From: an uncultured Saprospiraceae bacterium | GTDB taxonomy: Bacteria; Bacteroidota; Bacteroidia; Chitinophagales; Saprospiraceae | Assembly (NCBI GenBank): GCA_937125475.1 | Contig: CAKZLL010000024.1 | Location: forward strand, 1-47,286 | Reading direction: 5' to 3' | Length of the DNA: 47,286 bases | In this document: piece by piece, positions 1-47,286 of the stretch | Numbering within the stretch: the stretch's first letter is position 1 | Layout of the letters: the number at the start of each line of letters is the position of its first letter | The notes under the pieces: generated by a model | Databases searched by the model: none | Told to the model about the DNA's origin: nothing | The model's input: the letters and a program-made list of their open reading frames with translations, nothing else | Translations under genes and position numbers: made by a program

Positions 1-2070
<2,070 letters not shown>

Positions 2071-2372
2071 GCTTTTTCCTTCGGTAGTTCTTTTATATCT
2101 ATACAATATAGAATATAGAACTCAAAGAAAAATTAAATAGTACAAAGTATGAAATACAAGAAAGATTAAACCAATACGATTAAAATGGTAAAAAGATCAT
2201 TATTAAACTAAAACTAATATCAATCAACTATTACAAGAAATACAATCCAAGAAGTTATCAAAGAGCTATTTTGTATTAGATTATTGTTAAAAGAATAATA
2301 AAAGATACTCAACAAGAAATTGTTTGTCTTTATGAGGCTGAAAAGCTTTATAGGACTATAAACAGAAGAATT
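2071..2372 (+). other. 23S-5S internal transcribed spacer
   Basis: About 300 nt of AT-rich sequence separate the two rRNAs. I see no tRNA cloverleaf and no credible reading frame. It is presumably transcribed and removed during pre-rRNA processing. It is long for a 23S-5S spacer. Confidence 0.7.
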
Positions 2373-2482
2373 GTTGGTGATTACAGCAAAAGGGTCACAC
2401 CTCTTCCCATTCCGAACAGAGCAGTTAAGCCTTTTAGCGCCGATGGTACTATCTTATGATGGGAGAGTAGGTCGTTGCCAAC
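2373..2482 (+). rRNA. 5S ribosomal RNA
   Basis: Contains the 5S hallmarks CCCATTCCGAACAGAGCAGTTAAG and GCGCCGATGGTACT. The ends were set by the terminal helix: GTTGG at 2373-2377 pairs with CCAAC at 2478-2482. The length of 110 nt is normal for the phylum. It is co-transcribed with the 23S gene upstream. Confidence 0.95.
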
Positions 2483-2493
2483 TCAATATTTAT

Positions 2494-2530
2494 TAAAAGT
2501 CAGTACGTTTTATAACGTTACTGGCTTTTA
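2494..2530 (+). terminator. rRNA operon terminator
   Basis: Stem TAAAAGTCAGTACGTT (2494-2509) pairs with AACGTTACTGGCTTTTA (2514-2530), with one G-U pair and one bulged base, and closes a TTAT loop. It lies 12 nt after the 5S gene. The T-run is short (CTTTTA), so termination may be partial. Confidence 0.65.
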
Positions 2531-2620
2531 TGATTCTAAGAACAACCTAAAAATAAATACAAAATCAGCAATAATAATAAATACGAAGCTCTCAAAGCTT
2601 CCATTTGTATCCTTTAACCT

Positions 2621-2696
2621 TATTCTCTTCCATTTATTCTCTTCCATTTATTCTCTTCCATTTATTCTCTTCCATTTATTCTCTTCCATTTATTCT
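2621..2696. repeat. 14-bp minisatellite, 5.4 copies
   Basis: Five perfect head-to-tail copies of TATTCTCTTCCATT plus a 6-nt partial copy (TATTCT), ending at 2696. Copies are identical, so the array is young or actively homogenised. It follows the rRNA operon. A reading frame through it (2475-2726) is an artefact. The rest of 2531-3130 holds no gene that I can see. Confidence 0.95.
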
Positions 2697-2726
2697 AGCC
2701 TTATTAACTATCGTATCGTTTGCTAA

Positions 2727-2747
2727 CTGCTAGCTGCTAGCTGCTAG
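2727..2747. repeat. 7-bp tandem repeat, 3 copies
   Basis: Three perfect copies of CTGCTAG, which is itself partly palindromic (CTAG centre). It lies 30 bp after the 14-bp array. Confidence 0.85.
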
Positions 2748-3133
2748 CTTCAAAATGACAATCTATTCATCTTATTCATCCCTTTTTATAAAAAATGAAT
2801 ACAAATCTTGAAAGCCATGCAAGGAGTTAATCATCAAATAATTAAAAAATAATGGAGATTGCTCTATTTAGTTGAATATCAAAGGAAATTAGAATGCCAG
2901 AATTTTGCTTAGAGCATTATAATATAACGTAAAATCTTTGGTTATTACGATTTCAATTGGATCATTACTTTAGTATAGTAACCTAATTGTTTCGCTACAT
3001 TATCAGAATGTTTAACTAAAATTGAAATTTTGGGATTACATCAATTTTTTTATTAAAATGTGAAATCATTAACAAAACTTGCCCTATTAGATATGTGCTA
3101 AATTAGTAAGAACATAATTGAGGTTATTTTATA

Positions 3134-3185
3134 AAAAATGAGGCTATATCAAAAGATTTTAACTTTTTGATATAGCCTCATTTTT
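3134..3185 (-). terminator. Terminator of the amidohydrolase genes
   Basis: A perfect 21-bp inverted repeat (3134-3154 with 3165-3185, core TGAGGCTATATC) around a 10-nt loop. A-rich and T-rich flanks allow it to act in both directions. It lies 11 bp past the stop codon of the minus-strand gene ending at 3197. Confidence 0.85.
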
Positions 3186-3196
3186 ACTTAGCAAAT

Positions 3197-4480
3197 CTAT
3201 TTTTGATTTTTATACTTTTCTTTGAATTTTCGATGTAAAGCTTTTTGTTTATTATCTAAGTCAATTTGCTTACCACGAATATAAGCGTTTGTAACTTGAT
3301 TAGTTAGTTGATCCATAATATCGCCTTTAGAAACAATAATAGTCGCATCTTTCCCTTTTTCAAGCGAACCGAGGGTTTTATCAATGCCTAAAATTTTGGC
3401 AGTATTTAATGTTAAACTTTTTAAAGCGGCTTCTTTATTCAAGCCAAAAGGCACGCCTTGACCTGCTTGAAATGGCAAATCGCGTACTTTCCAAGAATCC
3501 GCTAACATTAAGCAATATGTAATACCAGCTTTTTCGAGAATAGCAGGTGTTTTGAAAGGTTGAGCAACATCTTCATGATTTCGATTAGGCAATCTTTGTG
3601 TACGTGAAAGCATAATTTTTGCATTATGTTCTTTTAAGAAATCAGTGATTTGGTAAGCATCTTCTGCACCTACTAATACATATTTCAGACCGAATTCTTC
3701 TGCAAATGCCACTGCATCCATCATGCCCTTTACCCAATCTGTTTTAATAAAAAGAGTTTTATTACCATCAAAAAGCCCTTTCATTGCTTCCAGTTTCAGG
3801 TTTTGGGTTTTTGTTGCACCTTCATAATAGCTCTTTGCGGCTTTGAAATGATCTTTAATTGTTGTAATGGTCTTGTCATATCGCTTATTCGCAGAAATAC
3901 CACCTGGTTCTGCCCACCAGCCAGAGCGATTATATGGTCTTGGCCAACTGATCCAAATGCCTTCATCTGTTTTATAAGTTGCATCTTCCCAGTTCCAAGC
4001 ATCTAATTCTACAATACTCGATTGACCAGAAACCCAACCACCTGCGGGTACAATTTGAGCTAATAAAACTCCATTTGATCGAACAGTAGGTGTTACTTTA
4101 GAATCTGTATTATAAGCAATAATCGCCCGAACATTTGGATTGAAACCACCTACTTCTGCATAATCACGAGTAGCTCGAACTGCTCCAATTTCGACCAAAC
4201 CTAGTCGAGTATGAGGCGCAATTAAGCCAGGATAAACGTGTTTCCCTTTAGCGTCAATGATTTGAAAACCATTTGTTTCAGTATCAGTTGCTTTACCGAC
4301 GAAGGTAATTTTGCCCTTATCAAAAGCAATTGCACTATTTTCTATCACTGTTCCATTGCCAATATGAGCCGTCCCCCCAAGAATAATAATTGGTGTAGTT
4401 TGTTTTTGGGCTGGTGTTTGCTGTGCTTGAGCGAAATAAAAAATGCCCATCGCTAATATAAATAGAAATATTTTTTTCAT
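3197..4480 (-). CDS. Secreted amidohydrolase-family protein, degenerate metal site
   Basis: A 427-residue protein of the amidohydrolase (imidazolonepropionase-like) superfamily, exported by an N-terminal signal peptide (MKKIFLFILAMGIFYFAQAQ). The start is set at the ATG at 4480; the longer frame from 4501 needs a GTG and would bury the signal peptide. The beta-sandwich plus barrel order is visible: an IILGGTAHIGNG strand region, then YPGLIAPHTRLG, then the C-terminal LTLNTAKILGIDKTLGSLEKGKDATI typical of the family. The usual metal-binding HxH is reduced to a single His in APHTRLG, so hydrolase activity is doubtful. It lies 33 bp after a 997-residue relative on the same strand and is probably co-transcribed. 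The pair may work as catalytic and accessory subunits; this is inference. Confidence 0.85.
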   Translation of the reverse strand: MKKIFLFILAMGIFYFAQAQQTPAQKQTTPIIILGGTAHIGNGTVIENSAIAFDKGKITFVGKATDTETNGFQIIDAKGKHVYPGLIAPHTRLGLVEIGAVRATRDYAEVGGFNPNVRAIIAYNTDSKVTPTVRSNGVLLAQIVPAGGWVSGQSSIVELDAWNWEDATYKTDEGIWISWPRPYNRSGWWAEPGGISANKRYDKTITTIKDHFKAAKSYYEGATKTQNLKLEAMKGLFDGNKTLFIKTDWVKGMMDAVAFAEEFGLKYVLVGAEDAYQITDFLKEHNAKIMLSRTQRLPNRNHEDVAQPFKTPAILEKAGITYCLMLADSWKVRDLPFQAGQGVPFGLNKEAALKSLTLNTAKILGIDKTLGSLEKGKDATIIVSKGDIMDQLTNQVTNAYIRGKQIDLDNKQKALHRKFKEKYKNQK

Positions 4481-4513
4481 TTTAATTTGTTTTATATCCA
4501 CTTAGTCAATTTT

Positions 4514-7507
4514 TTACTTCATTTCATCATGAACGGTATCACAATGATAATGCTTCTCTGCTTTTATTTTTACAGGTTTAGTCTTTGCTCCTTTTTTCTT
4601 AGCAATAATCATTTTCTGAATTAAACGAGCGCGTTCTTTTTTCAAAGCTTCTCGTTTTTTAGCGTCTTCTCCACGATCAAAAAACTTAATTCCATCAATA
4701 AAAGTGTATTCTGCGACAGCATAAACAGAAAGCGGATTTGCAGACCAAAGGACGATATCACCATGTTTACCTACTTTCACTGAACCTACTCGATCATCAA
4801 TATGCAAAATTTTAGCAGGATTTAAAGTAACAAATTTCCATGCGTCTTCTTGTGAAACATTGCCATACATTACCGCTTTTCCAGCTTCTTGATTTAAACG
4901 ACGTGCCATTTCTGCATCATCAGAGTTGAACGCTACAAGGACACCTTGTTCATTCATCAAAGCACCATTATAAGGAATTGCATCGATTACTTCATATTTA
5001 TAAGCCCACCAATCTGAGAAAGTAGAACCAGCGGCACCATGAGCCTTCATTTTATCAGCTACTTTATAACCTTCTAAAATGTGCGTGAATGTATTGATAC
5101 GGAAACCATGTTTTTCTGCCATTTTCATGAGCATATTGATTTCACTTTGCACATAAGAATGACAAGTAATAAAGCGTTTTTTATTAAGAATTTCGAGCAG
5201 AACATCGAGTTCTAAATCACGTCTAGTACCAATAGGATCAGCTTTAAGAGCTGTTTCATATTCGCGGGCACGTGTAAAATGATCATCAAAAACTTGTTCA
5301 ACACCCATTCTTGTTTGAGGAAAACGAATTCTATTGTTATCTCCCCAGTTTGATTGTTTTACGTTTTCGCCTAAAGCAAATTTGATAAATGGATCAGCAT
5401 TTGGGAATTTCATTTCTTCGGGTGCATAGCCCCATTTCAATTTGATTAAAGCAGATTGACCACCAATAGGATTAGCAGAACCATGCAATAATTGCGAAAC
5501 CGTAACACCTCCAGACAATTGTCTATAAATGTGAATATTGTCAGAATTTACGACATCAGCAATGCTTACTTCAGCAGAACTTGCTTGTGTTCCTTCATTA
5601 ACACCACGACTTATTGCAATATGAGAATGTTCATCAATTACGCCAGAAGTGAGGTGTTTACCTGTTCCATCAATTTCGATTGCGCCAGACTCGGTGATGT
5701 TTTTACCTACTTTTGCGATTTTGCCATTTTTCAATAAAACATCTGTATTCTTGATTATTCCATCTTTCTCATTTGTCCAAACCGTAGCATTCTTAATGAG
5801 ATAGGTTTGAGCAACAGGAAGGCTTGTATTTCCAAAAGATAAAAAAGGATAAACTATTGTACCTTTATCATCAGTTTCTTTTGCTGATTTTTTATCCTTC
5901 TTTTTACTTTCCTTAGCTTCAAAAGACTTAGTCTTTTTAGCTGACCAAGTGATCCAATCACCGTCTGGTGTTGAGCCATTTCCAGACCAATTATTGCCAT
6001 TGGCAGAGCCAGATAAAGTAATAACACGTCCTTTTTTACCTTCTAAATTAAAAGAAAGCGAAATTATATTACCTTTCAACTGATGTTTAACTTGAATTTT
6101 AGTAGTGTCAGTTAATGGAATAAAAGCTTTAGTTTTAGCAGCTGATTTTCCTTCAATATCTAGTGTGTAGGATTTTTTATCTAATTTAAAACTATACGAA
6201 CCTCGAATATCAGTTGCATTTAAGGCTTTTAGAATGTAGCCTTTCCCTTGAATCCAATTATGATGAATAATTGATTCTTTACTGAAAATATTATCAGAAG
6301 AAATAAAGAAGTTAGCGATCATGCCTGATTTCAATGTGCCTAATTGATCGGAAACGCCAGAAATTTTAGCAGGTGTATGAATTAAAGCTTTTAATGCATT
6401 GGTCTCGGAAAGTCCATTTTTGATGGCTTTACGGATATTAGTCATAAAGCTTTTAGTTTTTGAATGTTGCATAGTGATAGCAAAATCAATATTGGCTTTA
6501 GCCAAAACAGCAGGATTGCTAGGTGCTAATTCCCAATGTAATAAATCATCATAATCTGTTTGGAGTGCGTCATAAGGATCTTCAACATCATAAGCATCGG
6601 GAAAATTGACAGGGATAATAAAGACAGCTTTAGTCGCTTTCAGTTCTTTAATACGTTTATATTCATCGCCATTTCCTTTAAGGATATATTGAATACCAAA
6701 TTCATCTCCAATTTTGTCCGCACGTAAGGCATTTAATCGCCCATCAGCTTCAAAAATTTGCGGAACACTCATTAGATCATTCCAAGCTTGAAGTGAAATA
6801 TTGTTTTCTTTTTTATGTCCTGCGCGTTTGTACCAGTTAGCGTCTAAATTAGTCTGTCGCAATAAAGAGATCGCACCCATGAGAGACGAAGGATAACTTT
6901 GTGTAGATGTTCCTTTTCGGAAAGATAAATGATGACTAGCTAAAGGATTGATAATCAATTCATGTTCTTTACTTTCAGCTAAGGTCACAACTGTACCTGA
7001 TCCTCTAGAAAGTCCATCAATTCGATGTGACAAAACTGCACCAAAGCCTATTTTTCTCAATGATTCGGCAGTCTTTTTATCAAAGATAAATGCTTCATTT
7101 GCGCGAAATTCGGTTTTTAATGCTTCATTCCAATTATAAGCGCCCTTTTTATTGGAAAGCATTTGTGGTTGTTGTCTAGGACGCTGACCTTCTGCCTTTG
7201 GTTTAGGCATGCCATAATTGCTATAGACATCAATAAAAGATGGATAAATAAATTTTCCTTTCAAATCAAAGACAATTGCGCCTTTAGGTATAGAAATATT
7301 TGCACCAACTTGTTCAATTTTTCCATCTCGAATAACTAGTGTAGCTTTTTCGATTTTGGTTTGATAATTGACAAAAATAGTAGCATTAGTAAAAGCGTAT
7401 AATTGTGCTCTTTCATCAAAAACACCATTACGCGGATAAGTGACTTGTGCCACTATTATGCTTGATATGAATAACATCATGCATAGTCCAAGCAGTAATT
7501 TTTTCAT
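4514..7507 (-). CDS. Large secreted two-domain amidohydrolase
   Basis: A 997-residue protein with a signal peptide (MKKLLLGLCMMLFISSIIVAQ) and two amidohydrolase-like halves. The N-terminal half (about 20-440) has the family frame (YPSFIDVYSNYG, ALKALIHTPAKISGV, LGTLKSGMIANF) but no HxH. A linker (about 440-560) carries a charged Lys/Glu patch. The C-terminal half (about 570-960) has the intact metal motif DEHSHIA (about 622-630), further His residues (TCHSYVQ, TFTHILEG) and the end motif LNPAKILHIDDRVGSVKVGKHGDIV. A metal-dependent hydrolysis in the periplasm, perhaps of a cyclic amide or dipeptide, is likely; the substrate cannot be read from sequence. The peptide importer genes just upstream on the same strand suggest a link to peptide use. 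Confidence 0.88.
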   Translation of the reverse strand: MKKLLLGLCMMLFISSIIVAQVTYPRNGVFDERAQLYAFTNATIFVNYQTKIEKATLVIRDGKIEQVGANISIPKGAIVFDLKGKFIYPSFIDVYSNYGMPKPKAEGQRPRQQPQMLSNKKGAYNWNEALKTEFRANEAFIFDKKTAESLRKIGFGAVLSHRIDGLSRGSGTVVTLAESKEHELIINPLASHHLSFRKGTSTQSYPSSLMGAISLLRQTNLDANWYKRAGHKKENNISLQAWNDLMSVPQIFEADGRLNALRADKIGDEFGIQYILKGNGDEYKRIKELKATKAVFIIPVNFPDAYDVEDPYDALQTDYDDLLHWELAPSNPAVLAKANIDFAITMQHSKTKSFMTNIRKAIKNGLSETNALKALIHTPAKISGVSDQLGTLKSGMIANFFISSDNIFSKESIIHHNWIQGKGYILKALNATDIRGSYSFKLDKKSYTLDIEGKSAAKTKAFIPLTDTTKIQVKHQLKGNIISLSFNLEGKKGRVITLSGSANGNNWSGNGSTPDGDWITWSAKKTKSFEAKESKKKDKKSAKETDDKGTIVYPFLSFGNTSLPVAQTYLIKNATVWTNEKDGIIKNTDVLLKNGKIAKVGKNITESGAIEIDGTGKHLTSGVIDEHSHIAISRGVNEGTQASSAEVSIADVVNSDNIHIYRQLSGGVTVSQLLHGSANPIGGQSALIKLKWGYAPEEMKFPNADPFIKFALGENVKQSNWGDNNRIRFPQTRMGVEQVFDDHFTRAREYETALKADPIGTRRDLELDVLLEILNKKRFITCHSYVQSEINMLMKMAEKHGFRINTFTHILEGYKVADKMKAHGAAGSTFSDWWAYKYEVIDAIPYNGALMNEQGVLVAFNSDDAEMARRLNQEAGKAVMYGNVSQEDAWKFVTLNPAKILHIDDRVGSVKVGKHGDIVLWSANPLSVYAVAEYTFIDGIKFFDRGEDAKKREALKKERARLIQKMIIAKKKGAKTKPVKIKAEKHYHCDTVHDEMK

Positions 7508-7626
7508 AGTACTGTTAGAATTTGGTTAAGAAATAATATAGGAGAGACATTCACTTTATGAATGAAATTCTATTTGATGTAAATTTAATAAAAAGGAAAT
7601 AGAGATTGGTTTAAAAAAATTAAGCT

Positions 7627-8883
7627 TTATTTTTTTAATTTAGGATCAAGTGCATCAGTTAAGCCTTCTCCAATTAAATTGAAACAAGTAACCGTAATAA
7701 AAATGGCTAATCCTGGAAATAAAGTCAACCACCATAAATCAGGGCTATTTCTTCCTAATTTTAAAATACCACCCCAAGACATAGTGATAGGTGTAGAGCT
7801 TAAATTTAGAAAAGATAAACCTGCTTCGAGCAAAATAGACGCAGCAATACCAAAAGAAAGTGTAATTAAAACAGGAGAAAGGGCATTAGGGATAGCATGG
7901 CGAAACATAACTCTCCATTTTGAAAAGCCTAAAGCGTGAGCAGCTTCTATATAAGGTAAGCTTCTGACTGTCAATAATTCACCTCGAATAAATCGGGCAA
8001 TAGCTGTCCAACTAACCAATCCAATTATTACCATAATATTAAAAATAGAAGCTTTTTGTAATAAAGCGACAAAAGCTAGAATGAAAACTAGAGTAGGAAT
8101 AGCATTAAAAACTTCAATGATTCTACTAATAATTATATCTAATGGTATATTAATTTTTTTGGCAAATAAAGGAATAAAATTAAATAATCTTACAAGTAAC
8201 CAGCCAATTATAAAAATAGCAAATATAATGAGTACGCTAATAAATAATTGACCTATAAAAGATATTGTGCTAGAAGCATCGCTAATAGAATACCGCCTAA
8301 CATAAATACCATAAAAAAAGGCAATGATTAAAAACAGAGGATAGATAAAACCACCAATACGGGATGTTTTTAACTGGTTATCACCAAAGAAACCAGCTAA
8401 TCCTCCCAATAAAATTCCAATAAATGCTGCAATTAACATTGCAATAATGCCGACGCTTAATGCAATGCGTGTTCCATGAATCATTCCAGCAGCAATATCA
8501 TGTCCATCTTTTGAAACACCAAACCAGTGTCGCCAACGAAAAGAAGTTACATTCTGTGAACTAAAAGGACTTTTGAGGCGATTAATTCTATCTTTTCTCT
8601 TGGGATGATAAGGAATTAAAGGACGTATAACAAAATCACATTTCGCGTTTTGCCAATCAAAGAAGGGCGTTTTTTTTCCATTTAATAGATCGCCATAATA
8701 TTGAAAAATAGGAGATTGCCATTGTCCTTGATGCTTGACAATAATCGGTTTATCATTGGCTAAAAAATCAGCAAAAAAACCAATGAGCGAAAGAAAAATA
8801 ACAATATACAAAGAAACAACTGCTCGACGATTTTGTCGAAACTGTTGTTTTACATAAGACCAGTAGGATTGTTGTTCTTGCAT
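7627..8883 (-). CDS. Peptide ABC transporter permease, OppC/DppC type
   Basis: Inner-membrane permease of a dipeptide/oligopeptide importer. One membrane segment at about 20-42 is followed by a soluble stretch (44-125), then the transport domain starting at GTRIALSVGIIAM. The EAA loop that contacts the ATPase is clear at about 312-338 (EAAHALGFSKWRVMFRHAIP). At 418 residues it is about 100 longer than typical OppC; the extra length is the first loop and an added pair of membrane helices (about 178-233). It lies 50 bp downstream of the OppB-type gene. No ATPase subunits are encoded nearby. Confidence 0.9.
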   Translation of the reverse strand: MQEQQSYWSYVKQQFRQNRRAVVSLYIVIFLSLIGFFADFLANDKPIIVKHQGQWQSPIFQYYGDLLNGKKTPFFDWQNAKCDFVIRPLIPYHPKRKDRINRLKSPFSSQNVTSFRWRHWFGVSKDGHDIAAGMIHGTRIALSVGIIAMLIAAFIGILLGGLAGFFGDNQLKTSRIGGFIYPLFLIIAFFYGIYVRRYSISDASSTISFIGQLFISVLIIFAIFIIGWLLVRLFNFIPLFAKKINIPLDIIISRIIEVFNAIPTLVFILAFVALLQKASIFNIMVIIGLVSWTAIARFIRGELLTVRSLPYIEAAHALGFSKWRVMFRHAIPNALSPVLITLSFGIAASILLEAGLSFLNLSSTPITMSWGGILKLGRNSPDLWWLTLFPGLAIFITVTCFNLIGEGLTDALDPKLKK

Positions 8884-8933
8884 TTTTTTCGCTATTGTTT
8901 TTTAATAAAATCAATCTTTAAAGAGTGACAAGT

Positions 8934-10310
8934 TTATTTTTTAAACTTAATTCGAGGATCAGAAATGGCATATAAAATATCTGAGATTAAATAACCGACT
9001 ACCGTTAAAATAGATAATAGCATAACAATAGCAAAAAGTACTGGAAAATCATGACTATTAACTGCTTCAAATAAGTATTTGCCCATTCCTGGAATTCCAA
9101 AAATAATCTCTAAAATAATAGAACCAGCAAATAATCTAGGTAAAACTCCACCAAACATCGTAATAATAGGGATAAGAGCATTTCTAAATACATGTTTTCT
9201 AATAATGACATTATTTGATAGCCCTTTTGCACGAGCCGTTTTGACGAAGTCTTGTTGTAAAACTTGAAGCATACTTCCCCTCATTTGTCGAGATAAAAAA
9301 GCTAAAGCAGGGTAAGTCCAGCAAAAAATAGGCAAAAGGAGGTGTTGAAGTTGAGAAAAGAATTTTTCCCAAAAACCAGTCAATTCGGAAGAAAAAGGAG
9401 GTAAACCACCTGCGGGAGCTAAACCGAAAATAATCAGCATAGTAGCTAGCCAAAAGTTCGGCAAAGAAAATAATGCAAAAAGTATAATATTAATGAGTTT
9501 ATCTGTTCGAGAGCCTTTTTTTATTGCAGCAATCACACCTAGGGGAAGCGCAATTAAATAAGCCAAAATGATAGAAATAGCACTAAGAATAATTGTCCAA
9601 TAGGTATGTTCCCTGATTTCAGTTTTTACGGGTAAACGGCTGAGATAGGATTTTCCAAAATCTAGATGTATAAAATTAACTAGCCAGCGATGATATTGAT
9701 TTTTGCTTCCATGCCAATGGAAAGCAGGAATATAATTTTTGTGAGGTGTTTGTGTCGTTTTGATATTTTCATAAAGACGCGTGATATTATTCAACCCAGC
9801 TAGAAGAAACTGTTGAGAAGAATCTTTACATAATAATTTTGAATATTTTAGAGTATGCAGAATTTCACTGTCTTTAGTCTGGAGAGTTAAGCGCCTTACT
9901 TTAGATCCTAAATTCGAAATGACATAATGATTACTAGTATCTTGTTTAGGACGGTCAAGTATTACTTGATAACTTTTTAATGCTGCATGATAAGCAGAGA
10001 TTTCATCCCAATTCCCATACTGATTTAATAACCTATCAAGCGGTTCTTGTTCTGTTTCTTCAACAATTCGATGAAAAGTATCAGGATAAACTTGTGAATT
10101 AATACTAAAATAAAACACAGGCCAATCCATTCTTAATTCTTTTCTAATACGTTTTTTATGTACTTCATTACATAATGAACCAAATTCTTTGGCACAAATG
10201 GAATGAGTTGGATCAGCTTGACTATAACTCAGTAAAAAAATAAGAACGGATACGAGTAATATCGTTGGAATGAAAAGAAAAAAAATACGTTTTAGAAAAT
10301 ATTGCAACAT
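8934..10310 (-). CDS. Peptide ABC transporter permease, OppB/DppB type
   Basis: Partner permease of the gene downstream. N-terminal membrane helix (about 8-29), then an unusually long periplasmic region to about 225, then the transport domain (ILSAISIILAYLIALPLGVIAAI) with the EAA loop TARAKGLSNNVIIRKHVFRN and the C-terminal GKYLFEAVNSHDFPVLFAIVML typical of OppB. The length of 458 residues compares with about 310-340 in most bacteria; the insertion lies between helix 1 and helix 2. It is separated from the binding-protein gene by 87 bp containing a 14-bp hairpin. Confidence 0.9.
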   Translation of the reverse strand: MLQYFLKRIFFLFIPTILLVSVLIFLLSYSQADPTHSICAKEFGSLCNEVHKKRIRKELRMDWPVFYFSINSQVYPDTFHRIVEETEQEPLDRLLNQYGNWDEISAYHAALKSYQVILDRPKQDTSNHYVISNLGSKVRRLTLQTKDSEILHTLKYSKLLCKDSSQQFLLAGLNNITRLYENIKTTQTPHKNYIPAFHWHGSKNQYHRWLVNFIHLDFGKSYLSRLPVKTEIREHTYWTIILSAISIILAYLIALPLGVIAAIKKGSRTDKLINIILFALFSLPNFWLATMLIIFGLAPAGGLPPFSSELTGFWEKFFSQLQHLLLPIFCWTYPALAFLSRQMRGSMLQVLQQDFVKTARAKGLSNNVIIRKHVFRNALIPIITMFGGVLPRLFAGSIILEIIFGIPGMGKYLFEAVNSHDFPVLFAIVMLLSILTVVGYLISDILYAISDPRIKFKK

Positions 10311-10334
10311 ACTTTTAAAGAAATTTTGAATAAA

Positions 10335-10387
10335 AATAATAGAAGGAGCAGATAATTGACAATCAATAAACTACTCCTTCTATTATT
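10335..10387 (-). terminator. Intercistronic stem-loop between binding protein and permease genes
   Basis: A perfect 14-bp inverted repeat (10335-10348 AATAATAGAAGGAG, 10374-10387) in the gap between the substrate-binding gene and oppB-like gene. On the minus strand it is followed by ATTTTTATTC, so it may terminate part of transcription or protect the 3' end of the upstream message. Such an element would make the binding protein more abundant than the permeases. Confidence 0.65.
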
Positions 10388-10397
10388 CAATCATTTT

Positions 10398-12161
10398 TTA
10401 ATGGCTAGTCATTTGTTCACTAATGGTAAAACCAGGTGCCCAAAAACCAGGCTTCATTCCATTGAAATAAACATTATCAAATACTCTATTCACTGCAATT
10501 CTTTCATCTTGTGTCATTATAAAAATGACAGGAATATCATCATGAATAAGTTTATGAATGCGTTGATAGTGAGGAAGACGTTTTTCTTCAATGACTTCCA
10601 TACGCATTTCATCAATAATTTTATCTACTTCAGGATTATTGTACCCTACATAGTTAGAACCTTTTTTGATTGAAGAAGAGTGCCAACTTTGTTTAGGATC
10701 ACTTTCAAAAGGAGAAGAAATAAGACCTAAAACAAATAGATCAAACTTTTTACCCATAATCATAGGAGGAAAATTTCCCCAAATTGGTGTTTCTATATTT
10801 ACTTCAATCCCAACTTGCTCCGCAGCTTCCTTGAATGATTCGCAGATTGCTTTTCTACGTGTATTTTCATTATTGGTAATCATTTTAATAGTTAAAGTGA
10901 TTTTTTGCCCTTCATACATCATATCTAAAATACCATCATTATCACTATCTTCCCAACCAGCTTCTTTCAAATATTTGCTGGCCAGTTCAGTATTGAAAGT
11001 AAAAGGTTTAACATCAGAATTAAGGAATTTCTTTTTACTAGGATGTATGAAAGAAGTAATTTGTTTTCCATACCCCTCTAATATTACATCAATTAATTCT
11101 TGTTTATTGACCAAATGTGCAATAGCTTTTCTAGTATTTATATTTTTAAATTTAGGATCATCTAAATTAAAACCAATATAATCATAAGAATAAGAAGAAG
11201 GCTGTCCAGTATGAAAAGCTTCTTGAAACTGTGGAGTTTGTGCTTCATTCTTAAAAAGTCTTGCATCAATAGCTGCAAGTGTATTAACTCTTCCTTGTTT
11301 AAGTGCCGCAAACGCAATAATCGGATCAGCAATCACTTCATATACAATAGTATCTTGATTAGTCGTAAGCCAATGATTAGCAGTCTCTTTTTCGCCCCAC
11401 CAATTTTTCTTTTTACTAAGAACAACACGCTGTCCTGTTTCCCATGAAGCTAATTCGTAAGGTCCTGAACCAACAATGACTTCTCTTTGGAAATTAGGAC
11501 TGTTAAATGCTTCTGCGAATTTCTTTAATTTAGGATCTGCCTCATGTTTAGCTTTTAAAGCTGGATTAGATAAAGCCTTAATTGAATAATCTGCTAAGAT
11601 ATTTTCAGGATCATATATATATTGTGGCATGGTATGCAAATCACTCATTACTTGTTCTGCTAGCATATACGGCTCACAAATAAACTTGAACTTTTTAGGA
11701 TTGTCTTCATCAATCACAATATCTTTAATATAATCAAAATAAGGTTTCTTAAAACCATTATCTGTTTGTGGAACCTTGATGACTTTAAGGCTAAATGCAA
11801 TATCTTCTCCTGTAATCGGTGTGCCATTGTCCCAAGCTGCAGCAGCTCTAATTTCAAAAGCCATTTCAACTAAATTACTACCTGATATTGAAGTGAAAGT
11901 CGGTCGAGCTTTGGCTAAAACAGGAATGATTTCCATTGTTTTAAAGTCGGCATTAATCAACTCTTGAAACATATTGTAATAAATCACTGTAGATTCCGAG
12001 CCTTTTGAATTTGCTGGATTTAAGCTTTGTGGCTCTGTTAATTGATGAACAATGGGATAATGAGGTGTTTCAACCATTGCATCCTCATTCTCTTGACAAG
12101 AATAAAAGGTAATTAGTATGAATAGTAAACCTAATATAGGTACATTTTTGTAAAATTTCAT
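10398..12161 (-). CDS. Peptide-binding lipoprotein of ABC transporter (SBP family 5)
   Basis: Extracytoplasmic binding protein, first gene of the importer operon. The start was moved to the ATG at 12161, which gives a clean lipoprotein signal (MKFYKNVPILGLLFILITFYSC, lipid-anchored Cys); the longer frame adds 16 residues that spoil it. Family 5 hallmarks include HQLTEPQSLNPANSKGSEST near the mature start, GSGPYELASWETGQRVVLSKK, YDYIGFNLDDPKFKNINTRK and the C-terminal YNNPEVDKIIDEMR. It would capture di- or oligopeptides and hand them to the two permeases downstream. Confidence 0.9.
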   Translation of the reverse strand: MKFYKNVPILGLLFILITFYSCQENEDAMVETPHYPIVHQLTEPQSLNPANSKGSESTVIYYNMFQELINADFKTMEIIPVLAKARPTFTSISGSNLVEMAFEIRAAAAWDNGTPITGEDIAFSLKVIKVPQTDNGFKKPYFDYIKDIVIDEDNPKKFKFICEPYMLAEQVMSDLHTMPQYIYDPENILADYSIKALSNPALKAKHEADPKLKKFAEAFNSPNFQREVIVGSGPYELASWETGQRVVLSKKKNWWGEKETANHWLTTNQDTIVYEVIADPIIAFAALKQGRVNTLAAIDARLFKNEAQTPQFQEAFHTGQPSSYSYDYIGFNLDDPKFKNINTRKAIAHLVNKQELIDVILEGYGKQITSFIHPSKKKFLNSDVKPFTFNTELASKYLKEAGWEDSDNDGILDMMYEGQKITLTIKMITNNENTRRKAICESFKEAAEQVGIEVNIETPIWGNFPPMIMGKKFDLFVLGLISSPFESDPKQSWHSSSIKKGSNYVGYNNPEVDKIIDEMRMEVIEEKRLPHYQRIHKLIHDDIPVIFIMTQDERIAVNRVFDNVYFNGMKPGFWAPGFTISEQMTSH

Positions 12162-12653
12162 AATTTTTTTTTGATGCTTTGTAAAGTAATTTTCTTTTAG
12201 ATATAACAATAATACACAATTAAATTACGCACTCCTAAAAGTATTTTATAGAAATTACTAAAAAGAAGATGAATAACTTTATTGAGTAATAAAACTAATA
12301 TTAAATAGAAGTGGTGTTGTTTATCTAGTTGGATTTGGAAGTTACATTATGTATAATATGCGAATTATATGTTGAAAACTATTAAATGAACTTAATCATA
12401 AAGTTAAAAAATAGGAAAGTAATTATTGTATGATTTGAATTTAATTTATGAAAAAGTATTAAAATAGATAATTTTATTTTCCCAAAAGCAATTTGATGGG
12501 AATTGTTTTCCTATTTTGGGATAAAAATAAGTTATGTTTATTTCATTTTTATTGATAATCAGTTAGTTGTGTTTTTGGCATCAGGATTGAATATTACAAG
12601 ACATATTAGCAATTAAAGATATATTCGAAAAAAAAGATCCAAACAATAATATA
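12162..12653. other. Divergent intergenic region
   Basis: About 490 bp of AT-rich DNA between the importer operon and a plus-strand gene, expected to carry both promoters. I found no clean TAnnTTTG box. A hairpin is possible at 12481-12519 (CCCAAAAGCAATT with AATTGttttcctaTTTTGGG), which could be an operator or leader structure. Confidence 0.4.
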
Positions 12654-13133
12654 ATGAAAAATTTAATCTTCATAGCACTTGTAATCGTTTCTAGCTTCAC
12701 TGTTCAAGCACAAGAAGACATCATGTTTACTGCTACTAGACACGCTTTAGTAGAAACAGATGTAACAATTGATCAGGCTGGAAATGAAGATCGCAACGCG
12801 ACTTTCGCAAAAGGTGCTTTTGGAGAAACACTTCAATATACAACAAAACCAACACAATCAGCAGTTTACCACCAAAACGCAAAAAGAATTCAAGCTAGAC
12901 ACACTGGATTTAATGTAGAACTTACTGTAAGTACTAATGCACTATCACAAGATAATATCATTTTTAAATATTTTGGAAAAATTCAAGTAGAGGAAGTTGC
13001 TAACGGTTATAGCTATCAAGTTGGTGGTTTTAAAAATGAAGCAGCAGCGCAAAACTTCATTGCTAATGTTTTAAATAACCGTTATGAAAATGCTAAGGTT
13101 ATTACATTTGAAAATGGAAAAAGAACAAAATAA
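12654..13133 (+). CDS. Secreted protein with SPOR-like C-terminus
   Basis: A 159-residue exported protein (signal peptide MKNLIFIALVIVSSFTVQAQ). The C-terminal 35-40 residues, YQVGGFKNEAAAQNFIANVL then YENAKVITFENGKR, have the strand-helix-strand spacing of SPOR (denuded-peptidoglycan-binding) domains: an aromatic-x-V-G-x-F strand, then a helix rich in Ala, then an alternating strand. The middle part is not recognised. A role at the cell wall is inferred from the SPOR-like end. Monocistronic, with its own terminator. Confidence 0.75.
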   Translation: MKNLIFIALVIVSSFTVQAQEDIMFTATRHALVETDVTIDQAGNEDRNATFAKGAFGETLQYTTKPTQSAVYHQNAKRIQARHTGFNVELTVSTNALSQDNIIFKYFGKIQVEEVANGYSYQVGGFKNEAAAQNFIANVLNNRYENAKVITFENGKRTK

Positions 13134-13234
13134 TTTAAAATTATTGTAAAGGATTACATTAACTAGAATTTCTTACAAAACTAATAATAACTACTAAACG
13201 TTACTTTTTTAACAAACTTTTCTTTAAAGCATTG

Positions 13235-13263
13235 AGGAATAGATGAAAATCTATTCCTTTTTT
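13235..13263 (+). terminator. Terminator of the SPOR-like gene
   Basis: Perfect 10-bp stem AGGAATAGAT (13235-13244) with ATCTATTCCT (13249-13258), GAAA tetraloop, followed by TTTTT. Textbook intrinsic terminator on the plus strand. Confidence 0.9.
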
Positions 13264-13294
13264 ATTTTCTAGATTAGAATAAAATCTATTGAAT

Positions 13295-13341
13295 AAAAAA
13301 GAAATGACGTAGATTTTTAAAACCTGCGTCATTTCTTTTTT
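13295..13341 (-). terminator. Terminator of the thioredoxin-like gene
   Basis: 15-bp perfect inverted repeat AAAAAAGAAATGACG (13295-13309) and its complement at 13327-13341. A-run and T-run at opposite ends make it bidirectional. It lies 13 bp past the stop of the minus-strand gene. Confidence 0.88.
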
Positions 13342-13353
13342 ATCTTTTCTTAA

Positions 13354-13911
13354 TTATTTTTTCCATTTGATATTACAACCGCCACTTGGTCTTTGAAAAC
13401 CTGTAACTGCCTCACCTTTCAATGTATGATCAATAGCGTCACGAAGATTTTGCCCAGTAACGGGAATTCCCGACGATGGACGCGAGTTATCCATTTGACC
13501 ACGGTAAGTTAATTTTAGATCGCCATCAAAAACATAAAAATCAGGCGTACAGGCTGCATCATAAATCTTAGCAATATCTTGCGTTTCATCATATAGATAA
13601 GGGAAAGTATAGCCCGATTCTTCTGCAAAGCTCTTCATTTTGTCTGGCGAATCTTGTGGGTAATTAATAATATCATTAGAAGAAATGACTATAAAAGCAA
13701 CGCCTTTTGATTGATATTCCTTAGCTAACTCTACAAAAGCATCATTTACATGAATGACATATGGGCAATGATTACAAGAAAAAACGATAACTGTTGCTTT
13801 ATCAGATTTGATATGTTGTAAACTAACCATTTCGCCAGAAACAGCATCCAATAAATTGAAATCAGGAGCTATTGTGCCTAGCGGCAGCATATTAGAAAGC
13901 GTATAAGACAT
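13354..13911 (-). CDS. Thioredoxin-fold peroxiredoxin-like protein
   Basis: A 185-residue cytoplasmic protein of the AhpC/TSA-redoxin superfamily. It starts with LPLGTIAPDFNLLDAVSGE, the usual redoxin opening, and has the active-site motif FSCNHCPYV (a CxxC with the second Cys followed by Pro), then FIVISSNDI, FPYLYDETQDIAKIYDAACTPDFYVFD with the cis-Pro preceded by Thr, and LTYRGQMDNSRPSS. Bacteroidota have many such stand-alone proteins. Likely a thiol reductase or peroxidase; the partner is unknown. It is flanked by its own promoter and terminator. Confidence 0.88.
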   Translation of the reverse strand: MSYTLSNMLPLGTIAPDFNLLDAVSGEMVSLQHIKSDKATVIVFSCNHCPYVIHVNDAFVELAKEYQSKGVAFIVISSNDIINYPQDSPDKMKSFAEESGYTFPYLYDETQDIAKIYDAACTPDFYVFDGDLKLTYRGQMDNSRPSSGIPVTGQNLRDAIDHTLKGEAVTGFQRPSGGCNIKWKK

Positions 13912-13955
13912 TATATTTAAGTATTAAAGTTGATTCAATATTTTAATCAATACTA

Positions 13956-13963
13956 CAAAAATA
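13956..13963 (-). promoter_or_regulatory. -7 box of the thioredoxin-like gene
   Basis: On the minus strand this reads TATTTTTG, matching the Bacteroidota -7 consensus TAnnTTTG. It is 45 bp upstream of the start codon. No good -33 TTG is visible. Confidence 0.45.
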
Positions 13964-14015
13964 CGAATTTGAAGAGGAAATGTATTAATTAACTTTTTTG
14001 AAAAGGATAATCCTA

Positions 14016-14555
14016 TTATATTTTTGGGAAATTGGAATGTTTTCTAATTCTATTCAACTGAAAAATATGATGTTTAATATGATTGTCCATAAATTTAACT
14101 ACATTTTCCATATTCATTGGACCACTTAATGGATGCTTGAAGACCGAAATATTCCTTTTTTCTTTTGGAAAGGAAATTAATATAGGCTTTAAAATTTGCC
14201 GTTGTTTTTGCCATTTATTTTCTAATTCAGTTAATACTTTTTTCTCTTTAGAAGGATGAACCCTAGCAACTGCACGGACTTTAGTGGGTAAGACTAAAAA
14301 CAATTGAATTAACCATGCTTTAATTCGATTGCTAAACTGAATAGATCGAGTAGATTCTGCGGGAGGATATTTTTTGAAGAATGAATTAATGCCTGTTTCA
14401 GAATTAAGTAAATGTTCCGCGACATCTAACATGTTCCATGCTTGATCACTAGGTCTAAATTGTTGTTGTTCGGGAGAATGTTCTTTTATAATAGCTAGAA
14501 ACTTTTTAGTTGTGGTTTCTAATGCTTCAAAATGATTGATTAAAATAGTATTCAT
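14016..14555 (-). CDS. DinB-like putative metal-binding protein
   Basis: A 179-residue four-helix-bundle protein of the DinB/YfiT-like superfamily. Visible marks: the first-helix His in WNMLDVAEHLLNSE, the late pair in MDNHIKHHIFQLNRIR (putative metal ligands), and the loop HPLSGPMNMENVVKF. The start is the ATG at 14555 (MNTILINHFEALE); the longer frame begins with TTG at 14579 and adds 8 unlikely residues. Members of this family act as thiol S-transferases or have no assigned role; the substrate is not predictable here. Confidence 0.8.
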   Translation of the reverse strand: MNTILINHFEALETTTKKFLAIIKEHSPEQQQFRPSDQAWNMLDVAEHLLNSETGINSFFKKYPPAESTRSIQFSNRIKAWLIQLFLVLPTKVRAVARVHPSKEKKVLTELENKWQKQRQILKPILISFPKEKRNISVFKHPLSGPMNMENVVKFMDNHIKHHIFQLNRIRKHSNFPKI

Positions 14556-14815
14556 AGTTGTATAATTTTTAAATAACAATTTACTGAAAATATTTAAAAA
14601 TACTGATTGACTGTTTGTTTTTTAATACAAACGCTTTGTTTGAATAGCGAATTTTAAAATAGATAAGTAGAATAATTATTTAAATAAACATATTGTTTTG
14701 TTAATAACTGCTGAAGATTAAAAATAAATTATTGAATTGGTTGTCTTATAAGTTATTGATTTTCAATAAAATGAGTTTTTGAAAAAATAAAAGATGAAAA
14801 AAGTTGTAAAAACAA

Positions 14816-14847
14816 TTTGATTTGAAACATTTTGTTTTATATATTTG
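14816..14847 (+). promoter_or_regulatory. Bacteroidota-type promoter of the glucosaminidase gene
   Basis: A -33 TTTG at 14816-14819 and a -7 TATATTTG at 14840-14847, 20 nt apart, fit the TTTG / TAnnTTTG sigma-A consensus of the phylum. Transcription should begin near 14853, which rules out the TTG at 14845 as a start codon. Confidence 0.75.
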
Positions 14848-14883
14848 CCTTGTCAGAATTTTAACAACAAAATGTTTATCGTT

Positions 14884-15777
14884 ATGAATACACAATTAAC
14901 AACTAAGGTAAAACACATTGTAAGAGAAAACATGTTTAAGGTCAATGAGGTCATTCAAAAAAACTGGTTTCGACTAGTTGTCGTCGTACTTATTGCGTTT
15001 GTGATTGCGCATAAGGATTTGAATATCTCCTTTAATCTAGTAAAATCAAATATTAATCAATCACAAATACCGCTTGCGCCAATACCTGTAAGTAATCAAG
15101 AAGCGCGTCCAGAATCGATGAATTATGTCGCACCAGTACAAGAAAATCAAAGTCCTTCTATGAAAGACATGATGAAAACGGCAGTAGTAGGCGCAAAGAA
15201 GCCAGTTAAGAAAGTGAAGAAGAAGAAAAAAGTGGATGATAATTTAGCAAATACTTTTTCAAATATTGGTTTTATTTTAAATTCTACTTATGCTAAACGA
15301 AATAATATTGATCCTGCAATTGTCGCACAAAAGAATAAGATTTGTGAGGATTATATTAAGAAATACGCACCGATTGCAGTGAAGGAAATGAAGAAGTACG
15401 GAGTTCCAGCTAGTATTACATTAGCACAGGGACTTTTAGAAAGCAATGCAGGAGCGAGTAAATTAGCAACAAAAAACAATAATCATTTTGGGATTAAATG
15501 TTTTGCTAAAAGCTGTAAAAAAGGTCATTGCTCTAATTACACAGACGATTCGCACAAGGATTTTTTCAGGGCTTACAAAGGAGTGGAAGAGAGTTATCAC
15601 GCACATAGTTTATTTTTACAAAGAAACAGGTACAAACATTTAGCTAAATTAGGTACTAAAAATTATAAAGACTGGGCACACGGATTGAGAAAGGCAGGTT
15701 ATGCAACTGACAAAAAGTACGCGCCTAAATTGATAAAACTAATAGAAGTATTAAAACTAAATCGTTTCGATCAATAG
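14884..15777 (+). CDS. Membrane-anchored glucosaminidase (GH73-like)
   Basis: Peptidoglycan N-acetylglucosaminidase-type protein. From ATG 14884: a short N-terminal cytoplasmic segment, a membrane anchor at about 28-45 (WFRLVVVVLIAFVIAH), a Lys-rich linker (KKPVKKVKKKKKV), then a GH73 domain over the last ~150 residues with the catalytic-Glu motif ITLAQGLLESNAGASKLA, NNHFGIKC, FRAYKGVEESYHAHSLFL and WAHGLRKAGYATD. Two Cys in KCFAKSCKKGHC may form a disulphide or bind metal. The alternative ATG at 14872 adds MFIV and cannot be excluded; the TTG at 14845 lies within the promoter. It probably cuts glycan strands during growth or division. Confidence 0.9.
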   Translation: MNTQLTTKVKHIVRENMFKVNEVIQKNWFRLVVVVLIAFVIAHKDLNISFNLVKSNINQSQIPLAPIPVSNQEARPESMNYVAPVQENQSPSMKDMMKTAVVGAKKPVKKVKKKKKVDDNLANTFSNIGFILNSTYAKRNNIDPAIVAQKNKICEDYIKKYAPIAVKEMKKYGVPASITLAQGLLESNAGASKLATKNNNHFGIKCFAKSCKKGHCSNYTDDSHKDFFRAYKGVEESYHAHSLFLQRNRYKHLAKLGTKNYKDWAHGLRKAGYATDKKYAPKLIKLIEVLKLNRFDQ

Positions 15778-15841
15778 AATACAGCAACATGATGATAAAT
15801 TATTTTTAGGAAAAAGCGGTAATTTTATTACAAAATAAGGG

Positions 15842-15881
15842 AGCGGCAGTAAATTATTCATTTAATTTATTGCCGCTTTTT
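15842..15881 (+). terminator. Terminator of the glucosaminidase gene
   Basis: Stem AGCGGCAGTAAATTA (15842-15856) pairs with TAATTTATTGCCGCT (15863-15877), with one mismatch, followed by TTTTT. Confidence 0.88.
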
Positions 15882-15965
15882 CGTTTTATAAAACTGGACT
15901 ATTATTTTTTTGTTAAAATGTCGTTAAGACCTCGCTTTGGCTTTAGAGCTATTAAAACTTCTTTA

Positions 15966-15973
15966 TTTTTGTA
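15966..15973 (+). promoter_or_regulatory. -7 box of the DUF2911 gene
   Basis: TATTTTTG matches TAnnTTTG. It is 93 bp upstream of the start codon. The -33 region is poor, so this is a moderate call. Confidence 0.4.
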
Positions 15974-16065
15974 AAACAATACACGATTTATCTAATTTTT
16001 AAAGTTATAAAATACTAGAATAAGTATTTAGGTATAAGTGAGAAAAACTAAAATCAACTTTTATT

Positions 16066-16929
16066 ATGAAAAAAATAACACTTCTTTCAGTTATCAGCAC
16101 TTTATGTTTATTGATGAGTGCTGTTCAAATCAATGCTCAAATCGAAGCACCTCAACCCAGCCCGACATCAACTTTGACACAAACTGTTGGTCTAACAGAA
16201 GTTAAAATTGAATATAGCCGCCCAGGTTTAAAAGGTCGTACAATGTTTGGTGGTCATTTGCCTTATGACAAAATTTGGCGTACAGGCGCGAACGCTTCCA
16301 CTAAAATCACAGTTAGCGATGATGTTCAAATCAATGATAAAGATTTGCCAAAAGGAACTTACGCGCTTTATACAATTCCAGGCGAAGACGAATGGACAAT
16401 TATTTTGCACAAAAATATTAACCATTGGGGCGTAGGTGGTAAAAAATATAAAGAAGAAGAAGATGCTTTTCGTTTTAAAGTACCTTCTTCTAGAGTTAAA
16501 AATAAAGTAGAAACTTTTACTATTGACATCAATGATATTCGTAACGAAGGCGGTACGATCAATATCATGTGGGAAAATACAAAAGTAAGTTTCAACCTTG
16601 CGGTAGATACAGATAATAAAGTAATGTCTGATATTAAGCGAAAAATGAAAGGAATTTCTGGTTCTACTTATTATCAAGCTGCGAGATATTATCATGAAAC
16701 AGGAAAAGATGCAAATGAAGCATTAGAATGGATTTCAAAAGCAATGGAATTAGATGGAGAAAAATTCTGGATGATGCGTTTGAAAGCATTGATCTATGCA
16801 GATTTAAGAAAATATAGCTATGCGATCAAAACAGCTAAAAAATCAAGTGCGTTAGCAAAAGAAGCTGGAAATGAAAGTTATGTAAGTATGAATGCTGCGT
16901 CTATTAAAGAATGGACTAAGAAGAAATAA
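16066..16929 (+). CDS. Secreted DUF2911-TPR protein
   Basis: A 287-residue exported protein (signal peptide ending QINAQ). Residues 25-185 match the DUF2911 domain common in Bacteroidota: PSPTSTLTQTVGLTEVKIEYSRP, KGRTMFGGHLPYDKIWRTGANASTKI, LPKGTYALYTIPGEDEWTIIL and the MWENTKVSF strand. The remaining 90 residues look like two TPR-type helical repeats (YYHETGKDANEALEWISKAMEL, then LIYADLRKYSYAIKTAKKS). The molecular role of DUF2911 is unknown to me. Own promoter and terminator. Confidence 0.9.
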   Translation: MKKITLLSVISTLCLLMSAVQINAQIEAPQPSPTSTLTQTVGLTEVKIEYSRPGLKGRTMFGGHLPYDKIWRTGANASTKITVSDDVQINDKDLPKGTYALYTIPGEDEWTIILHKNINHWGVGGKKYKEEEDAFRFKVPSSRVKNKVETFTIDINDIRNEGGTINIMWENTKVSFNLAVDTDNKVMSDIKRKMKGISGSTYYQAARYYHETGKDANEALEWISKAMELDGEKFWMMRLKALIYADLRKYSYAIKTAKKSSALAKEAGNESYVSMNAASIKEWTKKK

Positions 16930-16946
16930 ATTTGAGTGGTTTTTTG

Positions 16947-16986
16947 AAAAGCGACCATGAATCGGGAGATTTGTAGTCGCTTTTTT
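16947..16986 (+). terminator. Terminator of the DUF2911 gene
   Basis: AAAAGCGAC (16947-16955) pairs with GTCGCTTTT (16976-16984), followed by TT. The loop is 20 nt long. Confidence 0.75.
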
Positions 16987-17009
16987 AGGTTATGTTTAGT
17001 CTAGAATTG

Positions 17010-17528
17010 CTAAAATGGATCTGGATTTTCTAAAGCGTCTTTCATTTGCTCTAAGATATAAATAATATTCATTCTAAGCCTTACGCGTTGAGACAAGTAT
17101 AATTGATCGGTGATACTACCTCTTTTATGACTTCTCTCATTTCCATGAAAATTGGCTGTTGCTAAAATAACTTCGGAAGCATATTTACCGTCATTTATTT
17201 CTTCACTTAAAGGATAAAGCGCATATAAAGCATCTTTAAGTCTATCCTCTAAAAGCATGGCTTTAATAGCATTAAGTTTTTGAATTTGTAGATTGAGGGG
17301 AGGTAGAGGATCATTTGCGTTTTGATGAACTACTCTAGCGACTTCTTTTGTGAAAACCTCTAATTGTTGATTAAAATTCCAAGGAGCATGACCAGAGATG
17401 TATTTCATTTTATTGGCTTGATGAGAAGCTCGTAAATGACTGGGAATAATTTGCTCAATTATTTCAAAATAACTGGCATATTCCCCTTCTTCAAGATACT
17501 TTAAGGCTTTATTTATTGTATTTTGCAT
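17010..17528 (-). CDS. Stand-alone effector-associated-domain-like helical protein
   Basis: A 172-residue all-helical protein without signal peptide or membrane segment. It has two parts. Residues 1-67 (NKALKYLEEGEYASYFEIIEQ, then KMKYISGHAPWNFNQQLEVF) and 86-168 (IKAMLLEDRLKDALYALYPL, then YASEVILATANFHGNERSHKRG, then RLRMNIIYILEQM) resemble the death-like effector-associated domains (EADs) that sit at the ends of bacterial conflict and CHAT/STAND proteins. The second half fits the EAD11 pattern best: a Leu-rich first helix, a V-I-L-x-x-x-x-F helix, a basic loop with G-S/T-I, and a last R-x-R-M-x-x-x-L-L-like helix. No enzymatic domain is present or adjacent. The assignment comes from pattern memory, not a search. 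Confidence 0.6.
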   Translation of the reverse strand: MQNTINKALKYLEEGEYASYFEIIEQIIPSHLRASHQANKMKYISGHAPWNFNQQLEVFTKEVARVVHQNANDPLPPLNLQIQKLNAIKAMLLEDRLKDALYALYPLSEEINDGKYASEVILATANFHGNERSHKRGSITDQLYLSQRVRLRMNIIYILEQMKDALENPDPF

Positions 17529-17612
17529 TCAATCTTATTTTAGTACTTAATAATAATCTATTTCTATAATATAGCCAAACCGTAAGTTTATTATTTTAAT
17601 AAGAGAATCAAA

Positions 17613-17647
17613 AAGCGGTTATAAATTTTTAAAATTTATAACCGCTT
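17613..17647 (-). terminator. Terminator of the accC operon
   Basis: AAGCGGTTATAAATTTT (17613-17629) pairs with its exact complement at 17631-17647; the real loop is the AT-rich centre. On the minus strand a T-run (TTTTT) follows. It lies 34 bp past the accC stop. Confidence 0.85.
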
Positions 17648-17680
17648 CTACGAAAAGTACCCAAAAATGTTAGAAAAATA

Positions 17681-19021
17681 TTATTCTTTATAATCAAAAG
17701 TACTTAAAAAACCTGTATGGAAATCGCCTGAAATAAAATCCTCATTATCCATTAGTTTAAGGTGAAAAGGTACAGTTGTATCAATACCTTCTACAATAAA
17801 TTCAGTCAATGCTCTTTTCATTTTAGCAATACATTCTTTACGAGTTTTTGCTCTACAAATCAATTTTGCCATCATTGAATCATAATATGGCGAAATGGTA
17901 TAACCAGCATAAGCATGTGTATCTACTCGAACACCATGCCCTTTTGGACTATGAAAAGAAGTGATTTTCCCAGGACTAGGACGGAAATCCTTATAAATAT
18001 TTTCGGCATTAATACGACACTCGATCGCATGGAATTGAGGGAAATAATTTTTTCCTTCAATTGGAATACCAGCAGCAATTTTGATTTGCTCCTTAATCAA
18101 ATCAACATCCATCACTTCTTCAGTTACAGTATGCTCGACCTGAATACGAGTATTCATTTCCATGAAATAGAAATTCTGATGCTTATCTACCAAAAATGCG
18201 ACTGTTCCAACACCTTCATATTTAATTGATTCTCCAGCCTTAACCGCTGCATCACCCATTTTGGTACGCAATTCATCTGTTAAGAAAGGAGAAGGTGCTT
18301 CTTCTACTAATTTTTGGTGGCGACGCTGAATAGAACAATCTCTTTCAGACAAGTGACAAACTCGTCCGAACTGATCACCCATGATTTGAATTTCAACATG
18401 ACGCGGTTCTTCGATGAATTTTTCAATATAAATTCCATCATTAGAAAAAGATGCTAATGCCTCATTTCGAGCCATATTCCAGTTGTTCTCAAAATCCTCT
18501 TCCTTCCACACAATGCGCATTCCTTTACCACCACCACCAGCAGTAGCTTTCAAAATAACTGGATAACCAATGCCTTTTGCAAGTTTAATGCCTTCTGCAA
18601 CACTAGTCAATAATCCGCCAGAACCTGGTACAACAGGAACATTAGCCTTGATCATCGTATCTTTGGCAGTGATTTTATCACCCATTTTACGGATCATATT
18701 AGCAGTAGGGCCGATAAATTTAATACCATATTCGGTGCAAACTTCTGCAAAATCAGCATTTTCAGATAAGAAACCATATCCTGGATGAATAGCATCAGCA
18801 TTAGTTATCTCAACCGCAGCCATTAATCTAGGAATATTCAAATAAGATTCTTTAGAAGAAGGCGGACCAATACAAACTGCTTCATCAGCGAATCGAACAT
18901 GTAAACTCTCTCGATCAGCAGTAGAATATACAGCAACAGTTTTGATGCCCATCTCTCTACAAGTACGAATAACTCGAAGTGCAATTTCTCCTCGGTTAGC
19001 TATTAATATTTTATTGAACAT
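17681..19021 (-). CDS. accC: Acetyl-CoA carboxylase, biotin carboxylase subunit
   Basis: ATP-dependent carboxylation of the biotin carried by AccB, first half-reaction of acetyl-CoA carboxylase. All three regions are present over 446 residues: the N-terminal [20 protein letters not shown], the ATP-grasp with the glycine-rich [13 protein letters not shown], and catalytic stretches [44 protein letters not shown] and ECRINAE. The length is normal for AccC. It is the last gene of the fabH-efp-accB-accC block; a 171-bp gap with a 13-bp hairpin separates it from accB. Confidence 0.97.
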
Positions 19022-19090
19022 AGTTCTCTTTTTAATGATTGTATTGCCTTAACCATCGTTAAGTTGATACATACAATTAGATAGGAGAAT

Positions 19091-19137
19091 AAGTAATTGA
19101 TGATAAGCGAAGAACTTTAAAATATCATCAATTACTA
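19091..19137 (-). other. Stem-loop in the accB-accC gap
   Basis: Perfect 13-bp inverted repeat AGTAATTGATGAT (19092-19104) and ATCATCAATTACT (19124-19136), extended to 16 of 17 by flanking bases. There is no T-run after it on the minus strand, so it is more likely an RNA processing or stability element than a terminator. Confidence 0.55.
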
Positions 19138-19192
19138 ATTCAATCATTATTCACATGACAAAAGGAAAAAACCTCTTATTTTACCATGATGT

Positions 19193-19705
19193 CTAACTAG
19201 GATCTACTAAATATAAAGCTTGCCCAAATTCTACAGGAGTAGCATCATCTACAAGGACTTTTACTATTTTTCCGCTGACCTCCGATTCGATTTCATTGAA
19301 AAGCTTCATTGCTTCTACTATACAAACGACACTATCCTTCTGAACAACATCACCTACATTTACATAAACAGGTTTATCTGGAGATGGTGAACGATAGAAT
19401 GTTCCAACTATAGGAGAAGTAATTTCTATATAATTGTTATTATCTTCTTTTTTTCCTGCGGCTGGCGCTGCTGGAGTTGGAGCAACAGCAGCGGGTGCTG
19501 GAGCTGGAGCAGACGGAGCATATTGAGGTGCAGGATAAGAAGGCATGCTAGCAGGCACTGAAACAATTTTCGTTTCTGTAATTGTTTCAGGCTCTTTTGA
19601 GCGAATGGTCAATTTGAATTCTTTATCTTCTAAATGAAATTCACTAAGACCTGTTTCACTAATCAGTTTGATTAACTCTTGGATTTGATTGAAGTCCATA
19701 AACAT
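19193..19705 (-). CDS. accB: Acetyl-CoA carboxylase, biotin carboxyl carrier protein
   Basis: Carries the biotin for acetyl-CoA carboxylase. An N-terminal helical part (IQELIKLISETGLSEFHLED) is followed by an Ala/Pro-rich hinge (about 60-85), then the biotinyl domain with the biotin-accepting Lys in VEAMKLFNEIES and the closing VEFGQALYLVDP. The length of 170 residues is usual. Its ATG overlaps the efp stop codon (TAATG), so the two are translationally coupled; the ATG two codons later (19699) is an alternative start. Confidence 0.96.
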   Translation of the reverse strand: MFMDFNQIQELIKLISETGLSEFHLEDKEFKLTIRSKEPETITETKIVSVPASMPSYPAPQYAPSAPAPAPAAVAPTPAAPAAGKKEDNNNYIEITSPIVGTFYRSPSPDKPVYVNVGDVVQKDSVVCIVEAMKLFNEIESEVSGKIVKVLVDDATPVEFGQALYLVDPS

Positions 19706-20271
19706 TAGTTTTTAGCGCGTTCAACATAATTTCTTGTGCGAGTGTCAATCTTAATTGAATCGCCTTCATTAATAAACAATGGTACTCTAATTTCAGCTCC
19801 CGTTTCTAAGGTAGCTGGTTTAGAGGCATTTGTTGCAGTATCCCCTTTTAAGCCTGGCTCTGTATAAGTCACTTTAAGCGTCACATACATCGCTATTTCA
19901 CACAAAAGAGGTGTGTTTTCCGCAGCATTATATAATACATCTACATTATCTCCCTCTAAGATTAAATCATAATTAGGGATAAATTTCTTTTCAAAAAGAA
20001 TTTGCTCGTAGGTTTCATTATTCATAAAATGATAAAGATCACCTTCAGGATAGAGATATTGAAACTTTCTTCTTTCTACCCTAACTACATCTATTTTATG
20101 CCCAGAAGGAAAAGTATGACTCACTACTTTGCCATTGGTCATACTTTTTAATTTGGTACGAACAAAAGCTGGTCCTTTCCCTGGTTTTACATGTAAGAAT
20201 TCTACTACAGTATAAATGTCATGATTATGTTTCATACATAACCCATTTCTAATCTCAGAAGTATTAGCCAT
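19705..20271 (-). CDS. efp: Elongation factor P
   Basis: Translation factor that relieves ribosome stalling at polyproline. 188 residues with the three-domain EF-P layout: the N-terminal KOW-like domain with HVKPGKGPAFVRTKLKSM (the K of PGKGPAF is the modified loop residue), then the middle OB domain VTYTEPGLKGDTATNASKPA and the C-terminal EIRVPLFINEGDSIKIDTRTRNYVER. It overlaps accB by the stop/start codons. The genome encodes polyproline TonB-like proteins nearby (42386 gene), clients for which EF-P is needed. Confidence 0.97.
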   Translation of the reverse strand: MANTSEIRNGLCMKHNHDIYTVVEFLHVKPGKGPAFVRTKLKSMTNGKVVSHTFPSGHKIDVVRVERRKFQYLYPEGDLYHFMNNETYEQILFEKKFIPNYDLILEGDNVDVLYNAAENTPLLCEIAMYVTLKVTYTEPGLKGDTATNASKPATLETGAEIRVPLFINEGDSIKIDTRTRNYVERAKN

Positions 20272-20347
20272 ATTAGTAATAAAATTTAAAATTGATTTTA
20301 CAATTTTTTTAGAATAGGTAAACGATTATCTATTCCAAAAAGTGGTG

Positions 20348-20355
20348 CAAAGATA
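20348..20355 (-). promoter_or_regulatory. -7 box upstream of efp
   Basis: Minus strand reads TATCTTTG, an exact TAnnTTTG match, 77 bp before the efp start. It could give efp-accB-accC transcripts independent of fabH. Confidence 0.5.
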
Positions 20356-20469
20356 TTAAAACTAATAGAAGTTTAAGAACATGTACAGCAACAACTTGAA
20401 AAATAGGCATTTAAATCTAGGTTTAAGTAGATATTAAAACCATTATTATCCTATTTTAATACAGGTTTT

Positions 20470-21480
20470 TTATGACTTTGGACTTCCATCATACGCCCAT
20501 TTTAATAAAATCGCGCCCCAAGTAAAACCACCTCCAAAGGCAGTAAGCACTAAATTATCACCTTTTTTTAGTTGGTTTTCATAATCGGCTAAACAAAGAG
20601 GAAGTGTTGCTGCGGTAGTATTACCATATCTTTCAATGTTCATCATCACACGTTCTTCAGGAATTTTTACATTTTTCCCTACAACGCTTATAATACGTTT
20701 ATTTGCTTGATGTGGAACTAGCCATTGAACATCATCACTGGTCATTTCATTATTTTTCAATAACTTATTGACCGCTTCTGGCATTTTCTTAACGGCCATT
20801 TTAAAAACTGGCCTACCCTCTTGAGAGGCAAAATGTTCTCTTGCAGCCACTGTTTCTAAAGTAGCAGGACTAACAGATCCGCCTGATTTGATATATAGAT
20901 ATTCAATGCCGCTGCCATCAGATTGCATGACTTGATCTTGAATACCTATCCCTTCTTCTGTAGAAGGTTCTAATAAAACAGCTCCTGCGCCATCTCCAAA
21001 AATAATACAGGTTGTACGATCAGTATAATCAATGATAGAAGACATCTTATCTGCTCCAACAACAATTACTTTCTTGTATCTTCCAGATTCAATAAACTGT
21101 GATCCAGTAGATAATGCATATAAAAAACCTGAACAAGCAGCACCTATATCATAACTAAATGCGTTGACTGCACCTACATCTTTAGAGATAATATTGGCAG
21201 TAGCAGGAAAAATATGATCTGGAGTGACTGTTGCACAAATAATTAAATCAATATCTTCGGGAGCTGTTCCTGTTTTCTCCAAAAGCCCTTTTACTGCCTT
21301 CGAAGCCATGTAAGAAGTACCTTTTCCTTTTTCTTTTAAAATTCTGCGTTCTTTGATTCCTGTACGAGATATAATCCATTCATCATTCGTATCAACCATC
21401 TTTTCTAGATCAAAATTGGTTAATTTAGTTTCTGGAACCCAGCCTTCGACCCCTGTAATTGCTGCAAGCGTTTTAGCCAT
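20470..21480 (-). CDS. fabH: Beta-ketoacyl-ACP synthase III
   Basis: Starts fatty-acid elongation by condensing an acyl-CoA with malonyl-ACP. 336 residues. Active-site Cys in DIGAACSGFLYALS, His in LVPHQANKRI and Asn in ERYGNTTAATLPLCL complete the triad; N-terminal ITGVEGWVPE and TNDEWIISRTGIKERRI are typical. First gene of fabH-efp-accB-accC. The common Bacteroidota upstream neighbours plsX and rpmF are missing; a GTPase operon lies there instead. Confidence 0.97.
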   Translation of the reverse strand: MAKTLAAITGVEGWVPETKLTNFDLEKMVDTNDEWIISRTGIKERRILKEKGKGTSYMASKAVKGLLEKTGTAPEDIDLIICATVTPDHIFPATANIISKDVGAVNAFSYDIGAACSGFLYALSTGSQFIESGRYKKVIVVGADKMSSIIDYTDRTTCIIFGDGAGAVLLEPSTEEGIGIQDQVMQSDGSGIEYLYIKSGGSVSPATLETVAAREHFASQEGRPVFKMAVKKMPEAVNKLLKNNEMTSDDVQWLVPHQANKRIISVVGKNVKIPEERVMMNIERYGNTTAATLPLCLADYENQLKKGDNLVLTAFGGGFTWGAILLKWAYDGSPKS

Positions 21481-21492
21481 AACAAATAGCGA

Positions 21493-21586
21493 TTTTAACT
21501 TTTTTTAAGAAAATAGTTTACTCTTGAGGTAAAAAACAATTTTAACTTTTTTTGCTAAAATAGTTTACTCTTAAAGCAAAAAATAA
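21493..21586. repeat. Tandem 47-bp duplication in the fabH leader
   Basis: Two adjacent copies (21493-21539 and 21540-21586) agree at 40 of 47 positions. The shared core is AAAATAGTTTACTCTT, preceded in both by TTTTAACTTTTTTT. They lie between the fabH start and its likely -7 box, hence in the 5' untranslated RNA. The upstream copy could fold by TTTTTTGC with GCAAAAAAA on the minus strand; the downstream copy has lost the GC part of that stem. Confidence 0.85.
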
Positions 21587-21597
21587 TTTAAAGATTG

Positions 21598-21605
21598 CAA
21601 AAGTA
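21598..21605 (-). promoter_or_regulatory. -7 box upstream of fabH
   Basis: Minus strand reads TACTTTTG, matching TAnnTTTG; the start of transcription would be near 21591, leaving a leader of about 110 nt that contains the duplicated 47-bp unit. No clear -33. Confidence 0.45.
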
Positions 21606-21776
21606 TAAGGAATTTTTATTTTTCCGATCTCTTGGAAAGTTAATTGGGAAGATTTAATTAAAAATTGATTAGTTTTTATGTATAAAAAATTGATTATTAG
21701 TAAGTTAAAGAGATGAAAAAGAGGAGAGGAATTGAAAATATTTTTTTAAAAAATTTAATTAAATTGAATTTCTCTG

Positions 21777-22802
21777 CTATAAAATAGCGAAAGGTATTTC
21801 AAAAACAAATCTTGTTCCTTGTTCTAGGTTCTCTATCTCATGAAATTTTCCTGACTGTAGTTCAATTAATTTCCCGACTAAATTTAATCTGAAAAGAAAA
21901 GAATCATCCTCTACTGAGAACTCTTTTTTATTTATAAATGTATCAATATTAGCTATTTTTAGGCAAGGATTTAGTATTGTAAATCGAATAATTAAATCGG
22001 GATGCATAGCCTCATGTTCTTCGATTTTACATATGGTAGGATTACTGGATGTTTGATTAGATAAACTTAATAAATCATAAAGAATATACATCAATCGGGC
22101 TTGATCACCCATGATTTTTAGTTGATTAACTCTTTTTGATATATCTATTGTAATTTTTTGATTACGAATATTTTCAAAACTTTCCTTGATATTCGTAATC
22201 ACTTCTTTCATGGAAAAACGATCAACCCAATTACCTACATATTTATATTTGACCAAATCAGTCAATTGCTCTAAATCAATAAAAATGTTTTTTAATAATA
22301 AATTATTTGCTTTTAATAGCATGGAATTTTTTCCTAAATTTTTAGAAAGAATGAGCTGTTGTAGTGTTAAATTTTTGCGAATGATATAATGTATCTTACT
22401 ATTTAAATTTTGACGCTGCAATTCGAGTTCATTCATCCGTTGTTGATTGCGCTGAAACTCCTTATAGAGCATAGTATAATCAAAAATAGTCCAAAGGATA
22501 TACTTTTTACCACTTAATGTAACGGAATTGAACGTAAAATCATAAAAACCCTGCAGCTCTTCAAATGGCTCTTCAACCCTTGAAAACAAAACCTCGGGCG
22601 TTCCTGTTTTTAACGTCCAAAGATAACCGAAAATACTTTCAATAAAAGGAGACCAAACTGTTGCAGGCTCTTGATTATTGACCCTAAATAGTGTATCACA
22701 ACTTTCAACTACCATGGCATGACTATCCAAAAGAAGCATTTGATTAAAGTTTTCTGTTGGATTATTTATAGTTGATTTCGCGAGAGTTTTTTTATTTAGC
22801 AT
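21777..22802 (-). CDS. PAS-like plus degenerate histidine-kinase protein
   Basis: A 341-residue soluble protein, last gene of the GTPase operon (40 bp after the GTPase). Residues 15-115 look like a PAS-type sensor (LLLDSHAMVVESCDTLFRVN, GKKYILWTIFDYTML). A coiled coil follows (EFQRNQQRMNELELQRQN). Residues 150-340 have the outline of a histidine-kinase DHp and ATPase domain, ending in the G2-like EQGTRFVFEIP. Key residues are missing: no phospho-acceptor His-Glu in the DHp, the N-box Asn is replaced (GDQARLMYILYDLLSLSNQT), and the G1 Asp is absent (RFTILNPC). It is probably a pseudokinase that senses or scaffolds. The identification rests on the pattern of short motifs. Confidence 0.65.
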   Translation of the reverse strand: MLNKKTLAKSTINNPTENFNQMLLLDSHAMVVESCDTLFRVNNQEPATVWSPFIESIFGYLWTLKTGTPEVLFSRVEEPFEELQGFYDFTFNSVTLSGKKYILWTIFDYTMLYKEFQRNQQRMNELELQRQNLNSKIHYIIRKNLTLQQLILSKNLGKNSMLLKANNLLLKNIFIDLEQLTDLVKYKYVGNWVDRFSMKEVITNIKESFENIRNQKITIDISKRVNQLKIMGDQARLMYILYDLLSLSNQTSSNPTICKIEEHEAMHPDLIIRFTILNPCLKIANIDTFINKKEFSVEDDSFLFRLNLVGKLIELQSGKFHEIENLEQGTRFVFEIPFAIL

Positions 22803-22842
22803 CTTTTAAGAATTTGTGTAATATTCGTTCTCCAATAGTTTT

Positions 22843-23337
22843 TTACGCTTCTTTTCCAAGGATTGCTCGTCCTAGTATTTCAAATAATGCTTCAACATTT
22901 TCCCCAGTTTTGGCACTACTATAAATATCCGCAGGTTGACTTAGCTCTTCTTCTAATTCTAGAAGCTGTTGTGGTGTAATAAGGTCTTTTTTATTCCCTA
23001 CTACTTTAACCTTGACACCTGGGATTTTGCTTTTAAGATAGTCAATATCCGAGGTCAAATTCTTGTAAGTAAGCGGTCTAGTTACATCAAACACATAAAT
23101 AATGCCGCTCGCACCTAAAAAATAAGAATTAGGAACTTTATCCTGCGAAATTTCTCCTGCAATATCCCAAAGTAGGATAGATAATTCCTCTTCTTCAACC
23201 TTGATAATTTTCTTTTTTACATTAACTCCAATTGTAGTTAAATAGCGTTCGCTAAATTTATTAAATAAAAATTGATTAAATAAAGAAGTTTTTCCGACAC
23301 CAAAACTTCCTGTTAAAATTACTTTTGTACTGATCAT
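22843..23337 (-). CDS. Rab/Ras-like small GTPase
   Basis: A 164-residue single-domain GTPase with all five G motifs: G1 GSFGVGKTS (10-18), G2 Thr in YLTTIGV (32-38), G3 WDIAGE (57-62), G4 NKKD (115-118) and G5 SSAK (140-143). The YLTTIGV then LLWDIAG spacing and YFLGASGIIYVFDVT are closer to eukaryotic Rab proteins than to bacterial MglA. The catalytic Gln after DxxG (Gln61 in Ras) is Glu62, which predicts slow intrinsic hydrolysis. There is no C-terminal prenylation Cys. Third gene of a four-gene operon; it lies 132 bp after the helical/sensor-like protein gene. Likely a switch controlled by its neighbours. Confidence 0.93.
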   Translation of the reverse strand: MISTKVILTGSFGVGKTSLFNQFLFNKFSERYLTTIGVNVKKKIIKVEEEELSILLWDIAGEISQDKVPNSYFLGASGIIYVFDVTRPLTYKNLTSDIDYLKSKIPGVKVKVVGNKKDLITPQQLLELEEELSQPADIYSSAKTGENVEALFEILGRAILGKEA

Positions 23338-23469
23338 CTCAATTGTTGTATGAATGTGTAAGTAAGAAATGCTTATTGTTTTAATCTACTTCTCATTTTT
23401 GACGTAAAAAAAGGATTTAAAGTAACAAGCTTATGAGAATTGTTTTCTGATTGCAATAATTTTTAATAA

Positions 23470-24312
23470 TTAAGCAAAAATATCCTTTTTAAAATGATGC
23501 TCTAATTTAGAGGATACTTCTTCTGTAAGTTCACTTGTAATTAAGTGCAAACTTACACCTTTCATATCTTTTTCTGCAAATTCTAATAAAATAACTGCTA
23601 AATGATCTTGTTCTTGTGAGGATAGAGAACCTGAAATCGCAACAGCAATATAATAAGAAAAGAAATTCTGTACTAATATTTTGAAATTCCCGTAATTAAT
23701 TAATTCTAACTCTTGTTTCTCAACATGAAAAGCATCTTGTGCAAACGATTTGATCGCTGTCAACATCCCTGCAATCATGTCTTTATCCATTGTTTCTTGA
23801 CGAGAATAACTCCCAACTAATAAGCCTGAATCACGCTGAATAACATAAATCTCTTCTATAATCGGTTTATCTATATCTCTCAATACCAAATCACTTGATC
23901 GAATACCTAATATTTTTGATTTGATTTGCCCAATCAATCCCTTAGTTGAAAATACAGAAGAAACCTGTTGATCTATTCGATCTTTTAATAATTGGAATTG
24001 AAAACTAACAAACTTTCGGATCATTTGGCCCAAAACTGGATAAATCACATTCAGCAATTGCTCTTTTGATGCTTCCAATTTGTGTTCAATGACATTATCT
24101 ACATGAATACCAAATTCTTTTGAAAAGTTAGTTTTCAAATATTCTATCCGTTCTTCAATCAATGGACTGACTTCTTTCTCCAACCCTTCTTTAGTGTATA
24201 AGGTCTTCTTAATAGAATCAATCTCTTGCCTATCTTGTTTGAGCAAAATAGATTTCAAGTGATTAAGCATAAGCGCCTCTTGCGACGAAGAAGAGTGATT
24301 TTCCATTTTCAT
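23470..24312 (-). CDS. Helical protein with roadblock/longin-like domain
   Basis: A 280-residue soluble protein. Residues 10-135 are helical (LNHLKSILLKQDRQEIDSI, then LLNVIYPVLGQMIRKFVSF). Residues 150-240 form an alpha/beta domain (PIIEEIYVIQRDSGLLVGSY, DKDMIAGMLTAIKSFAQDAF, ELELINYGNFKILVQNF, YYIAVAISG) whose strand-strand-helix-strand order recalls roadblock/longin sensor domains, the usual partners of small GTPases. I recall the same two-part arrangement at the N-terminus of OmpA-family proteins of cyanobacteria and proteobacteria (PVMGPAIRKAI, then VEQVFLIHRETGLLL, then DMVSGMLTAI); here the OmpA part is absent. A role as regulator or effector of the GTPase next door is inference. Confidence 0.75.
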   Translation of the reverse strand: MKMENHSSSSQEALMLNHLKSILLKQDRQEIDSIKKTLYTKEGLEKEVSPLIEERIEYLKTNFSKEFGIHVDNVIEHKLEASKEQLLNVIYPVLGQMIRKFVSFQFQLLKDRIDQQVSSVFSTKGLIGQIKSKILGIRSSDLVLRDIDKPIIEEIYVIQRDSGLLVGSYSRQETMDKDMIAGMLTAIKSFAQDAFHVEKQELELINYGNFKILVQNFFSYYIAVAISGSLSSQEQDHLAVILLEFAEKDMKGVSLHLITSELTEEVSSKLEHHFKKDIFA

Positions 24313-24427
24313 AAAAAAGTTAAGAATGAAAAATTAACAACAGAAAATAGATCATATCCAAAATGGGCTTGATCCGTTACTAATCCCATTCCAATTTGGT
24401 TATCGTCAATTATCCATTAAAATAAAG

Positions 24428-24775
24428 TTATCCGTTGATTAATCGATTGCTGACTTCGGCTAATAACCTTCCTAAATCTGCTTTATCTGTAACACTAACT
24501 GTATTGATTCGTTCATTTAATTTTTGAACATTGTCTGTCAATAAGGCTTCTAATTTATCAAAACGATTGTTCATTTCCACTTCTAAAGCTTCAAAACGTT
24601 GATTCATTTTATGCTCCAAAGCAACAAAACGTTCATCATTAGCCTTATTGGTAGCTGCAAATTTATCATCAACCGCCTCAAAAGAAGATTTGTATTGAGC
24701 CATTTGATTGCCCATCAAAATATTTCTGATAGTTGAAATTTCCCCTAAAGTAGGCTCATTATTTTGATCCGCCAT
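24428..24775 (-). CDS. Small coiled-coil protein of the GTPase operon
   Basis: A 115-residue soluble protein, first gene of the operon. It opens with LGEISTIRNILMGNQM, then an almost continuous heptad-like helix (about 35-95: FEAVDDKFAAT, RFVALEHKMNQRFEALEVEM, RFDKLEALLTDNV), and ends in KADLGRLLAEVSNRLING. The head and tail motifs (I-x-x-I-R-x-I-L-x-G and D-L-x-x-L-L-x-E-V) resemble short proteins I associate with the same GTPase/OmpA-like neighbourhoods elsewhere. Probably an oligomeric adaptor. The start codon follows an AT-rich leader without a Shine-Dalgarno sequence. Confidence 0.8.
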   Translation of the reverse strand: MADQNNEPTLGEISTIRNILMGNQMAQYKSSFEAVDDKFAATNKANDERFVALEHKMNQRFEALEVEMNNRFDKLEALLTDNVQKLNERINTVSVTDKADLGRLLAEVSNRLING

Positions 24776-24814
24776 TATATATTATGTTTGATTTTTTTAT
24801 TTAAAGATTGTATC

Positions 24815-24966
24815 TATAAAAGTAAAATAAAATTGTTACACTTTTTTCCTATTTGAATTGAATATTAAACATAATAGATTTATTTGATTATAATTCATTA
24901 AACTCTAACCAAACAGATTTAGTTAATAACTGATTTTTCTTACTTTCGTATAAAAGTAAAATAAAA
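24815..24966. repeat. 18-bp direct repeat in the divergent promoter region
   Basis: TATAAAAGTAAAATAAAA occurs perfectly at 24815-24832 and 24949-24966, between the GTPase operon (minus) and the next gene (plus). One copy is 40 bp before each start codon. Each contains TACTTTTA on the minus strand, one base off the -7 consensus. It may be a shared regulator site, or low-complexity coincidence. Confidence 0.5.
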
Positions 24967-25001
24967 AGATGGATTGTCAATATTCTTCATACATATTTTA
25001 A

Positions 25002-26306
25002 ATGATATTAATATATAGTTCACCGATTTCAAATAGAGTTAAATATACTTTCAATCTTGTTTTTAATCAAATCTTAGGTGTAGAAATTGAATGGACAAGC
25101 GATCTTTCTTTTTTCAAAAACAGTATTTTACCTAAAATTAGTTATCATTTTCAGCCAATTCAAAACGAAATTCATTTTCATATCCTTCCTTTTTTATTAG
25201 AAAATACTATTTCTCCACAAAATATTATAGTTAAAAAATGGCATAATTTACCCGCTTTTTTTTACCATAATCAATTGAATGCGGCTTTGCCTTTTGATCC
25301 TTTTGCAATGATCTTTTATTTGGTCAGTCGCTATGAGGAATATTTTGCGAAGGATTTGGATCAACATGATCGCTTTAAGGCTACGGCTAGTTTAGCTTAT
25401 CAACATGATTTTTTAGAATTACCTTTGGTTAATAATTGGGCAATTGAAATAAAAAAGATTATTCAAAAACACTATCCTGATTTTTTTTTCCCAACTAAAA
25501 AATTCCAATTCACTCCAACTTATGATATTGATTACGCTTGGTCATATCTTCATAAAGGATGGAAAAGGACGATAGGTGGTTATGCTAAAATGCTTCTAAA
25601 AAATCCCAAATTACTACCACAAAGGATAAAAGTCCAATTAAAACTAGCCCGTGATCCTTATTTCACTTACGATTTATTGAAGGATTGGCATCAAACATAT
25701 CAATTAGCACCTATTTATTTTTTTTTAGTGGGCGATTATGGCGAATTTGATAAAAATACTTCTATTCATAATAAGCCCTTTCAATCATTAATCCAGCAGA
25801 TAGAAGCCGAAAATTCAATTGGTTTACATCCTTCTTATCAGTCTAATCAGCATATCCATATTTTAAAAAAAGAGCTAAAAAGTTTAAATGCTGTTGCGAA
25901 TAACTCGATTATAAAAAGCCGTCAACATTTTCTGAAATTAGCCTTGCCAAGCACCTATCAGAATTTAATTAAAGTAGGAATACAAACGGATTATACAATG
26001 GGCTATGCTGAAAATATCGGATTTCGAGCAAGCATCGCTACGCCTTTTTATTGGTTTGATTTAAGTGAAAACGAAATAACTACACTACAAATTTTTCCTT
26101 TTCAAATCATGGATGTAACTTTGAAAAATTATTTAAAACTCTCTCCCGAATTAGCAACTCATGCTACAAAACGGATCATTGATAATACAAAATTAGTTGA
26201 TGGTCATTTCATTTCTCTTTGGCATAATAATTCATTTTCGGAGCAAGAAGGCTGGGAAGGTTGGAGAGCTGTTTACGAAAAAATGCTTATTAATGCTACA
26301 AGTTAA
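25002..26306 (+). CDS. Polysaccharide deacetylase-like protein
   Basis: A 434-residue protein with no signal peptide, similar to the Bacteroidota proteins that carry an N-terminal DUF7033-type domain (about 1-150: HFQPIQNEIHFHILPFLLE, ALPFDPFAMIFYLVSRYEEY) followed by a NodB-like deacetylase barrel. Barrel marks: FTPTYDIDYAW (metal-binding Asp motif), IYFFLVGDYGEFD, IGLHPSYQSN (the His motif), VGIQTDYTMGYAENIGFRA and the closing FISLWHNNSFSE. Such genes often sit in cell-surface glycan loci; no other glycan gene is visible here. Confidence 0.82.
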   Translation: MILIYSSPISNRVKYTFNLVFNQILGVEIEWTSDLSFFKNSILPKISYHFQPIQNEIHFHILPFLLENTISPQNIIVKKWHNLPAFFYHNQLNAALPFDPFAMIFYLVSRYEEYFAKDLDQHDRFKATASLAYQHDFLELPLVNNWAIEIKKIIQKHYPDFFFPTKKFQFTPTYDIDYAWSYLHKGWKRTIGGYAKMLLKNPKLLPQRIKVQLKLARDPYFTYDLLKDWHQTYQLAPIYFFLVGDYGEFDKNTSIHNKPFQSLIQQIEAENSIGLHPSYQSNQHIHILKKELKSLNAVANNSIIKSRQHFLKLALPSTYQNLIKVGIQTDYTMGYAENIGFRASIATPFYWFDLSENEITTLQIFPFQIMDVTLKNYLKLSPELATHATKRIIDNTKLVDGHFISLWHNNSFSEQEGWEGWRAVYEKMLINATS

Positions 26307-26657
26307 TTTTTATTTTTTTTTAAAAAAAAATATTGCAAGTTATTGATTATCAATGCTTTGTTTTGATTTTTTTTAGCTAAAATACCTTTATTTGCTTTTT
26401 TATTAAAAAATAATAAAAAAACAATAGGGGGATTTCAGGAATGGTTTGTCATTAATACAGAAGCGATTAACAACGATAAATGATGCTTCTTTATTTTCAA
26501 ACTAAAAAAAATGCCTATAAGTTTTACCTCTTACTTTTATTCGATTTTAGTGAATTGAAAACGCTTGCAAGCTAATTCACATCCAAAATGGTTCTTATAA
26601 AAAATTGAACCTATCTGTTTTATCTACTATTTTTTCTAACTATTAAAATCTATAAAA
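26307..26657. other. Intergenic region with no gene
   Basis: 351 bp of very AT-rich DNA before the metallopeptidase gene. A near-consensus -7 (TTTATTTG, 26387-26394) with TTTG 21 nt upstream may be the promoter, but it lacks the A of TAnnTTTG and would imply a leader of over 250 nt. Nothing else is visible. Confidence 0.3.
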
Positions 26658-27626
26658 ATGAGAAGAGTAAATTGGTTTTTCAGCAACGCCGCGATGATTT
26701 TGGTTGTATTATTAATAGCAACCTCGTGTCAAAGAGAAGAGTTAGTTATTGATGATAATGGAAATGTCGTTGATAATATCACGAACACAGGAAATTCTGA
26801 TCATGGTCATGATCATGGGAGCGGAGACGGAGGTTTAACACTCTACGCCATTAGCGGAAACACAATAACAAAATTGAAAGATTATGACGTGAATAGTCAA
26901 CAGAAATCTTTTCAATTGGATAAAGTCAAGCACCAGAAAATGTGGGAATATTTCACAGAATTGATTCCTTTAACAGCTCGGTCACAAATTTTAGAATTTG
27001 AAGTATTTCATGGTGAAGGTGAATTATTAGGATACGTTACACCAGTTACAGAAGGAGATTTGAGTTCTTGGAAAATGGGTTTAGCGATTGATGCGGCACA
27101 GGATTTATCTAAAATTGACTTAGCGACAGAATTTGCCTATACGTCAATCCATGAGTATGCACATGTTTTAACTTTAAATAATACACAAGTTGATGCTTCG
27201 ACAAGTGAGGCTAATTGTGGAGGATTTCATGTAGGCGAAGGTTGTGTTAGATCTGATTCTTATATCAATGAGTTATATAATCTTGGTTGGGCCGATATTA
27301 TTGATGAGCACAAAGCAATTAAGAGTGGGGATGATGAAAGTAAATTCTATACAAAATATAAAGATAGATTTGTCACACCTTATGCAGCTTCTAATCCTGC
27401 TGAAGATATAGCGGAAGTATTCACGGTATTTGTAACTTCTGATAGCCGTCCAAAAGGAAATACTATTGCTGATAAAAAAGTACAAGCGATGTATGAAAGA
27501 CCAGATTTATTGAACTTGCGTAGTCAGATTAGACAAAGTGGTGTAGTGAGAGCTATGGTGCCAGGTAGCTGGAAAAGACCAAAGAAATTGCATTCACATA
27601 TTAAAAGACCAGTTTCTTTAAATTAA
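26658..27626 (+). CDS. Putative zinc metallopeptidase lipoprotein
   Basis: A 322-residue lipoprotein (lipobox LIATSC, Cys24), so anchored in the cell envelope. A His/Gly/Asp-rich stretch follows (SDHGHDHGSGDGG), perhaps a metal-binding tail. The catalytic motif HEYAH (165-169) matches HExxH, and NPAEDIAEVF provides the downstream Glu expected of gluzincins (about 253), after a disulphide-ready ANCGGFHVGEGCV. Bacteroidota carry many such putative zinc-binding proteases of unknown substrate. Monocistronic with its own terminator. Confidence 0.85.
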   Translation: MRRVNWFFSNAAMILVVLLIATSCQREELVIDDNGNVVDNITNTGNSDHGHDHGSGDGGLTLYAISGNTITKLKDYDVNSQQKSFQLDKVKHQKMWEYFTELIPLTARSQILEFEVFHGEGELLGYVTPVTEGDLSSWKMGLAIDAAQDLSKIDLATEFAYTSIHEYAHVLTLNNTQVDASTSEANCGGFHVGEGCVRSDSYINELYNLGWADIIDEHKAIKSGDDESKFYTKYKDRFVTPYAASNPAEDIAEVFTVFVTSDSRPKGNTIADKKVQAMYERPDLLNLRSQIRQSGVVRAMVPGSWKRPKKLHSHIKRPVSLN

Positions 27627-27665
27627 TTATAAATTGTTAAGCGAATTATTTGCTAAGATTTTTTT

Positions 27666-27708
27666 AAAAGCTTCTCCTATATTTAATATAGGGGAGGCTT
27701 TTATTTTT
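27666..27708 (+). terminator. Terminator of the metallopeptidase gene
   Basis: AAAAGCTTCTCCTATATT (27666-27683) pairs with AATATAGGGGAGGCTTTT (27685-27702), two G-U/mismatches, then TTATTTTT. The final T-tract also serves as the target duplication of the adjoining element. Confidence 0.85.
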
Positions 27709-27856
27709 GGGTGTAATTCAATTCTTCGTTTTTGAATAAAAGTCATCAGATGAGTGAAGTGTTAAAGTTGATTAGTGGTATCTCAACTAATAATTTGAAC
27801 AATAACTCACCTGATGACTACCTTTTATAATAATTAATCAGAATAGAATTACACCC
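27709..27856. mobile_element. MITE-like palindromic element, 148 bp, with 8-bp target duplication
   Basis: Terminal inverted repeats of 17 bp (27709-27725 GGGTGTAATTCAATTCT and 27840-27856) match at 16 of 17 positions. The exact 8-mer TTATTTTT flanks both ends (27701-27708 and 27857-27864), which is the signature of transposition. The interior is a second, near-perfect palindrome (ATAAAAGTCATCAGATGAGT with ACTCACCTGATGACTACC), so the RNA would fold into one long hairpin. No open reading frame exists. GG-starting ends plus 8-bp AT-rich duplications suggest mobilisation by an IS1595- or ISL3-type transposase; that is inference. Confidence 0.82.
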
Positions 27857-27948
27857 TTATTTTTATGCTGTTCCGCCTTAAAATCCATATTTAAAAAAGT
27901 ATTAATTTACAATTATTCGGTTAAAATTGTATCTTAATGCTTTCGTCT

Positions 27949-28050
27949 TAGAATTAGACTTATACGACGGCTACTTAATTTGCTACAACGGGCAAATTTA
28001 ATTTCGTACCGTTTCGCTAAACCACTAGCCGCCGTACAAGTCTATTTCTA
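27949..28050. repeat. Palindromic element or structured leader before the symporter gene
   Basis: Inverted arms of 25 bp (27949-27973 and 28026-28050, core GACGGCTA / TAGCCGCC) match at about 22 of 25, with G-U-compatible mismatches. The centre carries a smaller hairpin (AATTTGC with GCAAATT). It ends 28 bp before the symporter start. No target duplication is visible, so it is either an old element or a leader structure. Confidence 0.6.
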
Positions 28051-28078
28051 TTAGTCATTGATTTGAAAAAGTAAAAAA

Positions 28079-29476
28079 ATGAATTTCGCTAAAATAGATG
28101 AGTGGGTTGCAGCCTTTGCAGGTGCTGTTTGGGGATTACCGCTATTGTTTTTATTGACAGGAGGAGGATTATTTTTATTGATCTACTCTAGATTTTTACC
28201 TTTCCGTTATTTGAAACACGCGATACAAGTCACTAGGGGAAAATATGACAATCCAGAAGATCCAGGAGAAATTAGTCATTTTCAAGCCTTAACGACTGCG
28301 CTTTCTGCCACAATTGGAATGGGAAATATTGCAGGTGTTGCCGTAGCGATTACAATCGGAGGCCCAGGAGCGATTTTTTGGCTTTGGATTAGTGGTTTGG
28401 TTGGAATGTGTACTAAGTTTTTTACGTCTACTTTGGCAATTATGTATCGAGGATACGAACCTAATAAAGAAGGCGAGGAGCGAGGTGAATTGCAAGGTGG
28501 ACCAATGTATTTTATCATGGAAGGTTTAGGCAAATCGTGGAAACCATTGGCAATATTTTTCAGTTTGGCGGGCTTAATGGGCGCATTACCTATTTTTAAT
28601 GTTAATCAATTGACACAAGCAATTAGTGATATTTTGCTTGTTCCGAATGGCATAGAAAAAGGAATGACTGTGAACTTGACCATAGGAATTATTTTGTGTC
28701 TCATTACCAGTTTTGTGATTTTGGGTGGTTTGAAGCGAATTAGTGAAACTGCTGCGAAGTTAGTTCCGACGATGGTTGTTTTATATATGATTTCTGTATT
28801 TATCATTTTAGGAATTAATTTCGAAGAAGTACCTAAATATTTTACTATGATTTTTACGGATGCTTTTGCTGCTGAAAATTATCATGGTGATCCGTTTTTT
28901 GGTGGTGTTTTAGGTGGTTTAATTTTGTTGGGTATTCGTCGAGGTGCGTTTTCGAATGAAGCAGGTATTGGTACAGCACCGATGGCTCATGGTGCAGCGA
29001 AAACCTCTGAACCTGTTCGCGAAGGTTTAGTCGCGATGTTAGGACCTGCGATTGATACTCTGATTGTTTGTACTTTAACGGCTTTGACAATTTTAGTAAC
29101 GGGTGTTTGGGAAATAGCTGATAAAGAAGGTTTAAACGGTGTTTCTTTGACCGCTGCGGCATTTGATAACTCTATGCCGAGTATTGGAAATTATGTTTTA
29201 TTAGTTTGTATTGCGGTATTTAGTGTTTCTTCATTGTTTTCTTATTCTTACTATGGTACAAAATGTATGGGTTTCTTATTTGGTTCAGAAAACAAACATT
29301 ATTACAACTATTTTTACCTAGCAAGTATCATCATGGGAGCGGTATTTCCTTTAAGTGTAATGCTGAATTTGATTGATGGTTTTTTCGCCTTAATGGCAAT
29401 TCCGACTATGACCGCGACGCTAATCATGGCACCTAGGGTAATGAAGCGAGCGAAAGAATATTTTAGTAGTTTGTAA
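28079..29476 (+). CDS. Alanine/glycine:sodium symporter (AGCS family)
   Basis: A 465-residue inner-membrane transporter that imports alanine or glycine with sodium. Family marks: LPFRYLKHAIQVTRGKYDNP, the highly conserved QALTTALSATIGMGNIAGVA near residue 70-90, GGPGAIFWLWISGLVGMCTKF, GGPMYFI, RRGAFSNEAGIGTAPMAHGAA and SYSYYGTKCMGFLFG. About ten hydrophobic segments. The length is normal. A 25-bp palindrome sits just upstream. Confidence 0.95.
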   Translation: MNFAKIDEWVAAFAGAVWGLPLLFLLTGGGLFLLIYSRFLPFRYLKHAIQVTRGKYDNPEDPGEISHFQALTTALSATIGMGNIAGVAVAITIGGPGAIFWLWISGLVGMCTKFFTSTLAIMYRGYEPNKEGEERGELQGGPMYFIMEGLGKSWKPLAIFFSLAGLMGALPIFNVNQLTQAISDILLVPNGIEKGMTVNLTIGIILCLITSFVILGGLKRISETAAKLVPTMVVLYMISVFIILGINFEEVPKYFTMIFTDAFAAENYHGDPFFGGVLGGLILLGIRRGAFSNEAGIGTAPMAHGAAKTSEPVREGLVAMLGPAIDTLIVCTLTALTILVTGVWEIADKEGLNGVSLTAAAFDNSMPSIGNYVLLVCIAVFSVSSLFSYSYYGTKCMGFLFGSENKHYYNYFYLASIIMGAVFPLSVMLNLIDGFFALMAIPTMTATLIMAPRVMKRAKEYFSSL

Positions 29477-29511
29477 TATAATAGCTTATTTAAGCGTCAG
29501 ATTTTTCAGTT

Positions 29512-29546
29512 TAAGGATCGGATCTCTTTAAGGAATCCGATCCTTA
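29512..29546 (+). terminator. Terminator of the symporter gene
   Basis: Perfect 12-bp stem TAAGGATCGGAT (29512-29523) with ATCCGATCCTTA (29535-29546). The following tract, GTATTTAT, is a weak T-run. Confidence 0.7.
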
Positions 29547-29572
29547 GTATTTATAAAAACAATTTCTAATAT

Positions 29573-30253
29573 ATGATAACCATTGAACACTTATCTAAGT
29601 CTTTTGGTGCAAAAAAAGTACTCAATGATATTAATTTATCACTCGAAAAAGGGAAAGTTTATGGTATAGTAGGAGAAAACGGCGCAGGAAAAACCACTTT
29701 GTTTAATTGCATTGCAGGACTTGAGAAATATAAAGGAACAATCAAAAGTGATTATACAAAACTAAAAGATCAATTAGGATTTTTACAAACGGATCCTTTC
29801 TTTTTTTCAAAAATAACTGGGCAAGAATATTTGCAATTATTGTGCAATGCTCGACAAATTAAAGTCAAGGATTTTAATGAAAAGAATATTTTTGATTTGC
29901 CGCTTAATCAATACGCTTCAACCTACTCAACGGGTATGAAAAAGAAGCTGGCATTATTAGGCGTTTTGATGCAGGAAAATGATTTTTTTATCTTAGATGA
30001 GCCTTTTAATGGTGTTGATATTCAGAGTAATATCATTATTACAGAGATTATTCATCAGCTTAAATCATTGAATAAAACACTGATTATTTCGTCTCATATT
30101 TTTTCAACTTTAAGTGATACTTGTGACGAAATTTATATGCTAAAAAAAGGCATTTTTGTTAAAAAAGTACATCAATCGGACTTTGGAAAGCTAGAACAAG
30201 AAATGAAAGACTTTACAATTGGAAATAGCATTGAGCAGCTAAATTTAAAATAA
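29573..30253 (+). CDS. ABC transporter ATP-binding protein
   Basis: A 226-residue cytoplasmic ATPase. Walker A GENGAGKTTL (about 35-44), signature YSTGMKKKLAL (the C-motif S-x-G variant STGM), Walker B FFILDEPFNGVD and the switch His in ISSHIF. The variant C-motif and short length fit the gliding/bacitracin-export-like family of single-nucleotide-binding exporters. No permease gene is adjacent, so its membrane partner is encoded elsewhere. Confidence 0.9.
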   Translation: MITIEHLSKSFGAKKVLNDINLSLEKGKVYGIVGENGAGKTTLFNCIAGLEKYKGTIKSDYTKLKDQLGFLQTDPFFFSKITGQEYLQLLCNARQIKVKDFNEKNIFDLPLNQYASTYSTGMKKKLALLGVLMQENDFFILDEPFNGVDIQSNIIITEIIHQLKSLNKTLIISSHIFSTLSDTCDEIYMLKKGIFVKKVHQSDFGKLEQEMKDFTIGNSIEQLNLK

Positions 30254-30257
30254 GAAA

Positions 30258-30287
30258 GGGCAAATTCGTGATTGAATTTGCCTTTTT
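30258..30287 (+). terminator. Terminator of the ABC ATPase gene
   Basis: GGCAAATTC (30259-30267) with GAATTTGCC (30274-30282), then TTTTT. It lies 13 bp ahead of a convergent gene's end. Confidence 0.85.
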
Positions 30288-30300
30288 AAAAGAATAAAAA

Positions 30301-30783
30301 TTACATTTTTATCGTCCCTTTATCTTTTCTAAGCTCCTTTTCTACTTGTTTTTTCTTGCGATTTTCTTTATATTTTTCTTCTCTTTTTTTAAGGTTTTTA
30401 GCTACTTTATCTAAATTTTCTTCGCCTTTTTTTAATTGTTTTTTAGAAAATATCTCTGCTCTTTTAAAATTTTCCTTACTCTTTTTTTGTTGCCTTTTAC
30501 TGAATTTATCGAATTTTTTCTTGCGTTTGACATTCTCCTTTTTCTGTTCTTTAGAGAATTTTCTTAATTTTTCTTGTTGTCTTTTACTAATGTCCTTTAC
30601 CTTTTTTTTACGTTCTACATTCTTAATTTTTTGTCGCTCGATCATCCTTTTGATCTTGCTCTTTTCTTTTTTATTCTCTTTCATCACGGTTTCTTCCTCA
30701 TTAGGAATTTTAGTAGACTGCGCAAAATTATAATTGACAGCAATCACAGATAATAATAAAATTAAAATTGCTAACTTTCTCAT
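30301..30783 (-). CDS. Secreted Lys/Glu-rich repetitive protein
   Basis: A 160-residue exported protein: signal peptide MRKLAILILLLSVIAVNYNFAQ, then an almost uninterrupted charged helix. The rest has a degenerate repeat of about 20-25 residues (KKVKDISKRQQEKLRKFSKE, KKKFDKFSKRQQKKSKENFK, then AEIFSKKQLKKGEENLDKVA). Very basic, no Cys. I do not recognise a family. Its charge suggests binding to a polyanion such as DNA, LPS or cell-surface glycan; that is speculation. Confidence 0.75.
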   Translation of the reverse strand: MRKLAILILLLSVIAVNYNFAQSTKIPNEEETVMKENKKEKSKIKRMIERQKIKNVERKKKVKDISKRQQEKLRKFSKEQKKENVKRKKKFDKFSKRQQKKSKENFKRAEIFSKKQLKKGEENLDKVAKNLKKREEKYKENRKKKQVEKELRKDKGTIKM

Positions 30784-30922
30784 GGTATTAGGTTTTGTGT
30801 GTATAAATATTGGACTAATAACGCCATTTTACTAGTTAGTTATTGGAAGAATATGATAAAATAAGATTTTTTTAACTTGTCTGATACCTTTGAATGAGTA
30901 AACGTATCAATTTAAAATGAGG

Positions 30923-30953
30923 AAGGTCGGACTTCGTATAGAAATCCGACCCT
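30923..30953 (-). terminator. Hairpin downstream of the first ArsR-type gene
   Basis: AAGGTCGGACTT pairs with AATCCGACCCTT with one bulge. It lies 77 bp past the stop of the minus-strand regulator. Weak T-run, so the terminator role is likely but not certain. Confidence 0.5.
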
Positions 30954-31029
30954 TTTGTGATAATAAATAAGACAAAAGACTATATGTCAGTTTGCCTTTT
31001 TACTTTTCTACTAAACAAAATAAGTACAC

Positions 31030-31347
31030 TTACTCTTCATTCTCTTTATCAAGAAAACCATTAATAGATTTTACAACATGAGCAATTTTGCTGTAATTAA
31101 TCGTGTAATGGATAAACTTTCCTTCTCTAATTGTTTCAACAATCCCTGCATTTCTAAGGATTCTTAAATGTTGAGAAGTAATTGATTGTTCTAGTTTAAG
31201 TGTATTGTAAATCTTGTTTACGTTAATGGATTTGTTGTTGTCAATGAATTCTAAAATCTGCATTCTTAAAGGATGCGCTAGCGCCCTTAAAATTTCAGCA
31301 GAAGTGTTTAGGCGATCATTGTCAATTTTTACATTAGCATTTCTCAT
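31030..31347 (-). CDS. ArsR-family regulator, copy A
   Basis: A 105-residue winged-helix DNA-binding protein: EILRALAHPLRMQILEFIDN, then the recognition helix LEQSITSQHLRILRNAGIVE and wing REGKFIHYTINYSKI. It contains no Cys, so the metal sites of classical ArsR/SmtB proteins are absent; it senses something else, possibly by a non-metal mechanism. Followed on the same strand by the Lys-rich gene, 246 bp away with a hairpin between. A paralogue lies 192 bp upstream. Confidence 0.9.
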   Translation of the reverse strand: MRNANVKIDNDRLNTSAEILRALAHPLRMQILEFIDNNKSINVNKIYNTLKLEQSITSQHLRILRNAGIVETIREGKFIHYTINYSKIAHVVKSINGFLDKENEE

Positions 31348-31539
31348 ACAATTGATTATTTGTTTTGTTTAGGTTTTGTTAGTTTTTATTTCTAGCTAAT
31401 CCAATCGTTATTAGAGGATCAAAATTTAAATAAAATCTAAAAGGTACAATTTAAATTGAAAGTTAGGTAATATATAGTATAATATTGGAAATCATAAAAA
31501 GCCTATAATGGTTCAATGATTTCGCTACTTAATTTGTTA

Positions 31540-31887
31540 TTATTTTATCTCAGATGCTAATTCTTCTATCAATCCATTGATTTCCGTTAAGCGAGTTTGG
31601 TTCAAATAATAATGAATGAACTTTCCTATTCGTTCAGTAGAAACTACGCCTGCTCTGCGTAAAATTGCCAAATGTTGAGAAGCAACTGATTGCTCTAAAC
31701 GCAACTTGATATAAATATCAGTTACAGTCATGCGATTGTTCTCTTCAAGCATTTTAATAATTGATTGCCTTAATTTGTGGTTGATAGCTCTTAGTATCAA
31801 TACGGCTTTTCTTAAGTCTCCATAGTTTATAACTACTTCTTCGGAGGAAGTATCTAGTGTAATCTGCTGTTGTTCAGTTTTACCCAT
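31540..31887 (-). CDS. ArsR-family regulator, copy B
   Basis: A 115-residue paralogue of the regulator downstream, with the same layout: AVLILRAINHKLRQSIIKML, recognition helix LEQSVASQHLAILRRAGVVS, wing ERIGKFIHYYLNQTRL. Again no Cys. The two share the L-E-Q-S-x-x-S-Q-H-L-x-I-L-R-x-A-G-x-V helix, implying they may bind similar sites. An extra 20-residue N-terminal extension precedes the domain here. Confidence 0.9.
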   Translation of the reverse strand: MGKTEQQQITLDTSSEEVVINYGDLRKAVLILRAINHKLRQSIIKMLEENNRMTVTDIYIKLRLEQSVASQHLAILRRAGVVSTERIGKFIHYYLNQTRLTEINGLIEELASEIK

Positions 31888-32443
31888 AATCTCTAGTGTT
31901 CAAATAGTGTTTAATAGAAAATTTGTGGTTTTTATTAATAATTGTTTAATATATTCTTCAATTCGGAACTTTGGTAACAAATTGATATATAGCTTTAAAC
32001 AATTAGATATTTTTATAATAAGACGCGCCGAACGAAAAAATCGTTGCATGGTTTCTTGTTTATGTATATTTTTTTTTCTTTTATATCTTTTTTTTTGAGA
32101 AAAGCTGTCAATCTGAAATGATTATGCAATATAATTATTTATATGTATTAAAAATAAATTTATTTAAAAACACGACTTTTCCAAAATAAGGTCAATTTTA
32201 GGTTTTTTTATCTTAGACCTTTTTAAGGAGGTGATTGTTTGGAATTAGGCTAACTGAATTACCAAAAGCAATGTTTTACCCATCATGGTTATATCAAAAA
32301 GCATATAATATATCTATGCAAAAAAAATAAATGTTTGGTTTTTAAAAGCTGTTGCGCCAAAAAATAGAAAAATAGCATCTATTTAATTTTAAGAAATTAA
32401 ATTTAGTGATGTAGATTTTTCTTGACTTTTAACCTTCTAAACA
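31888..32443. other. Intergenic region with a perfect Shine-Dalgarno-like site
   Basis: 556 bp between the ArsR copy B start and a TonB-like gene. No gene of quality is visible. It holds a hairpin (AAGGTC at 32188-32193 with GACCTT at 32216-32221) followed at once by AAGGAGGTGAT (32225-32235), the full complement of a 16S rRNA tail. Only weak start codons follow (TTG at 32235, 31 codons). Confidence 0.45.
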
Positions 32444-33313
32444 ATGACATTAACAAGCACAGAAATCGGATATAGTTTATTAATTTTAGTTGGATTTTTG
32501 ATTGGTTTTATTCTATTTATGAGACATTATTTTAATAAAAATACTACTCAACTCATTATGAATAAAGTGAGTGCTAGCATTAAAATTAAAAAGCATTCAA
32601 AAGTTGATATTTTAAAATTTCAAACCACTAATTGGCTCTTTGGACTGGCTTGCTCTCTTGCTTTAGTTGTGTTATTATTGAGCTATTCTAAACCAGAGGG
32701 AATGATTGATGAGGACTTGATTGATAGAGAGAATATAGATGATATTGAAATAGATATACCTCGAACGATTACACTCGTTGCTCCTCCGCCTATACCACCT
32801 CTTCCAGTAATTGAAGAACTTCCAGAAGAAAATATTGAATTTTCGAGTATAGAAACTGATACAATCAAACCAGATACTGTTGTAATAAAAGAAAAAAAAA
32901 TAACAGATCCGTTAGCTCAAGGAGAGGAAGAAGAGGAAATTATAGAGGAAGTATTCACACGAGTAGAACAGATGCCCGTTTTTCCTGGTTGTGAAGATTT
33001 AGAAACCGAGAAAGAAAGAAAAAAATGTACAGAAACCAATCTATTAAAATTTATGTACAAAAATTTAAAATATCCTAGAATTGCTAGAGAAAATGGAATT
33101 CAAGGTCCTACTGTAGTTGAATTTACTATAGGTAAAGATGGTTCGGTTATTAATATCGAATTAATAAAAGATCCTGGAAGTGGATGGGGAGAAGAGGTTT
33201 TACGTGTCATAAGTTCAATGAATGAACAGCTTCCTAAATGGAAACCTGGTTATCAAAGAAATCAACCCGTAAAGGTGAAATATATGATGCCGCTCCGAAT
33301 ACGTTTACACTAA
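32444..33313 (+). CDS. TonB-like energy transducer, paralogue 1
   Basis: A 289-residue protein with two N-terminal membrane segments (about 8-28 and 66-86, the second in WLFGLACSLALVVLLLSY), an acidic and Pro-rich periplasmic stretch, then a TonB C-terminal domain: VFTRVEQMPVFPGCEDLE, KKCTETNLLKFMYKNLKYP, ENGIQGPTVVEFTIGKDGSV, KWKPGYQRNQPVKVKY. Two Cys in PGCED and KKCTE are conserved across the paralogues and could form a disulphide. It transmits energy from the inner membrane to outer-membrane receptors. Close relative of the gene at 42386-43282. Confidence 0.9.
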   Translation: MTLTSTEIGYSLLILVGFLIGFILFMRHYFNKNTTQLIMNKVSASIKIKKHSKVDILKFQTTNWLFGLACSLALVVLLLSYSKPEGMIDEDLIDRENIDDIEIDIPRTITLVAPPPIPPLPVIEELPEENIEFSSIETDTIKPDTVVIKEKKITDPLAQGEEEEEIIEEVFTRVEQMPVFPGCEDLETEKERKKCTETNLLKFMYKNLKYPRIARENGIQGPTVVEFTIGKDGSVINIELIKDPGSGWGEEVLRVISSMNEQLPKWKPGYQRNQPVKVKYMMPLRIRLH

Positions 33314-33510
33314 TCATCGTTTTACTTAGGGCGAAACAATGCCTAAAAGTACCATTTTTAATAAAAGAAAAGGAGGGTTTTTGATTCTTGGTGGTTTTTT
33401 TGCTAGTTTTCCTATACAATCTCTTATTAATGCTCTTAATGTTATATTAAAAATCATTGGTAGAAAACAATTTTATACGGTATTACGTATTTTTATATTA
33501 GAAACAAAAA

Positions 33511-33518
33511 TAGATTTG
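33511..33518 (+). promoter_or_regulatory. -7 box upstream of the TPR gene
   Basis: TAGATTTG matches TAnnTTTG, 73 bp before the next start codon. The -33 is not recognisable. Confidence 0.4.
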
Positions 33519-33590
33519 CAATACGGCAGGTTGAATAGAGTAATACAAATCAAGAAGCAACGGTAATATACTAGAACAAAAAAACTAAGA

Positions 33591-35393
33591 ATGAAATACA
33601 TCTTTTTAATCTTTGGATTAATTTTTACTTTCCAAAGCACACTACAAGGGCAAGATCGGCAATTAGCAGAGCAGTATTTTAGAAATGGAGAATACGAAAA
33701 AGCAAGTAGCATTTTTGAAAAAATCTATCGAAAAAATCCCGCTGGCGATTATTATTTTGATCGCTATATGAATTGTTTGCTTTTATTGGAAGATTATAAA
33801 AAATATGAGAAACAATTAAAAAAACGCATCAAAAGATTTCCACAAAAAGTACAACTTTATGTAAAATATGGGGAGCTATATGAGCGTCAGTATCAACAAG
33901 ATAAAGCAAATAAACAATACAAAAGAGCGATTGATAACTTGCCTAAAAACCGAACAGAAATCATTCAATTATCCCAAGCTTTTATCAAATTAACTAAATA
34001 TGATTTGGGATTAGCTTCTTATAAAAAAGGGGCAAAACTGCTAGGAGATCAATCTATGTTTGCCTACGAACTCGGTGATTTGTATCGTAGAAAAGGAGAT
34101 AGAGAGCCGATGATCACCAATTATTTATTGAGCCTTCAAAATACTCCTGCACGACTTAATTCTTTGAAAACTATTTTCCAACGATTTTTTGGTGATGACG
34201 ATTTTCAAGAATTACAAGCACAATTATATGAGAAAATCAATGACAATCCAGATGATGCGGTGCTTTTGGAATTAATGGCTTGGGTATTTGTTCAAAAAAA
34301 GGATTATAAAAATGCCTTTAGACAAGTGAGGGCTTTGGATAAACGTATCAAAGATACAGGCGGTCGTGTCTATCGCTTAGCGCAAACGGCACAGCAAGGC
34401 AAGGATTATGAAGCGGCGATTATGGCATATGAATATTTAGTTAACGAAAAAGGAAAAACCAATACCTATTATATAGAAGCCAAAAAAGAAATGCTAAAAT
34501 GTAAGCGATTGCGTTTAGTTGATGGTTATGAATATACCGAAGCGGATTTGAAAGGATTAGAAGCTGAATATGAAATGTTCCTCACAGAATTTGGTCGTAA
34601 TAAAACATCTGGACAAATCATTTTTGAATTAGCGGAATTAGAGGCGTTTTATTTGAATGATTTGGAAAAAGCGACTTCTTTACTAGAGGATTTGATTGAA
34701 TATCCAGGCGTGAGAAGGCATTTATTAGCGAAGTCCAAAATTGCTTTAGGTGATTATTATTTAATGGATGGCGAAGTTTGGGAGTCTACTTTACTTTATT
34801 CGCAAGTAGACAAAGCTTACAAAGATGATATTTTGGGTCAAACGGCTCGCTTTAGAAATGCAAAGTTATCTTATTATAAAGGAGATTTTGTCTGGGCACA
34901 AACTCAATTTAGCGTCTTGAAAGCATCTACTTCAAAACTTATTGCGAATGATGCATTGGATTTATCTGTGTTTATTTTGGACAATTTGGCGTTAGATACT
35001 GTGACTAGCCCGATGTTGATGTACGCTCAATCTGAATTATTGATTTTCCAAAATCGTTTTGATGAAGCGTTCACTAAAATGGACTCGATCATTTCTCTTT
35101 TTCCGAAACACTCTTTGCAGGATGATATTTATTTTGCGAAAGCTCAAATTTTCAAAAAGCAAAGAAAATATACAGAAGCTGCGACGATTTATCAACAGAT
35201 TATTAATGAATTTCCAGAAAGCATTCGGGTAGATAATTCGCTTTTTGCATTAGGAGAATTGTATGAAATACATTTAGATGATGAGAAAAAAGCACAGGAT
35301 TTTTACGAGAAAATTATTTTTGATTATTCTAATAGTACTTTTGCAGTAGAAGCAAGAAAACGATATAGAACACTTAGAGGCGATTTTCAATAA
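33591..35393 (+). CDS. Secreted TPR-repeat protein
   Basis: A 600-residue exported protein (signal peptide MKYIFLIFGLIFTFQSTLQGQ) made of TPR-like helical pairs, e.g. LAEQYFRNGEYEKASSIFEK near the start, KDYKNAFRQVRAL and DYEAAIMAYEYLVNE in the middle, and KYTEAATIYQQIINEFPESI, FALGELYEIHLDDEKKAQDF at the end. The C-terminal repeats resemble BamD/YbgF-type outer-membrane assembly TPRs. A scaffold in the periplasm is likely; partners are unknown. Monocistronic. Confidence 0.87.
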   Translation: MKYIFLIFGLIFTFQSTLQGQDRQLAEQYFRNGEYEKASSIFEKIYRKNPAGDYYFDRYMNCLLLLEDYKKYEKQLKKRIKRFPQKVQLYVKYGELYERQYQQDKANKQYKRAIDNLPKNRTEIIQLSQAFIKLTKYDLGLASYKKGAKLLGDQSMFAYELGDLYRRKGDREPMITNYLLSLQNTPARLNSLKTIFQRFFGDDDFQELQAQLYEKINDNPDDAVLLELMAWVFVQKKDYKNAFRQVRALDKRIKDTGGRVYRLAQTAQQGKDYEAAIMAYEYLVNEKGKTNTYYIEAKKEMLKCKRLRLVDGYEYTEADLKGLEAEYEMFLTEFGRNKTSGQIIFELAELEAFYLNDLEKATSLLEDLIEYPGVRRHLLAKSKIALGDYYLMDGEVWESTLLYSQVDKAYKDDILGQTARFRNAKLSYYKGDFVWAQTQFSVLKASTSKLIANDALDLSVFILDNLALDTVTSPMLMYAQSELLIFQNRFDEAFTKMDSIISLFPKHSLQDDIYFAKAQIFKKQRKYTEAATIYQQIINEFPESIRVDNSLFALGELYEIHLDDEKKAQDFYEKIIFDYSNSTFAVEARKRYRTLRGDFQ

Positions 35394-35410
35394 GAATTTC
35401 TAATATTACC

Positions 35411-35457
35411 AATAAAAAAGCTGAATACTATTCGATTAGTATTCAGCTTTTTTTATT
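35411..35457 (+). terminator. Bidirectional terminator between convergent genes
   Basis: AAAAAAGCTGAATACTA (35414-35430) pairs with TAGTATTCAGCTTTTTT (35437-35453), loop TTCGAT. Serves the TPR gene on plus and the transferase gene on minus. Confidence 0.9.
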
Positions 35458-35471
35458 AGTAATTTTTAGAA

Positions 35472-36152
35472 TTACGCTCTCACTGCATAAAGCATAGAAG
35501 AAGAAGAAGACATTAATTGATTAGTCATATTTTTGACTTTAATTTTTCTAAATCGGCTAGTACTTTTAGTTGCAACTCTACAAAAATACTGAGCAGGTAA
35601 TTTTACTCTTTCATGATAGAATTTTTGACCATTCACATGAATTCGTCTTTGCTTAATTCTAATTTTGGTTGCCTCTACAGGCATATTTTTAATACCTTCG
35701 AGCTTGTTTGCCGCTTCTTTAGTGACCCAAGCATCAATTAAATTTCTTGTCGGATTTGACGAACACATTATTCTAGTCCATTCATCGGTAGAAAAATATT
35801 GTTCGTAAGTATGTAAAGGAATTGGACGCATCGTTTCTACATCAATTCCGATCGCTTCTTTTTCTGATACACCGACTAGGATAATATTCTTATTGTAAGC
35901 AAAATTGAAATGAATATGGTTTTCAAAATAAGGCTTACCCATTGTCGTATATTTCATAACAGGCATTGAACCATAATCATAACCCATTGCTGTTAATCTT
36001 TGGAAAAGCAACATCCGACCAATAATAGTTTGTTCTGGATGTTTTTTTGTATGAAGATTTTTTTGCCAACTTACTGGTAAGAGATATTCTCCCCAATGTG
36101 CAATAGCAGTTAATTCTTCACAAGCATTATATATCACATAGTCTATATTCAT
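35472..36152 (-). CDS. 4'-phosphopantetheinyl transferase superfamily protein
   Basis: Likely activates acyl or peptidyl carrier proteins by transferring phosphopantetheine from CoA. Two signature motifs of Sfp-type enzymes are present: the magnesium-binding GIDVE (102-106) and WVTKEAANKLEG (142-153) with Lys and Glu placed correctly. The upstream GKPYFENHIHFNFAY stands where family members have an F-N-x-S-H loop. 226 residues, as in Sfp. AcpP (45345) is a possible substrate. Confidence 0.85.
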   Translation of the reverse strand: MNIDYVIYNACEELTAIAHWGEYLLPVSWQKNLHTKKHPEQTIIGRMLLFQRLTAMGYDYGSMPVMKYTTMGKPYFENHIHFNFAYNKNIILVGVSEKEAIGIDVETMRPIPLHTYEQYFSTDEWTRIMCSSNPTRNLIDAWVTKEAANKLEGIKNMPVEATKIRIKQRRIHVNGQKFYHERVKLPAQYFCRVATKSTSRFRKIKVKNMTNQLMSSSSSMLYAVRA

Positions 36153-36671
36153 AGTAAGTGTTTAAAATATACAATCCACTACGATTTCAAGTTTAAAGGT
36201 GACAAAAGTGAGGCAATTATTAAAAAGTTGTACTCCTAACTATTTTCTTAGTTTTAGTTTTCGTGACAATCATTTTTTTATGTTTTTTAATTTAAAAATA
36301 ATATTTTTTTGTTTTAAATCAATTTGTTGCCTTTTTTTTATGTTTAAAGTGTTGATTTGTAGATTAATATAAAATTATAGGATTAACTCCTGAAACCAAT
36401 AAATTATTGAAGTATTTTTAAAAACTTTTTTCTGTGACAAATGGTTTTAACACTTTTTAACATAATTATCATTTTTTTATGTTTTTTTTAAGAATAAAAA
36501 AAGAGTACATGCTTTAATGAACTAGCGAAAAATGAAAATTTTTAACTTAAAAGATAACACTTCAATATCGTTTTCTTGATTGATATCTATAAAAAAATAT
36601 GCCAGTTTTCTTTAACTTACAGATATTATAAAGAATATCTGCATTATTTTTTCATAGAAAACATCCTTAAA
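36153..36671. other. AT-rich intergenic region
   Basis: About 520 bp without a credible gene. TTTTTTTATGTTT occurs three times (near 36273, 36334 and 36472) and GTGACAA three times; I cannot assign a function. An upstream ATG at 36576 in frame with the next gene would add 32 unlikely residues before its signal peptide. Confidence 0.4.
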
Positions 36672-37694
36672 ATGAGAAATATCATTATATTTTTTTTGTT
36701 ACTCTTTACTTCTTCTATGTCGTTCGGACAGGCACAAGGCAATAGCCGTCATTCGAATGATAATAACGCTTATCGCCGAAATCCTCAAACACAAAAATGG
36801 GAAAAAGTACCCGTTACCAAACCTGCAAGTGCTGTTAGAAATAACAATCAAAGCGTTTCATTAAACCTAAAAATACTACTTAATCAAGAGGCGGATACTT
36901 ATGTAGCTATCTTTCATTTGTCGCAAGTCGGTGCTAGAGCTGGGCAAGCAGATTCTTTAATGAATGATAGAATTAATGGTTTTAAATCGAAATTGGCACA
37001 ATTAGGTATTTCCGATGAAGCTATTTTCATGGATGTATTGAGTTTTGTTCCAGTTTATGAATATCAAGTTCAGCGGAAGCTTTTTAGTAAAAAATACTTA
37101 GAAATACCGAAAGGGTTTGAGTTGAAAAAGAACATTCACATTAAATTTAAAAATGAAAAAGTATTAGATCGCATCATGACTGCCGCTGCTCAGAATGAAA
37201 TTTATGATTTTGTTCGCCTCAATTATTTTGTAGAAGATGTAGAAGGTGCGTACAAAAAAATGAGAGCCAAAGCCCTTGAATTAATCAAAGGCAGAGAGAC
37301 GTATTATCGACAACTTGGTGTTGAATTAGATACATTATATAGAACAATCTCGGAAGGACATTCTTTGGCTTATCCTTATGAAAGTTATTCTAGTTATGAA
37401 GCTTATACTAGCAATAATTTATTAAATGATGTGAAAGCTGGAAAAGTAAGGAAAGCAAACAAAGCTACGACAGTTTATTATAAACCAATGGATTATCGAG
37501 CATTTGACGCGGTGATTAATCCTGTTATTTTTAAGCCAGTAGTTCAATTTAGTTATAATTTGCATGTGAATTATGAGCGAAATAAATCGAAAAGTAATCC
37601 AAATCGATATAAGGTGAAAAAGCAGATAGAAAAACAATTTTATTTGATTAAGCCTGACGGCAATTTGCAATTATTGGACGTGAATAGGCAGTAA
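36672..37694 (+). CDS. Secreted SIMPL-domain-like protein
   Basis: A 340-residue exported protein. The start at 36672 gives the signal peptide MRNIIIFFLLLFTSSMSFGQ. The body resembles the SIMPL (DUF541) fold of periplasmic proteins: an opening strand (ADTYVAIFHLSQVGARAGQA), the pair-forming LGISDEAIFMDVLSFVPVYEYQV, and DFVRLNYFVEDVEGAYKKMRAKALELIKGR. The match is by pattern and is moderate. It has a Gln/Asn-rich N-terminus after the signal. The function of SIMPL proteins is mostly unknown. Confidence 0.65.
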   Translation: MRNIIIFFLLLFTSSMSFGQAQGNSRHSNDNNAYRRNPQTQKWEKVPVTKPASAVRNNNQSVSLNLKILLNQEADTYVAIFHLSQVGARAGQADSLMNDRINGFKSKLAQLGISDEAIFMDVLSFVPVYEYQVQRKLFSKKYLEIPKGFELKKNIHIKFKNEKVLDRIMTAAAQNEIYDFVRLNYFVEDVEGAYKKMRAKALELIKGRETYYRQLGVELDTLYRTISEGHSLAYPYESYSSYEAYTSNNLLNDVKAGKVRKANKATTVYYKPMDYRAFDAVINPVIFKPVVQFSYNLHVNYERNKSKSNPNRYKVKKQIEKQFYLIKPDGNLQLLDVNRQ

Positions 37695-37791
37695 GCTAAA
37701 AACGCGTTATTCAAAACTAAAAAACAGTATTTTAATCCTTATACTTGTGAATAGATAGCATGATGTAATTACTATCTCAATATTCAACAGT

Positions 37792-39888
37792 ATGAAAAAA
37801 ATCAATCCAAACTTTAATACCTTAAATAAAGACAATTTGCTTAATTATTTTTTAGGCAAATTGTCTTTTCGTTTTTTTAAATTGAATATATCGCACTATT
37901 TGCCTTTATTATTAACGCTTTTTCTATTTCACTCTTGCACTTCTACTATGACAGACACATTCCCAAACTATACAGGCAATGATTTAGGTTTAACCTATTC
38001 TCCCGAACAATCAACTTTCAAAGTTTGGTCGCCTACGGCTGATTTTATGACATTGCACATTCATAATGCGAATGATGGGGATATTGATGAAAATTTAATT
38101 CCTGAGTCAACTCATCCAATGGAAAAAGATGAAAATGGTGTTTTTGTGGTCACATTAGAAGGTGATTTGGAAGGTCAATTTTATACTTTTCAAATTCAAA
38201 AAGATGGAAAAATGCTTGCTCCAGTTCCCGATCCTTATGCGATTGCAACGGGTGTGAATGGGCATCGAGCGATGGTTGTCGATCTGAAAAAGACAAATCC
38301 GATTGGCTGGGAAAATGACCAAAAACCGCCATTGAAAAATCCAACGGATATTATTATTTACGAATTGCACGTTCGGGATTTATCTTCTCATCCTAATTCA
38401 AATATTCAAAACAGCGGCTTATTTTTAGGCTTGACTGAAACAGGAACAAAATCTGCGGATGGACATGCCACAGGTATTGATCATATCAAGGAATTAGGTG
38501 CAACACATATTCATCTTTTACCTGTTTATGATTTCTCACCCAACTCTATTGATGAAAAAAATCCGACTGAGCGCTTTAATTGGGGCTATGATCCTCAAAA
38601 TTATAATGTTCCTGAAGGTGCTTATTCTAGTAATCCTTATGATGGTCGAGTGAGAATTAAGGAATTTAAACAAATGGTTAAAACATTACACGACAATGAT
38701 TTACGTGTCATTATGGATGTAGTTTATAATCATACAGGCGAAACAGAAAAATCAAACTTTAATCAATTAATGCCTGATTATTATTATCGTAAAAATGAAG
38801 ATGGTTCGTTTTCTAATGCGTCGGGCTGTGGCAATGAAACCGCTTCCGAGCAATTTATGGTTAGAAAATTCATGGTTGAATCCTTGACCTATTGGGCAAA
38901 AGAATATCACATTGATGGTTTTCGAGTGGACTTAATGGGCATTCATGACATTGAAACGATGAATATTATTTCCGAAGAATTACACAAAATTGATCCAACT
39001 ATTTTTATTTATGGAGAAGGTTGGACGGCAGGTGATAGCCCTTTACCGCTTGAAAAACGCGCAGTAAAAGCTCATGGAAAACAACTTAAAAACATAGCTG
39101 TTTTTAGTGATGATTTGCGAGATGGTTTGAAAGGTAGTGTTTTTAATCATGAAGAAAAAGGTTTTGTAAGTGGCAAAAAGGGAATGGAAGAAAGCATCAA
39201 GTTTGGTGTAGTTGCTTCAACGGATCATCCTCAAGTTGATTATAAAGCCGTCAATTATTCAGATACTTCTTGGTCGTCTTCGCCTAGTCAAACGATTTCT
39301 TATGTTTCTTGCCACGATAATCACACGCTTTTTGATCGCCTTCAAATTTCTAATAAAAAAGACGATGAAACTACGCGTTTGAAAATGCATCGCCTCGCCA
39401 ATTCTATTGTCTTGACTTCTCAGGGGGTTCCGTTTTTGCATGCTGGAACAGAGTTAGCTCGTACCAAACAAGGGGTTGAAAATTCATATCAACATCCAGA
39501 TTCAATTAATCAAATTGATTGGTCAAGAAAAACGGATTATTACGATCATTTCAAATATTATCAAAAATTAGTTGATTTGCGAAAAGCACATCCAGCATTT
39601 AGAATGCCAACGACCAAAATGATACAAAAGCATTTGCGCTTTTTTGAGAACCTGCCAGAAGGCGTAGTAGCTTATCAAATTTCAGATTATGCGAATGGAG
39701 ATACGTGGAAAAATATCATTGTGATTTATAATGGAAATCCTGAAACAGTTAATTTAAATCTGGCAAATGGTAAATGGCAAATTCAATGGTTGGGTGAAAA
39801 AAGTAACATGACAAAACGTATTTCTAGTACGGATGGTCACAATATAAAAGTAGAAGAGATTAGTTGTTATATTTTGTTTCAAAATTAA
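37792..39888 (+). CDS. pulA: Type I pullulanase, lipoprotein (GH13)
   Basis: Debranching enzyme that cuts alpha-1,6 bonds in pullulan or glycogen-like glucans. The lipobox FLFHSC puts it on the cell envelope. An N-terminal CBM48-like domain (DLGLTYSPEQSTFKVWSPTAD) precedes the GH13 barrel with the usual motifs: DVVYNHTG (about 309), GFRVDLMG with nucleophile Asp380, YGEGW with acid Glu409, and SCHDNHTLFD with Asp509. About 700 residues. The 30 residues before the lipoprotein signal are unusual and overlap a terminator-shaped hairpin (37828-37873); a TTG at 37882 would give a compact lipoprotein signal (NISHYLPLLLTLFLFHSC) and may be the true start. Confidence 0.93.
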   Translation: MKKINPNFNTLNKDNLLNYFLGKLSFRFFKLNISHYLPLLLTLFLFHSCTSTMTDTFPNYTGNDLGLTYSPEQSTFKVWSPTADFMTLHIHNANDGDIDENLIPESTHPMEKDENGVFVVTLEGDLEGQFYTFQIQKDGKMLAPVPDPYAIATGVNGHRAMVVDLKKTNPIGWENDQKPPLKNPTDIIIYELHVRDLSSHPNSNIQNSGLFLGLTETGTKSADGHATGIDHIKELGATHIHLLPVYDFSPNSIDEKNPTERFNWGYDPQNYNVPEGAYSSNPYDGRVRIKEFKQMVKTLHDNDLRVIMDVVYNHTGETEKSNFNQLMPDYYYRKNEDGSFSNASGCGNETASEQFMVRKFMVESLTYWAKEYHIDGFRVDLMGIHDIETMNIISEELHKIDPTIFIYGEGWTAGDSPLPLEKRAVKAHGKQLKNIAVFSDDLRDGLKGSVFNHEEKGFVSGKKGMEESIKFGVVASTDHPQVDYKAVNYSDTSWSSSPSQTISYVSCHDNHTLFDRLQISNKKDDETTRLKMHRLANSIVLTSQGVPFLHAGTELARTKQGVENSYQHPDSINQIDWSRKTDYYDHFKYYQKLVDLRKAHPAFRMPTTKMIQKHLRFFENLPEGVVAYQISDYANGDTWKNIIVIYNGNPETVNLNLANGKWQIQWLGEKSNMTKRISSTDGHNIKVEEISCYILFQN
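37828..37873 (+). terminator. Terminator-like hairpin inside the 5' end of pulA
   Basis: AAAGACAATTTGC (37828-37840) pairs with GCAAATTGTCTTT (37856-37868), 13 bp perfect, followed by TCGTTTTTTT. It lies downstream of the annotated ATG and upstream of the lipoprotein signal, so it could attenuate transcription of pulA, or mark the true start as downstream. Confidence 0.65.
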
Positions 39889-39928
39889 AAAACTATAAAA
39901 AGCTTTAAACTTCCTATTTTATACGAAC

Positions 39929-39986
39929 AAAATTTCATTTAAAGTATTTTAATAATATTAATATTTGCTTTAAATGAAATTTTTTT
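39929..39986 (+). terminator. Terminator of pulA
   Basis: AAAATTTCATTTAAAG (39929-39944) pairs with its complement at 39968-39983, followed by TTT. Stem-rich in A-T but long; likely intrinsic terminator. Confidence 0.75.
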
Positions 39987-40060
39987 GTCAAAACAGAATA
40001 AAAATGGATATTAAGTACTCTTAATATTCAAATAGAATAGTTCTTTAGTGTAAAAAATTC

Positions 40061-40068
40061 TATTTTTG
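40061..40068 (+). promoter_or_regulatory. -7 box of the citrate synthase gene
   Basis: TATTTTTG, an exact TAnnTTTG match, 60 bp before the start codon. The -33 is poor. Confidence 0.5.
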
Positions 40069-40127
40069 CAAGTACAAACAATAATCATTTATACATAATT
40101 TATATTCAAATCTAAATATCTATATAT

Positions 40128-41441
40128 ATGGATCATCTCAAGCGAAAATTTCAAGAAAAAGCATTGGCTCAATTCAAAGCAACTAGAGCAATGCTTAAAG
40201 AACATGGTGGCGAGAAAGTTGGAGAAGTTAGTATTAGTCAGATCTTTGGAGGCGCACGAGGCGTTAAGACAATGGTTTGGGATACTTCACAATTAGATGC
40301 TACTGAAGGTATTCGTTTTAGAGGTTATTCTATTCCACAATTAAAAGAATTACTTCCTAAAGCACCAGGAGGAAAAGAGCCTTTGCCAGAAGGTTTGTTT
40401 CATTTGATGTTGATTGGTGAAATTCCAACTCAAGAAGAGGTTAGTTTTATTACTGCTGAATGGAAACGCCGAGCAGATGTACCAGCTACAACATTCAAAG
40501 TATTGGATAGCCTTCCTAAGACAACTCATCCGATGATTCAATTTATCATCGCGGTTAACTCTATGTCTGATGGCAGTGTCTTTTCTACACGTTATGCAGA
40601 AGGGATGAGAAAATCGGATTATTGGGATGCTACTTATGAAGATACGATGAACTTAATCGCGCGTCTGCCAATAGTTGCTGCTTATATTTTCCGTCGTTCT
40701 TTCTTCGATGGCGATCATATCGCAGCAGATCCTAGTTTAGATTGGGCAGCGAACTTTGCTCATATGCTAGGTGTTTCGGATGATGACGGTTTCAAAAGCT
40801 TAATGCGTTTATATTTGACTATTCATGCGGATCATGAAGGTGGAAATGCTTCTGCACATACGGCACATTTAGTTGGTTCTACATTGAGTGATGCTTATCT
40901 TTCATTGGCTGGCGGATTAAACTCATTGGCTGGACCTTTACATGGATTAGCAAATCAAGAAGTAATTAAGTGGATTTTTGAAATGGTTGAAACCATTGGA
41001 TCTGATGAGCCAACCGCAGCACAAATTGCTGATTACGTTCAAAAAACATTAGACGAAGGAAAAGTAATTCCAGGGTATGGACACGCAGTATTACGTCAAC
41101 CAGATCCTCGTTTTACAGCACAACGCCTATTTGCTGAGGAGTATATTCCTGAAGGCAAAATGGTTAATGTTGTTTGGAAAGGTTTTGAAGTTATTCCAGA
41201 TATCCTTAAAGGTTTGGGGAAAGTGAAAAATCCTTGGCCGAATGTAGATGCGCACTCTGGAGCTATTTTGGTACACTATGGAATGGATCAATTTAGTTTC
41301 TATACTGTATTGTTTGGTGTTTCTCGTGCAACAGGAATTTTAGCACAGATGTGCTGGTCTCGTGCAATGGGCTTTCCTTTGGAGCGCCCAAAATCAGTTA
41401 CAACAGAGTGGGTTCACGATTTCTTATCTAAAAAAGGGTAA
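40128..41441 (+). CDS. gltA: Citrate synthase, eukaryotic (mitochondrial) type
   Basis: Condenses acetyl-CoA and oxaloacetate to citrate. The sequence follows mitochondrial citrate synthases rather than the usual bacterial hexameric type: GGARGVKTMVWDTSQLDATEGIRFRGYSIPQ, GGKEPLPEGLFHLMLIGEIPT. The active-site residues are recognisable: His in SAHTAHLVGSTLSDAYLS, His in PGYGHAVLRQPDPR and Asp in NVDAHSGAILVHYG. It has no mitochondrial-style presequence; the mature-type start MDHLKRKFQEKA is in keeping with that. 437 residues. Confidence 0.93.
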   Translation: MDHLKRKFQEKALAQFKATRAMLKEHGGEKVGEVSISQIFGGARGVKTMVWDTSQLDATEGIRFRGYSIPQLKELLPKAPGGKEPLPEGLFHLMLIGEIPTQEEVSFITAEWKRRADVPATTFKVLDSLPKTTHPMIQFIIAVNSMSDGSVFSTRYAEGMRKSDYWDATYEDTMNLIARLPIVAAYIFRRSFFDGDHIAADPSLDWAANFAHMLGVSDDDGFKSLMRLYLTIHADHEGGNASAHTAHLVGSTLSDAYLSLAGGLNSLAGPLHGLANQEVIKWIFEMVETIGSDEPTAAQIADYVQKTLDEGKVIPGYGHAVLRQPDPRFTAQRLFAEEYIPEGKMVNVVWKGFEVIPDILKGLGKVKNPWPNVDAHSGAILVHYGMDQFSFYTVLFGVSRATGILAQMCWSRAMGFPLERPKSVTTEWVHDFLSKKG

Positions 41442-41613
41442 TTAATTGATAGTTGATAATGGAGAATTGATAATGCCTAAGTTAGCGTATTATTGATGCC
41501 TAGTTAAAAAAGATTTATCTAACTTTCGAGTTGGATAAATCTTTTTTATTACTTGTTAGAAATATGCTAACTCATTCATTATCAATTGTCAATTTTCCAT
41601 TATCAATTAATTA
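41442..41613. repeat. Nested palindrome between citrate synthase and tsaB genes
   Basis: Outer inverted arms, about 41442-41495 and 41561-41613 (AATTGATAATGG and GTTAGC blocks in the left arm, their complements in the right), enclose a strong terminator: AAAAAAGATTTATC then TAACT (41506-41524), a TTCG tetraloop, and the matching arm 41529-41547. The arms differ by two 7-nt insertions. The right arm ends 3 nt before the tsaB start codon, so the leader of tsaB lies inside the structure. Confidence 0.75.
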
Positions 41614-41615
41614 AA

Positions 41616-42293
41616 ATGATTTTACTTATAGAAACATCGACGGATATTTGTTCAGTGGGTATTGCGGAAGAAGGGAAAATATTAGTAGAAAAAACTAGCT
41701 CAGAAAAATATTCTCATGCTAGTCGCCTTACTTTATTTATTGAAGCAGCTTGCCAATCAATTGATATTACTTTACAGGATCTTAAAGCTGTAGCAGTCAG
41801 TATTGGACCTGGTTCTTATACTGGACTGCGGATAGGCTTGTCAACCGCAAAAGGTACTTGTTATGCCTTGGGTATTCCTTTAATTGCTGTTGATACGCTG
41901 AAAGGTTTGGCTTGTAAAGGTATGCAAATAGAACCAAACGCTTCGTATTTTATTCCAATGATTGACGCTCGACGAATGGAAGTTTATACCGTTCTATACG
42001 ATCAAGCTTGGGAAGAACTAGTACCTAATCAAGCAATGATATTGGATGAGAAAAGTTTTTCTGAATTTTTAAATTCAGGAAAAACGATAGTATTTTTAGG
42101 AAATGGTGCAGAGAAATGTAAAAGCCTTTTTGAGAAGGCAAACACTATTTTCTTGAATGAATTATGTGCTGCTAGTAATTTAGCTGAATTAGCTCATCAA
42201 AAATTTGTTCAGCAAGATTTTGCAGATTTGGCTTATATAGAACCAAATTATTTCAAGCCACCCAATATTACCAAACCTAGGAAATTATTATAA
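41616..42293 (+). CDS. tsaB: tRNA threonylcarbamoyladenosine biosynthesis protein TsaB
   Basis: Partner of TsaD in making t6A at position 37 of ANN-decoding tRNAs. The actin-like fold motifs are present: ILLIETSTDICSVGIAEEGK, EKYSHASRLTLFIEAA, the loop VSIGPGSYTGLRIGLSTAKGTCYA and IPLIAVDTLKGLA. 225 residues, normal for TsaB. The start ATG at 41616 was chosen over an upstream TTG at 41586, which would add 10 residues encoded by the palindrome. Confidence 0.93.
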   Translation: MILLIETSTDICSVGIAEEGKILVEKTSSEKYSHASRLTLFIEAACQSIDITLQDLKAVAVSIGPGSYTGLRIGLSTAKGTCYALGIPLIAVDTLKGLACKGMQIEPNASYFIPMIDARRMEVYTVLYDQAWEELVPNQAMILDEKSFSEFLNSGKTIVFLGNGAEKCKSLFEKANTIFLNELCAASNLAELAHQKFVQQDFADLAYIEPNYFKPPNITKPRKLL

Positions 42294-42325
42294 ATCAAAA
42301 ATAACAGATTAGACAATCAAGAATC

Positions 42326-42364
42326 AAAAAGAGCCATTTCTTATATAAGAAAATGGCTCTTTTT
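42326..42364 (+). terminator. Bidirectional terminator between convergent tsaB and tonB genes
   Basis: AAAAAGAGCCATTTCTT (42326-42342) pairs with AAGAAAATGGCTCTTTTT (42347-42364), one extra A in the right arm. Both flanks are A/T tracts. Confidence 0.88.
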
Positions 42365-42385
42365 ATTGTTTACCAAAAGTAAATA

Positions 42386-43282
42386 CTACTGTAATCTAAA
42401 ACGAATAGGCATAGTATATTTTACTTTTACAGGCTGCCTTCTTTGGTCACCTGGCTTCCATTTTTGTGGCATATTATTCATCATATTAACCACTCGAACA
42501 GCTTCTTCTCCACATCCACCTCCGATGTCTTTCACTAATTCTACATCTTTAACAGAACCGTCTTTATCTACAACGAACATTACAACTACTGGTCCTTGAA
42601 TACCATTTTCTTTGGCAATCGCAGGGTATTTGATGTTTTTGTACATGAACTTCAACATGTTAGTCTCCGTACATTTTTTACGTTCCTTTTCTGTTGGTAA
42701 ATCTTCACAACCAGGAAATACAGGCATATTCTCTACACGAGTGAATATTTCTTCAATGATTTCTTCTTCTGGCTCTTCTTCTACAATCTCAGGAGCTTCA
42801 ACAACCTCTTCAACTGTTTCTTCAACAGGATCTACATCAACGATTTCTTCTTCGTCAAATTCTTGACTTTCGAATTCGATGTCTTCTTCCACTTCTTCAT
42901 CAGGAACTTCTTCAATTACTGGTGGTGGTGGTGGTGGTGGCGGTGGTGGTGGTGGTGCAGTACGAGGAATCTCTTGCTCGATATCATCGATACTTTCCAT
43001 TACCAACAAATCTTCGTCGATTATTTTCTCAAACTTAGTATAGCTAAAAAGCAATACTGTCAATGCTACTGAACATGCTAGTCCAAATAGCCAGTTAGTT
43101 GTGCTATATCCAAAAGCATTCGCTTCATTATGCTTTTTAACTTTTGCACCTGCGCCACTTTTGCTCATGGCTAGTTTAGGAGCATTGCTATTAAAATAAC
43201 CTCTCATCAGGAAAATAATCCCAATAGTTAGTCCAGCAAGTACCAATAAACCATAGCCGATTCCGGCTCCTGTTAATGCCAT
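42386..43282 (-). CDS. TonB-like energy transducer, paralogue 2
   Basis: A 298-residue transducer with the same layout as the 32444 gene: membrane segments at about 8-28 and 64-84, a stretch of twelve Pro then an acidic VEEDIEFESQEFDEEEIVDV linker spanning the periplasm, then the TonB domain (VENMPVFPGCEDLPTEKER, FMYKNIKYPAIAKENGIQGP, KWKPGDQRRQPVKVKYTMP). The Pro tract comes from a (GGT)n-type repeat, so its length may vary. It faces gcvH's gene upstream on the same strand (75 bp gap). Confidence 0.92.
   Translation of the reverse strand: MALTGAGIGYGLLVLAGLTIGIIFLMRGYFNSNAPKLAMSKSGAGAKVKKHNEANAFGYSTTNWLFGLACSVALTVLLFSYTKFEKIIDEDLLVMESIDDIEQEIPRTAPPPPPPPPPPPPVIEEVPDEEVEEDIEFESQEFDEEEIVDVDPVEETVEEVVEAPEIVEEEPEEEIIEEIFTRVENMPVFPGCEDLPTEKERKKCTETNMLKFMYKNIKYPAIAKENGIQGPVVVMFVVDKDGSVKDVELVKDIGGGCGEEAVRVVNMMNNMPQKWKPGDQRRQPVKVKYTMPIRFRLQ
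42921..42956. repeat. Trinucleotide repeat encoding polyproline
   Basis: Twelve consecutive GGT/GGC triplets on the plus strand (only one GGC) encode the Pro tract of the TonB-like protein. Slippage here would change linker length by single prolines without a frameshift. Confidence 0.9.
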
Positions 43283-43357
43283 AACTTACATTTTTACTCG
43301 GTTCAACAATAAAATTTTAATAATATTTTTATCTAAATAATCTCTAGTGAATTAATC

Positions 43358-43744
43358 TTAATTGTTAATAAGTGCTGCGTATTCGTCAGCAGATAATAGA
43401 TCATCTAATTCACTCAGATCACTAATTTTTATTTTTACTAACCATCCTTTTTCATAAGGATCCTCATTGAGGATTTCAGGCTGATCATCTAAGATTTCAT
43501 TAATTTCTGTTATTGTTCCTGATATTGGAGCAATAATATCTGATACAGATTTAACAGATTCTACTGACCCAAATTGATCTCCTTTTGTAATTGAATCATC
43601 TACTTCTCCGTCAACCTCAACAAATACTAGATCTCCAAGTTCTGATTGAGCATGATCACTAATACCAATTGTAGCATGATCACCTTCAATACTAACCCAT
43701 TCATGATCTTCTGAATATTTTAATCCTGTTGGAATATTACTCAT
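43358..43744 (-). CDS. gcvH: Glycine cleavage system H protein
   Basis: Lipoyl carrier of the glycine cleavage system, shuttling the methylamine intermediate between P, T and L proteins. 128 residues. Lipoyl-accepting Lys65 sits in [15 protein letters not shown]; other marks are [24 protein letters not shown] and [14 protein letters not shown]. Shares strand and a short gap with the TonB-like gene downstream. Confidence 0.97.
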
Positions 43745-43807
43745 CGTATTTTTAATTTAATTTTGGTTAAAAAAAACAAATTTTACCCTGTTTTTTATAC
43801 TTTGTCC

Positions 43808-43815
43808 CAAAAGTA
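43808..43815 (-). promoter_or_regulatory. -7 box of gcvH
   Basis: Minus strand reads TACTTTTG, matching TAnnTTTG, 64 bp before the gcvH start. No good -33. Confidence 0.45.
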
Positions 43816-43950
43816 AACTTTTTTTATATAAATATAACGAGAGAATGTATCATTTTTTGTTTTGTAATATGTAAGTGATTAATTCTGTGTTAAAATTTTC
43901 ACATAAAACATGAAAAAAGCGTGATAACTTCATTTCTTGGGGTTATTTTT

Positions 43951-44220
43951 CTGTTTTTAGAAGCCTACATTTAAGTAGATGTTAATTTTTTGTTTTTTGG
44001 TGTATGGTTATTTTATTTTTTTTAAAAAAAACTTAAAAAGTTCTTTCTCTTCTGTTTTTAGAAGCCTACATTTAAGTAGATGTTAACTTTTTATTTTTTG
44101 GTGTATGATTATTTTATTTTTTTAAAAAAACTTAAAAAGTTCTTTCTCTTCTGTTTTTTGAAACCTACATTTAAGTAGATGTTAACTTTTTATTTTTTGG
44201 TGTGTCTTATTAAAAAAAAC
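43951..44220. repeat. Tandem repeat of about 100 bp, 2.7 copies
   Basis: Copies begin at 43951, 44052 and 44151 (units of 101 and 99 bp, third copy partial), each starting CTGTTTTTAGAAGCCTACAT or a close variant and ending CTTAAAAAGTTCTTTCTCTT. Copies 1 and 2 differ at only a few positions. Each unit carries CTACATTTAAGTAG (a small inverted repeat) and AACTTAAAAAGTT. The third copy stops at the end of the tonB-like gene remnant. No reading frame. Confidence 0.9.
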
Positions 44221-44231
44221 AGGCATTATTT

Positions 44232-44415
44232 GGTTCTTTATGATTTTATGTGATGATTAATAATATCTTTTTTATTCTAAGCTTTTAACCTCCCCTAACC
44301 CCTCCAAAGGAGGGGAATCTAGCCAGTTGCTCCCCTCCTTTGGAGGGGCTGGGGGAGGTTAAAAACTTAGAGAATTAATCTTTTTAAAATCGACCACATA
44401 AAATCATAAAGAACC
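44232..44415. mobile_element. MITE-like element, 184 bp, with 8-bp target duplication, inside a tonB-like gene
   Basis: Terminal inverted repeats of 21 bp are perfect (44232-44252, starting GGTTCTTTATG, with 44395-44415), and the pairing continues inward to a strong core palindrome (44283-44316 with 44331-44364) that itself contains CCCCTCCAAAGGAGGGG hairpins. The 8-mer CATTATTT flanks both ends (44224-44231 and 44416-44423). No transposase. Its minus-strand left end supplies the last codons (G-S-L-stop) of the interrupted gene. The CCCCTCC core is a repeat seen often in Bacteroidota intergenic regions. Confidence 0.9.
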
Positions 44416-45063
44416 CATTATTTCAACTATATATATACAGATTTCTTCTTCAAAATCCTCTTCTTCTTGAATTGGAGCAACTACTTTTTTTATTTTCTCT
44501 ATAAAATCTTCTGCATTAAAATCGATTTCTTCGTCCAAATATTGATCGAAGTTTTCCGTTTCTTCTATTTCTACTGGAAGAGGTGGAGGCGAAGGAATAA
44601 TCTGATTATCGAAATGATTCTTTTCATGAAAAGAAATCACACTATTCTCATTGAATTCGACTGCTTCTATAATCGCTTCATTTGGAACAACCTCTATTTT
44701 TATAGGCGGTGGCAATGGAGGAGGAGGTACTGACGGATAACCAAAATGAAGGGAATCTAATTCGCATGAATAATCTATTAATAAATCTGGATCTATAACA
44801 GGCTCGTACTTTACCCAACTAAACACCAAAATCACGCAGCTTAAAGAATAGATCAAACCCACTCGAAAAAAATCCTTTCTAAATTGAAAGACATTGACTT
44901 CGGAGTATTTTTTAATTTTTATTGATGGGATTTTTTCCTCGTTTTTTGCCAGAAGAGCGGTTGTTCGTTCGGCAAGTTTGACTTTAATAGCGAAAATAAG
45001 CCCGATTAAAGCTATTACTCCGAATAGAAAATAAACCAATATTTGATTTTCAGTAAAAGTCAT
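44404..45063 (-). pseudogene. TonB-like energy transducer, paralogue 3, truncated by an insertion
   Basis: The surviving 219 codons match the N-terminal half of the TonB-like family: membrane segments (about 8-26 and 66-84), a linker with VPPPPLPPPIKIEVVPNEAI, and an acidic stretch ending EEDFEEEICIYIVEIM. The paralogues continue there with F-T-R-V-E-x-M-P-V-F-P-G-C. Here the frame enters the element at 44415 and stops at 44404. Beyond the element, the sequence resumes in frame as P-V-F, then departs into the tandem repeat without the rest of the TonB domain. Probably non-functional, or a receptor-less anchor. Confidence 0.85.
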
Positions 45064-45344
45064 TTGGAGGACTGTTTTAATGATTGAAGGTTATTTTTAC
45101 CCCATTTGAAAAGGGAAATTAGTCTTATCTCTTACCTGCACAGATGTAAGAACCTCTTAAAATGGTGTAAATGACTTTTATTTTTTAATGAAAAAAATCG
45201 GATAAGGAGGAAAAAATCACATAATGACCTAATTTTTAATAGGTTATCAAATTCTTAATCAAAAAAAAACAAGTTTTTTCGTTTTTAAAAAATCTAATCA
45301 TTTCCTTTGCACAAATTTTTATTAACAGCATTAGTCATTAGGTT

Positions 45345-45599
45345 ATGAAAAAACTAAAAGAAAACTTGATTGAGCTTATTTCGGATAGACTAGGTGTAGA
45401 AGAAAAGGAAGTGACACTTCAAGCTAGTTTTACCAATGATCTTGGAGCTGATTCACTGGATACAGTAGAGCTAATTATGGCTTTTGAACAAGTATTTGAA
45501 TTGGAAATTCCTGATATGGATGCTGAGAAATTGCCAACAGTAGGAGCTGCATTGAATTATCTAACAGAAAAACTAAAAGAGAAATCGACTAAGAATTAG
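45345..45599 (+). CDS. acpP: Acyl carrier protein
   Basis: Carries fatty-acid intermediates on phosphopantetheine. 84 residues, acidic, with the attachment Ser37 in [20 protein letters not shown]; the helix II pattern after it is typical. The start codon lies 36 bp after a TTCCTTTG sequence (45302-45309) that is one base off the -7 consensus. Followed by fabF, 285 bp downstream, past a terminator. Confidence 0.97.
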
Positions 45600-45666
45600 T
45601 TCTTTTAATTGATTGAAAAAATCTTTAATTAGTTTTATCAAAGATAAATGAAAACTATTTTTGGCA

Positions 45667-45704
45667 AAAAAGTATTCAAAGGTTGAAAAATCGAAATACT
45701 TTTT
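45667..45704 (+). terminator. Terminator of acpP
   Basis: AAAAAGTATT (45667-45676) pairs with AATACTTTTT (45695-45704). An outer arm pair, ATCAAAGAT (45637-45645) with ATCTTTGAT (45705-45713), can extend the stem. The T-run runs straight into the fabF -7 box. Confidence 0.65.
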
Positions 45705-45711
45705 ATCTTTG
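45683..45711 (+). promoter_or_regulatory. Promoter of fabF overlapping the acpP terminator
   Basis: -33 TTG at 45683-45685 and -7 TATCTTTG at 45704-45711 with an 18-nt spacer. The -33 lies in the loop and the -7 in the 3' arm of the acpP hairpin. The leader to the fabF ATG would be about 165 nt. Confidence 0.6.
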
Positions 45712-45884
45712 ATGTATGATTTAATATAAAAATTGATTTGCTTTTATTAAATAGGATCATTTTTTAACGTTACTATAAGACCTCAAAGAAAACATTTCAT
45801 TTAAAAAAATGGTTAATTTTACATTAATACCTAATATAATCGTTTTATCATCAATGGTTTAAATAACCTATAAATATTTACGGT

Positions 45885-47126
45885 ATGTTGAAAAGAGTAG
45901 TTGTTACAGGAATAGGCGCTATTACGCCAATTGGTAATAATATTGCAGAATATTGGGCGGGTTTATCTAATGGTGTGAGTGGTGCTGGGCCAATCACTTT
46001 ATTTGATAGCACAGAATTTAAAACGCAATTTGCTTGTGAAGTAAAGAATTTTGATGCTACTCAGTTCATGCCGAAAAAGGAGGTACGCCGCTCAGATAGA
46101 TTTGCGCTTTTGGGTATGCTAACCCGAGATCAAGCCCTCGAAGATGCGGGTTTAGATTCATCAAAATTGGATTTGGATCGCGTGGGTGTAATTTGGGGAG
46201 CAGGTATTGGCGGATTGCAGTCTTTAGAAAGTGAGGTTACTGCAAATAGTAAAGGAGGAAGACCTAGATATAGCCCTTTTTTAATTCCTAAAATGATTAT
46301 TGATATTGTTTCTGGTCATATTTCTATTAAATATGGTTATCGAGGCATTAATTATTCTACAGTTTCGGCTTGTGCTACTTCGACGCATGCAATTATCAAT
46401 GCGACGGATTATATTCGTTTAGGCAAAGCAGATGTTATTGTAACAGGCGGATCAGAAGCAACTATTACTAAAGTCGGTATTGGTGGTTTTAATTCAATGA
46501 GAGCGCTTTCTGTTCGTAATGATGATCCTGCAACGGCTTCTCGTCCTTTTGATTTAAATAGAGATGGCTTCGTGATGGGCGAAGGTGGAGGCGGTTTGGT
46601 ATTGGAAGAATATGAACATGCTAAAGCTCGTGGTGCTAAAATTTATGGTGAAGTAGTTGGAACAGGTATGACAGCAGACGCGCATCATATTACGGCTCCT
46701 CATCCTGAAGGCATTGGCGCAGCAAACGTGATGAAATTGGCACTAAAAGAAGCTAAAATGAATCCAGAAGATATTGATTATGTCAATGTTCATGGTACTT
46801 CTACTCCTTTGGGTGATGTTGCAGAATTGCAAGGTATTCAAAAAGTATTTGGTGAAGCAGCTTATGGTTTAAATATTAGTTCGACGAAATCAATGACTGG
46901 GCATTTGTTAGGTGCAGCAGGTGCAGTGGAAACAATTGCAGGTATTCTGGCAATGAAACATGGTGTTGTACCTCCGACAATCAATCATTTTACGGATGAT
47001 CCAAATATTGATTCAAGGTTGAATTTAACTTACAATACAGCTCAAGAGAAAAAAGTAAAAGCAATATTATCCAATACTTTTGGATTTGGTGGGCATAATG
47101 CTTCGGTTATTGTAAAAGCAATATAA
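45885..47126 (+). CDS. fabF: Beta-ketoacyl-ACP synthase II
   Basis: Condenses acyl chains with malonyl-ACP during elongation. 413 residues. Catalytic Cys163 in TVSACATSTHAI, His in NVHGTSTPLGD and His in STKSMTGHLLGAAG; also the N-terminal VVVTGIGAITPIGN and RDGFVMGEGGGGLVLEEYEHA. acpP-fabF is a standard pairing. Confidence 0.97.
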   Translation: MLKRVVVTGIGAITPIGNNIAEYWAGLSNGVSGAGPITLFDSTEFKTQFACEVKNFDATQFMPKKEVRRSDRFALLGMLTRDQALEDAGLDSSKLDLDRVGVIWGAGIGGLQSLESEVTANSKGGRPRYSPFLIPKMIIDIVSGHISIKYGYRGINYSTVSACATSTHAIINATDYIRLGKADVIVTGGSEATITKVGIGGFNSMRALSVRNDDPATASRPFDLNRDGFVMGEGGGGLVLEEYEHAKARGAKIYGEVVGTGMTADAHHITAPHPEGIGAANVMKLALKEAKMNPEDIDYVNVHGTSTPLGDVAELQGIQKVFGEAAYGLNISSTKSMTGHLLGAAGAVETIAGILAMKHGVVPPTINHFTDDPNIDSRLNLTYNTAQEKKVKAILSNTFGFGGHNASVIVKAI

Positions 47127-47148
47127 GTAGAGTTATCTATTAATTTTT

Positions 47149-47195
47149 ATAAAAGAAGGGTCGAACATTTCGTGAATGTTCGACCCTTCTTTTAT
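47149..47195 (+). terminator. Terminator of fabF
   Basis: A perfect 21-bp stem (arms 47149-47169 and 47175-47195, core GGGTCGAACATT) with a 5-nt loop, TCGTG. It can act in both directions. The remaining 91 bp to the window edge hold no gene I can support. Confidence 0.92.
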
Positions 47196-47286
47196 ATGGT
47201 TCATTGACAATTTTTGCCCTTTATTCCAATGTGGGCTTGCTCCATTGATCTAACTCTTTGAAAAACAACGGGGCAGGCGAGCGTTG

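Follow-up and report, generated by a model that had tools for sequence, protein, structure and literature searches.

A palindromic MITE with a predicted triplex core interrupts a tonB homologue in an uncultured Saprospiraceae bacterium

Related mobile and palindromic elements

Several described systems resemble parts of the element analyzed here, a 184-bp palindrome in a 47,286-nucleotide contig of an uncultured Saprospiraceae bacterium (CAKZLL010000024.1, below called the window). The draft genome that contains the window, G000, comprises 5.76 Mb in 559 contigs. Insertion sequences (ISs) of the ISL3 family (PF01610, NF033550) and their MITEs make 8-bp target duplications and have ends starting with GGnTCT, as does our element. 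An IS with the same ends as our element also encodes a C-terminal peptide that resembles ISL3 transposases. In contrast to ISL3 IS/MITE pairs, the MITE and the IS here share only about 21-23 bp at each end, and the transposase gene is known from terminal pieces.

In Coxiella burnetii, QMITE2 is a MITE of about 190 bp built around an internal REP palindrome, and its end-less copies resemble REPs and are found in distant genera (PMC5896051). QMITE2, however, has one shell and a GTAG REP, whereas here at least three or four shells, which differ in their ends and in the length of the duplication, enclose a pair of predicted triplex motifs. The triplex motif (TM), BoxC and PIT elements of E. coli and others are explicitly reported to have no association with mobile elements (PMC4666352). 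The E. coli motif, CCCTCGCCCCTTTGGGGAGAGGGTTAGGGAGAGGGG, follows the same pyrimidine-TTT-purine-TTA-purine plan as ours, is likewise of the G/C-rich class II on one strand and sometimes occurs in inverted pairs, but its arms are ~10 nt long instead of 7 nt, and the pair described here sits inside MITEs with exact target duplications (PMC4666352). Within Bacteroidota, BrickBuilt and 464/PgRS of Porphyromonas gingivalis are MITEs with similar ends and unrelated interiors. In the portion of that account considered here, these interiors are tandem repeats and not palindromes, and one interior behind different ends is not seen (PMC4596501). Like the single triplex unit elsewhere in Bacteroidota, Rickettsia palindromic elements lie in frame in conserved genes (PMC10969869). 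They are ~150 bp long, and unlike them, the window element is out of frame and truncates its gene. In the open-licence papers that we searched, which give weak evidence of absence, a triplex pair common to several mobile shells was not found.

Our overall reading, to which we assign a probability of roughly 0.87, is that a MITE mobilized by an ISL3-type transposase inserted in a tonB homologue, that its interior is a separate triplex module, and that loss of the TonB_C domain from the gene was a second event.

The element, its copies and its putative partner

The element lies at positions 44232-44415 and is a non-coding, near-perfect palindrome. The first-pass annotation had described its limits, its perfect 21-bp ends and a flanking duplication, CATTATTT, and all of these were reproduced on the window sequence. 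The left terminal inverted repeat, GGTTCTTTATGATTTTATGTG (44232-44252, plus strand), recurs as its perfect reverse complement at the right end (44395-44415, minus strand), and these ends define the TIR-A family. The two copies of CATTATTT, at 44224-44231 and 44416-44423, are a duplication of exactly 8 bp, as the neighbouring bases differ. The entire element forms a single end-to-end hairpin, with z = -14.6 as DNA and z = -16.2 as RNA against 200 dinucleotide shuffles. It is shorter than 500 bp, contains no ORF, has eight copies whose duplications are all exactly 8 bp, and has its TIR-A ends in common with an autonomous-type element in the same genome (contigs C369, C395 and C6). This makes it a MITE.

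Copies in G000 were counted as search matches. Five complete TIR-A copies lie within contigs and are 99-100% identical, and each has its own exact 8-bp duplication, different from the others (AAAAAATA, AAAAATTA, ATATAATT, CATTATTT and CTAAAAAA). Repeats are the places where short-read assembly breaks, so that element ends come to lie at contig ends. Among the 66 pairs that 12 such ends can form, the outer 8 bp agreed in exactly four, each time between a left and a right end of one element type. Three of these pairs are further MITE copies with the duplications AAAATTAA, AAAAACTT and AGACTTTT, and the fourth is a full-length IS that joins C369 with C6 and has the 8-bp duplication AAATGTTT. In total, G000 holds at least eight MITE copies, each with an exact and different 8-bp duplication. 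The first-pass annotation had proposed such a survey, and copies elsewhere that lack 8-bp duplications would have spoken against its insertion reading; the duplication is exact in all eight. Because the duplications match, misassembly at the copy sites is very unlikely. Two of the five within-contig copies are located in reading frames; a second within-contig copy, at 1501-1684 of locus L003 (contig C257), splits a gene whose empty site is a continuous frame of 128 codons. Exact TIR-A was absent from the viral collection, and spread of the element by viruses was rejected on this ground.

The putative partner is seen in C369, C395 and C6, where the sequence next to TIR-A is not that of the MITE and reads as the start and the end of an ORF. 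The left end of the IS reads into MNLLEIFEE. At the right end, the encoded peptide is FKKMVLFIFGVIQPRIPNST*, which to the eye is like the transposase tail FKNMIYFIAGK of the ISL3 element L187. The interior of the IS is missing from the assembly, and its transposase is visible at the contig ends as ~20 C-terminal and 9 N-terminal residues. The 20-residue C-terminal piece had no match in Pfam. NCBIfam assigns L187 and a further element, L186, to ISL3 (E about 1e-95); both have ends that begin GGCTCTATGA and are flanked by exact 8-bp duplications. The likeness between TIR-A and the L187 end is moderate, with 38 of 5000 shuffles equally good. The 8-bp duplication of the MITE is the one expected of an ISL3 derivative, and ISL3 elements of the order also duplicate 8 bp. 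On this sequence evidence, the IS with TIR-A ends is likely ISL3-type. Its transposase, from the full-length ISs, would recognize the 21-bp ends of the MITE, and the MITE would insert with an 8-bp duplication of an AT-rich target.

When 398 genomes of the order were searched for ISL3, none of the loci retrieved held an ISL3 element with TIR-A; of these loci, L187 has the most similar ends. In three of the five ISL3-searched relatives that bear TIR-A-type ends (G001, G016 and G061), no ISL3 transposase was found. Two ISL3 copies were considered as partners and rejected: C101, the sole assembled ISL3 gene in G000, is decayed and has no matching ends, and the ends of the copy on C170 of genome G062 differ. 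Separately, positions 47198-47218 of the window, ~90 bp from the contig end, read GGTTCATTGACAATTTTTGCC, close to the end of an ISL3 element in L079 (GGTTCTTTGACAATTTTTGCA), and are possibly part of another IS at the assembly break.

The interrupted gene and a second breakpoint

The truncated tonB-like gene (44404-45063, minus strand) reads ...IYIVEIM up to the element. Its own coding sequence extends to VEIM, and its final residues, GSL*, are supplied by the MITE. The empty site reads VEIMPVFFNKTHQKIKS*. For comparison, the two intact tonB paralogues of the window carry the motifs RVEQMPVFPGC (gene at 32444-33313, plus strand; motif near 32963) and RVENMPVFPGC (gene at 42386-43282, minus strand; motif near 42736). 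TonB_C is present in both window paralogues and in both same-genus homologues, where it comes directly after this V-E-x-M-P-x-F-P-G-C motif, and is absent from the 44404-45063 frame.

An uninterrupted counterpart occurs in G001, a same-genus genome of an uncultured Saprospiraceae bacterium (record CAKZLT01). Between the end of its contig C367 and acpP-fabF lies a 300-aa tonB orthologue with TonB_C; in the window, the syntenic markers are the acyl carrier protein gene acpP (45345-45599, plus strand) and a fabF-like ketoacyl synthase gene (45885-47126, plus strand). This orthologue, with 32% overall protein identity, is our empty-site comparator, and it is uninterrupted at the motif. From the letters of the window, insertion into the TonB-domain motif had already been proposed, with the advice to look for an empty site in relatives, where the lack of any homologous uninterrupted gene would have weakened the case. 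The 8-bp duplications and the intact syntenic orthologue of G001 bear the proposal out: the MITE has inserted into a tonB homologue.

The join across the empty site is less clean than first described. Excision was said to restore VEIMPVF in frame; the join was reproduced and the proline codon clearly derives from the gene, but the codons for V-F may also come from the neighbouring DNA. Past CCT, the letters that encode V-F, GTTTTTTTTAA, agree both with the paralogues and with the run of T in the repeat next to them. The shared GTTTTT is a microhomology, and this short stretch probably marks a second breakpoint. The gene meets tandem repeats of a ~100-bp unit 9 bp past the MITE. The array, of about 2.5 copies (43949-44203), lies between the truncated gene and its neighbour gcvH (glycine cleavage H protein; 43358-43744, minus strand) and takes the place of the lost tonB 3' end. 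The claim that the rest of the TonB domain was lost separately is right, as the empty-site frame still stops 11 codons past VEIM. The repeats resemble the region upstream of gcvH in G001 (alignment score 126; best score among shuffles 115), and the 3' part of tonB was therefore probably replaced by duplicated gcvH-upstream DNA.

The chances seem evenly balanced that tonB was already a pseudogene, joined to the gcvH-upstream repeats, when the MITE inserted into this non-functional DNA close to the breakpoint. This sequence of events is favoured by the early stop in the empty-site frame and by the likeness of the repeats to the G001 region, but it has to contend with 217 codons that are still open before the insertion and with MITE copies so nearly identical that both events could be recent. 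In our preferred reading, one insertion in the TonB-domain motif would have ended the protein three residues into the element, and TonB_C would have been lost in another event, by which the gene became fused to duplicated gcvH-upstream DNA.

The window contains further repeats. Directly 3' of fabF, a perfect 22-bp inverted repeat with a 5-nt loop (47148-47196) is terminator-like. A perfect 14-bp tandem repeat is present in 5.5 copies at 2620-2696, and a 47-bp repeat in 2.1 copies at 21492-21589.

The predicted triplex core and its proposed exchange between shells

The hairpin core of the MITE (44268-44363; element positions 37-132) is homologous to the cores of MITE families with other ends. 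Each half of the core has the form CCTCCC[C/T]-nnn-[C/T]CCCTCC-nnn-GGAGGG[G/A], with three 7-nt arms that fit the layout of an intrastrand triplex. Motif 1 (44289-44315), of class II on the minus strand, reads CCCCTCC-TTT-GGAGGGG-TTA-GGGGAGG, and motif 2 (44332-44358, plus strand), which is inverted relative to it, reads CCCCTCC-TTT-GGAGGGG-CTG-GGGGAGG. A generic scan of the 47-kb window for a pyrimidine arm, a complementary purine arm and a mirror third arm (6-15 nt; loops of 1-6 nt) returned these as two perfect 7-triad motifs with loops of 3 and 3, the sole G/C-rich perfect ones in the window. For the variable triad, the search pattern limited the first two bases to C/T and left the third base free. 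Of 56 distinct units, 54 have C,C,G or T,T,A here, among them 24 of the 25 units that the phylum sample contributed from beyond the genus, where single units prevail. In a plain hairpin, the third base would not need to match the other two. Covariation between the paired hairpins is not our main evidence, since gene conversion can make inverted copies alike; the triad test on single units avoids this. The core is an inverted pair of intrastrand triplex motifs, the folding of which is predicted. We know of no triplex layout in Rickettsia palindromic elements.

Searching with the 184-bp element gave many matches beyond the TIR-A copies, and these are other MITE families with a homologous centre. 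TIR-B elements (GGGTGTATAACAAATTGTCG, 114-159 bp) were examined at ten places in G000 and have exact 8-bp duplications at seven. TIR-C (GGGTGCATCTCAAAATGTCGC) occurs at two places in G000 with 8-bp duplications, and in G001 a homologous core is enclosed by TIR-D (CATACTACTATACATTTT), with two sites that show exact duplications of 9 bp. TIR-A shells, for their part, hold quite different palindromes in G001 (shells of 173-201 bp), G016 and JANSWP01, most of them with 8-bp duplications. Because homologous cores occur behind other ends and TIR-A encloses other palindromes, transposon ends (the shell) and hairpin core are, judged by their sequences, separate and exchangeable modules. Neither the triplex pair shared by several families nor the interrupted gene on C257 appears in the first-pass annotation. 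The G001 loci L214-L243 belong to a MITE family, large and decayed, that has TIR-A ends around a GCTACCGCTGTTTCGATTAACAGCGGTAGC palindrome, and this palindrome was found without TIR-A ends at 6 of 30 places examined.

Single units are widespread outside such shells. The 27-nt unit pattern was found in 16 of 395 genomes of the phylum, mostly at places without trace of MITE ends, and the reversed control pattern in none. In several Bacteroidota families, a single unit lies in frame within T9SS-type C-terminal sorting domains (L147, L148, L153, L154, L155, L158 and L159, near position 1500), where it encodes ASLNPSKGGT or ASLNPSQGGT. At L136, L137, L144, L156, L157 and L161, the unit is in frame, in either orientation, in long conserved reading frames that by eye are leucyl-tRNA synthetase-like, methylmalonyl-CoA mutase-like and MeaB-like, and encodes ASPNPSKGGE or its reverse reading. 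A literature search on the unit sequence and its peptide returned no relevant paper. REP/REPIN elements associated with RAYT flank a Y1 (TnpA-REP) transposase gene. The genomes do contain such genes, but of 23 Y1 matches in five genomes none has a unit within about 1.5 kb, and mobilization of the core by RAYT was rejected.

The most likely route of a core from one MITE shell to another would be recombination or template switching that involves two palindromes. Alternatively, an independently mobile triplex or palindromic repeat may have entered each MITE family, with no exchange between MITEs. Single units are common away from MITE ends and lie within genes of other families, which indicates that a unit can disperse alone, and such nested insertion is possible, if somewhat short of an even chance. 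However, the cores of TIR-A and TIR-B have ~20 bp of left flank in common outside the units, and those of TIR-B and TIR-D the spacer between units, which looks like inheritance of the whole paired core, and an unsystematic look recognized no duplication around the core within a shell. We regard it as unlikely that cores without terminal repeats are remnants of MITEs whose ends have decayed away, as was proposed for small QMITE2 copies (PMC5896051), and that the core does not exist independently. The Coxiella precedent, the location of most G000 cores inside shells and the truncation of several of them (L101-L103) fit with this, but single units occur phylum-wide, mostly with no trace of such ends, and also in frame within conserved proteins. 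That the element is a static palindromic repeat, REP/BIME-like or terminator-like, with no transposon involved and a coincidental fit to the gene, is scarcely credible: core units do occur without transposon ends and the entire element is a strong hairpin, but the exact and mutually different duplications of the eight copies start precisely at the ends, which refutes this idea for the 184-bp unit, while the empty sites of two copies restore the reading and the orthologue is uninterrupted.

Within our preferred reading of exchange between shells, we suggest, as a rather doubtful extension, that paired triplex motifs, possibly by stalling replication, promote template switching, so that the core is repackaged behind the ends of different transposases.

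Taken alone, a MITE in a tonB-like gene is ordinary. Less routine is a triplex pair as the payload of several MITE families that differ in their ends and in duplication length, and this opens the dispersal of triplex and REP-like repeats, and the swapping of palindromic cores between transposons, to testing. If such repackaging by template switching does take place, it would provide a dispersal route for the widespread triplex repeats, the spread of which has so far lacked an explanation.
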